DNA of 64,000 nt from contig JAMPAX010000002.1 in the NCBI GenBank assembly GCA_023667015.1, positions 180,259-244,258 on the forward strand, written 5' to 3'. Origin of the DNA: Muribaculaceae bacterium. GTDB lineage: Bacteria > Bacteroidota > Bacteroidia > Bacteroidales > Muribaculaceae. Both the position numbers and the translations under genes were made by a program. Positions 1 to 64,000 of the stretch are shown piece by piece; position 1 is the first letter of the stretch; each line of letters starts with the position of its first letter. The notes under the pieces are model-generated. The model made no database searches. It was not told where the DNA came from and saw only the letters and a program-made list of their open reading frames with translations.

Positions 1-3000
1 AGCCTTGTTCCATGCCCTCTGGAAAACAGCGGGGTTGAAACGGTTGTTGAGGCTGCTATCGTAATATATTTCCTTGAAATAGGGAGTTGTCTGACGCGCG
101 CCGTTGCATGGAAGATACATGTCTCCGGCAAACACTCCCTGCAACGGAGAAGCGAGTGTATACCATCTCCGGGGAGTCACCTCGAAATCAACCCATGCCC
201 TATTATAGTTGAGATACTGCTGATTGCCTATCTCTGCCCCCGACTTAAACTGAATCTGGTCGCACCAATGTGCGAGCCAGGGACGGCAAAAGATGCCCAT
301 CTCCTTAACATCCTGTATCATATCAAACTGCACAAGAGGAGTCGCATCTCCCGCAATCTCATTTTCAGAGGGGGTAGAGTTCCACTGTAGGGTCGAGTCC
401 ATCGATGCATTGAAGAGTTCCGGGACAGTATTTCCCTGAGGTATGATTGTCCTGGTAAAGTCCAGAGGTGCGAAGCAGGACGTTTCAGCATTGTTGCCAT
501 CTGTGACATAATCGGAGAAATCAGATGCAGAAGCAAGCAGCTCGGAAGAGGAGACGCGCCGCCAGTTGGCATCATTATTCCAGTTAAGATTTTCGCTGCC
601 AATCCATTGTTGATATTCCGGAACTATCTTAACAGTGAACACCACATGACCTGAGCATACTCCCTCATTTTCCGATGCCTGAGGCACAGCTTCCTCAAAG
701 AGGAATCTCATGTGATACTCATAGCCTTCCTTAAAGTGCATCTCAGGATAGAATTGCAGGGCAACCATCCCATCTTCAACGTCATCCTTGTTGGCGACAA
801 GATTGAGTACCTCCCCGATAGCCCAAAGTTCATTATCTTCCTTTCCTTCGCCCGACAAACTCAAATACTCCGGGTCTTTTGTTCCGGCAAGATATATCAG
901 GGATCCTCCACCCGGTTCGCACATGTCGGTGACATTTTCTGTAACAGGCATAATCGTACGGAACGGCAATACAAGAGGTGTCGACTCATCGGTGGCAGCC
1001 TTGATGCTTTTAAGACTCAGACGCAGAGGCACATCTGTAATTGCAGGCGGATAGGCAATTGTCGAGATACCCTGAGCCAGACGGGGAGCACGCTGTTTAA
1101 CAACGATATGGACCTCGGTAGGCTGTGTACATATCAGCAGGTTTTCCTTCTCCTTGGGAATGGGCACGGCAAGTACATACTCATCGCGCTGTACCGCACC
1201 CTCCGGAAGGACAAGAGGGGGGAATATATATGACGACTGTGCGAGATAAAGTTTAGGACGCTTCTCACCCGTAGGGTCAATCACCACATATTTGTTGATA
1301 AGCTGCTTCATTTCCTTGGTATAGACGCCCTTGGGCTCATCTCTCAAATCGTCGGCGGCCGGATATACCTCGCGGAAATATCCCAATGCGTCCCACAGTG
1401 TCAAATCACCCTCCTTTTGTTCCACAAATTCATCCATCGAACCGTCATACCAGTCGAAAACGGCATTTTCCTCAACCTTCTGAGTTGACTTGTGGCCGTT
1501 CTCATCCTCAACCTCAGCATACAGATCAACCTGCACCACCGGTGACTGGTTACGACATGCATCTATTTCGTCAGACTGATTGCGTACCTCACCGTCAATC
1601 TTGATGGTATGTGAAGAAGCGACAGTCAACACACACTTCATCGTACAGTCATCCTCCACATTAAAATCGCGGGCAGTTGGTTCGTTAATGACATAATTTG
1701 GATCCCTCGGGTCATGTCCTATGAGCACTGCGATGTATTCCTTACCGGGCATCATCTTATTGTCTGTAGGCTCTGTATTGAGTACGATCAACCTATGACC
1801 ATTGTCATCCTTCCTATAAGCATATTCATACCCCGTATCTGCCGAAGAAATGTCCACATGACTATTGTAATTTGACTTGAATTTCAGCTTTCCGTAAGTG
1901 CTGACCTTCTCACCATCGTACTTGTATCTTAAAACTGCGGTATTAAAAGCCTTTTCGTACGTCATTCCACCGGCCATCGCCTCATCGTAGACCTTTTTAT
2001 CAAGCAGAGTATAATACAACTCAAATTCATTTACCGGCTGACCATCTTCGGTCTCCTCCTCGGCCAGACTCTGCATAAGTATTTCAAAGTCTGTAGAGAG
2101 CTGGACGCCGACACTATGCGATTCCATGCAGACAAGATCCAGCTGCCGGGCATAGACGAGGGGTTGTACTGTATATACCCGGATATCATCCACGGCATAG
2201 TCAGCACCTATAGAGCTCTTACTGTTATTGTCGATCTCAATCTCATAATGGGAGAGTTCCTTTATATCAAAATCCTTGTCGGTCAGGATAGGTACAAACG
2301 AAGAGTATACATAAAGCCATTTTTTGCGGCGTTCATAATCATTGGGGGAAGAAGCATACCCTGTGATATGGGAGTGCAGAGGTATACGCTCTCCGTTTTT
2401 CAAACGAGCAACGAAATTCAGAGAAAGATTCGCTGCCTCCGAATTGCTTGAAAATTCAGAAATCCAACATGATACATGAATCTTACTGCCGGGGCAGAAA
2501 GTATCAAGACGCAGTCGTCCGATAATACCGGGGTCATCGGCGGCATTGACATAATAGAAATATCCCTTCTGCGCACCTTGAGTATCGTAATAAAGCCTGT
2601 CGAAAAGACCGGGACCATCTCCTCCGAAGTTGATTGAAGCCGGGGCAAGACCATAAGAATGATAAGGCGTCACCACCTGATTGTTTACAATCATCTGCAT
2701 AGCATAGTCATGGCGGACGTTATAGCCGAACCCATAGTTTGACTGCTCCCACGACACCGGCCAGCGGAAGTAATTTCCGCTTTGTGTATCTCCGTTCGGT
2801 TCAACTCTTGTGGCATGGACAATATAGTCGGAAGGTTTTGAAACCGTCAGACTGTCTGCAACCTCCAGATAGCGGTATTCATCGAAATTGATTACATCGG
2901 ATGGGGTGCCATAGCGCAGTTCCAATCTCTCATTGGACACCTCAGGCATTTTCTTCAGTTCCTCTTCTGTCACCATTACTGAAGATGTCTCCGGCAGAAA

Positions 3001-5790
3001 GGTAATCTGATATTCCTGTATCAGCAAGTCTACATCCTTACTGTCGGCAAGCTTTATAGTCTCCCCGTCGTAGTCGGTGCCCACAACCTGGACTGTATAT
3101 CTCCCCTCCTTGGCATTCTTCTTGTTGCAGGCCATCATGCGGTAGAAAGAACCATCTCCTGCACACAAATAATAGTCAATACCGTCCACACTGCGGAATC
3201 CCTGTCCCTGAAATTTCGCAGTGGCATAGAATATGGCATCCTCATCTTTGTCAAGCAAGTTTGAGGGGTCATTCACCCACATCTTCTTCGTGGCCTCGTC
3301 TCTGTCCTGGATAAGCACACCATCTTTCCACACACGGAAGTAACGTGAACACACACGACGATAATCCGAATTGTCTATCTTATAATAGAACACTCCACGC
3401 GTAGTATTCTCCACCGGATAAGGGAAGTCAAGACGCACCTGAAAGTCCATATCGGCCGAGGCTGTGATATGACGAAGGTTTTTGCGGATAAATGCCCTGT
3501 TTCCCTTTTCATTGGCCATATATTGGTCTGCAAACTTCTTTCCATCCTTGATTCTGAATATATGGCGTGTCTGGATTATTGGCTCGGTAATAGTCAGTGT
3601 TGAGTTGTCGACGTGATCCTTGACAGTAAAATTCTGCGAGATGTCAGCGGCAATTACAAATTCGTCCTTACATAACGCACGCAGGTCTCCATTCTCCTCA
3701 AATGGGTTGCGGGAGTGCATGAAAGTAGCGAATGTACCATATTTACGAGGTGCCTTATTATCGTTGGGAATCACCTCCTCAGGATTCGGCACAGACTCGA
3801 AGAGAACCGGATAGGGATACGTTTCTCCAATATTCCAGTTGGTCATACCGGAGTCTGTCAAAAATTCCGGGGTGTTGAATTCATTTTCTTGAATAACACT
3901 GAATCCCTGACGTCCCTGCAGATCATAACAGTTTACAAATTCCAATGTGTGGTTGCCATAGGAATCCCGGCGGCAAAGTTCGTATCCTTTAAGGAAACCG
4001 TCCGACTTACTTGTGACCACAACATTCTTTAACCGAACATCAAAACAGTTGGCGTTGCTTCGCATCCATCCGATAAGAAGACCATTCTGATTGTTGACGC
4101 CATTCGAAGTAATCTCACCATCAAAAGCGAAGTTTTCAACATCCAAAGTGTTGACACTCGTACCCGAAGGATTGTCAATACAGCCTATTATACCGCCGAC
4201 ATTACCATCCTCCTTATAGCTGGCCAACTTTGCCTTGTTGACAACACCTCTGATGGTAACAGGTCCATACTTCAACAACCCTATGAATCCAACGTTTTTA
4301 TTACCCTTAAATTCACAGCTTGAATCAATGATGAGGTTTTCGATTGTTGCTCCATAGCCTATTGTGCCAAAAAAACCGACAGCCTCTTCATGCAAATCAA
4401 TTTTCAGATTTTTTACCACATGGTTATTACCCAGAAAATATCCGGTCCACATCACGCCCCTGCCGATTGGTTCAACAGTGTTGCCTGCGTCAAGATATTC
4501 CTTAAAGTCAAGATCAGACATAAGTTTTGCCGAAGTTCCCCGGTTTTCCTTATTCACCTTTTTCATAAAGGCAATAAAGTCATCGACAGTATATATTTCC
4601 TTTATATCTGCAGAAACTCTTATATCATCCAAGGTCAACTCCTTACTTGCAAACCAGCCATGGTCCTTGGAACGGAAAACTCCGGAAGCATCCACCAGAA
4701 AGTCCAGCAGTTCATTGTGCTCCCCATCCTCCACCTGACCTCCGGTAGTGTAATCATACCAATGAATGAAGCTCTCCTCGTATGAAGCGACGTCCGGCAA
4801 AGTATAGTAGGGGTGCAGGGCAATCGGCTCCCCCTGTACGGCATACACCACATGTTCCACCGTGGCAGTACGCTGCAGTTTCAAATTGGGATTGGTGATA
4901 ATGGAATCATTCTCTGCAGTCACCCAACTATAGTCCGGCATTTCAATGCCATGGGTCTGCAAATAAGTTGTATCTGCAACCCATTTGCCCCGGGCATCAA
5001 AATTATTCCATCCCCCCTGATTTTCCAACAAGTCGTCATTATATGTGCCATAAGTCTTACGGTTTGCCGGATGGAGCACACCCTGATTATGTTCAAACTT
5101 ATAGTTATAATAACGCATATTTACATCGGAATACAGATGAAAACGGTCAACCCAATCTCCGACCACACGTTCGCCATCCTTGACCTGATAAATCTGAAAG
5201 CCGGCCAGGACCACAGGACGAATTCCCTTGCCGTCGCTGTCATAACCCACGATATACTTACCATTGTTCTGAGTGACGATAAACTGCATTGACTCAACAT
5301 CATTGATACTGTATGACGAGCCGGAAATCTTAGATATCCTCTCGTTGAGTTTGCTGAAAGGCAATGGCTCCGACAGATCGAAGGTATTTACACCCCTATA
5401 GGTAAAATAGACACGGGCCAGCACGTCAGTCTCATATTCCGACCTACCCCTGAGCTTGTAGTGGATCTCCATCGCTATGGGGTTACGTTGCAAAACCACT
5501 CCGGGACGACGGAGTACAACCACGAGGTTCTCACCTTCCTTCATGTTGAAAGTATCCGGAAACTTTACCCGCAGGTAATGCTGTTCCTTCTTATACGCAG
5601 TATCGGTGACGAACAGCGTATTCGGGTTGGTGTTTATCAGATTGGGGAACTCCTTTTTTTGCTCCTCAGCCGACAGAGCATTCGTGCTGAACTGTTCTGC
5701 AGACGTAATCAGAGGTGTGCTTGCCAATGAGTTCAGCACACCATATAAACCAAATATAAGGGATAATATAATCGATTTGCTGTGTTTCAT
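1..5790 (-). CDS. Very large secreted adhesin-like protein, putative fimbrial tip (partial at left edge)
   Basis: The frame is open from the ATG at 5790 to the window edge, giving at least 1930 residues with no stop; the C-terminus is missing. The N-terminus (MKHSKSIILSLIFGLYG) is a Sec signal peptide without a lipobox cysteine. Residues about 405-545 contain GLUG-like repeats with motifs such as VGFFGTIGYGATIENL, NVGFIGLL and VGGIIG, a beta-helical pattern known from surface adhesins and IgA-peptidase-type proteins. The rest is rich in Tyr, Asp and Asn and looks like stacked beta domains. The start overlaps the stop of the upstream lipoprotein by 4 bp (ATGA), so translation is probably coupled and this is the last gene seen of the fimbrial operon. 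By position it resembles the large Mfa5-type tip adhesin of Porphyromonas, but I saw no von Willebrand domain. The tip role is inferred. Confidence 0.8.
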   Translation of the reverse strand, partial: MKHSKSIILSLIFGLYGVLNSLASTPLITSAEQFSTNALSAEEQKKEFPNLINTNPNTLFVTDTAYKKEQHYLRVKFPDTFNMKEGENLVVVLRRPGVVLQRNPIAMEIHYKLRGRSEYETDVLARVYFTYRGVNTFDLSEPLPFSKLNERISKISGSSYSINDVESMQFIVTQNNGKYIVGYDSDGKGIRPVVLAGFQIYQVKDGERVVGDWVDRFHLYSDVNMRYYNYKFEHNQGVLHPANRKTYGTYNDDLLENQGGWNNFDARGKWVADTTYLQTHGIEMPDYSWVTAENDSIITNPNLKLQRTATVEHVVYAVQGEPIALHPYYTLPDVASYEESFIHWYDYTTGGQVEDGEHNELLDFLVDASGVFRSKDHGWFASKELTLDDIRVSADIKEIYTVDDFIAFMKKVNKENRGTSAKLMSDLDFKEYLDAGNTVEPIGRGVMWTGYFLGNNHVVKNLKIDLHEEAVGFFGTIGYGATIENLIIDSSCEFKGNKNVGFIGLLKYGPVTIRGVVNKAKLASYKEDGNVGGIIGCIDNPSGTSVNTLDVENFAFDGEITSNGVNNQNGLLIGWMRSNANCFDVRLKNVVVTSKSDGFLKGYELCRRDSYGNHTLEFVNCYDLQGRQGFSVIQENEFNTPEFLTDSGMTNWNIGETYPYPVLFESVPNPEEVIPNDNKAPRKYGTFATFMHSRNPFEENGDLRALCKDEFVIAADISQNFTVKDHVDNSTLTITEPIIQTRHIFRIKDGKKFADQYMANEKGNRAFIRKNLRHITASADMDFQVRLDFPYPVENTTRGVFYYKIDNSDYRRVCSRYFRVWKDGVLIQDRDEATKKMWVNDPSNLLDKDEDAIFYATAKFQGQGFRSVDGIDYYLCAGDGSFYRMMACNKKNAKEGRYTVQVVGTDYDGETIKLADSKDVDLLIQEYQITFLPETSSVMVTEEELKKMPEVSNERLELRYGTPSDVINFDEYRYLEVADSLTVSKPSDYIVHATRVEPNGDTQSGNYFRWPVSWEQSNYGFGYNVRHDYAMQMIVNNQVVTPYHSYGLAPASINFGGDGPGLFDRLYYDTQGAQKGYFYYVNAADDPGIIGRLRLDTFCPGSKIHVSCWISEFSSNSEAANLSLNFVARLKNGERIPLHSHITGYASSPNDYERRKKWLYVYSSFVPILTDKDFDIKELSHYEIEIDNNSKSSIGADYAVDDIRVYTVQPLVYARQLDLVCMESHSVGVQLSTDFEILMQSLAEEETEDGQPVNEFELYYTLLDKKVYDEAMAGGMTYEKAFNTAVLRYKYDGEKVSTYGKLKFKSNYNSHVDISSADTGYEYAYRKDDNGHRLIVLNTEPTDNKMMPGKEYIAVLIGHDPRDPNYVINEPTARDFNVEDDCTMKCVLTVASSHTIKIDGEVRNQSDEIDACRNQSPVVQVDLYAEVEDENGHKSTQKVEENAVFDWYDGSMDEFVEQKEGDLTLWDALGYFREVYPAADDLRDEPKGVYTKEMKQLINKYVVIDPTGEKRPKLYLAQSSYIFPPLVLPEGAVQRDEYVLAVPIPKEKENLLICTQPTEVHIVVKQRAPRLAQGISTIAYPPAITDVPLRLSLKSIKAATDESTPLVLPFRTIMPVTENVTDMCEPGGGSLIYLAGTKDPEYLSLSGEGKEDNELWAIGEVLNLVANKDDVEDGMVALQFYPEMHFKEGYEYHMRFLFEEAVPQASENEGVCSGHVVFTVKIVPEYQQWIGSENLNWNNDANWRRVSSSELLASASDFSDYVTDGNNAETSCFAPLDFTRTIIPQGNTVPELFNASMDSTLQWNSTPSENEIAGDATPLVQFDMIQDVKEMGIFCRPWLAHWCDQIQFKSGAEIGNQQYLNYNRAWVDFEVTPRRWYTLASPLQGVFAGDMYLPCNGARQTTPYFKEIYYDSSLNNRFNPAVFQRAWNKA

Positions 5791-7049
5791 TGTCTTGTTA
5801 CGTAGAGCGTTCGAGAGAATGTATATGATATCGGGGTTGAATCGGCGCTATCTTTATATGTTACAGTTATATCAAAATCCAGGGTTGCCGTGCCGGTCTT
5901 GCTTCCCGAGGTCAGTTCTCCGATGATCTCGCCGGTTATCGGGGCTATCGCAGGATTTTTGGAGAAAATTTTGTCGGGATCGTTCACACTCAAAGTCGCT
6001 ATAGTGTATTCATCCGCACTGAGAACTGAGCCTTTGCTATCCCTGACCATAGCATTGATGACAAACCTGCCGGACGATCCGAAATTGGCATAATACTCAT
6101 CTCCTTTCCGCTCCACCAGTATTGCCGGATATCCGCCAATGGGAGGATAAAAAAGGATGTCGAACGAAAGGGAGAAGTTGATAATCTTCAACGGAAGAAT
6201 AATATAGTCGTTACGATTTATCCACTGAAGTTCTGAGGTTAATGCGGAGAGAACCTCCCTGCGTCCCGAGTCGTGAGTAATATTCATTTTCACAACATAA
6301 TGTCCTGTCTGATGATTTTCCGCTGTACTTTCCAGCAGATAGAAAGTGTCGGTGAGAGTGTTGCCGCGGGCTATCGGGAGTCTGTAGGTGCGGTCCAGCT
6401 GAGTGCATGATGCCAACGGATTCATCTTCGGACTGCCGGCGAGACCTGTATAATCCGGCAACAGATTGACCTTGTCTGTCTTTGCCGGCAATAATGAGAG
6501 TTCATTGAGAGTGATTCCATTGTCCGTATCGTTGGTGATTTCCAGCTGCATCTTGGCCACCAGACGAACCACTTCAACAACGAAATGGGTACTTGCCTGC
6601 TGTCTGATATCTACCGTCAATTTGCCTGTCATTGGAACCCATGCATCATCTGACGGCACTGCCGACCATGTCATATCTTCAATTCCTGATGGCATCTGAG
6701 AGCCTTCCTTAAATCCGAAACGTTCGGTATTCGGATCGGCAGTTCCCATGTTGGCGAAAGCATAAATCGTATATGTTCCCGCATCTATTGTCACCTCAAA
6801 TGATTCGTTGCTGACCCCTTCTGACACATCCGAATTCCGCTCAACAATTTTCACAACCTTTCCCGAACTGTTGACGAAGGCCATCCACCAGTCATGGATA
6901 AGCTCATTGTCTGACGCGTTATTGTCGTAGGAACGTGTGGTCAGAGTGACGGAGGCAGTACGCGGTCCGAACGACAACTCTTCAGAACTGTCGGAAGAAC
7001 ATGATGCTAAAAGCAAAGAAATGAATATAATCGAATATATATATTTCAT
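5787..7049 (-). CDS. Fimbrillin-like lipoprotein, accessory fimbrial subunit
   Basis: A 420-residue lipoprotein with lipobox LLLASC (Cys17) followed by SSDSSEE, typical of Bacteroidales surface lipoproteins. The N-terminal domain carries the fimbrillin pattern: an early beta-strand with TTRS, a polar stretch on an outward message (WWMAFVNSSGKVVKIVE), then GTYTIYAFANMG, which matches the first sandwich domain of FimA/Mfa-like proteins. The C-terminal half (from about residue 300) is a separate beta-rich domain. It lies 6 nt downstream of the preceding fimbrillin-like gene and overlaps the next gene by 4 bp. By analogy with Mfa3/Mfa4 or FimC/FimD/FimE it may be an accessory or adaptor subunit between shaft and tip. 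The exact family was not determined. Confidence 0.75.
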   Translation of the reverse strand: MKYIYSIIFISLLLASCSSDSSEELSFGPRTASVTLTTRSYDNNASDNELIHDWWMAFVNSSGKVVKIVERNSDVSEGVSNESFEVTIDAGTYTIYAFANMGTADPNTERFGFKEGSQMPSGIEDMTWSAVPSDDAWVPMTGKLTVDIRQQASTHFVVEVVRLVAKMQLEITNDTDNGITLNELSLLPAKTDKVNLLPDYTGLAGSPKMNPLASCTQLDRTYRLPIARGNTLTDTFYLLESTAENHQTGHYVVKMNITHDSGRREVLSALTSELQWINRNDYIILPLKIINFSLSFDILFYPPIGGYPAILVERKGDEYYANFGSSGRFVINAMVRDSKGSVLSADEYTIATLSVNDPDKIFSKNPAIAPITGEIIGELTSGSKTGTATLDFDITVTYKDSADSTPISYTFSRTLYVTRQ

Positions 7050-7055
7050 TTTGAA

Positions 7056-8630
7056 TCACATTATGATTTGAGGCTGACGCCGCATATTCCAGGGACGCAC
7101 ATAAATCTCCGGCTCTACATTCCACGGGTCTTCAATTGTCACACCTTCTCTGCCTATGCCGCGGAAGCTTATCGCCACACGATATATATGGTTTCTGACA
7201 ATACCATATTCCATGGGGAAGACTGTACCCTCCGGACGCTTGCCATCAGCAAAGACAGTGTGCCGTATCCATAGGTTGTAATAGCATATGCCTTGGGGGA
7301 AACTCTTGATTTCCGCCTTGTCCGACACATGTTTGCTGCTATATTCAAGAGCTGCCTCCTGACTGGCAAAATACTTGATGTCAGCCTCGGTGGTGGTTGA
7401 GTTCTGAGGATTATAGCGCCAGATATCCGTTCCCCGGGCGGGATTTGCAATCTTTGCAGACAAATCCGCATTGGTGTAGATTACCTCCGGAACATATTGG
7501 GCTCTGATGACGAGTCCTGTCAGACATTCAGCGTAATGATTGTTGACATGTTGCGTATTCTCGTTGGCATACGCAAGGATAATACTCTTCTTTGAGGGAA
7601 AGTTAATCCTGCTGTCATCAAGATTGAGTTTCAGCTTGTTGGCTTGCGTGAAATAATCGTGTCCAAAAGTCTTGATTGTTTGGGAGGATGTATTGCCATA
7701 AAAGGCTTCGAAATTTGACAGCGGTAACTCCTTTAGAGTGGAGTGTGGCTCTACGACATACGCTGTCGGTCTCCCGGATTCATCCTTCGGCAAAGTTCCG
7801 GCAAAGCGGTAGCTCGAAAAGCAGTCATAACTATCAGTGGCGTCAACACTTATTCTTTTTAGGGCATAGGAAGACTGTTGCATGGCATTTACCGGAAGGA
7901 CATGGCTGACATAAACCGTAGCCACCTTCGAACCATCCGCGAGCCTTGCAGGGTAAACAATAAAGTCATCCAGCGGCTCACCGCCGGTATAATCAAAATC
8001 TATTCGGGCGGCAGTACGCTCCACTTCCAGTGTCGCAGTCAACGGATTCTCCTTAGTTCCGTATTCGGCATCGGTATTCTCAGGGTAGAGAGGTACGACA
8101 ACACCGTCATTTGCGTTGGCATTGGCCATCGTAAAATTCCTGCAACCGGCAAGGGAGGCAGACACCGTCCACGCTTGCGAAGGGATGAAGTCCTGCACTT
8201 GTCCCAAGGTCTTGAACGAAGAGCAGTCTCCCATATTGATAAGAGCAAGAACCCGGTCGCCCGGACTTATATGATAATTGCCACTGTTGAAAGCAATCTC
8301 CACCTCAGCACCGGTCTGTGTAAAACCGGAATCTGCGGAGGTGAAATAATAGCTATCCATTATCTGTGTATCGGCCGGCGAATCAAGCCCGCTTGCTCCG
8401 GTGTATATCAAAAGTGTAATATTCTTGACAATACACTCATTTTCAAGAGCGTCTTCATTCGTATGACTTTCAGCGCGGCTTCCTGTCAAAGGCATCTTCA
8501 AGGAAATCCTGATACATTGTCCTCCCACCTCATATTCTGTGCATGCAGGCTCCTCATGTACCTCTGAACATGACGCAAGAATGAAGGCAACAATAAGATA
8601 TGTCAGAAAATTCCTAAACATCAGAGACAT
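7056..8630 (-). CDS. Fimbrillin-like lipoprotein, accessory fimbrial subunit
   Basis: A 524-residue lipoprotein with lipobox ILASC (Cys21). The mature part begins with a beta-strand pattern (IRISLKMP followed by SRAE) and a typical FimA/Mfa-like segment, including LALINMGD, seen also in the major subunit as the ILNGV/VLNAPGD region. The C-terminus is GIVRNHIYRVAIS followed by EDPWNVEPEIYVRPWN; RNH-Y-V followed by a Trp-containing last strand is the C-terminal signature of the fimbrillin superfamily, where the last strand serves subunit polymerisation. It lies 93 nt downstream of the Mfa2-like anchor gene, separated by the tandem repeat at 8653-8737. A second possible start is Met4. It is probably an accessory subunit; the assignment rests on the superfamily pattern, not on one named subunit. 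Confidence 0.78.
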   Translation of the reverse strand: MSLMFRNFLTYLIVAFILASCSEVHEEPACTEYEVGGQCIRISLKMPLTGSRAESHTNEDALENECIVKNITLLIYTGASGLDSPADTQIMDSYYFTSADSGFTQTGAEVEIAFNSGNYHISPGDRVLALINMGDCSSFKTLGQVQDFIPSQAWTVSASLAGCRNFTMANANANDGVVVPLYPENTDAEYGTKENPLTATLEVERTAARIDFDYTGGEPLDDFIVYPARLADGSKVATVYVSHVLPVNAMQQSSYALKRISVDATDSYDCFSSYRFAGTLPKDESGRPTAYVVEPHSTLKELPLSNFEAFYGNTSSQTIKTFGHDYFTQANKLKLNLDDSRINFPSKKSIILAYANENTQHVNNHYAECLTGLVIRAQYVPEVIYTNADLSAKIANPARGTDIWRYNPQNSTTTEADIKYFASQEAALEYSSKHVSDKAEIKSFPQGICYYNLWIRHTVFADGKRPEGTVFPMEYGIVRNHIYRVAISFRGIGREGVTIEDPWNVEPEIYVRPWNMRRQPQIIM

Positions 8631-8652
8631 AATATCATTTATACACTATCAA

Positions 8653-8737
8653 CTGAAATGCATTCTACCTAAATGCAGTCTATATGCAGTCTATTAAATG
8701 CAGTTTACTCGAATGCCGTCTATTCAAATGCCGTCTA
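8653..8737 (-). repeat. Six-unit minisatellite at the 3' end of the mfa2-like gene
   Basis: Six head-to-tail units of 15, 15, 14, 11, 15 and 15 bp fill this stretch exactly. On the minus strand they read TAGACGGCATTTGAA, TAGACGGCATTCGAG, TAAACTGCATTTAA, TAGACTGCATA, TAGACTGCATTTAGG and TAGAATGCATTTCAG. The first unit contains the last codons and the TGA stop (8724-8726) of the anchor gene; the other five lie in the intergenic spacer before the next fimbrillin-like gene. Units share the core TAGACTGCATTT. Such arrays can change copy number by slippage. Here that would change spacer length and not the protein, unless a gain moves the stop. Confidence 0.85.
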
Positions 8738-9791
8738 CATCCTGCAGAACGAGCTGCCAGGAATTTATGAATATCTGAGTATTGATCCAACGGCCGTTAT
8801 CATCAAGAAACAGTACTAATGAGTAATCGTCACGGTAGTCGAGATAGTCAGCATCACTAAGCTTGTGATGTTGACCCTTAGTAATCAAAGAATAGTCAGC
8901 GAGGGGAATGGAAGCCACAAGGCTCTTGTCCTCCTTGCGGTAGATATTCACCATGCATCGCTTCTGAGGAGTGATTCGGCTAATCTGGAAATCGGCAACG
9001 GCACAGCTTACAGCCGTGATGGCACGCGATTCGTTTCCCTTGCCGTCACCTATATAATCGGGAACATTCACACCGGCATAACCGTTTGTGACATTATGGG
9101 CGTAATATGTCAAAGGTTCGTCATCAAGAATAGTGTTGTCCCAGTCGAGATATCCGTTTTCCTCCTTAATTGTAAAGAGAAATTTGCTTTCATCGACAGG
9201 ATCACCGGAGAGATGTTGCAGGACGACATGAACGTCGTTTGTATCTTTTGTGAGGGGCATGACTATAATATGGTCTCCCTCGTCTTCGGGAAATGTTACA
9301 TCCATAACTTTTCCATGATATAAGTCGCGGAAATTATCACGGACGGCAGAGCCTTCGAAGTTCCAGCCCTCATCGTGTGCAGAACGTCCGCTGAGCGTTG
9401 ACTGCAGGTGGGTGTAATGCGTTGCGCTTTCCGGTATGCTGAAATCGGTCTTATGACCGCCGCCACACCAGGCGACAAGAGAGTAGGTGCCGGGAGTTAT
9501 ACCATCGACATCCATCAAATAAGAGCCGGACTTCAGTTCATCGCCGGCTTCGTATTTTTGCCAGACAATTTGGCCGTTGCCATCTATAATATATAATGTC
9601 ACCTCTTCAACTTCCGATGCGAACGCGTCTGCATATTTCAGATTACGGTCATATACAAACCGCACCTTATAATGAGGGTCGCAGTCACCTTCGTAATCAT
9701 AAATCATGCTGTCGCACGAGGTAAGCCACGCTGCTGCCGCTATGGGCAACACACGCAGAAGAGCTTTCAATATGCTCGAGATGCTATTCAT
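8724..9791 (-). CDS. mfa2: FimB/Mfa2 family fimbrial anchor lipoprotein
   Basis: A 355-residue lipoprotein with lipobox LTSC (Cys26). The start of the mature protein, with DYEGDC then an H/Y-rich strand and VRFVYDRNLKYADAF, is the recognisable signature of the FimB/Mfa2 family, followed by the VTLYIID strand and GTYSLVAWCGG. In Porphyromonas gingivalis the Mfa2/FimB protein anchors the fimbria to the outer membrane and sets its length. The gene lies 99 nt downstream of the major subunit gene, the order expected for mfa1-mfa2. The intervening hairpin at 9818-9855 may lower expression of the anchor relative to the shaft subunit. The stop lies within the first unit of a minisatellite. Confidence 0.9.
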   Translation of the reverse strand: MNSISSILKALLRVLPIAAAAWLTSCDSMIYDYEGDCDPHYKVRFVYDRNLKYADAFASEVEEVTLYIIDGNGQIVWQKYEAGDELKSGSYLMDVDGITPGTYSLVAWCGGGHKTDFSIPESATHYTHLQSTLSGRSAHDEGWNFEGSAVRDNFRDLYHGKVMDVTFPEDEGDHIIVMPLTKDTNDVHVVLQHLSGDPVDESKFLFTIKEENGYLDWDNTILDDEPLTYYAHNVTNGYAGVNVPDYIGDGKGNESRAITAVSCAVADFQISRITPQKRCMVNIYRKEDKSLVASIPLADYSLITKGQHHKLSDADYLDYRDDYSLVLFLDDNGRWINTQIFINSWQLVLQDVDGI

Positions 9792-9817
9792 TAAATTTAG
9801 ACGAGATGGGGTTAAGG

Positions 9818-9855
9818 AAGTCTCCGCGACTATCCGCGGACAGCCGCGGAGACTT
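9818..9855 (-). promoter_or_regulatory. Intergenic hairpin between major subunit and anchor genes
   Basis: AAGTCTCCGCG (9818-9828) is the perfect reverse complement of CGCGGAGACTT (9845-9855), an 11-bp stem. The 16-nt loop itself holds the palindrome CCGCGG (9834-9839). There is no T-run after the stem on the minus strand, so it is not a canonical terminator. It is more likely an mRNA-stabilising or attenuating structure that makes the upstream major subunit more abundant than the anchor. The function is inferred. Confidence 0.6.
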
Positions 9856-9890
9856 TTAAAGTATTATCAACATTGTTGGCTGTTGCGGTA

Positions 9891-11741
9891 TTACAAATCA
9901 GATGCAGTCTGGTTTACAACTTTCCAGGAAAGGATATTGATATTGGCACCTACATAATACATAGGATCCTCGGGATCTTCGGGAATGATTTCAGTTGTGT
10001 CATGCTCGGGATCAAATACCAGGTGTCCTACCTTCTTGAAGCTGTTGATTGAAATTACATACCAGTGGTTGCGGACTACACCATAGTAACCTTCAACGGC
10101 ATTCTCTTGATTTTTGTCTGCTGCAAGGTGTTCAATCGCGACATAGTAGAATGCATCACCATTGGAGTCTGAGCCTACAGCGGCATTAGCATCGAGGATA
10201 GTCTTGATATAGCCGTTGACAGAAGCCTCGAATGCGCCTTCAGCGTAAGGCTGATACTCCCCTTCTGCATCCTTGTAGTATACTTTCTGACCCGCAGCGA
10301 GAGGCTTGGCTGTAATCTTGATTTCGCCGAGTTTATGGTCAGCAGCTTCATCACGGCTTGATACCAGGTAGCTTTCATCGATTGTTACCCACTTGTTCTC
10401 ACCATCCTTAACCCAGAAGTTCAGGTGTTTTTCTGCCTTGATAGTGTTGAGCACGTGAGCCTTGAAGTCAGCATCCTTAAAGAGGAGACCACGGTATTGC
10501 ACCATGGAAAGAGGCCTCAACACATTACCGTCTTTTTCGTAGATACGGGTATGGAGAACCACATGTGTAGCCATTGAATTCTTGACACCGACTGCATCGG
10601 AACCCATTTTGATAGGACTTCCGAGTAAAGAAGCGAAGATATTATCGGGAGTATTGGTATTCTCGTAGCAATAGTCAACGTCACCGATTGAATTTCTCGA
10701 CTCACTTGAAACGACAGTGGCAGGCTTGGTATAATTGAGATTGACATTTGTCTTATTACCATATATATATGACATACCCCAATATGAACGCCAGTCGGCG
10801 GGAACATTCCAATCGAATGTGAAGGCGTTGTCAGCCCAGGTGGTATTGAGCTTCTTGCTCATATAGCTCTTCTTGGCTGTGGAGTTCAGACCCCAGCCGA
10901 TGACTCTGACGTACAACTCAGTCTGTGACTGGTCGCCATCGGAGGCTACAACATTGTTACCTCCCGCCACTGTCTGCTGAAGCTTATAATATCTGTTGTT
11001 ATCATCATCAGTAATGTACTCATTACCTAATGCACCTCCCAACTTCACTTCAACCTTTGCGGCAAGACGCTCCACATAGATTTCTACCGGATTGGGTACA
11101 TTACGAGCCAAATCTTCCGTAGGCTGGAAGTCATCCTTGTCGAGCTTGGTAGCGTAATAAAAAGTTGCGTCATGACGTTTCACTCCGCTGGCGCCATTTT
11201 TGTTGCCATTGAATGAAGAAGTTGTCATGATGAAGGGAGCTGTACGGGTCTTGTCGAAGTCTAAAGCATAGTCAGCCAAGATATCGGCGGTTTCCTGCAT
11301 TGTAGCTCCGGGAGTGAAGTCACCGGGAGCATTGAGCACGGTTATCATGTATTCCGGATAATCATTCTTCCGCACTCCATTGAGGATAAGAATATTCTTC
11401 GCACCTACATATTCAACGTTAGGAGTTCCTTCCGTAGCAGGTTTAAAATTATTTTCGGACTCGTCGCCCTTTGCGGTAAACGCATAAGCACCTTCCTTGT
11501 TGAAGAACAAGAACTGTACGGAATTCACCTTATGTTCCAGTTCCGTCAGCTGACTGCCAACATATCCGCCGGGAGTTGTTGCTCTTGTGCCGTCCTGGGC
11601 AGAAGTAATTTTGATAGCCATGTAAGCTACTTCGCCATCAACGACATCCGGTGTGTTAGGATCTACCATCGGCTCATCTGATGAGCATGCCGCAAAAGCG
11701 ACAGCGGTACATCCAAACAGAAATTTTGTGAATAATTTCAT
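9891..11741 (-). CDS. mfa1: Mfa1 family major fimbrial subunit (fimbrillin)
   Basis: A 616-residue precursor with lipobox AFAACS (Cys19). The N-terminal sandwich domain has the family pattern (AYMAIKITS, then TELEHKVNSVQFLFF with GAYAF, and ILILNGV). The C-terminal domain ends with YGVVRNHWYVISINSFKKVG and a last strand NINILSWKVVNQ, the conserved end of Mfa1-type subunits, in which this strand takes part in polymerisation. In the family, precursors are lipidated, exported, and cut after an Arg by an outer-membrane protease before assembly; Arg residues near TRATT (about 53-54) are candidates, by inference. The length is close to that of Mfa1. The gene lies 30 nt after the DUF3868 gene. It is the central shaft gene of this operon. 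Confidence 0.92.
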   Translation of the reverse strand: MKLFTKFLFGCTAVAFAACSSDEPMVDPNTPDVVDGEVAYMAIKITSAQDGTRATTPGGYVGSQLTELEHKVNSVQFLFFNKEGAYAFTAKGDESENNFKPATEGTPNVEYVGAKNILILNGVRKNDYPEYMITVLNAPGDFTPGATMQETADILADYALDFDKTRTAPFIMTTSSFNGNKNGASGVKRHDATFYYATKLDKDDFQPTEDLARNVPNPVEIYVERLAAKVEVKLGGALGNEYITDDDNNRYYKLQQTVAGGNNVVASDGDQSQTELYVRVIGWGLNSTAKKSYMSKKLNTTWADNAFTFDWNVPADWRSYWGMSYIYGNKTNVNLNYTKPATVVSSESRNSIGDVDYCYENTNTPDNIFASLLGSPIKMGSDAVGVKNSMATHVVLHTRIYEKDGNVLRPLSMVQYRGLLFKDADFKAHVLNTIKAEKHLNFWVKDGENKWVTIDESYLVSSRDEAADHKLGEIKITAKPLAAGQKVYYKDAEGEYQPYAEGAFEASVNGYIKTILDANAAVGSDSNGDAFYYVAIEHLAADKNQENAVEGYYGVVRNHWYVISINSFKKVGHLVFDPEHDTTEIIPEDPEDPMYYVGANINILSWKVVNQTASDL

Positions 11742-11771
11742 TTTGTAAATTAGTTTATAGTTATTTAATTA

Positions 11772-13319
11772 TTATTTTTTATTATCGTCGGCCGGCTTGC
11801 TGCCTTTTATAAAATATGTCACGGGGTAATAGTCACGTATCGCCTCGGTATCCTCGATTACTTTGTCCATATTGTCCAGTCCGGCTTCTTTAGCCTTGTT
11901 GAACAACACCAACGCTCCCTTGGCATCGCCCCGTTTTGCGGCGAGAATGCCTCGGGCATAGTCTACAATCGGTGAATTTCCGGCTTTCAGCAGGTGGCTT
12001 TGTGCCCTGTCATATTCTCCGCGCATCAATTCGATATTGGCGGCGTTGAGGTTCAGCATCGGATCATCGGGGTATACCGACACTGCAGTTTCAAATACGT
12101 CGCAATACTCTTTGGAACCCTCCGGATATGATTGGGCGAGGGTATAAAAGTCTACTGCGCGGAGATTGGTAGGGTCAGACGCATATACGCGGCGAATGTC
12201 CTCCAATGATGTATATACCTTGATTACATACTCCACGTTATAGTCGGAGTGTCGAAGCCATGGATATATTTCCTTGAGTATAATATTGTAGTCTTCGGGG
12301 AAACGGGTCTGAATTGCAAGGTTCTTATTGTCGAAGCCGAGCGGACCGTCTATAATGTCGATAATTTCACTCCTATGGGCTATGTTGAACTGCATGGAGT
12401 CGGTCATATACTTTCGCAAACCTGCCCAGTCTTCGGGCTCATAGCCGGAAGTCACAATACGGTCCTGGAATTTATACAAATCGCGGACATAACGCCGGAG
12501 AGTTTCCGTACGACCCTGGGCCAGTCTGACATTGTTGTCGTACGGACCTTCAGGAGAGGCGAAACCTTTAATGTGGACATGGGTGATTGTCGCATCCGGG
12601 TCTTTTCTGACAAACTCTATCGATTGGATTATCTTGTTGAGCTCCTTGCGGTTGTTCATGTAGTCGGGCTTAAGCTCTGTCCGGTTGACAACGAAGGTGA
12701 CGAATGCACTTCCCTCTATATTCTTTTCCACCGGACCGGCATCCACGGGGGGAGCAAACACATAATCCGCATTCAGAGCCGGACGGGCAATGTCAATATG
12801 GGCTATCGGCACCATACCGTTGTCCGACATCCCCGGAACAAGAGTTGGAGAGTCGCAGCAATTGGCAGTCTCAACACGCATCTCAAGAGAAGAATGACCC
12901 ATCCATGGCAACATGTCGAACTCAGTATCGTAAACGGCGTTCCCTTTTTTACCCGCACGGAAAATGGGGGCCTTGCCATCGTCAAGAACACCACTGCGCA
13001 AATAATGATACCAACGACTTCTCCCCGCAACAATCATCGGCTCCAGACATATGCTGTCGGTTCTGTCGTCAGCTATCAACACGGGGGTAAGTATCATTTC
13101 CCTGTCGCGGGACACCGTGAACTTCTCCACATCAAGTTCTATCTTAACATTCATGCGTTGTGCCAACTCATCAACCTTCACATTGATATCGTAAAGATTG
13201 ACGGTCGTGCTGTCCGAACGCATTTCTTTAGCCCATGCTGTCTGAACAAATGCCACACAAATTGCGGCAACACCAAGTATGTGTTTGAGTGTCATTATCG
13301 TCATGTACTTAGAAATCAT
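11772..13319 (-). CDS. DUF3868 / OmpA-like periplasmic or outer-membrane protein of the fimbrial locus
   Basis: A 515-residue secreted protein with a signal peptide ending near AWA. The N-terminal part matches the DUF3868 pattern seen in Bacteroidales fimbrial loci (DINVKVDELAQRMNVKIELDV, with repeated Val/Asp strands). The centre has an OmpA-like segment (TELKPDYMNN, then HIKGFASPEGPYDNNVRLAQGR and TLRRYV), a peptidoglycan-binding-like fold. The last 140 residues look like TPR helices (LNLNAANIELMRGEYDRA). The ATG at 13319 overlaps the DUF3575 gene by 11 nt; a start at 13304, 4 nt after that stop, keeps the signal peptide and is equally possible. It is usually next to DUF3575 and mfa1-like genes, so a role in fimbrial assembly or outer-membrane anchoring is inferred. 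Confidence 0.85.
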   Translation of the reverse strand: MISKYMTIMTLKHILGVAAICVAFVQTAWAKEMRSDSTTVNLYDINVKVDELAQRMNVKIELDVEKFTVSRDREMILTPVLIADDRTDSICLEPMIVAGRSRWYHYLRSGVLDDGKAPIFRAGKKGNAVYDTEFDMLPWMGHSSLEMRVETANCCDSPTLVPGMSDNGMVPIAHIDIARPALNADYVFAPPVDAGPVEKNIEGSAFVTFVVNRTELKPDYMNNRKELNKIIQSIEFVRKDPDATITHVHIKGFASPEGPYDNNVRLAQGRTETLRRYVRDLYKFQDRIVTSGYEPEDWAGLRKYMTDSMQFNIAHRSEIIDIIDGPLGFDNKNLAIQTRFPEDYNIILKEIYPWLRHSDYNVEYVIKVYTSLEDIRRVYASDPTNLRAVDFYTLAQSYPEGSKEYCDVFETAVSVYPDDPMLNLNAANIELMRGEYDRAQSHLLKAGNSPIVDYARGILAAKRGDAKGALVLFNKAKEAGLDNMDKVIEDTEAIRDYYPVTYFIKGSKPADDNKK

Positions 13320-13929
13320 AAACTATATTTATCGCGGCCTTTGTCGGACCCACATAATTATGGGGAGTGTCTTCCTCCACCTTCTTTCCGCATCCTTTAC
13401 AACGATATGTATCATAGCGGGAATAAATCCATCCTATGCCAATTTCCGCTTCAATGCTCCAGTGTCTGCTGAGTATCCAGTTGTATCCATAGGCTATGCC
13501 GGCTCCTGCCATCCAACCCTGCCAACGATAGTCTTTCAACTCCCTAAAGTCTGTGCCCAGAAACTTGAAAGGAAGGTCGATATGACCGACATTAAACTGT
13601 CCTCCAAGCACATGAGCACCTATGAAATGGCCGGAAAATCTCTGGCAGAACCAATATCGGGCTTCCGGCTGCACCAGCCAATGCTTCCATTTCTTACCTC
13701 CGGACAAATCCCAGGCGTTGACATTGCCTGACACATCGAGCGTCCATTTAGGAGCCAGCCCGACTTCCACACCTACACTCGGTGTCAGCAGAGCATCATA
13801 CAGGAGATTAGTCTTGACCGCCACCTCCTGCGCAGATACGAACGATGAACCAATCGCCAGAGAGATGATGACGGTTGCCATTCTGATATAAGTCATTAAA
13901 GAACAAGTTGTCTCTTCAACAATTTTCAT
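13309..13929 (-). CDS. DUF3575 outer-membrane beta-barrel-like protein
   Basis: From the ATG at 13929 the product is 206 residues. It begins with a signal peptide ending near FVSAQ, followed by the DUF3575 signature VAVKTNLLYDALLTPSVGVEV. Alternating hydrophobic/aromatic strands and a C-terminal NIVYDF suggest a small outer-membrane beta-barrel. A short CKGCGKK segment gives two cysteines in a probable surface loop. An upstream in-frame start at 13953 would overlap the regulator gene and give a poor leader, so 13929 is preferred: it lies just 2 nt after the regulator stop (TAAATATG). The gene is paired with DUF3868 downstream, as in other Bacteroidales fimbrial operons. A role in fimbrial biogenesis is inferred from position. 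Confidence 0.85.
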   Translation of the reverse strand: MKIVEETTCSLMTYIRMATVIISLAIGSSFVSAQEVAVKTNLLYDALLTPSVGVEVGLAPKWTLDVSGNVNAWDLSGGKKWKHWLVQPEARYWFCQRFSGHFIGAHVLGGQFNVGHIDLPFKFLGTDFRELKDYRWQGWMAGAGIAYGYNWILSRHWSIEAEIGIGWIYSRYDTYRCKGCGKKVEEDTPHNYVGPTKAAINIVYDF

Positions 13930-13931
13930 AT

Positions 13932-14783
13932 TTATAGGTCGCGCACAAAGCATTTGTGCATTTTATGGTTTTGAATTTTGTTGGGATTCTGATTCGTTAT
14001 GATGGAGTGTGGTTGCTCCAACTCGACTGAAGAACAATTCTGTATGTCAACCTTGACGGTCTTTTTATGAGACGTCATAGTATTCGCGGTTGCCTTGAAG
14101 TTTTTTGTCTGTTGGCAGGCGGATTTCTTCTCCATCAAGCCTTTGTGGTAGAAGCGCAGGTATTGGGTGAATCCACCTTTGGAGACTCTGCATCTTTCTG
14201 CTATCTCCACTATAGTCATGTCGGTGTCGCGGTATAGCTGCAGTGCCTCCGTGTAGGTTTCCTCGCTTTGAGGGCGGGCGCCGCGGGGTGTAGTGTCGGC
14301 TATGCCGAGGCGGCGGCGAAGTTCCTCCCTCTTGGGGATTATCTCAGAGTAGTGCGACTTGAGCTGGGCGGTAAGACCTGTTGCACTCAGATTGAATATA
14401 CGAGCTATCTGCGACACATTGTATTCTATGTAGGCGATGTCGCTGCAAGCCTCTATGGCATCCTTATATTTAAGGTGTGTCAGCATGGATTGCCCTTTCG
14501 GGTTTTTCACCTTAATAGTATGGGAGTCCTTGTCATCGGTATTGAAACCATAACGCGACAAAAGTAGCTCTCTGTGGTGCCTGCCGATATGGGCACTCAG
14601 TCCACGGGGAGTCACTCCACATTTTTCAGCTACCTGACGGATGGAGAGGTTTGTCGCTGCATACATAGCAACAGCCTCAGCATACTTTCGCTCAGCAGCC
14701 GAAGTCCGAAGAGATACCGGGAGACGCCTGAAGTTGGTCGGGGTATTCACTCCTTCGTATGTCAGGTTTAATACATCGTTCAT
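13932..14783 (-). CDS. Triple helix-turn-helix-repeat DNA-binding protein, putative fimbrial operon regulator
   Basis: The ATG at 14783 gives 283 residues; a TTG one codon upstream is less likely. The protein contains three related blocks of about 45 residues: residues 33-79 (YAEAVAMY, SIRQVAEKCGVTPRGLSAHI), about 105-150 (YKDAIEAC, NVSQIARIFNLSATGLTAQL) and about 175-222 (YTEALQLY, TIVEIAERCRVSKGGFTQYL). Each has the pattern [ST]-I/V-x2-[IV]-A-x-x-C/F-x-[VL]-[ST]-x2-G-[LF], a helix-turn-helix with a recognition helix after the Gly/Leu. The last 60 residues are polar, Asn/Lys-rich and probably disordered. It is the first gene of the fimbrial operon and is followed at 2 nt by DUF3575. I do not recognise it as a named regulator family; autoregulation is inferred from nearby palindromes. 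Confidence 0.75.
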   Translation of the reverse strand: MNDVLNLTYEGVNTPTNFRRLPVSLRTSAAERKYAEAVAMYAATNLSIRQVAEKCGVTPRGLSAHIGRHHRELLLSRYGFNTDDKDSHTIKVKNPKGQSMLTHLKYKDAIEACSDIAYIEYNVSQIARIFNLSATGLTAQLKSHYSEIIPKREELRRRLGIADTTPRGARPQSEETYTEALQLYRDTDMTIVEIAERCRVSKGGFTQYLRFYHKGLMEKKSACQQTKNFKATANTMTSHKKTVKVDIQNCSSVELEQPHSIITNQNPNKIQNHKMHKCFVRDL

Positions 14784-14789
14784 CAAGTT

Positions 14790-14802
14790 CCGGATAATCC
14801 GG
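14790..14802 (-). promoter_or_regulatory. 13-bp palindrome just upstream of the regulator start codon
   Basis: CCGGAT-A-ATCCGG is a perfect inverted repeat with a 1-nt centre. It ends 6 nt before the ATG at 14783, where ribosomes bind. It could be a protein operator or an RNA hairpin that hides the translation start; which one is not decided by sequence. Confidence 0.55.
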
Positions 14803-14941
14803 CTAAGTTAAAGTTGAGGACTGCGCAGAGACTTCACCTAAGCAGATAGCCAACTATCCACCAAGCAAATCACGAAGCGACAATACCACAATCGCCACAT
14901 CGCGATTCCATGCAGTCCAAATTTTCGGGTTTGTAAGTTGT

Positions 14942-14962
14942 GTAACTCTTTGTAAGAGTTAC
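14942..14962 (-). promoter_or_regulatory. 21-bp inverted repeat in the predicted 5' leader of the fimbrial operon
   Basis: The half site GTAACTCTT (14942-14950) and its exact reverse complement (14954-14962) flank a TGT centre: a 9-bp perfect dyad. It lies about 12 nt downstream of the -7 element, near or just after the predicted transcription start, a good place for a repressor. No T-run follows, so it is not a terminator. Confidence 0.6.
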
Positions 14963-14973
14963 TTAATGATGTG

Positions 14974-15004
14974 CAAAATTAGTTAAGATTTCTTAACTTG
15001 CAAA
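14974..15004 (-). promoter_or_regulatory. Predicted Bacteroidetes-type promoter of the fimbrial operon with an internal palindrome
   Basis: On the minus strand TTTG (15004-15001), a 19-nt spacer and TAATTTTG (14981-14974) match the Bacteroidetes -33 / -7 consensus (TTTG, TAnnTTTG). The spacer contains the perfect inverted repeat AGTTAAG-ATTT-CTTAACT (14981-14998), so a bound protein would sit between the two promoter elements. The predicted start near 14967 would give a leader of about 180 nt before the regulator gene. Confidence 0.6.
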
Positions 15005-15328
15005 ATTAAAACGGAAAAATTTCCTAAAATTCGTAAAACTTTCCTGACAGAAAACCTGAAAAAGTATGAATGTTTGGCTAAAGCTCAAAACAGTCTTCAT
15101 AAACATTAAATATTCAACTTGATGCAAAAATCCAAATCTCTTACAGAGAGTTACTATGATTAGAACCTTGTCGCAACTGACATACCTTAAATATAAGGCC
15201 GCATTAGAAGTCGATAGCGATCTTCGGCTACATACTCTTAATGTTTTACTCAAAAAGAGGGGGGTAGTACCTATGCGTTTGGTGTCGGGAATTTTGGACT
15301 TCTTTCTATAGGTTTCAACTATTTTTGC
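15005..15328. other. Intergenic stretch between divergent fimbrial and ompA-like genes, no convincing gene
   Basis: This AT-rich stretch separates the fimbrial promoter from the ompA-like promoter. A 51-codon ATG frame exists on the plus strand (15156-15311) but has no recognised motif. A second TAATTTTG box on the minus strand (15008-15001) overlaps the -33 element of the first promoter; no matching -33 was seen for it. Confidence 0.6.
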
Positions 15329-15336
15329 TAATTTTG
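15329..15336 (+). promoter_or_regulatory. Predicted -7 element of the ompA-like gene
   Basis: TAATTTTG matches the TAnnTTTG consensus, 68 nt before the ATG at 15404. The -33 box is weak (TTTC at 15303-15306, 22-nt spacing). Confidence 0.45.
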
Positions 15337-15403
15337 TGGGCGGGATGCAACTATTGCATTGTTGCTGCGTTATTATTTTAGTATTAACTATAAACTTTTA
15401 GAC

Positions 15404-16243
15404 ATGAAACTTAGCAGAATTCTCCTTGGCCTCGCCGGATGCTGCCTGATGCTTTCAAGCTGCGTCAGTAATAAGAAGTATGCCGAACTCCAGGCTAAAT
15501 ATGACACTACCCGTGAGGGTCTGACTGAGTGCAACGCTAATACTCGCGTGCTCCAGAATCAACTCGATGCTGCCCTACAGCAGAATGAGGAACTCCGCAA
15601 GGGCCTCGCTTCTCTTAAGGGTACTCTCGACCAAAGTATGAACCAGAATATGCAGGGTTCAGTCAATATCGCAAAGCTCGTGGATGAAATCAATGCATCC
15701 AATAAGTACATCAAACAGCTCGTGGACGCTAAGTCCAAGTCCGATTCCCTCAACATCGCGCTGACCAACAAGCTTACTCGCTCGCTGAGCAAGGAAGAGC
15801 TTAAGGATGTTGATGTGAAGGTGCTCAAAGGTGTAGTATACATCTCTTTAGCCGACAATATGCTCTTCAAGAGTGGCAGCTACGAAATCTCCGACCGCGC
15901 TATGGAGACTCTTGACAAAATCGCTAAAATCATCAAGGACTACAATGATTACGATGTACTCGTGGAGGGCAACACCGACAATGTGCCTATCTCCCGCACC
16001 AACATCCGCAACAACTGGGATCTCTCTGCTCTACGTGCTTCCTCCGTTGTACAATGTCTGCAGGATAAGTTCGGTATCAATCCCTCTCGTCTTACTGCCG
16101 GTGGCCGCGGTGAGTTCAACCCGGTCAGCGACAACGACTCCGAAGTGGGCCGCGCCCGCAACCGCCGCACCGAAATCATCATCACTCCGAAGCTCGACCA
16201 ATTCCTCGACCTTATCGACCAGGCTCCTGAGGAAGGGAAGTAA
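15404..16243 (+). CDS. OmpA family peptidoglycan-binding lipoprotein with coiled coil
   Basis: The ATG at 15404 gives 279 residues and a proper lipoprotein signal with lipobox LSSC (Cys20); a start 45 nt upstream would add a non-signal leader. Residues about 25-115 are a heptad-like coiled coil (ELQAKY, QNQLDAALQQNEELRKGLA). Residues about 155-270 form the OmpA C-terminal domain: LFKSGSYEISD, VEGNTDNVPI, NNWDLSALRASSVV and GRARNRRTEI are all present, including the Asp and Arg expected to bind diaminopimelate. It probably tethers the outer membrane to peptidoglycan. It is a single gene with its own promoter, followed by a terminator at 16326-16356. Confidence 0.92.
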   Translation: MKLSRILLGLAGCCLMLSSCVSNKKYAELQAKYDTTREGLTECNANTRVLQNQLDAALQQNEELRKGLASLKGTLDQSMNQNMQGSVNIAKLVDEINASNKYIKQLVDAKSKSDSLNIALTNKLTRSLSKEELKDVDVKVLKGVVYISLADNMLFKSGSYEISDRAMETLDKIAKIIKDYNDYDVLVEGNTDNVPISRTNIRNNWDLSALRASSVVQCLQDKFGINPSRLTAGGRGEFNPVSDNDSEVGRARNRRTEIIITPKLDQFLDLIDQAPEEGK

Positions 16244-16325
16244 TTGTCAATGATTGATGGTCGTTTGATGATTTATAGTTGATAGTTACGCTGTCAACTC
16301 GTCAACTCATAAACTCATAAACCAT

Positions 16326-16356
16326 AAATCCCGAGGGTTCATGACCCCCGGGATTT
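16326..16356 (+). terminator. Hairpin terminator after the ompA-like gene
   Basis: AAATCCCGAGGG and CCCCCGGGATTT form a 12-bp stem with one mismatch around a 7-nt loop, 82 nt after the stop. A short T-rich end (ATTTATTC) follows. The stretch 16290-16325 before it holds short repeated words (AACTCATAAACTCATAAA), also seen at 55216-55240 before another terminator. Confidence 0.7.
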
Positions 16357-16368
16357 ATTCCCAATCTT

Positions 16369-17157
16369 ATGAACTTCAGATATCTTTTAATCTCTCTTTC
16401 CCTTCTTCTCGCTTTCTTTGCCGGAGCGAAGGAGGTCAAGTATCCTCCGTGTATTGCCATGCTCGGGGATTCCAATACCTGGAATGGTGGCGACCTCTGC
16501 GACAATGAGAAGGGATGGAACAAATGGTTTGCCGACATGTTGCCCCATGTTCAATGCCGTAGCTTTGCCCGCTCCGGAGCTACATGGACGCATACCGTCA
16601 AGACGCGCCCCGACACCCTCGAGAACACCGCCATCATTAGCGACAACAATGTCATCTACAATCAGATTCTGCGTCTTGAGAACTACATGAAACAGAATCC
16701 CGATTTCCGTCCGATTGTTGTGATCGTTTCTGCCGGCACCAACGACTTGTGGTTCTCAAATCTTCGCCCCGGACTCGACAAACAGCTTGATGTCGATAAC
16801 AAAACTTTAACGGGCATGTCTCCCTCCGAGGTTACTAATCTCTACGATGCCGTAAGATATGATCTCCTGTATTTAAGGCGTCTTCTACCGGAGGCTGCCA
16901 TAGTAGTGCTCACTCCTTTACAGACAACACAAGTAGATGACACCATTATAGAATGGGGTTCCGATGTTATCATGTACGCATCCATAGCTGTTGATTCGAA
17001 TATGCCGTTTATACGACTTTGTGAAAAAACACCCATCCGCTCCGAAGAAGAGCGCCGACAAAAGCACTACACTACCGACGGCACCCACACCTCCCCGGAG
17101 GGTGCGAAGGCAGTAGCAAAAGCCGTCTACAATTATTTGCTTAAATTAGCTGAATAA
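16369..17157 (+). CDS. SGNH/GDSL-family hydrolase or acyl-transfer enzyme, exported
   Basis: A 262-residue protein with an N-terminal signal peptide (LLISLSLLLAFFAGA). SGNH blocks are clear: block I AMLGDSNTW (nucleophile Ser), a Gly in RSGATW, block III VSAGTNDLWF (Asn), and block V DGTHTSPEGA (Asp/His). The family hydrolyses or transfers acyl esters, often acetyl groups, on polysaccharides. The stop shares one base with the ATG of the MBOAT gene (TAATG), so the two are translationally coupled. The setting beside MBOAT and DHHW proteins, as in alginate or cell-wall O-acetylation systems, suggests it moves or removes acyl groups on an exported glycan; the substrate is unknown. Confidence 0.85.
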   Translation: MNFRYLLISLSLLLAFFAGAKEVKYPPCIAMLGDSNTWNGGDLCDNEKGWNKWFADMLPHVQCRSFARSGATWTHTVKTRPDTLENTAIISDNNVIYNQILRLENYMKQNPDFRPIVVIVSAGTNDLWFSNLRPGLDKQLDVDNKTLTGMSPSEVTNLYDAVRYDLLYLRRLLPEAAIVVLTPLQTTQVDDTIIEWGSDVIMYASIAVDSNMPFIRLCEKTPIRSEEERRQKHYTTDGTHTSPEGAKAVAKAVYNYLLKLAE

Positions 17158-18599
17158 TGGTATTTTCCGACCTATTCTTCCTCTTCGTCTTTCTGCCGGC
17201 GTTCATGCTGATTTACATGCTCGCCCATGCCGCTGACACTGCCCGCAGCAAGCACCTCGGGCGCCCATCATTCTCCCTGCGCAATGCCGCTCTGGTTATT
17301 TTCTCTCTTCTTTTCTATAGCTGGGGCGAACCGGTCTATGTCTTTTTGATGATTATCCTTGTAGCCGTCAATTATCTGACAGGGCTATGGATGTGTCGCA
17401 CCCACTCCGGCAGGAGGATTCCACTCATCATTGGACTAATCTGCAACATCGCGGCTATCTTTTCCTTCAAATATCTTGGATTCTTCGCCCGCATTCTCTC
17501 TTCCATCGGAGTTCCGTGTGAAGACCCTCAAATCGCTCTCCCCATCGGTATCAGCTTCTACGTATTCCAGTCTATTTCCTACCTCGTAGACGTATATCGC
17601 AACGACTCCCCTGCTCAGCGTCGCTACTCCGACCTGTTGCTCTATATATCAATGTTCCCTCAGCTTATCGCCGGACCCATCGTGCGCTATGGCACCGTTG
17701 CAGAGGAAATCAACTCCCGCCACGTAAGTGCCGCAGACATTGCCGACGGCGTATTCCGCTTCATGATTGGCTTGGGCAAAAAGGTCATCATCGCCAATCA
17801 GCTCGCCGCCATAGCCGATCAGTTCTTAGCCGGGGAGGGTCTGAAGGATCTCTCTACGGGTGGGGCATGGATTGGCATTATCGCCTTCTCCCTGCAGATA
17901 TACTTCGACTTCTCAGGATACTCCGATATGGCAATAGGAATTGGACGATGCATCGGCTTCCACTTCTGTGAGAACTTCAACCATCCCTACGTCTCCAAGT
18001 CAATGACAGAATTTTGGCGCCGCTGGCATATGTCGCTCGGCAGTTTCTTCCGCGACTATGTCTATATCCCTCTTGGTGGCAACCGCCGTCATCAATGGCT
18101 CAACATCCTTATAGTCTGGGCACTCACCGGACTCTGGCACGGTGCAAGCTGGAACTTCGTAATTTGGGGTCTCTTTTTCGCCTTCTTTATCACTCTGGAG
18201 AAGTTCACAATACTGAAATGGAAGAAGATACCGGCAATACTGCTTCATATCTACGCCTTGTTTGTCATCATCGTAGGGTGGGGACTATTCTACTTCGATG
18301 ACCTCCAGAGTATCAAGCTCTTCTACCATGCAGCCTTCGGAGGCAACACGTCGTGGGATTTCACCGTAGAAAGTGCCATCTTCGACAACTTCTGGCTCTG
18401 GATAACTGCCATACTGTTCTGCTTGCCGGTGCGCTCATACGTCAACAAAACATGCGGCAGACTTCTCTGTGAAGGGTCTACAGCTCATCGCAACCTGACG
18501 CTCTCCGCGCGTGTGCTCATAGCCGTAGCCATCCTCATACTCAGCGTGACCCTCCTTGTCGGTGCTACCAACAACCCCTTCCTCTACACTCGTTTCTAA
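17157..18599 (+). CDS. MBOAT family membrane O-acyltransferase (AlgI-like)
   Basis: A 480-residue multi-pass membrane protein. The signature RRWHMSLGSFFRDYVYIPLGG (about residues 285-305) and the LTGLWHGASWNFVIWG block with the catalytic His are those of MBOAT/AlgI acyltransferases, which carry an acyl group, usually acetyl, across the membrane to periplasmic acceptors. The DHHW/AlgJ-like proteins downstream are the expected partners that complete transfer to the sugar. The gene overlaps the preceding SGNH gene by 1 nt and is followed 2 nt later by the first DHHW gene, so it is the core of an operon of at least four genes. Confidence 0.93.
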   Translation: MVFSDLFFLFVFLPAFMLIYMLAHAADTARSKHLGRPSFSLRNAALVIFSLLFYSWGEPVYVFLMIILVAVNYLTGLWMCRTHSGRRIPLIIGLICNIAAIFSFKYLGFFARILSSIGVPCEDPQIALPIGISFYVFQSISYLVDVYRNDSPAQRRYSDLLLYISMFPQLIAGPIVRYGTVAEEINSRHVSAADIADGVFRFMIGLGKKVIIANQLAAIADQFLAGEGLKDLSTGGAWIGIIAFSLQIYFDFSGYSDMAIGIGRCIGFHFCENFNHPYVSKSMTEFWRRWHMSLGSFFRDYVYIPLGGNRRHQWLNILIVWALTGLWHGASWNFVIWGLFFAFFITLEKFTILKWKKIPAILLHIYALFVIIVGWGLFYFDDLQSIKLFYHAAFGGNTSWDFTVESAIFDNFWLWITAILFCLPVRSYVNKTCGRLLCEGSTAHRNLTLSARVLIAVAILILSVTLLVGATNNPFLYTRF

Positions 18600-18601
18600 T
18601 C

Positions 18602-19660
18602 ATGATTAGATTATTCAAACAAATAGTAATTACATCCATCTTAGTAATTGCAGGGGTAACTTCAGTACTTGCCGACATCTTCCCGGACTATGAGTATGTC
18701 AACACGATTACCGGACAGGCACCTTACCGCAAGACGGGTCGGGGCATGATTGTCGTAGACAACGACAGCATCCGGGCCTTCCAACCCTTCAGTGCCTCGC
18801 GCGAAGCCATGGAGAGATTTGCCGACGTTGTCAATAGCTACAATTCCCTGCTTCCGGACACTATCGCCGTCTATTGCATGCCCGTACCCTCCGCGGCTGC
18901 ATACTATACTCCCGATGAGGCATCCTCCATTTCTCGCCCCTCACACCCGGCTATGCTCGAGATGTTCAGCGCCCTCAACGAGGAAGTGATCCCGGTAGAC
19001 CTATTCCCGATTCTTGGAGACCACGCCTCTGAGCATATATATCTGCGCACAGACCATCACTGGGCTCCTCTTGGCGCATATTACGCTGCCGAAGAACTCG
19101 CCCGGAATGCCGGCGTCCCCTTCACTCCCCTCTCTCAATTCGTCATGAAGACTATCCCCGAATTTGTCGGCACCATGTATAAATTCTCCGGCGACATCCG
19201 AGTGAAAAACTGCCCCGAGGATTTCAATTACTACGTGCCCCTCAACGAAAATTATACAGCCTACTATATAGAGTATTCCCTCGACAGATCACGAAAACAC
19301 GTCATCGGCGAAGCTCCCGAAAAGACAGGTCCTCTATTTGTCAATACCTCCGTCAGCTCCTCCTACTGCACCTTCGGCGGCGGCGACTCCAAGATTGTGA
19401 AAGTCAAGACCGACATCCACAACGGCCGACGAGTGCTCCTTATTAAAGACAGTTTTGGCAACGCGCTGACACCCTTTCTGCTCGGGTCGTTTGAGGAAGT
19501 ACATGTCATTGACTGCCGCTTCTTCACAAAAAATGCAATACAATATATCCTGGACAACGGCATTACCGACGTTGTCTTCTGCAACAACCTTACATTCTGT
19601 GGCAATAAGGTGACCACCGACTCTCTCACAGAATACATCACTCAGCAAGACAGATTCTAA
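18602..19660 (+). CDS. DHHW family (AlgJ/AlgX-like) protein, first copy
   Basis: A 352-residue protein with a signal peptide ending near VLADI. The family motif lies in IYLRTDHHWAPLGAYYAAE; the Asp-His pair is a catalytic dyad in AlgJ/AlgX-type O-acetyltransferases. The SGNH-like Ser is in LLIKDSFGNALTP. A conserved FVGTMYKFSGDI segment lies between. It is paralogous to the next gene, with the same motif order. In alginate systems AlgJ and AlgX transfer acetyl from AlgI to mannuronate; here the acceptor is unknown. It starts 2 nt after the MBOAT stop. Confidence 0.88.
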   Translation: MIRLFKQIVITSILVIAGVTSVLADIFPDYEYVNTITGQAPYRKTGRGMIVVDNDSIRAFQPFSASREAMERFADVVNSYNSLLPDTIAVYCMPVPSAAAYYTPDEASSISRPSHPAMLEMFSALNEEVIPVDLFPILGDHASEHIYLRTDHHWAPLGAYYAAEELARNAGVPFTPLSQFVMKTIPEFVGTMYKFSGDIRVKNCPEDFNYYVPLNENYTAYYIEYSLDRSRKHVIGEAPEKTGPLFVNTSVSSSYCTFGGGDSKIVKVKTDIHNGRRVLLIKDSFGNALTPFLLGSFEEVHVIDCRFFTKNAIQYILDNGITDVVFCNNLTFCGNKVTTDSLTEYITQQDRF

Positions 19661-19675
19661 GCCCTTATCTCATAA

Positions 19676-21169
19676 ATGAAAGTAACTCACGACGGCATAT
19701 TCATTTCGATAATCGGAGCCCTCTTTGCGGCTCTTCTCATCGTATTCCTATTCTTCCCTCGCAGCAAGGTCTCGAATCTGGAGCGCCGCGAACTCGCCGA
19801 ATTTCCGGAATTCTCTTTCGACAAGCTTAAAGATGGAACTTTCACTGAGGAACTAAGTCTATGGTTTTCCGACACAGAGCCCTTCCGCGACGTCTTCATG
19901 GAGGCAAACCACAAGTTTAAGAAGGGTTTATCCCTGCATCGTGGCGGCGAAGAGGGGGATGTAACCTTCCATCAAGCTACGGGGGCTGTTCCCGGTGCAG
20001 ATATGCCGGACGTTGATGGTCGCGATTTCGGAGATTTCAACGGCAACAATGCCGATGCCAACGCAAAAATTGGCAGCGCAGGAATCGTTGTCACCGGTCC
20101 CAAGGGGAAGGTGCGGGCGCTGATGGTCTTCGGTGGTGCTGACAAGGGGTCGAGTCCCTTCGCCAAGTCACTCAACTATATCCACCGGCAACTTGGTCCC
20201 AACGTCAACGTATACTCCATGATCATACCGACGGCCATAGAATTCTATTGTCCCGACAAGGTCAAGAGTCGCACTCGCTCGCAGGCCGCCTGCATGCGCA
20301 ATATCTACTCACAGCTCGACCCGGCAGTCCACGTTGTAGATGCCTACTCCGGACTGGCTGCCCACGTTGACGAACCTATCTATCTGCGCACCGACCATCA
20401 CTGGGCACCCTTAGGCGCATACTATGCCGCCGAACAACTCGCCCGCACTGCCAAAGTACCCTTCCGTAATATTAAGGACTACAACGTAGGGGTCACCCAC
20501 AACTTTGTGGGCACAATGTATGGCTACTCCGAAGATATCAGCGTCAAAGAATCGCCCGAAGATTTCGTGTATTATATGCCTAAAGATAAAGGATATACTA
20601 CATGGTTTACCGACTATGTTACCGACCGCGACTTCCATGTTGTCGGAGAGCGCAATCCCGCACGCGGAGCCTTCTTCATACCCCACAAGGATGGCTCCGG
20701 AGCTGCCTATACCACTATGCTCGGCTCAGACATGCGACTGGCGAAAGTAATCACCGGCACCAAGTCCAATCGCAAGCTACTGATAATTAAAGACAGCTTT
20801 GGCAATGCTGTGCCGGGATTCATGTTTGGATCCTTCGAAGAGGTCCATGTCATCGACTTCCGCTACTTCCCCCATAGCCTGAAAAAATACGTGGCTGACA
20901 ACGGTATCACCGATGTAGTAGTTTGTGTCAACATCTTCAATGCCTATAGCGGAGGCGTAGCGGAGAAACTGCGTCGGCTCGTAGGAGGTGCCGGCTTCCA
21001 GAAGCCCTCGGCTCATCCCGCCGAATCGCCTGCAGCAACACCTGCCGACAAAAAAGAACAACCCGCAGCAACACCCCAGCCCGCTGAAGCTCCCGAACCA
21101 CCGGCAATCCCTGAGTCCCCGGCACCCCCTGCAAAGTCAGAGAATCCAATAATCGAACCGAATCTCTAA
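19676..21169 (+). CDS. DHHW family (AlgJ/AlgX-like) protein, second copy with Pro/Ala-rich tail
   Basis: A 497-residue paralogue of the preceding gene. One transmembrane anchor (about residues 9-30, IIGALFAALLIVFLFF) replaces the cleavable signal. Motifs repeat in the same order: IYLRTDHHWAPLGAYY, FVGTMYGYSEDISVK, LLIIKDSFGNAVPGFM and the shared EEVHVIDFRYF. An insertion of about 60 residues near the N-terminus is rich in Gly and Asp (about 85-130). The last 55 residues are a disordered tail of Pro, Ala and Glu. The first copy looks soluble, while this one is anchored with a long tail, so the two may act at different steps. A hairpin follows at 21179-21201. Confidence 0.88.
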   Translation: MKVTHDGIFISIIGALFAALLIVFLFFPRSKVSNLERRELAEFPEFSFDKLKDGTFTEELSLWFSDTEPFRDVFMEANHKFKKGLSLHRGGEEGDVTFHQATGAVPGADMPDVDGRDFGDFNGNNADANAKIGSAGIVVTGPKGKVRALMVFGGADKGSSPFAKSLNYIHRQLGPNVNVYSMIIPTAIEFYCPDKVKSRTRSQAACMRNIYSQLDPAVHVVDAYSGLAAHVDEPIYLRTDHHWAPLGAYYAAEQLARTAKVPFRNIKDYNVGVTHNFVGTMYGYSEDISVKESPEDFVYYMPKDKGYTTWFTDYVTDRDFHVVGERNPARGAFFIPHKDGSGAAYTTMLGSDMRLAKVITGTKSNRKLLIIKDSFGNAVPGFMFGSFEEVHVIDFRYFPHSLKKYVADNGITDVVVCVNIFNAYSGGVAEKLRRLVGGAGFQKPSAHPAESPAATPADKKEQPAATPQPAEAPEPPAIPESPAPPAKSENPIIEPNL

Positions 21170-21178
21170 CCTCTACCT

Positions 21179-21201
21179 GCTGTGGGATGCAAACCCACAG
21201 C
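21179..21201 (+). terminator. Hairpin after the acyl-transfer cassette
   Basis: GCTGTGGG and CCCACAGC form a perfect 8-bp stem with a 7-nt loop, 9 nt after the stop of the second DHHW gene. No T-run follows, so it may only slow transcription or protect the 3' end; porW-like transcription may read through. Confidence 0.45.
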
Positions 21202-21270
21202 GACCGGGACTGAAACTGAACTTGAAAAGTTGAATCATAATATTTGTTGCTGTAAATGCGTTAATATAGC

Positions 21271-24192
21271 ATGCAGGTTATTAGAAAGAATTCGGGTATC
21301 TTTCTTGCTCTCGTCTTGACTTTGGTATTGACGGGGCTTTGTGCATGCTCTACTAAGAAGAATACTGCCATGTCGCGACAATGGCAGGCTTTCAACACCC
21401 GCTACAACGTATATTACAACGGCAAAGAGCACTACAACGAGCAGATTAAGGCTATGGAACAAGCCTATGAGGATGACTATACTCGCCTGCTCCTTACCCA
21501 CCCTGCCGAAGCCCGCGCCGACTCTAAATATCCGCAACCTTCCGGCGATTTCAAACGTACTATCGAAAAAATGCAGAAGGCTATCCAACTGCATTCTATA
21601 AAGAAAAAGCCTCCCAAGAAGTCCGGCTCCAAGAAAGAAAAGGAATTCCGCGAACGCGAAGAATTCAACCCCTTCCTCCACAACGCCTGGCTCACAATGG
21701 GTAAGGCACAGTATTTCAGCGGTGACTTCCTCGGCGCTGCTTCCACTTTCCTCTACATCTCCAAGCATTTCAAATGGCTACCACAGGTGACCACCGAAGC
21801 TCGCCTCTGGCAGGCGCGTTGCTACTGCGCCCTCGATTGGGACTATGAGGCTGAAAATGTCTTGCACCTCGTAAAACCCAAAGACCTCACAAACTCCAAT
21901 CTCAAAAATCTTTACAATCTCACCAACGCATCATACTACGTACGTACCGACAAATATCGCGAGGCTATACCCTTCCTGACCGATGCCGCAAAAACTGCCC
22001 ACGGCAGCCAAAAGAACAGACTATACTTCCTCTTAGGTCAACTCTACGAGAACATCGGCGACAAACCTAAGGCTTACCAGGCCTTCAAAAAGGCCGGTTC
22101 AGGCGCCTCTACAGCTTATCGCACCAAGTTCAACGCTCGCATAAAGCGCTCTGAGGTCTTCACCGGATCCAACATCAAGTCGGAGGTCAACTCTCTGCGT
22201 TCGCTCACTCGTTATGAGCGCAATGCAGAATATCTCGACCAAATTTACTACGCCATCGGCAACCTCTACCTCAGTCGTAAAGACACCGCTGAGGCCAAGG
22301 CAAACTATATCCTTGCCGTAGACAAGTCTACCCGCAATGGTATCGATAAGGCATTAGCTCAACTCGCCTTAGGCAACATATACTTCAATGAGGGTGACTA
22401 TGTCAAGGCTCAGCCATGCTTCTCAGGTGCGGTATCTCAGCTGAATGATGCCTACCCCAACTTCGCAGTCATCAAACGTCGCTCCGACGTGCTTGACGAG
22501 CTCGCCGTCTATGCCGGAAACGTACAGCTCCAAGACTCGTTGCTCACCCTCTCCAAACTTCCCGTGGCCGAGCAACAGAAAATCTGCCAACGTCTTGCCG
22601 ATGAATTAATTGAGAAGGAAAAGAAAGAAGCTGCCGAGGCCGCACGCCAAGAAGCTATGGACAAGCGCGAGCAGGGTAACTCCCCGATAGACCAGCAAGG
22701 TGCCGGAAACCAAGGTTTCCAGATGAATGGCGACAAATCATGGTATTTCTACAATACCATGACCAAGAATGCCGGTAAGACAGAATTCCAACGCCGCTGG
22801 GGAGCCCGCAAACTCGAAGATGACTGGCGCCGTCGAAACAAGACTACATTCTCGCTCGATCCCGTAGAAGATGACGAGCCGGACTCCGACATTGCCTCCG
22901 ACTCCATACCTGCCGACACCGTGCCCGGCTCAGCCGATAAGGCCAAGAAGGAAGCAGACCCCCACTTCATGGAATATTACTTCAAGCAGATCCCATCGAC
23001 CCCCGAGGAGATCCGCACCTGCAACGATATCATCCAGGAGGGTCTTTACAACGAAGGTCTTATTCTCAAAGACAAGCTCGAAGACTTCCCCGCCGCCGAA
23101 AAGATTTTCCTTGAACTCAACAAACGGTATCCCGACAATATCTATCGTCTCGACGTATACTACAACCTATACTTGATGGACGTGCGCTCCAACAAGCCCG
23201 CAGAGGCTGAGCGCTGGAGAGCCCTCATCATATCTGAATTCCCCGACTCCCCCTATGGACAAGCGATGCTTGATCCGGACTATTTCGACAAGCTCCGCCG
23301 TATGAACCGGATTCAAGAGGAGATGTATTCTGAGGCCTATAGCGCATACCTTGAGAATCATAATTCTCAGGTACATAAACTCACCTCCGAGATGGAAAAG
23401 GACTATCCGCTGTCGAAGATTCTTCCGAAATTCGTATTTATCGACGCTCTCTCTTATCTCACTGAGGGAGACAACGATAAATTCCGAGATCGCCTCGACT
23501 ATCTGTTGCAGAAATGGCCCGACACGGATATGACTCCCATGGCCGGTTCTATCCTCAAGGGTCTTAAAGAGGGTAAGGTGCCCCATCAAGGCTCTTCCAA
23601 CTCTCGCGGTATGCTTTGGGATATCCGACTGACCAACGATGAAAACGCCATGGGTGATGACGGCCAGCCCGCCAACTTCGAACGCGACCCCAACAAGCCG
23701 CAACTCCTTGTGCTCGCATTCCCCCGCGATTCCGTCAGTGCCAACCAGTTGCTCTTCGACGTAGCTCGGTTTAACTTCTCCTCATTCGTGGTCAAAGACT
23801 TCGACTTGGAGCCTATGAGTTTTGGCAATGTCGGCCTGCTGATAATCCGGGGCTTCTCAAATATGAAAGAACTCGAGAATTATCGCAACGTCATGGCACG
23901 CAGTGACTTCCAACTCCCCGAGGGAGTGCGTCCCATCATGATTAGCAAAGCCAACTTCGAGCTGCTTCTGCGCGAAGGTCGCTCCTTCGAAGAATACTTC
24001 CAATTCGAAGAAGCCGCTGCAAATGAGCCTCCCCACGGCCTCCCCGACTCTGAAACTCCTGAGAGCCCGGAGACTCCTTCAGACTCTGAGACTCCCAATC
24101 CGGAGAATTCTACTCCCGACAATCCCGAAGTTCCCACAACTCCCAATCTCCCCACGACTCCCGAGATCCCCGAAGAGTCCCCCGAGGAGTAA
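21271..24192 (+). CDS. porW: PorW/SprE-like TPR lipoprotein of the type IX secretion system
   Basis: A 973-residue lipoprotein with lipobox LCACS (Cys26). The mature start AFNTRYNVYYNGKEHYNEQIKAM is the recognisable PorW/SprE motif in which an aromatic-Asn-Gly stretch follows the lipid anchor. TPR-like helices span roughly residues 120-420 and 600-730 (YFSGDFLGAAS, YRLDVYYNLY). A Lys/Glu/Gln-rich charged linker lies near 440-490. The last 55 residues are a Pro/Ser/Thr/Glu-rich disordered tail. In Porphyromonas and Flavobacterium this protein is needed for T9SS function and gliding, linking the PorN ring complex to other parts; that is family knowledge. Downstream is porX, the T9SS response regulator, 49 nt away. 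Bacteroidales without a full T9SS also carry homologues. Confidence 0.8.
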   Translation: MQVIRKNSGIFLALVLTLVLTGLCACSTKKNTAMSRQWQAFNTRYNVYYNGKEHYNEQIKAMEQAYEDDYTRLLLTHPAEARADSKYPQPSGDFKRTIEKMQKAIQLHSIKKKPPKKSGSKKEKEFREREEFNPFLHNAWLTMGKAQYFSGDFLGAASTFLYISKHFKWLPQVTTEARLWQARCYCALDWDYEAENVLHLVKPKDLTNSNLKNLYNLTNASYYVRTDKYREAIPFLTDAAKTAHGSQKNRLYFLLGQLYENIGDKPKAYQAFKKAGSGASTAYRTKFNARIKRSEVFTGSNIKSEVNSLRSLTRYERNAEYLDQIYYAIGNLYLSRKDTAEAKANYILAVDKSTRNGIDKALAQLALGNIYFNEGDYVKAQPCFSGAVSQLNDAYPNFAVIKRRSDVLDELAVYAGNVQLQDSLLTLSKLPVAEQQKICQRLADELIEKEKKEAAEAARQEAMDKREQGNSPIDQQGAGNQGFQMNGDKSWYFYNTMTKNAGKTEFQRRWGARKLEDDWRRRNKTTFSLDPVEDDEPDSDIASDSIPADTVPGSADKAKKEADPHFMEYYFKQIPSTPEEIRTCNDIIQEGLYNEGLILKDKLEDFPAAEKIFLELNKRYPDNIYRLDVYYNLYLMDVRSNKPAEAERWRALIISEFPDSPYGQAMLDPDYFDKLRRMNRIQEEMYSEAYSAYLENHNSQVHKLTSEMEKDYPLSKILPKFVFIDALSYLTEGDNDKFRDRLDYLLQKWPDTDMTPMAGSILKGLKEGKVPHQGSSNSRGMLWDIRLTNDENAMGDDGQPANFERDPNKPQLLVLAFPRDSVSANQLLFDVARFNFSSFVVKDFDLEPMSFGNVGLLIIRGFSNMKELENYRNVMARSDFQLPEGVRPIMISKANFELLLREGRSFEEYFQFEEAAANEPPHGLPDSETPESPETPSDSETPNPENSTPDNPEVPTTPNLPTTPEIPEESPEE

Positions 24193-24241
24193 ACTCTAAT
24201 GCTCTCCCGAGCGTTGATACGTTAGCTAATTGTATATACCT

Positions 24242-25777
24242 ATGGACAAAATACTCTGGGCCGACGACGAAATCGATCTGCTTAAGCCCCATATACTTTT
24301 CCTGAAAACTAAAGGCTTCGATGTCAAAACCGTCTCCAACGGTCGCGATGCTCTCGATGCCCTCGACCATGAACCCTTCTCGCTGATTCTTCTTGACGAG
24401 AACATGCCCGGCATTTCCGGACTCGAAACCCTTACCCGCATCAACGAGTCCCACCCGGAAATACCCGTCATCATGATCACCAAGAGTGAGGAGGAGAATA
24501 TTATGAATCAGGCTATCGGCAATAAAATTGCCGACTATCTTATCAAGCCCGTAAATCCCAATCAGATTCTCCTATCAATAAAGAAGAATCTTCACAGCTC
24601 TGAGCTTGTAGCCCGGCAGACTACATCTGTCTACCAACAAGAATTCCAGAATATCTCCGCGCTCATAAACTCAGCAGCTTCAATCGAAGACTGGATGAAT
24701 GTCTACCGTCGGTTGGTATATTGGGAGCTAAAGCTCTCCGATGCCGAAGCCGGCCTCGATGAGCTTTTGCTGATGCAGAAACGTGATGCCAACTCCAACT
24801 TCTGCAAATTCGTGAAACGCAACTACGAAAACTGGGTGACCTCCGAAGACCATCCGATGATGAGCAACGAGATTTTCCGCCGCCGTGTTTTTCCTCTTCT
24901 CGATGAGGGAAAGAAGGTTTGCTTCGTACTTATCGACAATTTCCGACTTGACCAATGGCGAGTAGTGCAACCATTGATAGCTGACGTCTTCAATATTGAA
25001 GAAGATCTATATACCACCATCCTGCCGACCTCCACACAATACGCTCGCAACGCCATTTTTGCAGGCCTGATGCCCCTGCAGATCTCTACAATGTTTCCCA
25101 ACCTATGGGTTGAGGAGGATGAAGATGAAGGTCTCAATAAGCATGAAGAAGAACTGATAGCCACCCAATTCGAGCGCTTCCGCCGCAAGACAAAGTTTTC
25201 ATACACAAAAATCAACGACTCTCAGGGAGGCGAGAAATTCCTCACCAAGTTCAATACCATGAAAGACACACCTCTTCACGTCTTGGTCATGAACTTCATC
25301 GACATGCTCTCTCATGCTCGAACTGAGTCGAAGATGATTCGCGAACTCGCCAACTCCGATGCAGCATACCGTTCGCTGACAGAGTCATGGTTTCGCCACT
25401 CCTCAGCAGTAGAGATCTTTCGGAGACTTGCTGAAGAGGGATATACCGTCATTGTCACTACCGACCATGGCACAATCCGCGTAGACAACCCCATCAAAGT
25501 TGTTGGTGATAGAAACACAAACACCAACCTGCGATATAAAGTCGGCAAGAGTCTCAACTATAATCCCCGGCAAGTCTATGAGATGAAAAATCCGAAGAAA
25601 TTCGGACTTCCCGCTCCAAATCTCTCGAGCACTTACATCTATGCTTGCAATGAAGACTTCTTCTCTTATCCTAATAATTACAACTACTACGTTCAGTACT
25701 ATAATGGCACCTTCCAGCATGGTGGTATCTCCCTGCAGGAGATGCTCGTGCCGCTGGTCACTATGACTCCTAAATAG
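24242..25777 (+). CDS. porX: PorX response regulator with PglZ domain (type IX secretion system control)
   Basis: The ATG at 24242 gives 511 residues; an in-frame start 12 nt upstream would add four residues. Residues 1-125 are a receiver domain: acidic pair DDE (8-10), phospho-acceptor Asp52 in LILLDENMPG, conserved Thr in MITKSEEE and Lys in YLIKPVNP. Residues about 200-510 form a PglZ alkaline-phosphatase-like domain, with FVLIDNFRLDQW, a Thr-containing LPTSTQYARNAIF and the metal-binding VTTDHGT. The arrangement and length match PorX, which in Porphyromonas works with PorY and SigP to control T9SS gene expression; its PglZ domain acts on oligonucleotides in the published homologue. It is followed 26 nt later by a Sel1-repeat gene. 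The kinase partner is likely the gene at 55257-56477. Confidence 0.92.
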   Translation: MDKILWADDEIDLLKPHILFLKTKGFDVKTVSNGRDALDALDHEPFSLILLDENMPGISGLETLTRINESHPEIPVIMITKSEEENIMNQAIGNKIADYLIKPVNPNQILLSIKKNLHSSELVARQTTSVYQQEFQNISALINSAASIEDWMNVYRRLVYWELKLSDAEAGLDELLLMQKRDANSNFCKFVKRNYENWVTSEDHPMMSNEIFRRRVFPLLDEGKKVCFVLIDNFRLDQWRVVQPLIADVFNIEEDLYTTILPTSTQYARNAIFAGLMPLQISTMFPNLWVEEDEDEGLNKHEEELIATQFERFRRKTKFSYTKINDSQGGEKFLTKFNTMKDTPLHVLVMNFIDMLSHARTESKMIRELANSDAAYRSLTESWFRHSSAVEIFRRLAEEGYTVIVTTDHGTIRVDNPIKVVGDRNTNTNLRYKVGKSLNYNPRQVYEMKNPKKFGLPAPNLSSTYIYACNEDFFSYPNNYNYYVQYYNGTFQHGGISLQEMLVPLVTMTPK

Positions 25778-25803
25778 GGTGTATCAACAGAGTATCGGGA
25801 AAA

Positions 25804-26811
25804 ATGAAAAGCCTTCTGTATATAATAACGGTGGTTGCAAGTGTAGCACTTGCATCGGCCACACCCCCGGAGCAGAGTAGGACAGCTCTTCGAGAGCTGT
25901 CGCTACGTGCTGATTCGGGAGATGCTAAGGCTCTTTATCAACTCTCTCGTCTGCATTTCTATGGATATGACACAATCCCTGTAGATACTGCCTTAAGCCT
26001 GTCATTATTGCTGAAAAGTGCCGAATCAGGCTATCCTCCGGCTCAGAATCTATATGGATTCAGACTCTATAACGGAACGGGGATAAAGAGCGACAAACGC
26101 GCCGGAATTGACTGGATGGAGAAAGCTGCTATGGCCGGAGATGTCACCGCCGCCAATAATCTCGGCTGGCTGCTATTGGAGGGTACAGACAATCGCCATA
26201 GCGACTCCGATGCGGCCTTCTGGCTGGAGAAAGCTGCCGCTGCCGGTATGCCGCAAGCTCAAGCGATGCTTGCCGACTTATATCTACAAGGACGAGGGGT
26301 TTCTCGCGACTCTACTCACGCTCGCAATCTTTACAACAAAGCTATTGATGCCGGACTGGGCGATGCTCAGCTGAAACTCCTCGAAATGGACCATCTGAGA
26401 TGGAAAGAGTTACCATCGAAGGAGGCTCTTGCTCTTGGTCTAAACTATTACACCCGAAGGGCTCCAATGTTGGGTGTGATACTCTTTGAGCAAGTGGCCA
26501 ACGATTCTACAGCCGGAGCCGATGCCTCTCATGCCCATGCACTTCTGGGAGACGCCATGACTCGCGCCTTAGGAGCCGACTACAATCATGATGAATCACT
26601 CCGCCATTACTTCATAGCTGCGCGAGGTGGAAATCCCTCCGCTGAGTTCATACTTAGCGAACTACTCGAAATTTTCCCCGATGCTCTCCGCGATATAAAT
26701 GTATCTCCCCCACCTACTTCTGACGAGCAGTCTGCCTTCTATTGGATGGAGAAGGCCCGCGATGCAGGAATCCTCAATGCTGAAGAAGCCGCCAAAGCCC
26801 TTCTCCGATGA
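25804..26811 (+). CDS. Sel1-repeat secreted protein, last gene of the porW-porX run
   Basis: A 335-residue protein with a signal peptide (LYIITVVASVALASA). At least five Sel1-type repeats are visible: ALYQLSRLHFYGYDT, PAQNLYGFRLYNGTGI, AANNLGWLLLEGTD, QAQAMLADLYLQGRG and the last near residue 285-330 (SAEFILSELLE, AFYWMEKARDAG). These alpha-helical repeats usually bind other proteins. It lies 26 nt after porX and 4 nt before the convergent queG stop, so it is probably co-transcribed with porX. A periplasmic scaffold role tied to T9SS or envelope stress is possible by position only. Confidence 0.8.
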   Translation: MKSLLYIITVVASVALASATPPEQSRTALRELSLRADSGDAKALYQLSRLHFYGYDTIPVDTALSLSLLLKSAESGYPPAQNLYGFRLYNGTGIKSDKRAGIDWMEKAAMAGDVTAANNLGWLLLEGTDNRHSDSDAAFWLEKAAAAGMPQAQAMLADLYLQGRGVSRDSTHARNLYNKAIDAGLGDAQLKLLEMDHLRWKELPSKEALALGLNYYTRRAPMLGVILFEQVANDSTAGADASHAHALLGDAMTRALGADYNHDESLRHYFIAARGGNPSAEFILSELLEIFPDALRDINVSPPPTSDEQSAFYWMEKARDAGILNAEEAAKALLR

Positions 26812-26815
26812 ACGT

Positions 26816-27844
26816 TTACCGTTTATCGTGCCGACACTTAGATACGTTCCTTTTAAGGCCGGAAAGCTTGGCTCGCTTTATTGCCGAACCCTTAAAAATT
26901 CTTGAAAAGTCCGCTTGCTCCATTTTTGCGATGTCGGAGATGGAAAGGTCCTGCAAGACTGGTCTCAACTCCAATTCCGAGATATTGGTAGGGGGAATAT
27001 CTATATTTTTAGGACACACTCTCAAGCATACATCACATCCGAAAATCGTGTTGCGCCCGATGGGAGTCGACATTACAGTCGTGGCTTCAGCATCCCACTT
27101 ACCTCGATGTTCTATCGTCAGATAGGATATGCATTTGCGGGCATTCAGAGAAGGTACACCATTCTTCAGGCATAAGGCTCCTCCGGGACAAGCTCGCAGG
27201 CATGCTCCGCAACTAAGGCATTCTGAAGACACCCCGGCAGCAGTATCGTCCCCGCCATGAGGCCCCGTATTGTTATCACACAGGACGTCTAAGGGATAGC
27301 GCGTGAAGACTTCCGCAAGAAAAGCTTGTGTGCCATAGCCTTCTACCTCTACCATTCCGTTAGCGCAGAGTCTTCCCAATCCGGACTTTATGGCCCAGTA
27401 GCGCTCCATGACTGGAGCTGAGTCGATACTTATCCGGAAGGGTTGGCTGTCAAGCTCAGAAAGTCCGGGGGGAGGCTCCGGAGAACTTCCAAGCAAACCC
27501 TCGATTTTGGGCAAAGCTACAGCAAGCCTACCACGCAATGCTTCATGATAATCATCGCCCAGAGCATATGAGGCTATGATACCTAAGTCGGGATTACGTT
27601 TTTGCCTCTGTGCAAAAGAGAAAGCACAACAAATTATAGACGCTACACCCGGAAAGAGATTCTGAGGGTTCCGGCGCAGTTCCATATGATTTGCCATATA
27701 GGACATCCCGGCGTCATCTCCCCGATTGAGCCAATCCTCATATCGACGGAATGAGACTATATCAACCTCGGATGCTGCAATCACTGCTGAGGCAATAACT
27801 CCTGCATCCCGGAGGATTGAAGATATTTCAGGGCGAAGCTTCAT
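26816..27844 (-). CDS. queG: Epoxyqueuosine reductase QueG
   Basis: A 342-residue cytoplasmic iron-sulfur and cobalamin enzyme that reduces epoxyqueuosine to queuosine in tRNA, the last step of queuosine synthesis. Two 4Fe-4S motifs are complete: CLSCGACLRACPGGAL and CDVCLRVCPKN. Upstream blocks match the family: SYMANHMELRRNPQNLFPG, ASYALGDDYHE, and the proton-donor Asp in RISIDSAPVMER. The C-terminal HEAT-like extension present in some homologues is absent. The ATG overlaps the TGA of the RNase HI gene by 4 bp (ATGA), so the two are coupled. Confidence 0.95.
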   Translation of the reverse strand: MKLRPEISSILRDAGVIASAVIAASEVDIVSFRRYEDWLNRGDDAGMSYMANHMELRRNPQNLFPGVASIICCAFSFAQRQKRNPDLGIIASYALGDDYHEALRGRLAVALPKIEGLLGSSPEPPPGLSELDSQPFRISIDSAPVMERYWAIKSGLGRLCANGMVEVEGYGTQAFLAEVFTRYPLDVLCDNNTGPHGGDDTAAGVSSECLSCGACLRACPGGALCLKNGVPSLNARKCISYLTIEHRGKWDAEATTVMSTPIGRNTIFGCDVCLRVCPKNIDIPPTNISELELRPVLQDLSISDIAKMEQADFSRIFKGSAIKRAKLSGLKRNVSKCRHDKR

Positions 27845-28518
27845 TTCCTGCCGAAATCTGCCGGTATCTCACCCCAGATATTGGTCTGCCATTTCAGTAT
27901 TTTCGCCTTATAGATGTGAGTATTAAGCCATGCGAGAGCACGGATGGTGACATCGAAAAGACGCTTATTGTCGGGGGTCTCCTCCAGTGTCGTTTTGACT
28001 TTTTTATTTCTCACCCATGCCATGCCGGAGACAGAGTCGGAGTAGATAGTATGCCATTCGCCGGTCTTTCCCATAAGAGCCAATGCATGGACAATGGCCA
28101 GAAATTCACCAATATTGTTGGTAGCGTCTTGGAACGGACCTACACGGAATATCTCACGACCGGTCATCAACTCCACACCGCGATATTCCATGACCCCGGG
28201 ATTTCCAAGGCATGAGGCGTCTACAGCCCAGCCGTTTAGGTCGATTTCCGGAAATGAAAAATAATCGGGAGTGCCGGAGCGCGGAAGAGATGCCGACTTC
28301 GTCACACGATCATCGTTTCTGAGTAGCCGTCCGAGTTCCTTGATATCGGTGCGATGGGTGTAGCGGCGATATGCCTCGGCGGCCTCTTCAGGAGTGTTGA
28401 AAGATTTATATTTTGCACCCTGAAAGTTTTCAATCTGGTCGCGAGCATCTTCCCAGCTATCATAAACTCCGGGGTTTCGGCCCTCCCATACTACGTAGAA
28501 TTTCTTATTATTGGTCAT
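27841..28518 (-). CDS. Ribonuclease HI with N-terminal viroplasmin-like domain
   Basis: A 225-residue protein. Residues 1-50 form the RNase H1 N-terminal (viroplasmin-like) domain that binds RNA/DNA hybrids: KFYVVWEGRNPGVYDSW, YKSFNTPEEA. The RNase H fold follows from about residue 85: AVDASC (Asp), NNIGEFLAIVHAL (Glu) and TIYSDSVSGMAWV (Asp) supply three of four catalytic acids; the last is probably the Asp of IPADFGRK at the C-terminus. It removes RNA from RNA/DNA hybrids. It lies 4 nt upstream of pdxB's stop and is coupled to queG. Confidence 0.93.
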   Translation of the reverse strand: MTNNKKFYVVWEGRNPGVYDSWEDARDQIENFQGAKYKSFNTPEEAAEAYRRYTHRTDIKELGRLLRNDDRVTKSASLPRSGTPDYFSFPEIDLNGWAVDASCLGNPGVMEYRGVELMTGREIFRVGPFQDATNNIGEFLAIVHALALMGKTGEWHTIYSDSVSGMAWVRNKKVKTTLEETPDNKRLFDVTIRALAWLNTHIYKAKILKWQTNIWGEIPADFGRK

Positions 28519-28522
28519 TATC

Positions 28523-29533
28523 TCAACATTTTTGGCGATTTATTTCCGGGCGCAAGTCATATGTGTCGCGTAGTATTTCGAGTCCATCGGGTTGGTTGCG
28601 CAAAAGACGGTCATCGTCAAATGGATTGTAACTGTTGAGGATAAGTTGCTCCGTGACTTCCTTTAGAGGTTCGTATTGCGGCTCCAGTCCGGTAGTGACT
28701 ACGTTGACGTCAAATTTGCGTTTTAGGGCTTCGAGTACCATTCTCGTGGCTCGTTCCTTTCCTTGCAGGGAGTAGCCGGCAATGTGGGGAGTAGCTATGA
28801 ATGCAAGCTCTAAGAGATCTTTATCGATACGGGGTTCACCCTTCCAAGTATCTACGATAGCTCTGACGTTCTTTTGCTTAATATTCTTCTTCCAAGCCTC
28901 TTCGTCAACGACACCGCCACGGGATGCATTGACAAGGATGGTTCCGGGGCGCATGGCCTCGAATTCCCGAGAGCCTATAAGATTCAAGGTAGCATGTTTT
29001 CCGCTACGGGTAAGGGGCACATGCAGAGTTATAGCATCACACCTGCCACATACTTCTTCGAGGGAAACATAGACTTCATCAGACATACCTGCTTCCCGGC
29101 GAGGAGGGTCACAGACGAGGATCTTAGCACCGAGCTTGCGTCCCCATTCTGCCACTATGAAACCCACCTTACCCTTCCCGATGAGGCCGAGGGTATGGCT
29201 CTTCGGATTGAAGCCGGCGCGAAGGAGGGAGCTCCAGGCGTATTGCGCCACAGCTGGGGCGTTACAGCCCGGGGAGTTGACGGCCTCAATACCGAGAGCA
29301 GACAGCTCCGGCATGTTGAAATGGTCAGCGCCGATAGTAGCCGTAGCCACGAGTTTAACTCGACTATCCTTCAACAGAGCTGCATCGCAGCGGGTGCGAG
29401 TGCGCACGAGCAAAGCATCAGCATCGGCCACATCCGCCGGAACGATTGCTGCTCCGGGGAGAATCACTTGCTCTACTTCAGCCGGAATACGACCCTCCAA
29501 GAAGGGTATGGCATCATCAATAATTATCTTCAT
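28523..29533 (-). CDS. pdxB: 4-phosphoerythronate dehydrogenase PdxB
   Basis: A 336-residue D-2-hydroxyacid dehydrogenase that oxidises 4-phospho-D-erythronate in pyridoxal phosphate synthesis. Visible are the substrate-side LLVRTRTRCDAALL, the family-typical ATIGADHFNMPEL and NSPGCNAPAVAQY segments, the NAD-binding GLIGKGKVGFIVAEWG, the catalytic Arg in VNASRGGVVDEE and His in FIATPHIAGYS. It is about 40 residues shorter than the E. coli enzyme, in the C-terminal dimerisation part. It lies 4 nt from the RNase HI start, so pdxB, RNase HI and queG probably form one operon. A decayed gene overlaps its first 17 nt from upstream. Confidence 0.95.
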   Translation of the reverse strand: MKIIIDDAIPFLEGRIPAEVEQVILPGAAIVPADVADADALLVRTRTRCDAALLKDSRVKLVATATIGADHFNMPELSALGIEAVNSPGCNAPAVAQYAWSSLLRAGFNPKSHTLGLIGKGKVGFIVAEWGRKLGAKILVCDPPRREAGMSDEVYVSLEEVCGRCDAITLHVPLTRSGKHATLNLIGSREFEAMRPGTILVNASRGGVVDEEAWKKNIKQKNVRAIVDTWKGEPRIDKDLLELAFIATPHIAGYSLQGKERATRMVLEALKRKFDVNVVTTGLEPQYEPLKEVTEQLILNSYNPFDDDRLLRNQPDGLEILRDTYDLRPEINRQKC

Positions 29534-29725
29534 TTAGTATTTTATGGATATCTTCTTCTGAAGTTTTGAGAATTTGAGATATTAACTGGAAATCAAGCCC
29601 CTTAGCCAATATAGCCGTTATTGTTTTGCATCGTTCTTCTGCGTGGCCCTCAAGAATGTTGAAGTTTACGAAGATCGGAGCATATGCTTTATAGCCCAAT
29701 CAAATCTTATATAAGTATTGACCAT
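29517..29725 (-). pseudogene. Decayed Rpn-family recombination-promoting nuclease / putative transposase remnant
   Basis: From the ATG at 29725 the frame reads MVNTYIRFDWAIKHMLR, the typical N-terminus of one Bacteroidales Rpn (PD-(D/E)XK) family, then hits a stop after two serines. One base away the frame continues with VNFNILEG, the next family motif, and jumps straight to HAEERCKTITAILAKG and SQILKTSEEDIHKIL, which resemble the C-terminal end of the same family. So it has one frameshift and has lost some 200 central residues including the nuclease core. The 3' end runs 17 nt into the start of pdxB. The identity is from remembered family patterns; it is not a functional gene. Confidence 0.7.
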
Positions 29726-29733
29726 CTACTTAT
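29720..29733 (-). repeat. Dispersed 24-bp repeat, partial copy over the Rpn remnant start
   Basis: On the minus strand ATAAGTAGATGGTC, the first 14 nt of the dispersed repeat, surrounds the remnant's ATG. The second half diverges. It lies in inverted orientation to the copy at 29816-29839. Confidence 0.6.
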
Positions 29734-30013
29734 TTGTTGCAAATATAACAATCTTCTCCGACTTTCCGGCAAATTTTAGAGCTCATTATTCCTTAAATCT
29801 GCGGTTTTTGCATTACTAAGTAGATGTTCGATTTAAATTAAGTGGATTTTTTGACATGGCCAAGTCTGAGAAGCATTCTGTTTCCCGGGCTTTGACTTTT
29901 ATCCAATTTTGAGGCTGCTGAATCAAGGATTTATAATTTTTGGAAAGATAATCATATTTTGACCAATTCCTGCTGAAGTGGTCAGGATTAGTCTTGATTC
30001 TCGGATTTGATTT
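29734..30013. other. AT-rich stretch with no convincing gene
   Basis: Apart from the repeat copy at 29816-29839 no gene was recognised. A minus-strand frame of about 60 codons without a start (about 29820-30007) reads through the repeat; it may be a further remnant or chance. Confidence 0.5.
29816..29839 (+). repeat. Dispersed 24-bp repeat copy
   Basis: The copy matches AAGTAGATGGTCGATTT with one change (G to T after GAT) and ends in AAATT. It is one of three near-complete copies in the window, the others being 34934-34957 and 50079-50102. Confidence 0.7.
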
Positions 30014-31630
30014 TCATTTGATGCGCTCGGGGATATTGTGGTCGGTTAGGTATAATCGCGGGCGGGGTTGGAAGGCGGTAGAGGTCAGGTCTTCGGTACT
30101 GTTGACTCGCGGCGATTTGATACCGGCTATGCCAAGAGCAGTCGGGGTGAAGGTGCGGGTCGTGGACAATTGTCGGCGGAAGTTCTTCTGTAGGATTTCT
30201 GCTTTCTCCGGGTATTTACTCAGATATGCCGGGGATAGCCACGCTAATAGAGGCACGTGAAGCTGCCAGCGAGTCGGGGTCGGTGAGGAATGGAGGAAGG
30301 ATTCTCCGTCTTCGTAGAGATCTTCGCCATGGTCAGATGTGTAGAGCAAGGCTGCCAGAATCCCCTGACTCTGAATTCTACGTATAAGCTCGTCAAGTAG
30401 TTCATCGGTCATACAGATAGTATTGTCGTAGGCATTGATAAGCTTCTGCTTATTGGAGAGTCCGGCTGAAGAATAGTCGTCGGGCTTAAAGTAGGCTTTT
30501 GACTTCGGATAGCGGTCCTGATAATTAAAATGCGAACCATATGTATGCAAAACAATAAGTTGCTTGTCATATCCTTGAGAGATAATATCATCAAGGGGTT
30601 TGAGAAGGTCAAGATCATAGAATGATGAAGAGTTCTTGTTGTTTAAGCGCACAAAGAGAGTTGTGTCGGCCTCCTCGCCAAAGAAGTCTATAAACGATCC
30701 GTTGGGAAGTTGATTGGAAATGAAGGCTGTATAAAATCCTGCCTCTTTAAAGGCAGTTATGATACTTTTGACCTTGTATATCTCAGTATTGAAATTACTG
30801 GCAGTCACAGGACTAAGCAACATCGGAACACTCTTATGGGTAGTGTTTGATTCAGAGAATGCCTTCGGAGCGAAGAGCAGGTCGGTACGTTGAGAGAGTC
30901 GGGGGTTAGTAGGTCGGTGATACCCATTGAGTTCCCAGTTGTCAGCACGTGAAGTCTCGCCAACTACCAGTACATATAACTCGCGATCCTCGCGAGGGTG
31001 GGTAGGCTCAGCTTTATATGAATATCCTTTACTTGTAGAGAAATAGTTTTCAGTTTTGAGAGTTCTGTCGCAAGCCAGATATATGTTGTAAAGGACATTG
31101 ACAGGATAGAGATCTCTCTCTATCGAGTAATTACCGGAGATATAGCATAATGGAAGAATGAGGAAGCCAACAGCCAACACGTATAGAAATAATCTTTTAG
31201 AACATTTTAGGAAAGCCGACTTAAGCGTCTCATTGCGAATCCAAAGAATCGTGCCAAAGATAAGTAGCAGTCCATAAGCAGACATAATGGTGATGACAGA
31301 ACCTTGCATGTCGCCCAGTAGCTCACCGGCCTCTTGAGAGTTGGTAGTCACAAGGTTCAGGAACATATCCACGGCTATTATGCCGTGGCCGAAGAGGGCA
31401 AGTATCACAAGTTGGAAAGAAGCTAAGAAAAGCAAGGGGAAGGAAAGCCAAACGCATCTTCCAATTTTAGGAGAAAGAGAAACAAATAGAGCGTAAAGAC
31501 CAAGAGGAAGAACGACATTAACAATACGTCCCCACCAATTCATACACTCCGTCACCGAAAGAATGACATTGGGAAGAATCAGCAGAACAATCAGATATAT
31601 AAATAGTGCGATTGCCGTTTTGTTTCTCAT
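30014..31630 (-). CDS. Phosphoethanolamine-transferase-like membrane sulfatase-fold enzyme (EptA/EptC-like)
   Basis: The ATG at 31630 gives 538 residues. A longer frame upstream translates the direct repeat at 31652-31680 and is unlikely. Five transmembrane helices lie in residues 1-185, followed by a periplasmic alkaline-phosphatase-fold domain: VLVVGETSRADNWELNGYHR, the nucleophile Thr in SNTTHKSVPMLL, LIVLHTYGSHFNYQDRYP, and metal-binding LYTSDHGEDLYEDG. This matches phosphoethanolamine transferases that modify lipid A or core sugars. In Bacteroidales such changes alter envelope charge; the substrate here is not shown by sequence. Confidence 0.88.
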   Translation of the reverse strand: MRNKTAIALFIYLIVLLILPNVILSVTECMNWWGRIVNVVLPLGLYALFVSLSPKIGRCVWLSFPLLFLASFQLVILALFGHGIIAVDMFLNLVTTNSQEAGELLGDMQGSVITIMSAYGLLLIFGTILWIRNETLKSAFLKCSKRLFLYVLAVGFLILPLCYISGNYSIERDLYPVNVLYNIYLACDRTLKTENYFSTSKGYSYKAEPTHPREDRELYVLVVGETSRADNWELNGYHRPTNPRLSQRTDLLFAPKAFSESNTTHKSVPMLLSPVTASNFNTEIYKVKSIITAFKEAGFYTAFISNQLPNGSFIDFFGEEADTTLFVRLNNKNSSSFYDLDLLKPLDDIISQGYDKQLIVLHTYGSHFNYQDRYPKSKAYFKPDDYSSAGLSNKQKLINAYDNTICMTDELLDELIRRIQSQGILAALLYTSDHGEDLYEDGESFLHSSPTPTRWQLHVPLLAWLSPAYLSKYPEKAEILQKNFRRQLSTTRTFTPTALGIAGIKSPRVNSTEDLTSTAFQPRPRLYLTDHNIPERIK

Positions 31631-31651
31631 CTTATGTACATAACAAGAAAA

Positions 31652-31680
31652 TGAGTTGATGAGTTGATGAGTAGATGAGT
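31652..31680 (+). repeat. Short direct repeat in front of the EptA-like gene
   Basis: The word TGAGTTGA/TGAGTAGA recurs at a 9-bp period (GAGTTGATG twice, then GAGTAGATG). It creates an artificial N-terminal extension of the downstream frame. Confidence 0.7.
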
Positions 31681-31759
31681 TCAAATAGGACAACAATTTC
31701 TACTTTAAAGTAATAAACCAATACTCAAAGAGGGTGTATAATAAATCGTATATACAATA

Positions 31760-31842
31760 GAACGTAGGGACGCACGAATAGTGCATCCCTCCTTATAATC
31801 AGTATACTATAACGGACGCACGAGTAGTGCGTACCTACGTTC
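31760..31842. repeat. REP-like palindromic intergenic element, copy 1
   Basis: An 83-bp element whose outer arms GAACGTAGG and CCTACGTTC are reverse complements at its ends. Two inner hairpins built on GGACGCACGA...GTGC lie between. It resembles the second copy at 62617-62698 in both arms and size. Such elements are typical of REP-type repeats thought to be spread by Y1-type REP-associated transposases. Confidence 0.8.
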
Positions 31843-31869
31843 TGATTGATGATACTGCCCCTTGATTAT

Positions 31870-32946
31870 TCAGACAAATTCTTCGCCAAAGCGAGTCTTG
31901 ACTTCGTTGACAATTGTACGGATTTTCTGTTCTTCGGCTATAGGGTATATCAAAAGTGCATTTCCATTGTCAGCAACGATATAATCATCGAGTCCGGCAG
32001 CAACAATCAGCTTCTTACCTCCTACAGCAAACATAGTGTTGTGGCAGTCGTGGGCAATCAGTCGGCAGTTCTGAGTGACGTTGCCATCTTCATTGTGGGG
32101 CGATGTCTCATAGAGAGCCTTCCAGGTACCCAAATCGCTCCAGCCGAGGTCGGCAGTTTCGACATATACATTGTCTGCTCTCTCCATAATATCGTAATCC
32201 ACAGAAATAGAAGGAGCTGTAGCATAAATTTCATCAACAAACTCATTCTCCCGGGCTGAGCCGAAAACGGAAATGTCCTTGTCAAAGACCGCAGCAGTTT
32301 CCGGTGCGAGTTGAGAATATGCATCCAGAATACTCTTGGCACTCCAGAGGAAGATACCGGCGTTCCAAAAGAACTCGCCGCTGCTGAGGAACACCTTAGC
32401 CATTTCGAGGTCGGGCTTCTCTGTGAAGGTCTTGACCTTCATAATACCGGGGAATCCTTCAACGGGTTTACCCTTCTGGATGTAGCCGTAGCCGGTGTTT
32501 GGATAAGTAGGCTGTATTCCTAAGGAGAGCAAAGATGGGGTAGATTCAACGAATTCGAATCCTTGGATAAGAGCTTTGTGGAAAGCCTCTTCTTTAAGGA
32601 TAAGATGATCGGAGGGAAGAGTTACGATTGAAGCCTCCGGGTCGAGGGCGTAGATATGATGGGCAGCCCAGCATACACAGGGGGATGTATTTCGACGAGC
32701 CGGCTCGAGGAGGATATTGCTTTCGGATATCTGTGGCAGCTGTTCGCGGATTATGTCGCGATATTGTCGGTTTGTAACGATAACGATACGCTCAGCCGGC
32801 ACTACGGGCAGAATTCTGTCGAGGGTCATCTGAAGCAATGAGCGTCCGGTGCCGAAGAAGTCAAGAAATTGTTTCGGCATATTGGTGCGGCTGAAGGGCC
32901 AGAAGCGGCTACCTACACCGCCACACATTATTACGCAGTATCTCAT
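31870..32946 (-). CDS. manC: Mannose-1-phosphate guanylyltransferase
   Basis: A 358-residue cytoplasmic nucleotidyltransferase that makes GDP-mannose from mannose 1-phosphate and GTP. The pyrophosphorylase signature is MCGGVGSRFWPFSR, followed by PKQFLDFFG and SLLQMTLDRI. Further blocks are ILLEPARRNTSPC, TLPSDHLI, GYGYIQKG, the metal/substrate loop VKTFTEKPDL and WNAGIFLW. The length is that of the single-domain enzyme, without the isomerase domain of bifunctional ManC/AlgA. It feeds GDP-mannose or GDP-fucose into surface glycans. The gene stands alone between REP-like DNA and a Na/Pi transporter. Confidence 0.93.
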   Translation of the reverse strand: MRYCVIMCGGVGSRFWPFSRTNMPKQFLDFFGTGRSLLQMTLDRILPVVPAERIVIVTNRQYRDIIREQLPQISESNILLEPARRNTSPCVCWAAHHIYALDPEASIVTLPSDHLILKEEAFHKALIQGFEFVESTPSLLSLGIQPTYPNTGYGYIQKGKPVEGFPGIMKVKTFTEKPDLEMAKVFLSSGEFFWNAGIFLWSAKSILDAYSQLAPETAAVFDKDISVFGSARENEFVDEIYATAPSISVDYDIMERADNVYVETADLGWSDLGTWKALYETSPHNEDGNVTQNCRLIAHDCHNTMFAVGGKKLIVAAGLDDYIVADNGNALLIYPIAEEQKIRTIVNEVKTRFGEEFV

Positions 32947-33045
32947 GGTATGTTGTTTAACTCAATTTTCAGCTCCGACCGAAAATTGAAGGTGGAAGGT
33001 TAGAGGTTATGGGTTAGGGGTTAGAGTTTGTCTATCAACTTCAGC

Positions 33046-33072
33046 TGCAGTCTGATTAAGAATCAGACTGCA
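33046..33072 (-). terminator. Hairpin overlapping the stop of the Na/Pi transporter gene
   Basis: TGCAGTCTGATT and AATCAGACTGCA form a perfect 12-bp stem with an AAG loop. The 3' arm contains the last codons and TGA stop of the gene. No T-run follows on the minus strand, so it may act by folding only. Confidence 0.45.
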
Positions 33073-34853
33073 ACAGCGGGCTTGAACTGATGTTTTACGC
33101 CCTCTACGACGTTGAGCATATAGTCGCCGAGCTTTTCGGCTTCGCCGATAAGGTCCATGTAGAAGATACCTTGCTCGTAGTCGTATTCTTTATTATTGAT
33201 GTTTGAGATGTTGGCATTTCTGAGAGCATCGCGAAGGTTGTTGATTTCACGCTCTTTGTTGTAGGCAGTGATAATCTTTGAATCCTCAGGAGTTTCCATC
33301 TCGCGGAGTATTGAGAGCATGTTGTCCATAGCGGAGGCTACCATCTCATACATGTTGTCGATTTCCTTCATGACAGCGTCTGAGAACTTGACATTGACCG
33401 CGTTCTTGCGCGAAAGGGTCTTGGCCACATTGAAGCAACTATCGGCAATACTCTCAATCTCGGAAATTATGCGAAGCATGCCGGCAATCCTCATCTTGCC
33501 TTCCGGGGAGAGTCTTCCCTCGGCAACATGGTTTAAATAATTGCCGATTTCAATCTCCATTCTGTCGGAGATTTCTTCGTATTTTTCAAGGCGCGTGTAG
33601 AGGGGAGTATAGTTGTCGTCTTTCTGGTCGGTATGAATCAGCTGGCGAGCCATGTCGAGCATGCGTTGTACACGTTCGCCATATACGGCGATTTCCTTCT
33701 GAGCTTGAGTAATATTAAGCTCAGAGGCTGAGAGAATACCGCGGCCAATAAACTTGAGGGAGAAGTCCTCCTCTTCATCCTTATGATGTGCGGGCATCAT
33801 CCAGCATACGATCTTCACATACAGCTTGGTAAACCATATCATGATAAGGAGGTTGCATGTATTGAAGACTGTAGGGAACATAGCTAAAGCGAAAGCGATA
33901 GAAGATTGGGCCTTGGCCGTCAGTCCACCCGCAGGATTAATCAGCGTAGAGTCTGCAAGGGTAGCTTCCTCAGCGGCTGTGATATCAAGGGGGTTGACAC
34001 CCTGTATTGCCAAAGTGATGTCAGCAACGAGGGTGACAAAGGGGGTGAATATGCAGAGTACGATGATAGAGCCTATGACATTGAACAGCACATGCCCCAT
34101 AGCCGTACGCTTGGCGGCGAGATTTCCGGACAGAGATGCCAAGATAGGAGTGATGGTCGTACCGATATTGCCACCCAAGACGATGGCGCATCCAAGTTCG
34201 TAGGAGATCCATCCCTGGGAACACATGATGAGGGTAATGGCGAAGGTAGCGGCAGAACTCTGGGCAACCATTGTGATTACGATACCCAAGGCGAAGAAAA
34301 TAAGCACGGATCCATATCCGAGGGTAGTATAGTCAGTGACAAACTGCAGCATCTGGGGATTTTCCTGCAGATTGGGAACATATTTACTGATGAGGTCCAG
34401 ACCCATAAAGAGGAAGCAGAAGCCGATGAGGAATTCACCCATAGACTTATAAGAGCTTTTCTTCATAAAGAGCATTGGCACACCAATGGCGAGCAGAATC
34501 AGCGAATAGTCAGAGATATTTACCTCAAACGAGAAGGCTGATATGATCCAGGTAGTTACGGTAGTACCGACATTGGCGCCGAAAATGACGGCCATGGCTT
34601 GGGCCAAAGACATAAGTCCGGCATTGACAAACGACACTACCATAACCGTAGAAGCCGATGAGGACTGAATAAGGGCAGTAATGACAATACCGGTGATGAC
34701 GCCGGTGACACGGTTTTTTGTCATGACGCCGAGGATGTTGCGAAGGCGATCTCCGGCTACTTTCTGCAGGCCTTCACTCATCACTTTCATGCCATAGAGG
34801 AACAGGCAGACTGATGCGAGCAGGCAAAGGAAGTCAATAATTGAATAATTCAT
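33063..34853 (-). CDS. Na/Pi cotransporter family protein with C-terminal PhoU-like domain
   Basis: A 596-residue inner-membrane protein. Two inverted Na/Pi (PF02690) repeats are visible: ITALIQSSSASTVMVVSFVNAG and ITMVAQSSAATFAITLIMCSQGW; the QSSxA/S motifs are hallmarks of sodium/phosphate symporters. About ten membrane helices fill residues 1-340. The last 200 residues are helical and resemble PhoU (ERVQRMLDMARQLI, SIADSCFNVAKTLSRK), which would regulate the transport. The role is phosphate uptake or export with sodium. Confidence 0.92.
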   Translation of the reverse strand: MNYSIIDFLCLLASVCLFLYGMKVMSEGLQKVAGDRLRNILGVMTKNRVTGVITGIVITALIQSSSASTVMVVSFVNAGLMSLAQAMAVIFGANVGTTVTTWIISAFSFEVNISDYSLILLAIGVPMLFMKKSSYKSMGEFLIGFCFLFMGLDLISKYVPNLQENPQMLQFVTDYTTLGYGSVLIFFALGIVITMVAQSSAATFAITLIMCSQGWISYELGCAIVLGGNIGTTITPILASLSGNLAAKRTAMGHVLFNVIGSIIVLCIFTPFVTLVADITLAIQGVNPLDITAAEEATLADSTLINPAGGLTAKAQSSIAFALAMFPTVFNTCNLLIMIWFTKLYVKIVCWMMPAHHKDEEEDFSLKFIGRGILSASELNITQAQKEIAVYGERVQRMLDMARQLIHTDQKDDNYTPLYTRLEKYEEISDRMEIEIGNYLNHVAEGRLSPEGKMRIAGMLRIISEIESIADSCFNVAKTLSRKNAVNVKFSDAVMKEIDNMYEMVASAMDNMLSILREMETPEDSKIITAYNKEREINNLRDALRNANISNINNKEYDYEQGIFYMDLIGEAEKLGDYMLNVVEGVKHQFKPAVAV

Positions 34854-34933
34854 GGCTTCGAACTCTAAATTATTATTGGGTCTATAAGATTTACAAAGGT
34901 AACTAAAATTTGGAAATCTTCAACTTTGATGCA

Positions 34934-34957
34934 ATAAGTAGATGGTCGATTTAAATT
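34934..34957 (+). repeat. Dispersed 24-bp repeat copy
   Basis: A complete copy containing AAGTAGATGGTCGATTT, in the 121-bp gap between the HAD phosphatase and Na/Pi transporter genes. Upstream it shares TTTGATGCA-like letters with the 29816 copy (TTTTTGCATT). Confidence 0.7.
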
Positions 34958-34974
34958 GAACAGCAACTTAAAGT

Positions 34975-35703
34975 TCACATAGCGAGGGTATTTAAGAAAT
35001 CGGCTAAGGAGACCATGTCGGGAAAGACTATGTCGGCTCCGGCACGATGGAACTCCTCGGCAGGAATGGGTCCGGTAGTGACAGCTATGGTGAAGACTCC
35101 GGCTGCTTTTCCGGCTTTTACCCCTAATGGGGCATTCTCGATTACTATAGCGTCGGAGGCCGGGAACCCGGCTATCTCCAGTCCTTTCAGGTAGGGCTCG
35201 GCATCAGGCTTCCCATGGACTACGTCGGCGGCTGTCACCCGTCGCTCCACGGGGAAGGCTCCGGGATAATCTCGGTCTACGGCATCAATGATGGAGTGTT
35301 GGCCGGAGCCGGTCACGAGCACCGTCAGCACTCCCCTATCTCGTAGAGCACGGATCATGTCGGAGGCGGCAGGCATCGGTTCGCGCTTACCTTGAGAGTT
35401 GAACAGATAGCTCTTGCGGGCGTAGAGCCTCTTGATATTCTCCGGACCACAATCTTTACCGTAGGTGCGTCTCCAGATGAGATTAATCGTATCTTTGCCG
35501 GTCATTCCCTCATAGAGGTAGAACTCATTGCGCGAACACAGTACTCCGACCTCTGCCATCATTTGTTGCCATGCCAGAGTGTGGTACTTCATGGTGTCGT
35601 AAAGCACACCGTCCATATCTATCAGTGCAACACGCGTATGAGTGAGCTGCCGACGAAACCTTTCCGGCACCTCAGAGGGCATATTATCAATATCTATTTT
35701 CAT
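34975..35703 (-). CDS. HAD family hydrolase, beta-phosphoglucomutase-like phosphatase
   Basis: A 242-residue cytoplasmic HAD protein. Motif I is ALIDMDGVLYDTMK (nucleophile Asp and acid/base Asp), with a helical cap after it (YEGMTGKDTINLIWRRTYG). Motif II is LVTGSGQ, the Lys is in VHGKPDAEPYLKGL, and motif III is AIVIENAPLGVKAGKAAG. This is the subfamily that includes beta-phosphoglucomutase and small sugar phosphatases. The Asp after DMDG is present, and the substrate is not predictable. Confidence 0.9.
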   Translation of the reverse strand: MKIDIDNMPSEVPERFRRQLTHTRVALIDMDGVLYDTMKYHTLAWQQMMAEVGVLCSRNEFYLYEGMTGKDTINLIWRRTYGKDCGPENIKRLYARKSYLFNSQGKREPMPAASDMIRALRDRGVLTVLVTGSGQHSIIDAVDRDYPGAFPVERRVTAADVVHGKPDAEPYLKGLEIAGFPASDAIVIENAPLGVKAGKAAGVFTIAVTTGPIPAEEFHRAGADIVFPDMVSLADFLNTLAM

Positions 35704-35748
35704 GCAGAATCGCAGTTTGTCTATATGGGAAACGATAAAGGTATATCA

Positions 35749-38709
35749 CTAATTGTAACGGGCAGCTTTGTGCACGAAGATGCGGAAATAGTACTTGAGT
35801 TCCCGGAGCATGTTGACCCTTGGAACAGAGGATATTTCGGAAGTTATAGAGCGGGCATCTTCAGTCTTGAACTTTGAACCTCCGAAGCGAAGTTTCGGGT
35901 CGGAGAAAGTATTTTTTATGTTTATACCAAACCGGAAAGGTATGGGCGATTTGATAACTCCGACATGATAGTACAACTGACCGCCGAAGTTGTTGAGTCC
36001 TTCCATGCGTAGCAAGTAACGGTCGAAGCTGAAGTCGAATGGATAGACCTCCAAGAGGTTGTCTTGCACACGTGCATGCACGTCCATATCCGCGATATGC
36101 AGATTGTCGTCGGTATGTATCATCATCATGCGGGTGACTTTGCGGATGAAGTCGCTTTGATGTACGTTGAGATGGCGTCCGGTGACATCGACTTCTGCCT
36201 TCAGCGAGGGGATATTGAAATACATGTCGGGATACATTTTGATATCGGCTTTAAGATTCACACCAATTACGCCGCGTACATTCTCCAGCTGAGGCTCCAT
36301 CACGAGCAGAGTTGGGAAATTTTTGTAGAATTCCACAAGATTTACGTTGCTGACATCGAGATCTACTCCCAAGCGCAGATCTGAGAGATTGCCGGTGTCG
36401 AAGTTCACTCGGACGGCAGCATCGCAGAAATCTGAGTTTACTGCAAGTTGTGGGATCTTGAGGTTGCCATTTGCCAGGGCGATAGCCGCCACAAGGTTAT
36501 AGAACCTCAGATTGCGGTAGCATGTCTCAACGGCACTAAGTCTCAGATTTGCCAAGATGTTCCTTGGCAGAAGGGTGGCTATGGTATCCGAGACTTTTGC
36601 CACCTTCGGACCGGGAATCGTTGCCGCCTCCCCCTTACGCTTTGCGAGTCCGTTTTCGTAGGTTCGGGAGAGTTGATTTATCTGTATGGTGTCGATGACA
36701 ACATCCAGGTCTGCACATAGCAGAGCGGGGCGCGAACTAGTCAGGAATTGGCGTAAATTTGTCAGAGAGCCGCGCACACTCACCTTGGAAGATTGCGAGC
36801 TGATAATAAGGCGGCGGATAGCCACGGAATCGAAGCTCAAGTCAAGGTCGAGTGCATGCAGTCGGTTGGCAGTCGGAAAACCGGGGGATTGCAACAGTCC
36901 GTCGATGCAAGTGACGTTTAGGCCGAGGTTCACTTTCTTCATCAGCGTCTTTATATTGGTCGGAAGATTAACAGAGAGCATCGCCGGGGAATGCCGCTGT
37001 CGGCGCAAGGTAGAAGCGTCTGTAGAGTCTGCAATGCCCGGAAGAGGGAGAGCGGGGAATTTCTTGCGATTTTCGGGTTGTGCGCAGGCTTTAAGTCCCA
37101 GTTCACGCGAGTAGAAAGTCAATGTTGGGACCTTTACGGCAAAGTTACGGCCGGAGAAGCAGAGAGTAGCGGCCTTTCCCCCGCCGGGAAAGGTTACATC
37201 CAAATTCAGAGAGTCGGCACTTAGAGAGCTTTTCCCAACGCGGCATTCTATACTGCGGGCTGAAACCGATGCTGCACCCCGGATCTTCATCAGCGAGGCT
37301 GCAATATTGTCGGAATTGATATCATTTACGTTGAATTTCAGTAGCACACGACTGTCTATATCACCCGAAATCTTCAAAAAGCTTAGGCCTAAATTGCTTA
37401 GTAGCTCTCGCGGATTGGTGGTGAGATGTATTTGAGTTTCAATTGAGGGGTTGGTCATGAGGCTGTCGAGAGAAATCAGTACGCGTCCCTGAGTACCCGA
37501 TGAAGATATTGCGAAGGGGTCAACGTGCAGGTTGGTTTTTGTAGAGTCAATGGCATCATAGTGCATGTTTAAATGCAGGGGGCCATGAGCAACGTGCAGG
37601 TCGCTTTGAGCTACAGGCACATGTACCATACCGGGGGAAATATCGCATACTACATCTATCGGAGGAATGATGGAGTCGGAGAATACAAACGGGCGCTCCA
37701 TCTTGGCTGAAATACCCAGCTGGAGGTTGGGAACCACATGCTTAAAGTTGCCAAGCCGGCTATCCGATATTCCGGCGATGTTCCTTATAGCGTTAAATTC
37801 CTCGAGAATATCTAAGGGTCTGAGTGCCGGAATATTGACCACTAAATTTGACAGCTTCGCCAAGTCGAAATAAGAGAAGTCCGCAGATATCCGGCTCTCC
37901 AGAGTCCCAAGTTTTATCTTGAAATCCCGGAGTGAGCAGTAGAGCGGAGACATTCGCATGCTTAGAGATCCATAAAGATCAAACTTCTTCCGGTCGATTA
38001 AATTTATCCCATTTGAGGTAACAGATATTCTCCCCGGGATATTTAGCAGATATTCAGGAGTATCTATGGAATCAGAGATATGAGTTATCGAAGCGAAATC
38101 CGGAGTTATTTGGACAGTAATCTGCTCAGGGATTGAAACGAATCTTACTGAGGGATAGCCTGAGAGATTAAGCGACTTAATAAGTATTTCCGGTAATCTC
38201 GCGTTTGAGGATTTTCGAGGCTTAAGTATAAGGTAATTGGCATCATCTTCTGATAGTTGCAGAAGATTCAACGACAAGTGTTGAACAGAGAGTTCATTGA
38301 AGATAAGCTTGTTGCGAAGACACTCCGGTAGGTTTATCGCCACTTTTAGAGGGCCACACGAGGCGAGGCGCCGTGCATCCCGGGGAAGAGTTCCTGATTG
38401 GCGTTGGGAGATGTCATCAAGACTTTTAGAAATTACATACATAGAGTCGGCTTCCAGAACTACCGACGGGAAGGACTCCCAGACTGAGACGCGAGGATTG
38501 ATTAGCCGCACGTCGGCATTGAGATACCATGAAGATAACTCATCAATAATATTGGATAGATTGCGAGGGGTAAGCAGAATAGATACTGCAATGATAACGA
38601 TACCGATAAGCGCAACGATGATGCCACCAATCCAGAGTAGGACTTTGGTGCATCGCCGAGGAGTGGATATTCGGCGACGGATAGTGGAATCGTGGCCGGA
38701 GGTTATCAT
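35749..38709 (-). CDS. AsmA-like envelope protein, single N-terminal membrane anchor
   Basis: From the ATG at 38709 the product is 986 residues; a frame opening at 38895 would add 62 residues without a signal-like character. A basic stretch (RRRISTPRRCTK) precedes one transmembrane helix (VLLWIGGIIVALIGIVIIAVSILL). The rest is a long periplasmic beta-rich protein with AsmA/TamB-type features: short amphipathic strands, SLDLDLSFDSVAI, GVIGVNLKADIKMYP and a C-terminal NNFGGQLYYHVGVIKSPIPF, typical of the family's end. AsmA-like proteins form grooves that carry phospholipids between membranes; that is family knowledge. It lies 45 nt upstream of the HAD gene. Confidence 0.85.
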   Translation of the reverse strand: MITSGHDSTIRRRISTPRRCTKVLLWIGGIIVALIGIVIIAVSILLTPRNLSNIIDELSSWYLNADVRLINPRVSVWESFPSVVLEADSMYVISKSLDDISQRQSGTLPRDARRLASCGPLKVAINLPECLRNKLIFNELSVQHLSLNLLQLSEDDANYLILKPRKSSNARLPEILIKSLNLSGYPSVRFVSIPEQITVQITPDFASITHISDSIDTPEYLLNIPGRISVTSNGINLIDRKKFDLYGSLSMRMSPLYCSLRDFKIKLGTLESRISADFSYFDLAKLSNLVVNIPALRPLDILEEFNAIRNIAGISDSRLGNFKHVVPNLQLGISAKMERPFVFSDSIIPPIDVVCDISPGMVHVPVAQSDLHVAHGPLHLNMHYDAIDSTKTNLHVDPFAISSSGTQGRVLISLDSLMTNPSIETQIHLTTNPRELLSNLGLSFLKISGDIDSRVLLKFNVNDINSDNIAASLMKIRGAASVSARSIECRVGKSSLSADSLNLDVTFPGGGKAATLCFSGRNFAVKVPTLTFYSRELGLKACAQPENRKKFPALPLPGIADSTDASTLRRQRHSPAMLSVNLPTNIKTLMKKVNLGLNVTCIDGLLQSPGFPTANRLHALDLDLSFDSVAIRRLIISSQSSKVSVRGSLTNLRQFLTSSRPALLCADLDVVIDTIQINQLSRTYENGLAKRKGEAATIPGPKVAKVSDTIATLLPRNILANLRLSAVETCYRNLRFYNLVAAIALANGNLKIPQLAVNSDFCDAAVRVNFDTGNLSDLRLGVDLDVSNVNLVEFYKNFPTLLVMEPQLENVRGVIGVNLKADIKMYPDMYFNIPSLKAEVDVTGRHLNVHQSDFIRKVTRMMMIHTDDNLHIADMDVHARVQDNLLEVYPFDFSFDRYLLRMEGLNNFGGQLYYHVGVIKSPIPFRFGINIKNTFSDPKLRFGGSKFKTEDARSITSEISSVPRVNMLRELKYYFRIFVHKAARYN

Positions 38710-39007
38710 ATGATTTAAACAACTCCCCGCCGTCAATCGTTCAAAACCTGCCATGAGTCTAAGTCTCTGCTGACAGATGATAAGGATGCGCCTAATCTTA
38801 TTATAGGGAGGGGGGGTCTTGAAATGGTTTGCAATATCCCTTATCTTCAATTTGATTGAGCGCATGTTGCGTACTTCCGTCAAGTTTGAATTCAATCACG
38901 TATAAGCAGGTGGCGGTTTTTATTATCATATCAATTCTCCCCGACTTGTTTGATACCCTGTCTGATAAAACAATGGCACAGGATCCGAGAGATATTTTAT
39001 ACCATGG

Positions 39008-39042
39008 AAAAAGGTTGTGCCTTTGTGGGGCACAACCTTTTT
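39008..39042 (-). terminator. Strong bidirectional terminator closing the oxalate operon
   Basis: AAAAAGGTTGTGCC (39008-39021) pairs with GGCACAACCTTTTT (39029-39042): a 14-bp perfect stem with a 7-nt loop and A/T tails on both sides. It lies 24 nt past the stop of the AEC carrier gene. Confidence 0.9.
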
Positions 39043-39065
39043 TCGGTATTAAGATTAGGGATGGT

Positions 39066-40046
39066 TTATGCGAAAGCGTGCAGGCAGAGGTCGGTAACCC
39101 ATATCCATAGCGGACAGAACCCGATGAATAGGATTACGGACAATGTCAATGAGGATGTACCTGTTGCTACATATCTGCCGTATTCGTCGGCAATGATGAT
39201 GCCGGAGAAGGCAGGAGGGAGTGCACAAGCTACTACAAGCATCTTAAGGTTGAGAGGATCCATGTGGAACAAAATTCCTAAGAACAGAACGAATGCCGGC
39301 ATGATTATCATCTTCATGATAGAACCCAGAAGAACCTGGAAGTTGAAGGTAAACTTGATAGACGACAGGGTAATACCCGCAGAGAATACGGCCATAGAGG
39401 CGTTGGCCTTGGCAATAAGGTCGAACGACGGACTCAGCTCCTTAGGCCAGGGTATACCGACGAGTACCCAGATTACGGCAAGGATAGGAGCCCAGGCTAC
39501 AGGCTGTTCCAGAGCGTGGAGCACAGGTTTCCATGCACTCTCCTTCTTGGCGGTGCTTCCCGGATTTTCTTTCTCCAATGAGGCGTTCATCAAGGAAAGA
39601 CCTACAGGAATACCGATAGCGTTGACAACGATACCGACGATAGCGACTACAAGGGCAACGGCAGGAGTAGTACCGAAGATAGGCTCCAGCACGGCAAAGC
39701 CGAGGAATCCGATAGTAGGAGAACCGCTAATCAAGGCTGAGATAGCAGCATCGGCACCGGAGTTTTTCTTAAAACAATATTTGAATACGAAGTAGACCAA
39801 CATGAAGATTACCATGATGCCAATAGTTGAAACCAATGTGAGCTTGGCATCCTTGACGAGGTCTTCGCGTGAGGCCTGTACGATAGATACGAACAAGGCA
39901 GCCGGCAATGCGAAGTCGAGCACAACCTTGTTGAACTTCTTGGAATCCTCACCGGTGAAGGCACCCTTCTTGCCGGCGATGAAACCCGCGAGCATCACTA
40001 CGATAATCGGGACAATCGCGTATAGTATAACATGTTCAAGACCCAT
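39066..40046 (-). CDS. AEC family (auxin efflux carrier-type) transporter, candidate oxalate/formate carrier
   Basis: A 326-residue membrane protein with about ten helices in two halves. Typical AEC features are the N-terminal PIIVVMLAGFIAGKKGAF and NKVVLDFALPAALF, the middle ALISGSPTIGFLGFAVL, and the C-terminal ACALPPAFSGIIIADEYG. Family members move dicarboxylates such as malonate and malate. The gene is last in an operon with frc and oxc (109 nt after oxc) and is closed by a terminator, which makes oxalate import or oxalate/formate exchange the most likely role. This is inferred; the family is unrelated to the OxlT antiporter of Oxalobacter. Confidence 0.85.
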   Translation of the reverse strand: MGLEHVILYAIVPIIVVMLAGFIAGKKGAFTGEDSKKFNKVVLDFALPAALFVSIVQASREDLVKDAKLTLVSTIGIMVIFMLVYFVFKYCFKKNSGADAAISALISGSPTIGFLGFAVLEPIFGTTPAVALVVAIVGIVVNAIGIPVGLSLMNASLEKENPGSTAKKESAWKPVLHALEQPVAWAPILAVIWVLVGIPWPKELSPSFDLIAKANASMAVFSAGITLSSIKFTFNFQVLLGSIMKMIIMPAFVLFLGILFHMDPLNLKMLVVACALPPAFSGIIIADEYGRYVATGTSSLTLSVILFIGFCPLWIWVTDLCLHAFA

Positions 40047-40154
40047 AATTCTGTTTTTTAATAAGTTTGTTTATGACCTGCCCGCAACCTATATTCACGA
40101 GGCTGCGGGCAGACTTGTGTCAATTTATCTCCGACCGGAACGTCGGCGTGGAAG

Positions 40155-41891
40155 TCAGACTGTATAGTCGATGAGCGGTGCGGGATTCAAGTAGCCGATG
40201 TGGCCGCTTTCCTTGCCGGAGTCGGCAGCAAGCTGTATATCGATTATGCACGGCTTGCCGGAAGCTACAGAAGCCTCAAGGGCTTTCTTAAGATCGGCCG
40301 GATTGTCTACGCGATAGTTGTCAGCGCCGAAGGCCTCTGCGATAAGATTGTATTTGGCATCAATATCAAGGGTAGTAGGAGCCGGAGCACCCTTTCCGGA
40401 GGGATCCACACCGATACCGTTGTAGATACCGCCATTGTTGAAGATGACGACAGTCACCGGAAGTTTATAGCGGCTGATAGTAGCGAAGTCCATACCGGAG
40501 AATCCGAAGGCGGAGTCTCCCATGACGGCTACTACCTTCTTGCCGGTAGATACGGCTGCACCGATACAAGAACCAATACCCATACCCATAATCGACCATG
40601 TAGCACAGTCCACACGATGGCGAGGCATAGACATATCTACGGCATCGCGGGTGTCGTCAAGCGTATTGGCACCTTCATTGACAAGTATAACGTCGGGGTT
40701 AGCTTCCAGGAAGGGCTTGATGACCGAAAGAGCCGTCCAATGGTTCATAGGCATCAGCGGTGCGGCATCTGTCAGACGTTTGGCGAACTTAGCATTTTTC
40801 TCTTTGCTTTCCGCCTGCAGGGACGTAAGCCATGAGGGGTCTGCAGACATTGACTTTCCTTTTAGTCCGGCGAGGATCCTGTCAAGAGATTCTCCCATAT
40901 CGCCTACTACGGGTGCAGCGATAGGAACGTTGCGATCGATTTCTTGTGGCTCTACCTCCACCTGGATAAACTTGGTAGTCTTGCTCCATTTTCCCTTGCC
41001 GAAGGATAACATCCAGTTGATACGGGCACCGATGACCATTACTACATCTGCCTGCTCCATAATGGTGCTTCGGCAGCTCAATGCGCTGAGCGGGCCGGCA
41101 TCCGGCATCAGACCCTTGGCCATTGACATGGCGAGATAAGGAATCTTGTAAGTTTCAATCAGAGTCTTAATCTTGTCATCGACCTGAGCATAAGCGGCAC
41201 CCTTACCCAGAAGGATAGCAGGACGTTTAGCGGAGGTGAGAACCTCGACAGCACGATCTACACTGGCCTGATTGGGAGCTACGGGTGAAACGAGATCTAC
41301 AGGAGTGAAGTAGAGTTTTTCAACCTCAGAAGCATCCAGAATTTCAGCAAGTGCAGGCGTTGTCATGTCGATATATACGCCACCGGGACGTCCGCTGACA
41401 GCAGCACGATAAGCACGAGCTACAGCTGCCGGAATATCCTTAGCGTGGGAACAACGGAAGGCTGCCTTCACCAGAGGCTTGGCGGTGTTAAATTGGTCGA
41501 GTTGCTCGTATGTGCCCACATTCATATCCACCATGGTGGGATCAGATGCGCCCGAAATCTGAATCATCGGGTAGCAGTTTACGGTAGCATTGGTAGTGGC
41601 GGTCAGTCCGTTCAAGAATCCCAAAGAGGAAACTGTCAGCAAAACACCCGGCTGTTTTGTGAGATAGCCGTGGGTAGCGGCAGCCATACCGGCCTGCTGT
41701 TCAAAACGGAATCCATAGTAATTGATGCCCACTTTCTGCATAGCGTAAGCGACTTCGGTCACAGGGATACCTACCAGGCCGTAAACGTCCATAAGGCCGA
41801 GACGGCGTAGGCTTTCAGCAAGAATATACATGCCGGTCACCTGTTCAGGAAACTTGGGTGTCGGGCTGGATGAGAGATTATTTGATGCCAT
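40155..41891 (-). CDS. oxc: Oxalyl-CoA decarboxylase
   Basis: A 578-residue thiamine-diphosphate enzyme that turns oxalyl-CoA into formyl-CoA and CO2. The ThDP-activating Glu is in GFRFEQQAGMAAATHGYL; SSLGFLNGLTATTNATVNCYPMI and ISGASDP follow. The middle domain has AILLGKGAAYAQ. The ThDP-binding motif starts at VMGDSAFGFSGMDFATI and ends in VVIFNNGGIYNG. The C-terminus KPCIIDIQLAADSGKESGHIGYLNP matches oxalyl-CoA decarboxylases more than other acetolactate-synthase-like enzymes. The length matches the 568-residue Oxalobacter enzyme. The upstream frc gene supplies its substrate. Confidence 0.96.
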   Translation of the reverse strand: MASNNLSSSPTPKFPEQVTGMYILAESLRRLGLMDVYGLVGIPVTEVAYAMQKVGINYYGFRFEQQAGMAAATHGYLTKQPGVLLTVSSLGFLNGLTATTNATVNCYPMIQISGASDPTMVDMNVGTYEQLDQFNTAKPLVKAAFRCSHAKDIPAAVARAYRAAVSGRPGGVYIDMTTPALAEILDASEVEKLYFTPVDLVSPVAPNQASVDRAVEVLTSAKRPAILLGKGAAYAQVDDKIKTLIETYKIPYLAMSMAKGLMPDAGPLSALSCRSTIMEQADVVMVIGARINWMLSFGKGKWSKTTKFIQVEVEPQEIDRNVPIAAPVVGDMGESLDRILAGLKGKSMSADPSWLTSLQAESKEKNAKFAKRLTDAAPLMPMNHWTALSVIKPFLEANPDVILVNEGANTLDDTRDAVDMSMPRHRVDCATWSIMGMGIGSCIGAAVSTGKKVVAVMGDSAFGFSGMDFATISRYKLPVTVVIFNNGGIYNGIGVDPSGKGAPAPTTLDIDAKYNLIAEAFGADNYRVDNPADLKKALEASVASGKPCIIDIQLAADSGKESGHIGYLNPAPLIDYTV

Positions 41892-41951
41892 AGTAATTTC
41901 TATTTTAGTAGTTATTTTTAGTCTTCAGTTCTCAGGATTCAGTCTTCAGCC

Positions 41952-41997
41952 TTTAGTCTTTAGCTTCAGTTCCTGAGAACTGAAACTAAAGACTAAA
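41952..41997 (-). promoter_or_regulatory. Long hairpin between frc and oxc
   Basis: Two 21-nt arms (41952-41972 and 41977-41997) pair with a single mismatch (41964/41985) around a CTGA loop. The arms contain TTTAGTCTTTAG and its complement CTAAAGACTAAA. The flanks carry related words (TTTAGTCTTCAG, TTCTCAGG), so this may be part of a dispersed intergenic repeat. It is transcribed in the 126-bp frc-oxc spacer and could stabilise or attenuate the mRNA. Confidence 0.7.
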
Positions 41998-42017
41998 AGT
42001 AAAGGCTGACAGAGGGA

Positions 42018-43328
42018 TTATGCTTTGGGAAGCGGTTCGGTAGTGCCATTCTTTGCGAACGATGCAATCTGGTCGTCGGTGTAACCAAGAGATTTCAGCA
42101 CTTCATCTGTGTTCTCGCCCAACTTAGGAGCGGGACCATAAGTAGGCTGGTAGTTGCTCATGGTGAACGGGCATCCTACAGTCACAAACTCACCGATTTC
42201 GCCACCCTGATTGATACGAACCAGTGTATTGCCGTCATAGAGGCTCTCATCGGTCATTACCTCCTTGGTAGAGAGCACGGGACCTACCGGAACACCGGCC
42301 TTACCGAGGATTTCAGTGACCTCAAACTTGGTCTTGTCGGCAGTCCATTCACCTATACGTTTGTAGATTGCCGGTTTGTTGCGGTCGCGGGCATCGGCGG
42401 TGTTGAAGTCGGGATTGGTCAGCCAGTCGGTGAAGCCAACGGCATTACAGAAGAGTTCGAAGTCCTTTTTGCCACGTTGCAATACGATGTAGACGTAGTT
42501 GTTGCCATCGATCTCAGAGTCGTAGCCTCCGGCAGGCTTACACTTGTAGGTCCAGCCGAGAACGCCGCCACCTTCGATGTTACCGCTACGCGGTACGCAG
42601 TCGCCGAATTTCAGGTTAGGATACTGCGGGAACTGGGTCAGATAGCCGATCTTGTCGAGGGTCAGCTGGTCACGCGTCTTGATACGGCAAAGGTTCAAGC
42701 AGGCGTTGTGCATAGATTGGTATACGAAGACACCCTCGCCGGTACGTTCGCGCTGTGCAAGAGCAGCAAGCAGACCAATCAGTAGGTGCATACCAGTATT
42801 GGAGTCGCCCAGCGCAGCACCACTCTGTGTCGGGATGTTGTAGTCACCATCATACCAGCCGGTGGTAGAAGCGGCAGCGGCGGTCACCTGTGCGATAGGC
42901 TCGTAAGCCTTCAAGTCTTTATACTTAGATGAAAGCGGGAAACCCTTGATGGTACCATAGATACATTTCGGGTTGAGGGAGTGGACAACCTCCCAAGAGA
43001 AGCCAAGCTTGTCCATGGCTCCCGGGTGGAGGTTTTCTACGAAGATATCAGCCTCCTTGATAAGTTTTGTCAGGATCTCCTTGCCGTCGGGAGTTTTAGC
43101 GTCAAGAGTCAGAGACTTCTTGTCGGAGTTGAGCTGCAGATAGTAGTATGAGGGAAGGTCGGGATTGAATTGAAGTTCCTTACGAGTTGCGTCGCCTACA
43201 CCGGGACGTTCGATCTTAATGACTTCTGCGCCGAGCCAAGCCAACATTTGTGTACATGAGGGGCCGGACTGCACTTCGGTGAAGTCCACTACTTTAATGC
43301 CCTGAAGTGGAGCTGTGTTGTTTGCCAT
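42018..43328 (-). CDS. frc: Formyl-CoA transferase (formyl-CoA:oxalate CoA-transferase)
   Basis: A 436-residue class III CoA-transferase. It moves CoA from formyl-CoA to oxalate, giving oxalyl-CoA and formate. Family features are QSGPSCTQMLAWLGAEVIKIERPGVGD at the N-terminus, the Arg in DATRKELQFN, LDAKTPDGKEIL, VENLHPGAMDKLGFSW and the catalytic Asp in AALGDSNTGMHLLIG. The C-terminus has the interlocked ring segment GVPVGPVLSTKEVMTDE. The length fits Oxalobacter Frc (428). It is the first gene of the frc-oxc-carrier operon. Confidence 0.96.
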   Translation of the reverse strand: MANNTAPLQGIKVVDFTEVQSGPSCTQMLAWLGAEVIKIERPGVGDATRKELQFNPDLPSYYYLQLNSDKKSLTLDAKTPDGKEILTKLIKEADIFVENLHPGAMDKLGFSWEVVHSLNPKCIYGTIKGFPLSSKYKDLKAYEPIAQVTAAAASTTGWYDGDYNIPTQSGAALGDSNTGMHLLIGLLAALAQRERTGEGVFVYQSMHNACLNLCRIKTRDQLTLDKIGYLTQFPQYPNLKFGDCVPRSGNIEGGGVLGWTYKCKPAGGYDSEIDGNNYVYIVLQRGKKDFELFCNAVGFTDWLTNPDFNTADARDRNKPAIYKRIGEWTADKTKFEVTEILGKAGVPVGPVLSTKEVMTDESLYDGNTLVRINQGGEIGEFVTVGCPFTMSNYQPTYGPAPKLGENTDEVLKSLGYTDDQIASFAKNGTTEPLPKA

Positions 43329-43486
43329 AGTATTTATACGTTTTGATTAATATTTTTCAAAAGTAAAACGCTTCCTAAGGTAAAAGGTTTACGGGAAGTG
43401 CTATTTTCGTGGACTGAAAATCGGGAAATTGTGCAAAAAACGTTAAATTTGCAGTTCAGTTGATAAGAGTCAATCTCATAAATCCA

Positions 43487-44212
43487 ATGAAGAATATATA
43501 TATAATAGCCGCAATGGTGTTGCTTGCAGCTTGTGGTTCATCGAAAAAAGATATTGATACTCCATGTACTCCGCGGGAGGTAGTGGAAAAAATAGAGATG
43601 GAGAAGCCACGGGATGATTGGAAGATAGTCGCCGGCCCCCGACATAATGACCGCATACGCATAAACCCTATGGATAGTGCCTTGGCTCTTGTCTTCAACG
43701 ATAGCAACTACCGTCAGTATGCCTTCGCCGAGAAACTCGGCATCGACCCTATAAGCGATATTGGAGGGGCCTACTTTACAAAGCGCCCCCTTGTGAAGAT
43801 TACTACCAATAAATATTACTTTGTAGACCCGCTGACACACTCAGTACCCTATCTGGTGCCCGAGGCTGCAGCTCTTCTTCATCACTTGGGAGTAGCCTTC
43901 ATTGACTCCTTAGGCTCCCGAGGCGCCGACGGCTATTTGATTAGGGTGACAAGCCTTCTGCGTACCCGGCAGTCAGTGAAGAGTCTCCGGAGGGTAAATC
44001 GCAATGCTACGGACAGCTCCACTCATCAGTTTGGCACGACCTTCGACCTCTCCTGGTCGCGCTTCCACTGTCTTGACAGCACCCGCACACTCAACCAGGA
44101 AGACCTAAAGAATCTACTTGCGGAAGTCCTCGAAGACGCCCGCAAGGAGGGGCGTTGCCTGGTAAAATACGAAAGAAAAACCTGCTGTTTTCACATCACA
44201 GCAACCAAATAA
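43487..44212 (+). CDS. DUF5715 lipoprotein with VanY/M15-like motif
   Basis: The ATG at 43487 gives 241 residues and lipobox LLAACGS (Cys16); starts upstream would bury the signal. The C-terminal domain has RVTSLLRTRQSVKSLRR, then STHQFGTTFDLSW, which fits the SxHxxGxxxD zinc-binding pattern of M15/VanY-type peptidases, and a final His in CCFHIT. So a peptidoglycan carboxypeptidase-like role is possible, though DUF5715 has no proven activity known to me. A -7-like box (TAAATTTG, 43444-43451) lies upstream. The gene is divergent from frc. Confidence 0.85.
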   Translation: MKNIYIIAAMVLLAACGSSKKDIDTPCTPREVVEKIEMEKPRDDWKIVAGPRHNDRIRINPMDSALALVFNDSNYRQYAFAEKLGIDPISDIGGAYFTKRPLVKITTNKYYFVDPLTHSVPYLVPEAAALLHHLGVAFIDSLGSRGADGYLIRVTSLLRTRQSVKSLRRVNRNATDSSTHQFGTTFDLSWSRFHCLDSTRTLNQEDLKNLLAEVLEDARKEGRCLVKYERKTCCFHITATK

Positions 44213-44320
44213 AGTCATACTTCAAGCTTCACAAGCCACTTTGTGTCTTGAAAACTTGTAGTTGAGAGATTAGAAGGTTAGAAAGTTAGCTAAGTTGCTC
44301 AATAGCCGGCCCTTGGATTT

Positions 44321-45772
44321 CTATTGTCGACTTTTGTGGAGCTTGGATCTGAGGAGGGTCACGGCTTCACTAAGTTCAGGTGCGCGGCAGATGGCTAAGG
44401 CTCCTGTGTAGAAAATCAGGCCTACCGTAATTTGCAGTACCAATTGAACCATGGGGATGCTGCTGAGGGGCAGAACGGCCATCGATACTGCTACCATGGA
44501 TAGAGAGCCCAACAGGAAGGGCCACATGTCTGTCAGCATTCCCCGAACTGAGACCCCTGTAGAATGCCCTACTATTGCCAATACTATTCCCCAAGCAAGG
44601 AGTGAGGATAGTAGTTGTCCCCATACTAATATGGTGATGTCGCCTAAGAAGATTGTTGCCAATAAGCCTACGGCTATCGCCGTGTCTTTCACCACCTCCG
44701 CAGCAAACAGCGCCTTGGACTTTCCCAATCCTAATAAGAAATTGGAATACAGAGATAGCAACACTACGAAAATGCCGCGTCCCATAAGAATCTGAAACAA
44801 CGGAATCGCTTCATCCCATTTCTGCCCGAAGAGGGTGTGGAAGAGTGGTGCTCCAATAGCCGTCAGTCCCAACATGAATGGAAAGAGGATGAAGGATGTG
44901 AAGCGATTGATTCGATGCATATACCGCACGTAGCGGCTACGGTCGGACTGAGCACCGGCGAGTACCGGAACAAAAGATGAGGTCAGAATTTGCGACACCG
45001 ACGCCGAGCCCATCTTGCTCCATTTTTCAGCCTGAGTATATACACCCAATGGCACCATCCCATACATCAATCCTATCACAAAATTATAGATATTAAGACA
45101 GGCGGTATTGAGAATCTGTGACGAAAATACCGAAACACCTACGCCCCAAATCTCGCGCAGAGACTTCAACGAGAAAATTAGGGAGGGTAGCCAATTCCCT
45201 GTGAGCCACAATATTATAGTCTTGATAAAAGCCAGCGAAAGCTGTTGAGCCACAAGCGCCCAAGCACCATATCCGCGAAGAGCCATGACGATTCCCAGAA
45301 CCCCGGAACAGAGAAGCCCGATAAGATTGCTCAAAGCCACCATTCTGACATCCATCCGCTTCATAAGCCTATTGGTCTGCACAATAGCCAGACCATTGAC
45401 TACAAACGTCAGGAACATTACCTTCGACAGAGAGTTCAGCCTACTGTCACCGAACATATCAGCAATGACCGGCCCTAGAGCAAAAAGCAGGAGGTATACC
45501 GCAATGCTGACAGCCAGATTAAACCAGAATACCGTAGAATAATCCTTCTGATCAGGACACTCCTTCTGAAGGAGAGCCGCCCCAAAGCCGGAATCTACAA
45601 AGATAATAGCGAAGGCTTGGAAAATAGCCAGAGCACCGACCAGACCAAAGTCCTCCTTAGGAATGACATTAGCCAGAACAATCCCAACAAGGGCAAAAAC
45701 CACCTGTGAAGAGACCCTGTCAATGGTATTCCATTTCAGGGTCTTAGCAGTCTTCTTCTTGAGATTGTCCAA
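44321..45772 (-). CDS. Polysaccharide flippase (Wzx/MATE-like lipopolysaccharide biosynthesis protein)
   Basis: A 483-residue protein with about 12-14 hydrophobic helices. KKKTAKTLKWNTIDRVSSQ and VIPKEDFGLVGALAIFQAF near the N-terminus match the polysaccharide_synt/WzxC group, which flips undecaprenyl-linked oligosaccharides across the inner membrane. The middle LMYGMVPLGVYTQAEKWSKM also matches. The start is TTG at 45772, since an in-frame stop lies 4 codons upstream and the first ATG comes much later. No glycosyltransferases lie beside it in this window, so its sugar is unknown. Confidence 0.9.
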   Translation of the reverse strand: MDNLKKKTAKTLKWNTIDRVSSQVVFALVGIVLANVIPKEDFGLVGALAIFQAFAIIFVDSGFGAALLQKECPDQKDYSTVFWFNLAVSIAVYLLLFALGPVIADMFGDSRLNSLSKVMFLTFVVNGLAIVQTNRLMKRMDVRMVALSNLIGLLCSGVLGIVMALRGYGAWALVAQQLSLAFIKTIILWLTGNWLPSLIFSLKSLREIWGVGVSVFSSQILNTACLNIYNFVIGLMYGMVPLGVYTQAEKWSKMGSASVSQILTSSFVPVLAGAQSDRSRYVRYMHRINRFTSFILFPFMLGLTAIGAPLFHTLFGQKWDEAIPLFQILMGRGIFVVLLSLYSNFLLGLGKSKALFAAEVVKDTAIAVGLLATIFLGDITILVWGQLLSSLLAWGIVLAIVGHSTGVSVRGMLTDMWPFLLGSLSMVAVSMAVLPLSSIPMVQLVLQITVGLIFYTGALAICRAPELSEAVTLLRSKLHKSRQ

Positions 45773-45812
45773 AATCGTCTCTATTTATGTATGCTCAAAT
45801 AATTATTTGTGT

Positions 45813-46760
45813 TTAGATTAATTCTCCCGCTATTATCGGAGTAGCCTCCTCCTCAGCCTCCTCTTCTTCGGGTTCTTCCTCTTCCTCCTCCTTGTCGTCT
45901 ATATCTTCATCATCGGGGTCAGACTCCTCAGCATTGAGCTCGTCATCCTCATCGTCATCCTCATCGTCAGCTACAATAATATCCTCATCCTCGAGCTGTC
46001 TTACCTCCTGTTCTTCCTTAGGATTGGAAATCTGCGTGGGGTTGGAAGGAAGGGGGAAAATCTTGGCATTGCCACTCTTCTTAATCTGCGGGTCACCCTT
46101 ATAATAAATCTTGGTAGAACCCAGACCGCTCACCTTCAAGAGATCCTTCGCCCAGAGTCCGATGTAGCCGGTGCCGAGAGTGAGAGTACACTTTACCTCA
46201 TCACACTGCAGACGGTCGGCAATGATAGAGCCGGTGCCCGTGATCCGATATTTTGCAGTGTGAGCCATACCGGAGAGATAAATCTTACCATTACCGGCAG
46301 TGATAGATGCACTGACATCCGTAGAACGCAGATTTTCAACAAATATCGAACCATTGCCAATAATCTTGGCCTGGAACTTCGGAGAGGGAGCCGGAGAAAA
46401 GACCTTAATAGTAAACTGCCCTGAATTCTCTACATAGGTGAGGAAGTCGGAATACACATGAATTACGGGAAGATCCGGCTTGCCTACATCCTCAGTATTA
46501 ACCTGAATCTTAAGCTTACCCTTAGAATTGGAGAATATGAAAGCATTGTCAAACTCCTTCTCTCCATAGTAAGCCAAAAAACCGGTAGAGTCAGGATTGC
46601 AACGATATACGACGTTGACATTGTCTTGGATATATAGACGGTCGAACTGCCCCACGTTAGAAGTGTACTCATGCACGGCAGCATGAGAAAGAGCCGGAAG
46701 ACCCAGAGTAAGCAAGCAAAACAGCGGGATTATAAGAAATCGTGTAAAAGAATTGCTCAT
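45813..46760 (-). CDS. DUF2807 (head GIN domain) exported protein with very acidic tail
   Basis: A 315-residue protein with a signal peptide ending near LSHAA. Residues about 30-225 show the repeated right-handed beta pattern of DUF2807 proteins: VGQFDRLYIQDNVNVVY, ENSGQFTIKVFSPAPS, IGNGSIFVENL, ITAGNGKIYLSG and GTGSIIADRL, each turn carrying a G-x-G/S step. Residues about 248-308 are almost entirely Asp and Glu (DEDDDEDDE, EEEEEEPEEEEAEEE), followed by a short hydrophobic end. No neighbour of its family has such a tail that I know. It lies 64 nt downstream of dusB. Confidence 0.88.
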   Translation of the reverse strand: MSNSFTRFLIIPLFCLLTLGLPALSHAAVHEYTSNVGQFDRLYIQDNVNVVYRCNPDSTGFLAYYGEKEFDNAFIFSNSKGKLKIQVNTEDVGKPDLPVIHVYSDFLTYVENSGQFTIKVFSPAPSPKFQAKIIGNGSIFVENLRSTDVSASITAGNGKIYLSGMAHTAKYRITGTGSIIADRLQCDEVKCTLTLGTGYIGLWAKDLLKVSGLGSTKIYYKGDPQIKKSGNAKIFPLPSNPTQISNPKEEQEVRQLEDEDIIVADDEDDDEDDELNAEESDPDDEDIDDKEEEEEEPEEEEAEEEATPIIAGELI

Positions 46761-46824
46761 TGACTGATGCGCGTTATGAAAATTATACGTAATTATGGCG
46801 CAAAATTAATTAAAAGTTTAATAT

Positions 46825-47805
46825 TCAGGAGAAATATTGTTGGCTTATTTGTCTGAAAATATCCTCTAAATGGTCAAGAGACTCTGCACGCAGCATCTTA
46901 ATACGCGTCTGGCGGAAGTCGGGAAGTCCCTTGAAAAGAGGGGTAGCCGCCAAATGCCTCCGGATATGCAGGATGCCACGGTATTCATCGATATTGTCAA
47001 CACTTTCCCGCACCTGGCGCCAGAGAAGCTTAAACTTCTCCTCTACCGGAGTAGGGGTATATTCTCCACGCAGAATAAAATCGAAAGTTTCGCGGAAAAT
47101 CCACGGTGCTCCGAAGGCCGCCCGTCCTATCATTATACCGTCTACACCATACTTATCGAATGCATCGCGTGCTTTCTGAGGAGTAGTGATATCGCCGTTG
47201 CCAATGATAGGAATCTCCATTCTCGGGTCGTTTTTCAACTCTCCTATCAGAGTCCAGTCTGCCTCCCCTTGATACATCTGAGAGCGCGTGCGGCCATGCA
47301 CGGTCAGAGCACTTATACCGCAGTCTTGCAACCGAGGTCCCAGATCAGTGATGATTTTATTTTCACAGTCCCATCCCAGTCGGGTCTTCACCGTCACCGG
47401 TATCGAAACAGCCTTAACAATATCAGAAGTAATCGCGAGCATCTTCGGGATATCACGGAGCATTCCCGCTCCGGCACCCTTGGCAGCAACCTTCTTCACA
47501 GGACAACCGAAATTGATATCAATGATATCCGGACCGGCATCCTCCACTATTCGTGCAGCTTCGGTCATCGCCTCCGGATCGCGACCATAAATCTGTATGG
47601 CCACAGGGCGCTCAGCATCATTGATATGAAGCTTTCTGACCGTAGAGTTTATATTTCGTATTAGTGCCTCTGCAGATACAAACTCCGTATATACCATAGC
47701 TGCCCCCTGTTCGCGACATATCAGTCGGAAAGAAGGATCAGTGACATCCTCCATCGGAGCAAGAAGTACGGGGCGTTCCCCTAAGTCAATATTACCTATC
47801 TTCAT
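46825..47805 (-). CDS. dusB: tRNA-dihydrouridine synthase DusB
   Basis: A 326-residue FMN enzyme that reduces uridines in the tRNA D-loop. The TIM-barrel start is LLAPMEDVTDPSFRLI, followed by VYTEFVSAEALI, the catalytic Cys in DINFGCPVKKVAAKGAGAGML, VTVKTRLGWD, LTVHGRTRSQMYQGEADW and IPIIGNGDITTPQKARD, then DGIMIGRAAFGAPWIF. These match the Dus family end to end. It starts 4 nt after the M16 peptidase stop, so the two are probably one transcript. Confidence 0.95.
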   Translation of the reverse strand: MKIGNIDLGERPVLLAPMEDVTDPSFRLICREQGAAMVYTEFVSAEALIRNINSTVRKLHINDAERPVAIQIYGRDPEAMTEAARIVEDAGPDIIDINFGCPVKKVAAKGAGAGMLRDIPKMLAITSDIVKAVSIPVTVKTRLGWDCENKIITDLGPRLQDCGISALTVHGRTRSQMYQGEADWTLIGELKNDPRMEIPIIGNGDITTPQKARDAFDKYGVDGIMIGRAAFGAPWIFRETFDFILRGEYTPTPVEEKFKLLWRQVRESVDNIDEYRGILHIRRHLAATPLFKGLPDFRQTRIKMLRAESLDHLEDIFRQISQQYFS

Positions 47806-47809
47806 AATT

Positions 47810-49066
47810 TTATTGTAAAGTCAGAGAGCTGAGATTCTCCGGGGTAAGCAATTCGGCCACCGCACGGAACTCCTCAGGGGTAACAGCGCGAACCCTCTCA
47901 GCAGTAAGAGCCGGATTAAGAATAGCGTCATAATACAGCAGGCTCTTCCCCATCGACATTGCCATAGATTCACGATTATCAGTCGAGACCAATAGCTGAC
48001 CGCAGTATTGTTCCTTGATTTTAGAGAAAGCGCGTTCGGAGAAAGAGGACTGTGCCAGAGCATCCACGGCTTCAAAAATCAGGCGAGTACACTTCTTGAC
48101 AGCTGAAGGATCGCAACCGAAATAAATCATAATGGTACCTGCATTGCTCAGCAGGGCTACCGACGAGTCTACGGTATAGACAAGTCCGCGACGCTCGCGC
48201 AACTCCTGGTTTAATCGGGAATTCATGCATGGTCCACCTAAATAATTATTGAGTAGAAACAGGGGAAAACGTCTCGGATCGTTTCTGCCGAAAGTGCGTG
48301 TTCCAATGATCGTGTGGGCCTGATGGGAATCGCGCGAACGCACCTCAGCAAACCTTGGAGCCACAACAGGAACAGGCCTTGACATTACAGGAGCCGGATG
48401 ATTAAAACCTCCGAAATATTTGCGAGCAAGGGAAAGAAGTTTATCCGGACTGCCGGGGTCGGAGATGTAGACTACCATATTCGCCGGCGTATAGAACACG
48501 TCGAGAAACTCTCGGCAGTCGGCCGAAGAAAGAGAGCGAACACTCCGGGGGGAGCCAAGAATATTGTGGGCCAAGCCGGAGCCGGAATATATCAGCTCCT
48601 CAAAATCATCATAGACGGCATCCGAGGGGGAATCGAGATAAGAATGAATCTCCTCGATGACCACCTCACGCTCACGCCTGAGCTCTGAGTCAGGAAATAC
48701 TGAACATGCGATAATATCACTGAGCAGTTCCAGAGCACGGTCGGCATATCCTGCCGGAGCGTTGGTATAGATAAGTGTTTCCTCCTTGGAAGTATACGCG
48801 TTCAGCTCACCACCAATAGACTCCATTCTGTTAGAGATATGCCAAGAGCGGCGATGGGAAGTACCTTTAAAGATAGTATGCTCCACGAAATGAGCGAGAC
48901 CGAACTTATCGAGAGACTCATCGCGAGAACCCACACCGACAGCCACGCCGATATATGATACATTACCGGGCTGACGCCTGATGACAACACGCAGGCCATT
49001 ATCGAGAGAAAACACCTTGGGAGCGAGCTCATCTGAAGAAGAATCTATAGTATAAATTGGGGTCAT
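47810..49066 (-). CDS. M16 family (insulinase-like) zinc peptidase
   Basis: A 418-residue protein with the inverted zinc motif HFVEH (residues 59-63) after GSRDESLDKFGLA, and the downstream Glu in REREVVIEEIHSYLDSPSD. The C-terminal domain carries NYLGGPCMNSRLNQELRERRGLVYTVDSS, the substrate-binding R/Y pair region of the family. The length fits the single-chain mitochondrial-processing-peptidase-type group. No signal peptide is seen, so it acts in the cytoplasm. It is divergent from the TPR gene at 49198 and leads into dusB. Confidence 0.93.
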   Translation of the reverse strand: MTPIYTIDSSSDELAPKVFSLDNGLRVVIRRQPGNVSYIGVAVGVGSRDESLDKFGLAHFVEHTIFKGTSHRRSWHISNRMESIGGELNAYTSKEETLIYTNAPAGYADRALELLSDIIACSVFPDSELRREREVVIEEIHSYLDSPSDAVYDDFEELIYSGSGLAHNILGSPRSVRSLSSADCREFLDVFYTPANMVVYISDPGSPDKLLSLARKYFGGFNHPAPVMSRPVPVVAPRFAEVRSRDSHQAHTIIGTRTFGRNDPRRFPLFLLNNYLGGPCMNSRLNQELRERRGLVYTVDSSVALLSNAGTIMIYFGCDPSAVKKCTRLIFEAVDALAQSSFSERAFSKIKEQYCGQLLVSTDNRESMAMSMGKSLLYYDAILNPALTAERVRAVTPEEFRAVAELLTPENLSSLTLQ

Positions 49067-49131
49067 AAGAATAAACTTAGGCTATGGGAGTGCAAAATTA
49101 GTGAAAAAAGTTGCAAATAAAGTCTCAAAAT

Positions 49132-49162
49132 TTTGTCAGATATAAAAAAATGTATAATTTTG
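49132..49162 (+). promoter_or_regulatory. Predicted promoter of the TPR protein gene
   Basis: TTTG (49132-49135), a 19-nt spacer and TAATTTTG (49155-49162) match the Bacteroidetes consensus; the ATG is at 49198, about 30 nt from the likely start. Confidence 0.65.
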
Positions 49163-49197
49163 TATGTTGAATATAAAACCGACAATAAAGAACAGAT

Positions 49198-49902
49198 ATG
49201 GCATCTGAAAACAAACACGACAATACAGAAGATCAGACCGCGATAGAGAATCTGAACAGCACCCTGACAAGCGCCGGGGAGAAAGTGGCTGCCAACAAGA
49301 AGATTATCTGGTGGGGAATCGGCATTGTAGCCGTAGTCGCCGCCTTCATAATGAGCTACTTGTTTATCTATCGCAATCCCCGACTGAACAACTCCTGGGA
49401 AGCATATAATAAGGTGCAACTACAGACAATGCGTGGTGAACTCAACGACAGCACAGCCGCCGTGCAGTATCAGAAAGTGGCTGATGAATACAGCGGCACC
49501 AATGCCGGAGCTTGTGCTGCCCTCGCAGCTGCCGAGTCCTTCTATGACCTTGGCAAGTATGACCAAGCCATTAAGTATCTCGACAAGTTTGATGTCTCCG
49601 AGCCCGTCATCATGGCTCAGAGCCGTCTGCTCCTCGGCGACTGCTACGTAAACAAAGGTGCCGGAAGCTACTCCAAGGCTATTGAAGCCTATCAGGAGGC
49701 TATCAGCAAGGCCGATGGCAATCCTCAGATTGTTCCCATCGCTCTAATCAAGGAGGCCAACGTCTACGATGCCCAGAAGAAATATGATAAGGCTCTTGAA
49801 TGCTACACCACTATCAAGAACTCTTACCCCGAATTCCAATTCGGCAACGGCATGAACGTAGACGCTTACATCGAACGCGAAAACAGCCGCCTTGGCAAGT
49901 AA
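49198..49902 (+). CDS. Membrane-anchored tetratricopeptide repeat protein (YfgM-like)
   Basis: A 234-residue protein with a 38-residue cytoplasmic start, one transmembrane helix (IIWWGIGIVAVVAAFIMSYLFI) and a periplasmic TPR domain. Repeats include AALAAAESFYDLGKYDQAIKYL, QSRLLLGDCYVNKGAGSYSKAIEAY and ALIKEANVYDAQKKYDKALECY. The layout (short tail, helix, TPR) is like YfgM-type Sec translocon or envelope chaperone partners. It has its own promoter and no partner genes adjacent. Confidence 0.88.
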   Translation: MASENKHDNTEDQTAIENLNSTLTSAGEKVAANKKIIWWGIGIVAVVAAFIMSYLFIYRNPRLNNSWEAYNKVQLQTMRGELNDSTAAVQYQKVADEYSGTNAGACAALAAAESFYDLGKYDQAIKYLDKFDVSEPVIMAQSRLLLGDCYVNKGAGSYSKAIEAYQEAISKADGNPQIVPIALIKEANVYDAQKKYDKALECYTTIKNSYPEFQFGNGMNVDAYIERENSRLGK

Positions 49903-50078
49903 CGTCAATAGTTGATAGTTGATAGACAATTGACGATCATTGTAAATTATAAATTGAAAATCCTTCCATAAAATAATAAAACATTTTATGAAATCGGGTC
50001 AGGTCTTTCGTAGGCGTGGCCCGTTTCTCTTTAATTAAATTTGAAATCTGTCACAAAAACAACCGCGCATAAGGCTTA

Positions 50079-50102
50079 AATTTAAATCGACTATCTACTT
50101 AT
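50079..50102 (-). repeat. Dispersed 24-bp repeat copy
   Basis: On the minus strand it reads AAGTAGATAGTCGATTT, one change from the copy at 34934-34957. It lies 35 bp upstream of the ClC gene in the 235-bp gap after the TPR gene, which otherwise shows only short direct words (GTTGATAGTTGATAG near 49908). Confidence 0.7.
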
Positions 50103-50137
50103 CGGAACATATTTTAACACTTTGGTGTTGAAGTATT

Positions 50138-51514
50138 ATGACCAACAGTAATAAGCCTATAGATAATCTGCGTGCCAGTCTCTCCAAGGGTAAAGGCATC
50201 TTGGAGAAGTTCCTGATACGTCTTGGGAGTATCCCCGGACGCCTTCAGGGCAATTCTCATTGGCTTATGCTTGTATGTATAATTGCCGGGTTGGCCACAG
50301 GCCTGGTTACCCATGTGCTGAACCTGCTTCTTCACTTCATTTCAGGGAATATATTGGGACGGCTGGATCCTTATGGGCCAAACTTGCAGTTCCTATTTCT
50401 CCCAACAATCGGCATATTGCTGGCGATAATTTTTGCAAGATATATTGTAAGAATGCCACTCTCGCATGGCACGGATAGAATCCGTAAGTTTCTCAAAGAG
50501 CAGAACTATCAGCTTCCACCGCGACTGATGTGGGCAAGTGTAGTAGGCACCTCTATAACCTTAGGGTTCGGAGGATCTGCCGGTGCTGAGGGTCCGAGTG
50601 CCTACACCGGCTCAGCCATAGCCAGCAACATCGGACGACTCTTCAGGCTGACTGAGGAAGAGATGCGGGTAATGGTGGGTATAGGAGCCGGGGCCGGCAT
50701 CGCAGGAATCTTCCGCTCCCCTATTGGAGGTGTAATGTTTACGCTTGAAGTGCTACAGATGCCACTCTCTACAATCCCGGTGATGGCTCTGATTGTGGCT
50801 TGCCTTGCCAGTGGTCTGTCATCTTACATGCTTGCCGGACAACAGTTTGACGTAAGCTTCTTCAACTCTATAAAGCCTGAGGGTCAGCATCTCTGGCTTG
50901 TAGTACTATTGGGAATAGTATGTGGACTCTACTCAATATACTATACGTATACCTTTCTGGTGACCTCCCGGAGTCTTGGAGCCGTCTCCAATCGCTGGAT
51001 ACGTGGTGTTTTTGCAGGTATCATCATCGGCCTGGGGGTATATTTTTTCCCGTCGCTATATGCTACGGGCTATTCCTCACTCGACAAATTACTTGCCGGA
51101 GACAATACAGCAATGATAGGCTACGGACATTTTGGTAGCCTGGAGTTATCACCGCTATTACTTATGGAAGTAGCCCTTGGGATTGTATTGGTAAAGGGTA
51201 TCGTATGCAGTGCCACCAATAATGGAGGGGGTATAGTGGGCAACTTTGCACCCACACTATTTGCCGGAGGATTCGTAGGCTTTATATTTGCGATGGCTTC
51301 CAATACCTGGTTCGGATGTAGTCTTCACATACCAAATTATATATTCTTAGGGATGGCCGGAGCGATGTCAGGAATCATCGAGGCACCTATGATGGCAATA
51401 TTTCTGACCGCAGAGATGGCCAATCGTTCAGACTTCTTCTGGCCTTTGGCAATCGTATCACTCATCAGTTGGAGCGTCCGCAGACTCATCACCCCCCACA
51501 TGGAGGGAGTTTGA
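50138..51514 (+). CDS. ClC family chloride channel/antiporter
   Basis: A 458-residue protein with about 11 membrane helices. The gating Glu is in GGSAGAEGPSAYTGSAIAS (the GxEGP motif, here AEGP), followed by GAGAGIAGIFRSPIGGVMFTLE and VCSATNNGGGIVGNFAPTLFAGGFVG, ending in MAGAMSGIIEAPMMAIFLTAEM. The GSGIP segment of E. coli ClC is not present; MPLSHGTDRI stands near that place, so this belongs to a divergent ClC group. The gating Glu is kept, which favours proton-coupled antiport. No CBS domains are present. A small palindrome (AACAC-TTTG-GTGTT, 50116-50129) lies just upstream. Confidence 0.92.
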   Translation: MTNSNKPIDNLRASLSKGKGILEKFLIRLGSIPGRLQGNSHWLMLVCIIAGLATGLVTHVLNLLLHFISGNILGRLDPYGPNLQFLFLPTIGILLAIIFARYIVRMPLSHGTDRIRKFLKEQNYQLPPRLMWASVVGTSITLGFGGSAGAEGPSAYTGSAIASNIGRLFRLTEEEMRVMVGIGAGAGIAGIFRSPIGGVMFTLEVLQMPLSTIPVMALIVACLASGLSSYMLAGQQFDVSFFNSIKPEGQHLWLVVLLGIVCGLYSIYYTYTFLVTSRSLGAVSNRWIRGVFAGIIIGLGVYFFPSLYATGYSSLDKLLAGDNTAMIGYGHFGSLELSPLLLMEVALGIVLVKGIVCSATNNGGGIVGNFAPTLFAGGFVGFIFAMASNTWFGCSLHIPNYIFLGMAGAMSGIIEAPMMAIFLTAEMANRSDFFWPLAIVSLISWSVRRLITPHMEGV

Positions 51515-52013
51515 GAGTAGGTTACAAACCGACAACGAATGGAGAAGGAAGTTGATAGTTGATGGGGATAAAAAAATAGCAGACGTCTTTCACAAGAAGT
51601 CTGCCGCAATGCGAATCAAATTTTATATTCTACAAACCTAACATAAACGATCTTTTAATTTTCCTTGCTTTAGTAGTCTATCCTACTTTTATGCCATACT
51701 AACCTTAAACATTTTAATTATGAACCGATATGAGTAACCTTTATCTATCAAACCAAATGAACCTATTCTGAAAATTATTAGTTAAGCGCGAGTCTGATTA
51801 ATATTATCAAAGTTTGTTATCAAAACTTCAACAATGCAAAATTATATTAAAAAAAAGCCATCGCCAAGACTTCAAACGGCAATATTATTGAATATATAAA
51901 AATTCCAAATCTTATCTATCTGGTTTTCAAGAATTGTATATTTTATAAATATAAGTCTTAATATTAAAAATATCGAGAGAAACAGGGGAGAACTGCAAGA
52001 GAGAAAACCTTTT
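51515..52013. other. AT-rich intergenic region before rpoN, no gene seen
   Basis: About 500 bp, strongly AT-rich, with runs such as AAAAAAAA and no frame with a recognisable protein. It could hold a long regulatory region or small RNA; nothing specific is seen other than the promoter at its right end. Confidence 0.5.
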
Positions 52014-52045
52014 TTTGGTCATCTCATGAGTTTTTTTTACCTTTG
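52014..52045 (+). promoter_or_regulatory. Predicted rpoN promoter, very close to the start codon
   Basis: TTTG (52014-52017), a 20-nt spacer and TACCTTTG (52038-52045) match the -33/-7 consensus. The ATG is at 52054, only 8 nt past the -7 box, so the transcript would have almost no leader. Confidence 0.6.
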
Positions 52046-52053
52046 TTTTCGAT

Positions 52054-53454
52054 ATGGAAACTGACTCCTCCAAATACTCCGCAGGCCTCCAGCTGGAACA
52101 ACGGCAACGCCTTCGTCTCTCCCAGCAGCATCTTCGATATGTGAAGATGCTTGAGCTTAATGCGCCCGAATTTGATGAAGTTGTGGAGCGAGAACTTGAT
52201 GACAATCCGGCTCTTGAATCTAAAGAGGAAGAGACTCCACCGGAGTCAGTGCAAGATGAAACCCCATATTATCTCCGATATACACGCAACGAATCGGCCG
52301 ACGAGGCAACAACAGAGATAGTAGCAGTAGATGATTCCGACACTCTCTACGACAACTTGATTCGTCAGATCTCTGAAAGGAATGTCAGTCCTGAAATAGC
52401 GCGTATTGCCCGATACCTTGCCGGAAATGTCGATTCCAACGGATATATTCGCCGTGACCTTGTCAATATCGTAGATGATATGGAGTTTAATCATGGCATA
52501 GTCACCGATATCGAAACGGCTCGCAAAGCTCTCGATCTTATACGTAGCCTTGACCCACCCGGGGTTGGTGCCCGCGACCTCCGCGATACGCTAATTCTCC
52601 AACTGGAGCGAATGCCGGCGGGAGAAACCCGCGATGATGCGTTGAGAATCCTCGAAAACAAATTTGAGGAGTTTACCATGCGCCATTATCAGAAACTAAT
52701 ATCCTCGCTGGGTCTTACTCGCGAACGCACCATGGAAGCCGTAGCACTCATCCGGACTCTTAACCCCAAACCCGGAGCCTCCTTTGGAGGGAGTTCAGAA
52801 TCCCTCGGCAATGTAATAATACCCGATTTCATCGTGGAAAATCGCGATGGTCAGCTCAATATTACTCTCAATAATCGCGTGCCAATGCTGGGTATCGAAC
52901 AGAGCTTTGAAGAGGCTGTAGCCGCTCTGAAGAGGGATGCTCCCGGCAGAAGAAAACGAAAGGGCTCAGAGTATATAATATCCAGGTATAACGAAGCTCG
53001 AGACTTTATAAAGATTATACGGCAGCGCCAGCAGACTATGATGCAAGTAATGACAGCAATCCTGCAAATCCAGTATGACTATTTCATTACCGAGGATATA
53101 GACCGTCTCCATCCCATGATGATAAAGGATATTGCCAATATCACAGGCCTTGACATCTCCACAATATCTCGGGCTACTGCCAACAAGTATGTGGCCACCC
53201 CCTGGGGTGTCTTCCCTTTAAGATACTTTTTCAGCGACACCATTGGCAATGAAGATGAAGGATTGACCAACAGAAAAATCGAAGCCGAAATCAAAAGCCT
53301 TGTGGACTCTGAAGACAAACGCAATCCACTGAGCGACGAAAAGATCTGCAGAGCTCTCAACGATAAAGGCTTCGACGTCTCCCGACGCACTATTGCCAAA
53401 TACCGCGACCGCACCGGCATTCCCGTGGCCCGTCTCCGCAAAGAGTTTCAATAA
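52054..53454 (+). CDS. rpoN: RNA polymerase sigma-54 factor RpoN
   Basis: A 466-residue sigma-54. Region I, rich in Gln and Leu, is QLEQRQRLRLSQQHLRYVKMLELN, needed for activator response. The core-binding domain spans about residues 100-290 (LDLIRSLDPPGVGARDL). The DNA-binding part has LRPVILAD-like steps in HPMMIKDIANITGLDISTISR and the RpoN box SRRTIAKYRD near residue 450. It directs transcription from -24/-12 promoters when an AAA+ activator helps; none is in this window. Its neighbours are a DUF6377 regulator 83 nt downstream and a PorY-like kinase beyond. Confidence 0.95.
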   Translation: METDSSKYSAGLQLEQRQRLRLSQQHLRYVKMLELNAPEFDEVVERELDDNPALESKEEETPPESVQDETPYYLRYTRNESADEATTEIVAVDDSDTLYDNLIRQISERNVSPEIARIARYLAGNVDSNGYIRRDLVNIVDDMEFNHGIVTDIETARKALDLIRSLDPPGVGARDLRDTLILQLERMPAGETRDDALRILENKFEEFTMRHYQKLISSLGLTRERTMEAVALIRTLNPKPGASFGGSSESLGNVIIPDFIVENRDGQLNITLNNRVPMLGIEQSFEEAVAALKRDAPGRRKRKGSEYIISRYNEARDFIKIIRQRQQTMMQVMTAILQIQYDYFITEDIDRLHPMMIKDIANITGLDISTISRATANKYVATPWGVFPLRYFFSDTIGNEDEGLTNRKIEAEIKSLVDSEDKRNPLSDEKICRALNDKGFDVSRRTIAKYRDRTGIPVARLRKEFQ

Positions 53455-53537
53455 CTCGAGCCACCAATTCCAAAGTTTACAAATAACAACATCATCGGAT
53501 TCCCACATAAAACTCAACTGACACCTTTACGCTTTCT

Positions 53538-55109
53538 ATGAAAACCAATACCCTTAGTCTTATAATTGCAATTATCGCTATCATTGCGGCATCCTCCTGC
53601 CAAGAAAAACATGGAAACATCCCTGAACAAGAGATTAATGAACTTAAAAACACCATCAAAGCCTCTGCACAATATGAGCTTGAGATGGATAGGAAGCTTG
53701 ACAGCATACGTCGCAAAATCAACACAGCCGGTAATATAGAAGATAAATTCCACCTTAATCTTCAACTCTCAGAAGATTACAGACCTATAAACACCGACTC
53801 TGCCCTCTACTATGCCTCTGTCAGCTATTCTCTGGCAATGCAGGGAACTCCCAGGATGAAACTGGAGAGTGAAATAGCAACTGTCAATGCACTCTCTACG
53901 GCAGGCATCTTCACCGAGGCAGAACATCTCTTCGACACACTCAGCACCGAAACGATGGATTCAACACTCCGCACACAGTATTGGCTCGCCGGCAGAACAC
54001 TATATAGCTACATGCGAAGCTATGTAGATGGGCAAGATCGCTACTATAAGATATACACCGACAGGTACATAGCATTCGACGACAGTCTCCTCCAACATCT
54101 CCCCGCCAACGATGATTTCCGCCAATTTGTCTACGGCGAACGCCTTGTTTCCGATGGGCGTTATGAACAGGCACAACAGACTTTGCAACAGCTTATGAAG
54201 AAAGTAGACCCCCGCTCTAATCTTTATGGCATGGCGGCATATCAGCTGGCAGAGGTATATCTCCACACAGGCCACACGGAGAAATATGCGGCAAATCTGG
54301 CCATAGCTGCCAAGACAGACGTGGAATGCTGCGTACATGAAGGTATCGCCTTGCCAACATTGGCCAACTGGCTTTACGAGCAAGGAGAGATGGCTGATGC
54401 CTTCCTCTTCATCAACTATGCTCTTGAAGACGCTATGAAAGGAAACGCCCGAATGCGCACAGTATCCATCGCCAAGATGGTACCTCTTATTGATAGTGCG
54501 TATCGTGAAAGAATTAACTCCTCGCGCGATGAGCTAATGGTCTATTTTATACTTGTGAGTTTTCTATTTATCCTGACCGGAGGGCTGGCAGCAGTTCTTG
54601 TAAGAAACATCCGTCGGGAACGTGAGAGTCAGAAAAAATTAGCCTCGCTCTCAAAGCTCCAAGAAACCTACATAGGCAACTTCATTCGTCTCTGCTCAGA
54701 ATATGCCGACAGGCTCGATTCGCTGTCAAAGACTGTGAGTCGAAAATTGACAGCCGGGCAGAGTGATGAACTCCTGAAACTCGTAAATTCCGGCAAATTC
54801 GCCGACTATCGCAATGAACGATTCAACGCGATGTTCGACCGTGCATTTATAGATCTTTATCCCGATTTCATCGAAGGAATCAACTCACTTCTGAGGCCCG
54901 AAGAGCAGCTCATCTACAACCCCGAAGAGCCTCTGAGCGCAGAACTGAGAATATATGCTTTTGTAAGGTTAGGCGTTGAGGAGAGCACAAGAATTGCACA
55001 AATACTCCACTATAGCGTCAGCACAGTCTATGCCTACCGCAACCGCATGCGCAACAAAGCCATCAACCGCACCACCTTCGACACAGACGTGATGAAAATT
55101 AGAAATTAG
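53538..55109 (+). CDS. DUF6377-type membrane regulator: periplasmic helical domain, one TM helix, cytoplasmic HTH
   Basis: A 523-residue protein. It begins with a signal/anchor and lipobox-like ASSC (Cys21). Residues about 25-330 are helical TPR-like repeats (YYASVSYSLAMQ, EAEHLFDTL, YAANLAIAA). One transmembrane helix lies at about 333-355 (LMVYFILVSFLFILTGGLAAVL), then a coiled coil (RRERESQKKLASLSKL), and a cytoplasmic domain whose last 60 residues (RIYAFVRLGVEESTRIAQIL, SVSTVYAYRNRMRNKAI) resemble a LuxR/GerE-like helix-turn-helix. It is a one-component signal protein, as in DUF6377 proteins of Bacteroidetes. The signal is unknown. Confidence 0.82.
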   Translation: MKTNTLSLIIAIIAIIAASSCQEKHGNIPEQEINELKNTIKASAQYELEMDRKLDSIRRKINTAGNIEDKFHLNLQLSEDYRPINTDSALYYASVSYSLAMQGTPRMKLESEIATVNALSTAGIFTEAEHLFDTLSTETMDSTLRTQYWLAGRTLYSYMRSYVDGQDRYYKIYTDRYIAFDDSLLQHLPANDDFRQFVYGERLVSDGRYEQAQQTLQQLMKKVDPRSNLYGMAAYQLAEVYLHTGHTEKYAANLAIAAKTDVECCVHEGIALPTLANWLYEQGEMADAFLFINYALEDAMKGNARMRTVSIAKMVPLIDSAYRERINSSRDELMVYFILVSFLFILTGGLAAVLVRNIRRERESQKKLASLSKLQETYIGNFIRLCSEYADRLDSLSKTVSRKLTAGQSDELLKLVNSGKFADYRNERFNAMFDRAFIDLYPDFIEGINSLLRPEEQLIYNPEEPLSAELRIYAFVRLGVEESTRIAQILHYSVSTVYAYRNRMRNKAINRTTFDTDVMKIRN

Positions 55110-55234
55110 GAGTTAGGAATAACGTCACTAAATTTAGAAAATTTAGTTCCGGTTCATAAGTTTATTGGTATCTGAGTATAAGTCGAAATAATTATCTATC
55201 AAGGATATTATTTAAACTCATAAATTTATAAACC

Positions 55235-55261
55235 AATAAATCAGCCCCCGGCTGATTTATT
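55235..55261. terminator. Bidirectional terminator overlapping the PorY-like stop codon
   Basis: AATAAATCAGCC and GGCTGATTTATT form a perfect 12-bp stem with a CCC loop, between the convergent DUF6377 and PorY-like genes. The TAA stop of the latter (55257-55259) lies in the stem itself. Confidence 0.8.
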
Positions 55262-56477
55262 TAACCACCGGCAATTCGATGCGGAAGGTAGTTCCTTTTC
55301 CCTGGGTAGATTCCTTAACGTAGATCTTGCCGCCATGGTATTCCTCTATGATACGCTTGACAAGGGTCAGTCCCAGTCCCCAGCCCCTTTTTTTGGTAGT
55401 ATATCCCGGATTAAAGACGTTCTTAAAGTTTTTCTTCGCAATGCCCTTCCCGGTGTCGGTTACATCGATATATAGCTTGCCGTGGTCTTCACCGGTGGTA
55501 ATACTGATATCGCCGGCTCCATCCATAGCATCTACTGCATTCTTGGTAAGGTTTTCCATCACCCACTCAAAGAGAGGACGAGACAGCATTACCCCATGGT
55601 CATCTTCGCTGAGATGCATAGTGATTTTGACTCTGCCGGAGACTCGATTCTTCATATACCCTAAAGATGAGCCTACAACGTCATTAAGATATTCCAATTG
55701 CATCTCCGGCCGGGACCCGATCTTTGAAAAACGGTCGGCAATCGTCGACAGACGCATTACGTCCTTATTGATTTCCTCCGTCACCTCCTTATCAGCACCA
55801 GTCTCCGCCAGATACTCATTCCATGCCATCAGCGACGATATAGGGGTGCCCAACTGATGGGCCGTCTCTTTAGACAATCCTACCCATACCCTATTCTGTT
55901 CTGCCCTTTTCGTATATACTACAGCTAAATATATGACAACGATAAGAATTAGCATAACTCCGAGCTGTACATACGGATAATAGCTCAACCGCTTCAATAG
56001 GATAGAATCTTCATAGTATATGTATTGCACCGTATTGTCGTAGACCTCCACCTTAATAAAATGGGGGTCAGAATCAGCAAGTTCCTTAAGGGGTACTCCG
56101 CCTCCCGAACTTCGCAATCGTTGCGTAAGATATTGGATATTCTTATCAGACAGCATCGCCACGGGCGTCCCAATAGTGTCTGTCTTATCCGGCAGGGGAT
56201 AATTGCGGTATTCTACGATATTATAATTCTCATCGGAGACCATCACCGGTATGGAATTATTCTGGGAGATAATAGTCAGAAGAAACTCTATATCAGCATC
56301 AATATCGGCTTTAGCCAATCTTTCAGTGGCCTTAGCCCATATATTCATCCTTTCGCGCTCCTGCTTTGCGAGTTCCTTAACCAAGTTATTGCTGACAATC
56401 AAGAATATAATAACCGCGATAAGGGAGACGGCTATGAAAATCATTTTGCCGGTGCGCTGGCGCTCGTAGATACCCAT
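55257..56477 (-). CDS. porY: PorY-like sensor histidine kinase (T9SS control)
   Basis: A 406-residue membrane kinase. Helix 1 is at about 12-30 (IFIAVSLIAVIIFLIVSNN), followed by NLVKELAKQERERMNIWAKATERL, a distinctive segment I associate with PorY; the periplasmic sensor spans about 35-165 and helix 2 about 170-192. The H box is SKETAHQLGTPISSL, the N box ENLTKNAVDAMDG, and G boxes DTGKGI and GWGLGLTLVKRI. There is no HAMP domain. In Porphyromonas PorY phosphorylates PorX, which is encoded at 24242-25777 here. The genes are 29 kb apart, as orphans usually are. A Cof-type HAD gene lies 10 nt upstream. Confidence 0.82.
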   Translation of the reverse strand: MGIYERQRTGKMIFIAVSLIAVIIFLIVSNNLVKELAKQERERMNIWAKATERLAKADIDADIEFLLTIISQNNSIPVMVSDENYNIVEYRNYPLPDKTDTIGTPVAMLSDKNIQYLTQRLRSSGGGVPLKELADSDPHFIKVEVYDNTVQYIYYEDSILLKRLSYYPYVQLGVMLILIVVIYLAVVYTKRAEQNRVWVGLSKETAHQLGTPISSLMAWNEYLAETGADKEVTEEINKDVMRLSTIADRFSKIGSRPEMQLEYLNDVVGSSLGYMKNRVSGRVKITMHLSEDDHGVMLSRPLFEWVMENLTKNAVDAMDGAGDISITTGEDHGKLYIDVTDTGKGIAKKNFKNVFNPGYTTKKRGWGLGLTLVKRIIEEYHGGKIYVKESTQGKGTTFRIELPVVK

Positions 56478-56487
56478 TTAAGTAACT

Positions 56488-57330
56488 TTAATTGCGAAAA
56501 TCTTTAAGAATAAACTCCGGTACGGCATCGGCTGTATTTTCACCTATAATAATATCGGCAACATCCTTTACTTCTTCTACTGCATTTTCTACGGCCACCG
56601 CCACATCAGCAATCTTGAGCATAGGGATGTCGTTGAGATTATCACCGAAAGCTACGATTCTATCAGCTCCTACCCTATCGGCGAGTCTCCTTACGGCCTT
56701 AGCCTTAGTAGCGCCCTCGGGGAAAGCCTCGAGAAGAGCAATCTCAGGTCCGTAGATATCATGATAGAATAGCGGATTAATCTCCGGAATCAATCGAGTC
56801 TCTTCATATACTTTCAGAGCCTGCTTTGTTGGATACATTGCGTAGAAGAGCAGGGTATTGTCGAGAGTGTCGGGAATATCGCTATGTCCGGCTTGGTCAA
56901 TACGCACTCGTTTATAGGGGGTATGGGCACGAGCCTCGAGGAATTCGCGTTCCAAATCAGTAAGCTCTCCCTGATGATACATTTGTATGCGATGGTCTTC
57001 CAGAGTATACAGAAATGTCGGAACCCGATGATTGCGATAAATCTCCAGAAGCTTTCCGGGGATATCCGGTTGCATATACTGCACATCGAGATAATGGTTG
57101 GCATTACTGTCCCAAAGGGCCACTCCGGTCATTACCACTGTAGGAATCTTCAAGTCGATCTCTTGCATAAGCGGACCCACAGTTGCGGGAGTGCGAGCTG
57201 TAGCCACGCTAAAAAGAGCTCCGCAGGCTATAGCCTCGTTGAGCAAGGCTACAGAACGTGGGGAGACCAACGAGTCATTGCCAAGAAGAGTACCATCAAG
57301 ATCTGAGACATATAGTGTTTTTCCTTCCAT
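56488..57330 (-). CDS. Cof-type HAD-IIB family phosphatase
   Basis: The ATG at 57330 gives 280 residues; a GTG 15 nt upstream touches the DUF4834 stop and is less likely. Motif I is LYVSDLDGTLLGNDS, motif II SVATARTPATV, and motif III/IV VGADRIVAFGDNLNDIPMLKIAD, with the C2 cap between. Cof-type enzymes dephosphorylate sugar phosphates or flavin and cofactor phosphates. The exact substrate is not predictable. It is likely co-transcribed with DUF4834 upstream and the PorY-like kinase downstream. Confidence 0.9.
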   Translation of the reverse strand: MEGKTLYVSDLDGTLLGNDSLVSPRSVALLNEAIACGALFSVATARTPATVGPLMQEIDLKIPTVVMTGVALWDSNANHYLDVQYMQPDIPGKLLEIYRNHRVPTFLYTLEDHRIQMYHQGELTDLEREFLEARAHTPYKRVRIDQAGHSDIPDTLDNTLLFYAMYPTKQALKVYEETRLIPEINPLFYHDIYGPEIALLEAFPEGATKAKAVRRLADRVGADRIVAFGDNLNDIPMLKIADVAVAVENAVEEVKDVADIIIGENTADAVPEFILKDFRN

Positions 57331-57344
57331 ATCGATGATGGTCA

Positions 57345-57740
57345 CTATTCTTTTTCAGGTTTATTCTTAATTTCTACAAATTCTACGTCTTCGACCTGCG
57401 ATTCGGTACGAATTCGCTGTCCCGAAGATCGGTCTTCAGAAATTGTAGTCTGCTTAAAATCTCGAATTTCAGTGAATTTTACATCCTCGGCATATTCCTG
57501 AGGAATAATTGACGTTCCTCCGGTACTATAGCCGCGACGTTGAGATGTCCATTCTCTGCCGCGGCGCTCTTCATATTTTTCGCGAGCTTTGCGTTGCCTT
57601 TTTTCCTCCTTGCGTGTAGGGAGTCCCATCATTCGACGGATAAAGTCCTCCGAACGACGCTGTGCGAAGCCGTAGAACCACCTCTTCCAGAGAGGCCACG
57701 TCAACACGAGCAGAAAGACTAATAAGAAAAAATAACCCAT
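57345..57740 (-). CDS. DUF4834 family small membrane protein
   Basis: A 131-residue protein with one N-terminal helix (FFLLVFLLVLTWPLW), then a strongly basic stretch (RKEEKRQRKAREKYEERRGREW) and an acidic end (EDVKFTEIRDF, VEDVEFVEIKNKPEKE). The repeated V-x-F-x-E-I pattern is typical of DUF4834, found near HAD and pssA genes in Bacteroidetes. The function is unknown. It lies 30 nt after pssA. Confidence 0.82.
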   Translation of the reverse strand: MGYFFLLVFLLVLTWPLWKRWFYGFAQRRSEDFIRRMMGLPTRKEEKRQRKAREKYEERRGREWTSQRRGYSTGGTSIIPQEYAEDVKFTEIRDFKQTTISEDRSSGQRIRTESQVEDVEFVEIKNKPEKE

Positions 57741-57770
57741 ACTTAATCCGTATTATGCGTTATTATGCCT

Positions 57771-58478
57771 TTATACCTCGCGAGCAAAGGGGAATAGAGA
57801 GAGAAGAATGTAGAACAACACGAGCCATAGAAGTCCGGAAGTCTGAAGGAAACCCACGAAGAGTGCAGCTGCAACAATCAGCAGATAGCGAGCCTCGTTG
57901 CCTCGCCAGCCGAAGGTCTTAAACTTCAGCGAGAACAAGCGGATAGGAGAAATCATCAGCCAACTCTCTATTAAGACTGTAGCCAAGAAGACAGCAGGAT
58001 TGAAGAGTAGGGGGACACCTTTCGCAGCCAAGGCACAATAGCCAATCCAGAAAATGGCATTTGCCGGAATAGGCAATCCAATGAAGGATGAAGACTGCCG
58101 GTCATCGATATTAAACTTAGCCAATCTTAGCGCGCCGGCCAAGGGAATAGCCAAAGTAAACCATCCTAGCCATCCGGGAGCACTACACTCGCGAGCTACA
58201 TTGAAAAGAATTACGGTCGGCGCCACTCCGAAACTGACCATGTCGCAAAGGGAATCGAGTTCCTTGCCAAGATTCGAATAGGCATGAAGCAGTCGGGCAG
58301 TAAATCCATCGAAGAAATCTGCAAAAGCCGCTATAGCAATACAAATGCATGACCACTGCCAGGCTTCGAGTTTTCCAATTTCAGCGAAACCGCGAGAAGC
58401 GAAAATTATAGCGCAAACACCTCCGGCAAGATTTATAAGGGTTATGAGATTGGGAAAATTTCTTACAACTATGTTCAT
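57771..58478 (-). CDS. pssA: CDP-diacylglycerol--serine O-phosphatidyltransferase
   Basis: The ATG at 58478 gives 235 residues; a TTG three codons upstream is unlikely. The CDP-alcohol phosphatidyltransferase motif is DFFDGFTARLLHAYS then LGKELDSLCDMVSFGVAP, giving the D-G-x2-A-R-x8-G-x3-D-x3-D pattern. About seven hydrophobic helices follow. It makes phosphatidylserine from CDP-diacylglycerol and serine. It starts 17 nt after the psd stop; together they make phosphatidylethanolamine. Confidence 0.94.
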   Translation of the reverse strand: MNIVVRNFPNLITLINLAGGVCAIIFASRGFAEIGKLEAWQWSCICIAIAAFADFFDGFTARLLHAYSNLGKELDSLCDMVSFGVAPTVILFNVARECSAPGWLGWFTLAIPLAGALRLAKFNIDDRQSSSFIGLPIPANAIFWIGYCALAAKGVPLLFNPAVFLATVLIESWLMISPIRLFSLKFKTFGWRGNEARYLLIVAAALFVGFLQTSGLLWLVLFYILLSLFPFAREV

Positions 58479-58495
58479 TGCAACCAATTAGAGAT

Positions 58496-59173
58496 TTATG
58501 GGCGAAGGCACGCCAGAGGGGTGAGACCTCCTCGCGTAATCTGCCCTAAATTGAGTAAGACATCAGAATTCGGAGGGAGGTATATGTCCACTCTCGAACC
58601 GAATTTTATGAAGCCAAGATGATCATCGATATCAGCTTCTTCCCCCTCACGTGCATAAGTTACGATTCTGCGTGCCATTGCTCCGGCTACCTGCCGGACG
58701 GTGATTTTCTGTCCTTCGGGGGTAACAATACCGATTGTAGAGCGCTCATTCTCAGTACTTGCCTTAGGAAGATATGCCGACAAGAAGCGACCGCTGTGAT
58801 GGCGTACGTATTCTACGCGTCCATCAACGGGAAACCAATTTGCATGGACATTCAGCGGAGACATAAAAACCGAGACCTGAATTGCCTCACCCTTGATGAA
58901 TTCCGGTTCCATCACCTTCTCGATGACCACAACGCGACCATCCACAGAGCTAACCACCATATCATGGCGAGAGCCGCGATAAATGCGTTTGGGACACCGG
59001 AAAAAGTTGAACACAAAAGAATAGAGCAGAGCCGACCCTGCTGAGAATATCGCAGGGAGTACGATAGTAGGCATAATCAACCATACCAGCGTGTTGAGCG
59101 CTGCAAGAACGATAAACAGAAGCACCAGAATATTGGTACCCTCATGATGTATTTTAACTCTGCGTAATTTCAC
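58496..59173 (-). CDS. psd: Phosphatidylserine decarboxylase proenzyme
   Basis: A 225-residue decarboxylase that converts phosphatidylserine to phosphatidylethanolamine. The N-terminal IHHEGTNILVLL and two helices lead to a catalytic part with FMSPLNVHANWFPVDG and the self-cleavage site GFIKFGSRVD, where the Ser becomes the pyruvoyl group. This is the short PSD type of Bacteroidetes. No ATG exists near the start: the frame opens directly after a stop with TTG (59176) and GTG (59173), so a non-ATG start is used. The -7 box of the promoter ends only a few bases upstream, suggesting a leaderless message. Confidence 0.93.
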   Translation of the reverse strand: MKLRRVKIHHEGTNILVLLFIVLAALNTLVWLIMPTIVLPAIFSAGSALLYSFVFNFFRCPKRIYRGSRHDMVVSSVDGRVVVIEKVMEPEFIKGEAIQVSVFMSPLNVHANWFPVDGRVEYVRHHSGRFLSAYLPKASTENERSTIGIVTPEGQKITVRQVAGAMARRIVTYAREGEEADIDDHLGFIKFGSRVDIYLPPNSDVLLNLGQITRGGLTPLACLRP

Positions 59174-59179
59174 CAATTA

Positions 59180-59211
59180 CAAAAGTAATACAAAACTGCA
59201 TTCTGACCAAA
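59180..59211 (-). promoter_or_regulatory. Predicted promoter of psd-pssA
   Basis: On the minus strand TTTG (59211-59208), a 20-nt spacer and TACTTTTG (59187-59180) fit the consensus. The transcription start would fall at about 59173, the start codon itself. Confidence 0.6.
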
Positions 59212-59241
59212 TTTTTTTCTTCATGTCTCAAAGAAATTTCT

Positions 59242-59249
59242 TAATTTTG
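59242..59249 (+). promoter_or_regulatory. Predicted -7 element of pheT
   Basis: TAATTTTG fits TAnnTTTG and lies 67 nt before the ATG at 59317; a T-rich -33 region precedes it but no exact TTTG. It faces away from the psd promoter. Confidence 0.5.
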
Positions 59250-59316
59250 CGGTTGATTGCGGTTTGGAGATGTGTATCTAATATTGGTCTCCCCATCCGC
59301 TCATAATTTTTTGACT

Positions 59317-61806
59317 ATGGATATCTCATATAAATGGCTTAAACGCTTTATTGATTTCTCGCTGTCTGCGCGTGAGCTGACAGCCGCGCTGACGTCTCTC
59401 GGCCTCGAATGCGACACTGTCGAAGAGGTAGAGTCTATCCGCGGTGGCCTCCGCGGTGTCGTCGTAGGAAAGGTTCTCACTTGCGAAGACCATCCTGACT
59501 CCGACCACCTGCATATCACTACCGTAGACCTGGGTACTGATACTCCCGCCACTATCGTCTGTGGCGCTCCGAACGTTGCCGCCGGACAGACAGTAGTCGT
59601 CGCTACCGTGGGCACCATCCTATATCAAGGTGACAAGGAATTCAAGATTAAAAAGTCTAAAATCCGTGGCGTAGAATCCTTCGGCATGATTTGCGCCGAA
59701 GATGAGCTCGGCCTGGGGAATGCCCATGATGGTATTATGGTGCTCCCCGACAATCTTAAGCCCGGCACCCCCGCTGCTGAGGTATTTGGAGTGGAAAGCG
59801 ACTATCGCTTAGTGGTTGAGCTTACCCCCAACCGCGTAGACGCCGCCTCGCACTATGGCACAGCACGCGACCTGAAAGCATGGCTCATGCGCCAAGCATA
59901 TGATCTCAACCCCAAGTCGGAAATGCCAAGCATTGATATCCCCGACGATTCCTCTTTCAGCATAGATTCTCCTGAAGGGGCAGCGTCGGTGAAGGTGGAA
60001 GACACTCAGGCATGTCCGAGATATTCCGGAATCACAATCCGGGGCGTCAAGGTAGCTGAATCCCCCGACTGGCTCAAGAACCTACTGATTGCCGTAGGGC
60101 AACGTCCTATCAATAACATTGTAGATATCACAAACTTCATACTCCTCGGCTTGGGACAGCCTCTACATTGTTTCGACCTTGCTCACGTAAAGGACGAATC
60201 AATCGTTGTACGTACCTGTGCGGAAGGCACCCCCTTTGTCACCCTCGATGGCGTTGAGCACAAGCTCAACTCTGCCGACCTTATGATTTGCGACAGCGAA
60301 AAGCCTCTATGTATTGCCGGTGTGTTCGGCGGTCTGAACTCCGGAGTCACAGAGTCTACCACCGACGTTTTCATCGAAAGCGCCTGGTTCAACGCCACCA
60401 GCGTGCGCCGCACTGCTCGCCGTCATGGTCTTAGCACTGATGCTTCCTTCCGCTATGAACGTGGCACAGACCCCAATATCACTGTATATGCCGCACGCCT
60501 CGCTGCCGTTATGATTCGCGAGCTCGCCGGAGGCCGTATCTGTGGCGATGTCGTTGACATTCTCAATGCCGATACCGCTCCCGTAGCTATGGACTTCTCG
60601 CTGAGCTACTGCCGCCGCCTTATTGGCAAGGAGATACCTTCCGACCTAATCGTCATGATTCTTAAGGCGCTCGAAATTGATGTACAGCCGGGGAAAGATG
60701 ATGACACATTGTCGCTGAAGGTGCCCCGCTATCGTGTAGACGTCACTCGTCCATGCGATGTTGTCGAAGAGATTCTTCGCGTCTACGGTTATAATAATGT
60801 GGAGATGTCGGAAGAGACCCACGCCACTCTCTCGCGTCGTGGTCCTGTAGACTTCAGCTATCAGCTCCAACAGCTTGTCTCCGACATGCTTACCGACCGC
60901 GGTTATGTAGAGATTCTCAACAATTCTCTGACTGCAAAGAAATATTACGCTGACTCTGAACGTTGGCCCGAGGCCGGATGTGTCCATGTACTCAATCCCC
61001 TCAGCGGAGATCTTTCATTGATGCGTCGCTCTCTTCTTTATGGTGGCCTCGAAAGCCTCTCTCACAACATCAACCGCAAGGCCACCGACCTGCGTATGTA
61101 CGAGTTTGGCAACGTCTACGAACAGAACCCTGAAGCTGAATCCACTGCGGAAGCTCCCCTGGCCCCCTTCAAAGAGACGCCAATGCTTGGCATCTGGCTG
61201 ACCGGCAACTACACCTCAGCTTCCTGGAACACCAAGCAGACTGAAGCATCTGTCTTCGACCTCAAAGGAGACCTCTTTGACATTCTCAGAAGACTCGGAC
61301 TCGACATACGATCGCTGACACAGCAGCAAGACTCTGACGAAATATTCTCAGCCCGACTGTCATTGACAATGCCGGGAGGGAAGAAACTCGGAGAACTCGG
61401 CATACTGCGTTCAACGCTCCTTCGCAAGTTTGACATCGAGCAGAATGTGATGTATGCTGAAATAAATTGGAAAGTGCTGTTCAAAGCTGTTGGCAGCAAA
61501 GAAGTCTTCTTCAAGGAGCTGCCCAAGACACAGCCGGTACGCCGCGACTTTGCATTGCTCATAGACAAGAATGTAAGCTTTGATACTATTGAGCGCACAG
61601 TGCGCAAGGCTGAACGCAAACTCCTCGGCGATGTACGCCTCTTCGACGTCTACGAAGGAAAGAACCTCCCTGAGGGCAAGAAATCCTACGCTATCAGCAT
61701 TACGCTCCAAGATATGGAAAAGACACTCGATGACCGGCGCATCGACCAGGCCGCCGGCCGCATCGTAGATGCCCTTCGCAAAGAACTCGGAGCGGAACTA
61801 CGTTAG
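59317..61806 (+). CDS. pheT: Phenylalanine--tRNA ligase beta subunit
   Basis: The ATG at 59317 gives 829 residues beginning MDISYKWLKRFIDFSLS; an upstream in-frame start is not family-like. The N-terminal tRNA-binding (EMAP-like) domain has VGKVLTCEDHPDSDHLHITTVD and IVCGAPNVAAGQTV. B3/B4 editing follows (RPINNIVDITNFILLGLGQPLHCFD), then B5, the catalytic-like module (NPLSGDLSLMRRSLLYGGLESLSHN), and the C-terminal FDX-ACB anticodon domain (KTQPVRRDFALLIDKNVSFD). It attaches phenylalanine to tRNA-Phe with the alpha subunit, which is not in this window. Confidence 0.96.
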   Translation: MDISYKWLKRFIDFSLSARELTAALTSLGLECDTVEEVESIRGGLRGVVVGKVLTCEDHPDSDHLHITTVDLGTDTPATIVCGAPNVAAGQTVVVATVGTILYQGDKEFKIKKSKIRGVESFGMICAEDELGLGNAHDGIMVLPDNLKPGTPAAEVFGVESDYRLVVELTPNRVDAASHYGTARDLKAWLMRQAYDLNPKSEMPSIDIPDDSSFSIDSPEGAASVKVEDTQACPRYSGITIRGVKVAESPDWLKNLLIAVGQRPINNIVDITNFILLGLGQPLHCFDLAHVKDESIVVRTCAEGTPFVTLDGVEHKLNSADLMICDSEKPLCIAGVFGGLNSGVTESTTDVFIESAWFNATSVRRTARRHGLSTDASFRYERGTDPNITVYAARLAAVMIRELAGGRICGDVVDILNADTAPVAMDFSLSYCRRLIGKEIPSDLIVMILKALEIDVQPGKDDDTLSLKVPRYRVDVTRPCDVVEEILRVYGYNNVEMSEETHATLSRRGPVDFSYQLQQLVSDMLTDRGYVEILNNSLTAKKYYADSERWPEAGCVHVLNPLSGDLSLMRRSLLYGGLESLSHNINRKATDLRMYEFGNVYEQNPEAESTAEAPLAPFKETPMLGIWLTGNYTSASWNTKQTEASVFDLKGDLFDILRRLGLDIRSLTQQQDSDEIFSARLSLTMPGGKKLGELGILRSTLLRKFDIEQNVMYAEINWKVLFKAVGSKEVFFKELPKTQPVRRDFALLIDKNVSFDTIERTVRKAERKLLGDVRLFDVYEGKNLPEGKKSYAISITLQDMEKTLDDRRIDQAAGRIVDALRKELGAELR

Positions 61807-61863
61807 GAAACAGGAATTAGGAATTTAATAATACAATAAATATATTTTAGTAAGACATAATTC

Positions 61864-62577
61864 ATGGGAAGAGCATTTGAATATCGCAAAGCCCGTAAGC
61901 TAAAACGCTGGGGCAACATGAGCCGCACCTTTACCCGTATTGGTAAGGAAATCACAATCGCCGCTAAAGCCGGTGGTCCGGATCCGGCCACAAACCCCCG
62001 CCTGCGCGCCCTTATGCAGAATGCTAAGGCTGCCAACATGCCTAAAGATACTGTAGAACGTGCTATCAAGAAGGCTACCGATAAGGATGCCAGCGACTAC
62101 AAGGAGATTATCTACGAAGGATACGGACCTCACGGTATCGCTATCGTGGTAGAGACAGCTACCGACAATAACCAGCGCACCGTAGCCAACGTGCGTTCAT
62201 ACTTTAATAAGCACGGCGGTTCGTTAGGCACCCAGGGTTCCCTCTCTTTCATGTTCGACCATAAAAGTGTGTTCCACATCAAGCCCGATGAGACCAAGAG
62301 CGTAGATGACTTCGAACTCGAGCTCATGGACTTCGATGCTGAGTTGGAGCATGACACGGAAGAATGGGTAGTATATGGAGCTTTCGACCAGTTTAGCAAT
62401 CTCCAGAAATTCCTCGAAGACAGCGGCATGGAAATTATCAGCGCGGAATTTGACAGAATTCCTACCGACTATAAGGAGGTCACACCCGAACAACGGGAAG
62501 CAATCGAAAAGCTACTCGAGAAGTTTGAAGACGACGAAGACGTCCAAAACGTCTTCCACAATATGAAGGAGGAGTAA
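61864..62577 (+). CDS. yebC: YebC/PmpR family protein
   Basis: A 237-residue protein, MGRAFEYRKARKLKRWGNMSRTFTRIGKEI at the start, followed by GGPDPATNPRLRALMQNAKAANMPKDTVERAIKKA and IIYEGYGPHGIAIVVETATDNNQRTVANVRSYFNKHGGSLG, all hallmark stretches of YebC/TACO1. Family members act as ribosome-associated translation factors or transcription regulators. The C-terminal acidic end (KFEDDEDVQNVFHNM) is usual. It lies 57 nt after pheT. A hairpin follows at 62586-62603. Confidence 0.95.
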   Translation: MGRAFEYRKARKLKRWGNMSRTFTRIGKEITIAAKAGGPDPATNPRLRALMQNAKAANMPKDTVERAIKKATDKDASDYKEIIYEGYGPHGIAIVVETATDNNQRTVANVRSYFNKHGGSLGTQGSLSFMFDHKSVFHIKPDETKSVDDFELELMDFDAELEHDTEEWVVYGAFDQFSNLQKFLEDSGMEIISAEFDRIPTDYKEVTPEQREAIEKLLEKFEDDEDVQNVFHNMKEE

Positions 62578-62585
62578 AGCTCCGA

Positions 62586-62603
62586 AGCCCCTCCCTTGGG
62601 GCT
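62586..62603 (+). terminator. Weak hairpin terminator after yebC
   Basis: AGCCCC and GGGGCT pair around a TCCCTT loop, 8 nt after the stop. The downstream run is CTATCATT, so termination is probably partial. Confidence 0.5.
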
Positions 62604-62616
62604 CTATCATTAATCA

Positions 62617-62698
62617 GAACGTAGGGACGCACGGCTCGTGCGCCCTTTCTATTATCAACATGTTGTGCCGGACGCACGAGCCGTGCATCCCTACGTTC
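62617..62698. repeat. REP-like palindromic intergenic element, copy 2
   Basis: An 82-bp element with outer arms GAACGTAGGGA and TCCCTACGTTC, and inner GGACGCACGGCTCGTGC hairpins in opposite halves. It matches copy 1 (31760-31842) in architecture, arms and size, with sequence drift in the centre. Confidence 0.82.
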
Positions 62699-62734
62699 CA
62701 TTGGAAATACGGTTTATTATACCGCTTCTTAGAT

Positions 62735-62773
62735 AAAAAAGTTCCCGTAGGTAGAACCTACGGGAACTTTTTT
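62735..62773. terminator. Perfect 18-bp stem terminator
   Basis: AAAAAAGTTCCCGTAGGT (62735-62752) pairs exactly with 62756-62773 around an AGA loop, with A/T tails on both sides. It lies 21 nt past the stop of the right-edge gene and can stop transcription both ways. Confidence 0.92.
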
Positions 62774-62793
62774 ATGATTATCGGGTAGTGAAA

Positions 62794-64000
62794 TTATTTC
62801 ACGAGAACTTTCTGAGACTTGCCGTTAACGACCTTGATGTATAGGCCGTTTTCGGGGTTGGCTACGCGTACACCCTGGAGATTGAAGTATACGGCCTCGC
62901 CATCAGCCGCTTCGATAGCTTCAACGCCGGAAGCCTTTACACCCTTAACTACGAGATTTCTGAATTCCCAAGTGTCGGCACCTTCAGCGGAGCTGGTGTA
63001 ACGGATACCGAGCTGGATCTTCTTACCTTCGAAGTCCTTCAGAGAGATGTTACCGCTGTTGGAGAAATTCCAGGTCTTTTCCTCCGGCCATGTGGGGATC
63101 TCTAGGTTTGTCCATTCTCCACCTTCTTCACGAGCCAGGAAGTTGATTTCTTCCTTCACGTTGGGGTTATTCTGGAACTTAGCAGCGTGCTCGAAAGATA
63201 CAGTCACATCATTGTAGTCGGCGAGGTCGATTACGGGGCTGTAAGCGATAGCCGTAGCAGCATAGTTAGTGCCACCGAGATAGGCGCTTGCATTCAGATA
63301 GTAAGCGTTGTTGTAGTTCTTCCAAGAGAATACATAAGTAAGACCTTCAGGTAGTACAACATTCTCGAATGTCCAGTCGCACTCAGTATCAGTAGCAGTC
63401 AGACCTTCGTAGATATTACCATTCTGAACGGGAGTGTCACCGCCACCGATAACGCCGTTTTCGCCAAGTACGTATTGTGTTACGCTCTTGATACCGGCGC
63501 CTCCGAAGTATGCCTCATAGTTACCATAGACTGTCAGTTCCTTGCCGAGGTTGCCCGGGTTGTCTGCCAAGTTGACAGCATTGCGGATTTCACCTGCGGG
63601 AAGTTGAACAGCGATGCACTCGGCAACATTTGTTGTAGATGCAGAGGGTGCGAGGGTAATCATTGTCTTGGCTACACCGGTAGTACCGAAGATAGTAGCG
63701 CTGAGGTCCATACCGCCATCGGGAATTGCACCCACGATGTAACCCTTCACGTAAGCGTGCTGTACGCCAATCATTGAAATAGCCTTAAGCTCAGGGATTG
63801 TAAGAGGAGCGGCTGCAGAGCCGAGAGTTTTCTCTTCGGGAGCGACGGGAGCTGCGCCTACCCACTGGTATGAGTTTGTTTCCTTAATACCGGGCATGCC
63901 GCAGTATTTCTGGGCAGTACCACAGAGGATCACCTGATGACCGAGGTTTTCAGGATGAGCCTGGAGGTTGAGAGCAGTGCGGAGAGAACCGCTGGGAAGC
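62794..64000 (-). CDS. Secreted protein with tandem DUF6359-like OB-fold repeats, choice-of-anchor-like domain and T9SS-like C-terminus (partial at right edge)
   Basis: The frame is open to the window edge (last complete codon ends at 63999), so the N-terminus and signal are missing; a GTG at 63933 is internal. Two repeats of an OB-fold-like DUF6359 unit are visible: LPSGSLRTALNLQAHPENLG and LPAGEIRNAVNLADNPGNLG, each followed by a YCG/YFG-x-GIK stretch. Next is a choice-of-anchor-J-like beta domain (ATDTECDWTFENV, YSPVIDLADYNDVTVSFEHA, GKKIQLGIRYTS). The end, YFNLQGVRVANPENGLYI then KSQKVLVK, resembles T9SS C-terminal sorting signals. It is the kind of cargo the Por genes here would handle. 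Confidence 0.85.
   Translation of the reverse strand, partial: LPSGSLRTALNLQAHPENLGHQVILCGTAQKYCGMPGIKETNSYQWVGAAPVAPEEKTLGSAAAPLTIPELKAISMIGVQHAYVKGYIVGAIPDGGMDLSATIFGTTGVAKTMITLAPSASTTNVAECIAVQLPAGEIRNAVNLADNPGNLGKELTVYGNYEAYFGGAGIKSVTQYVLGENGVIGGGDTPVQNGNIYEGLTATDTECDWTFENVVLPEGLTYVFSWKNYNNAYYLNASAYLGGTNYAATAIAYSPVIDLADYNDVTVSFEHAAKFQNNPNVKEEINFLAREEGGEWTNLEIPTWPEEKTWNFSNSGNISLKDFEGKKIQLGIRYTSSAEGADTWEFRNLVVKGVKASGVEAIEAADGEAVYFNLQGVRVANPENGLYIKVVNGKSQKVLVK

Follow-up and report, generated by a model that had tools for sequence, protein, structure and literature searches.

In E. coli, the fimS element carries a promoter that is flipped by a recombinase (FimB/FimE) and switches fimbriae on and off, as we propose for the locus described here. 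Its fimbriae, promoter type, and sites are unrelated to those of our locus, and the two switches do not belong to the same family. Closer systems are found within the Bacteroidota, where fimbrillin genes behind invertible promoters are already known (PMC11892184; reviewed in PMC12632263). Invertons of Bacteroidales lie upstream of fimbrillin genes, UpxY/capsule operons, and other surface operons (PMC11892184, PMC8748976), and the published promoter consensus of this order has TTTG at -33 and TANNTTTGY at -7 (PMC8748976). In B. fragilis, phase-variable loci for the outer surface and fimbriae are under the control of Tsr (Weinacht et al. 2004, as cited in PMC12632263). At these loci, as with Tsr19/BF2766 (PMC4747536), a tyrosine recombinase flips the promoters of surface operons, and loss of the recombinase locks their orientation. 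The EPS switch of the pMMCAT plasmid combines a site-specific integrase, two tandem invertons, and UpxY. A literature search found no inverton study of Muribaculaceae.

We analyzed a 64-kb stretch from the genome of a gut bacterium of the Muribaculaceae (hereafter the window) that holds a fimbrial operon. The region upstream of this operon is very probably a site-specific DNA-inversion switch (inverton) that carries an invertible promoter for type V (Mfa-type) fimbriae and is in the ON orientation as sequenced. The operon contains the fimbrillin subunits (two matches to PF15495) and the Mfa2-type anchor (PF08842) that define this fimbrial type, and relatives have the same fimbrial operon behind the switch. 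Its genes are as follows:

13932-14783, minus strand: first gene, a poly-HTH regulator with three repeats, truncated relative to a six-repeat family (domain and homologue comparison)
13309-13953, minus strand: DUF3575 protein, likely start near 13929 (PF12099, E 2.4e-75)
11772-13319, minus strand: DUF3868/OmpA-like protein (weak Pfam matches; gene order kept in relatives)
9891-11741, minus strand: major fimbrial subunit, Mfa1-like (PF15495 Fimbrillin_C, E 8.7e-18)
8724-9791, minus strand: Mfa2-type anchor subunit (PF08842, E 1.8e-50)
7056-8630, minus strand: further fimbrial subunit with Fimbrillin_C (PF15495, E 9.6e-9)
5787-7049, minus strand: probable last fimbrial subunit (weak FimA match, PF06321, E 0.0046, below the cut-off)

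The sequence-only reading of this DNA had described the control region as a promoter with three perfect dyads beside a gene for a protein with three HTH repeats. The dyads are all present exactly where it placed them, the promoter is correctly located and fits the Bacteroidales consensus, and the three HTH repeats were borne out. Of the six strict Bacteroidota promoter matches in the whole window, only the one listed here lies near the operon. Scanning with the E. coli sigma-70 consensus was uninformative for Bacteroidota and was dropped. The elements of the control region are:

14974-15004, minus strand: promoter TTTG-N19-TAATTTTG, read from 15004 to 14974 and directed into the fimbrial operon, the ON orientation, with a predicted transcription start near 14966-14970 (strict consensus scan; consensus of PMC8748976)
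14981-14998, no strand: perfect dyad between the -33 and -7 boxes, 8-bp arms and a 2-nt gap, without conservation
14790-14802, no strand: short perfect dyad, 6-bp arms and a 1-nt gap, ending 6 nt before the ATG at 14783, without conservation
14942-14962, no strand: predicted operon-side recombination site, a perfect dyad (9-bp arms, 3-nt gap) with an inverted partner; 17-nt arm at 14942-14958, core CTCT-TTGTA-AGAG at 14946-14958
15138-15154, no strand: predicted far-side recombination site, the inverted copy; minus-strand core CTCT-CTGTA-AGAG at 15138-15150
14959-15137, no strand: 179-bp segment between the sites, predicted to invert; homologous segments occur in both orientations

Three dyads with arms of at least 6 bp arise in 0.1% of dinucleotide shuffles of this 222-bp stretch, and the two dyads observed with arms of at least 8 bp compare with 0.015 expected. 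The significance of the three together is due to the two long dyads; the lone 6-bp dyad is unremarkable and near chance level. These figures, and the HTH protein encoded by the first gene, are what can be said for an operator model, in which a three-HTH protein binds three dyads and autoregulates the fimbrial operon. Conservation in relatives, which the sequence-only reading had itself named as a test, proved uneven: homologous control regions lack the dyads at 14981-14998 and 14790-14802, and the one at 14942-14962, which had been placed near the transcription start, is kept as a type of site that is always half of an inverted pair. With two dyads absent in relatives, the third a recombination site, and six repeats rather than three in the homologues, we consider the operator model very improbable. 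The dyad at 14981-14998 may be a lineage-specific operator.

The inverted pair itself had been missed. A repeat search found that 14942-14958 (GTAACTCTTTGTAAGAG) has an inverted copy at 15138-15154, complementary at 16 of 17 positions, and that the promoter falls between the two; shuffling the intergenic region 1500 times gave an equally good pair in 6 cases. Both sites carry conserved CTCT and AGAG arms, and their spacers, TTGTA on the operon side and CTGTA on the far side, differ at one base. Genome-wide scans, which were pattern and family searches, found only one other close inverted pair of CTCT-N5-AGAG in this genome, near the end of contig C8. Within the window, just one more 16/17 inverted pair has a spacing of 50-500 bp, at 31759-31843 (AGAACGTAGGGACGCAC / GTGCGTACCTACGTTCT, 51 bp between the arms).

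Comparison across Muribaculaceae and other Bacteroidales supports the inverton. Inverted CTCT-N5-AGAG pairs were found at 20 other loci (21 with the window), upstream of regulator homologues or just behind a tyrosine recombinase gene. Across the 21 pairs, the CTCT and AGAG arms hardly vary. The central 5 bp differ between loci, yet they are identical within the pair in 20 of the 21, the exception being the window. Pairs were chosen with at most one mismatch, so this within-pair identity is partly selected; the conservation of the arms and the variation of spacers between loci are unaffected. Invariant arms with variable, pair-matched spacers are the pattern expected of site-specific recombination, in which the arms are bound and the crossover region has to match its partner. 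The window pair is assigned to this family by descent, not by present activity. DNA-level orthologues of the control region gave only short partial matches among 111 genomes of the genus and none in plasmids.

Many regulator homologues have these inverted sites upstream, approximately 160-290 bp apart, with a promoter inside. A strict promoter in one direction lies within the segment at ten regulator loci; three further loci have no strict promoter. It points toward the regulator at six loci (the window, G164/L086, G014/L094, G127/L042, L088, and L092) and away from it at four (G261/L089, L090, G326/L093, and G326/L099). Opposite states can even share one MAG, as L090 (OFF) and L092 (ON) do. 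When the inner segments were aligned, loci in the same state matched better directly and loci in opposite states better inverted in 12 of 12 comparisons, several with scores little above those of shuffled controls. Two contigs (L029 and L030) terminate inside the segment, as expected if a sample holds both orientations. Both orientations are thus present across homologous loci and plasmids, and the window species is represented by one assembly, which is ON.

The recombinases associated with these sites form a clade of tyrosine recombinases of approximately 400 aa with Arm-DNA-bind_5, Phage_int_SAM_5, and Phage_integrase domains. In many genomes, the clade gene ends shortly before a CTCT-N5-AGAG pair, and in G023 and L089, it directly precedes the switch and the regulator. 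Parabacteroides loci L100, L105, and L120 have a similar layout in which the repeat differs and a shorter gene takes the recombinase-like position. The pMMCAT and G023 recombinases share 64% identity, and the pMMCAT sites have TTCT in place of CTCT in the left arm. In two Bacteroides plasmids of this kind (NZ_CP072219 and NZ_CP072238), the 3.9 kb compared are the same throughout, apart from an exact 216-bp inversion between two sites, which is direct evidence of inversion in this recombinase/site system. Taken together, the site pairs in relatives, the promoters in both directions, and the plasmid inversion make an invertible promoter very probable. An on/off switch for fimbriae had been proposed before, and that outcome is upheld; the mechanism is very probably DNA inversion rather than a three-module protein acting on three operators.

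In the mechanism we propose, a recombinase of the Bacteroidales clade would exchange strands at the inverted cores at 14946-14958 and 15138-15150, and this exchange would flip the 179-bp promoter segment. In the ON state, the promoter would read into the operon for the regulator, the DUF3575 and DUF3868 proteins, and the Mfa-type fimbrial subunits. After a flip, it would face the other way, and the fimbriae would be OFF. The window copy presumably descends from such a switch, and its orientation would set fimbriation.

A different view is that the dyads act in the RNA, as leader hairpins by which transcription or translation is attenuated. In its favor, the operon-side site would be among the first stretches to be transcribed, and work on the Tsr19 system of B. 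fragilis, cited in PMC4747536, associates a larger number of repeats between promoter and gene with lower transcription. However, leader hairpins leave the inverted far-side copy, the matching spacers, and the link to a recombinase without explanation, and an RNA family search found no Rfam match at the leader, so an RNA family there was rejected. We give this RNA model marginally less credence than even the operator model.

As an inverton, the window switch is a new, eroded copy of a known Bacteroidota type. It shares with the Bacteroidales invertons the inverted repeats flanking an intergenic segment, an outward TTTG/TAnnTTTG promoter within it, and a surface operon downstream. A nearby recombinase, common for invertons but not required, since some act in trans, is present just upstream in relatives as a tyrosine recombinase gene; it is lacking next to the window switch, which also differs in its one-base spacer mismatch and in having a poly-HTH regulator as first gene. 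The likeness described here is one of layout. With the pMMCAT switch, it shares the type of site and the clade of recombinase, whereas pMMCAT drives UpxY and polysaccharide genes rather than fimbriae. The B. fragilis Tsr loci and Tsr19/BF2766 resemble it in mechanism.

No recombinase gene adjoins the window switch, and a remnant beside it was rejected, as tblastn matches in the window had E values of at least 0.9. No intact member of the clade was found in the genome (2.07 Mb, 99.69% complete). Contig C8 has a C-terminal fragment matching residues 338-402 of the clade recombinase, shortly after a tRNA-Ser gene; it is followed by the second CTCT-N5-AGAG pair, whose spacers match and which comes with a promoter (L024 1507-2028), and the contig ends approximately 110 bp beyond these sites. 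A weak clade fragment lies at the start of contig C11. We consider it somewhat more probable than the reverse that the window switch now stays ON in this genome, either locked or flipping very slowly; the reasons are that the searches found no intact clade recombinase and that the crossover spacers have come to differ. In B. fragilis, such promoters become locked when the recombinase is deleted (PMC4747536), which favors a locked ON state here as well. The copy looks eroded: it has the only spacer-mismatched pair of the 21, only a recombinase fragment remains, and the regulator keeps three of six repeats. The same inverton could still be active in the strain if, mismatch notwithstanding, it is flipped by a recombinase that acts in trans or is absent from the assembly. 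Recombinases can reach distant sites, as Tsr19/BF2766 does in flipping a local and a distant promoter (PMC4747536), the pair on C8 has matching spacers, and other tyrosine recombinases are present in the genome. Set against a nearly complete genome with no intact clade member and a mismatch that is unique among the pairs, continued activity is a real but lesser possibility.

The first gene belongs to the less known part of this system. Only generic Pfam HTH domain models matched the regulator and no NCBIfam model scored over its cut-off, so no named model from either library passes its cut-off for the poly-HTH family; no PDB fold matched at E ≤ 0.001. Of 297 genomes sampled from the bacterial family, 16 carry a homologue, the window's own among them. 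A named genome collection has homologues at 35 loci, including loci in Muribaculaceae MAGs, Parabacteroides, Bacteroides, Phocaeicola, Barnesiella, and Alistipes; the closest named matches to the window belong to Muribaculaceae, which agrees with its placement in that family. Nearly all homologues carry six HTH repeats. The earlier suggestion that the number of sites is linked to the number of modules does not hold, as the apparent three-for-three match is due to C-terminal truncation of the regulator in this genome. The only other protein that seemed to have three repeats, in G261, is interrupted by an assembly gap. The regulator's tail is predicted to be disordered with very low confidence, and two further elements of sequence are of note:

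13931-14035, no strand: MITE-like repeat encoding the regulator's non-homologous tail (105 bp align at 90% identity with an intergenic copy in G028 that has inverted ends)
15156-15311, plus strand: 51-codon ORF, remnant of a second poly-HTH gene (27/32-nt match to the regulator gene, 0 of 500 shuffles; weak protein match)

A supposed regulator homologue in G028 was rejected as this dispersed repeat, which the C-terminal tail reads through. The element (also at L018 10052-10217) is single-copy in the present genome; G028, which belongs to the same genus, has several copies, partial or whole. The ORF begins just outside the far-side site and resembles the second module of the poly-HTH gene on the opposite strand. 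A flipped promoter would face it, and the ORF may be what is left of a second regulator once driven in that orientation. Poly-HTH homologues also occur in glycan operons (L091, L101, L102, L107, L111, and L118); at L091 (the L032 locus), the homologue is directly behind an inverton and a UpxY gene. In one subgroup (L086, L087, L089, L029, and L042), the regulator leader contains 8-11 consecutive C residues within a potential hairpin (GGGG...CCCC). The window lacks this feature, which could be a second, slippage-prone control.

Tentatively, and with about the same reserve as we hold toward continued flipping, we suggest that the six-repeat proteins are undescribed, operon-specific regulators of Bacteroidales that form a second layer of control behind inversion, a fimbrial counterpart of the UpxY antiterminators of capsules. 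Layer and switch would both have collapsed here, with the regulator halved, the sites mismatched, the recombinase lost, and the fimbriae fixed ON. What appeared to be an operator array is reread as a phase-variation switch for fimbriae in Muribaculaceae. The CTCT-N5-AGAG signature with matched spacers, tied to a clade of recombinases, makes such switches findable from sequence alone. Through the eroded copy, it can be asked whether bacteria fix phase-variable fimbriae in the ON state by losing the recombinase.
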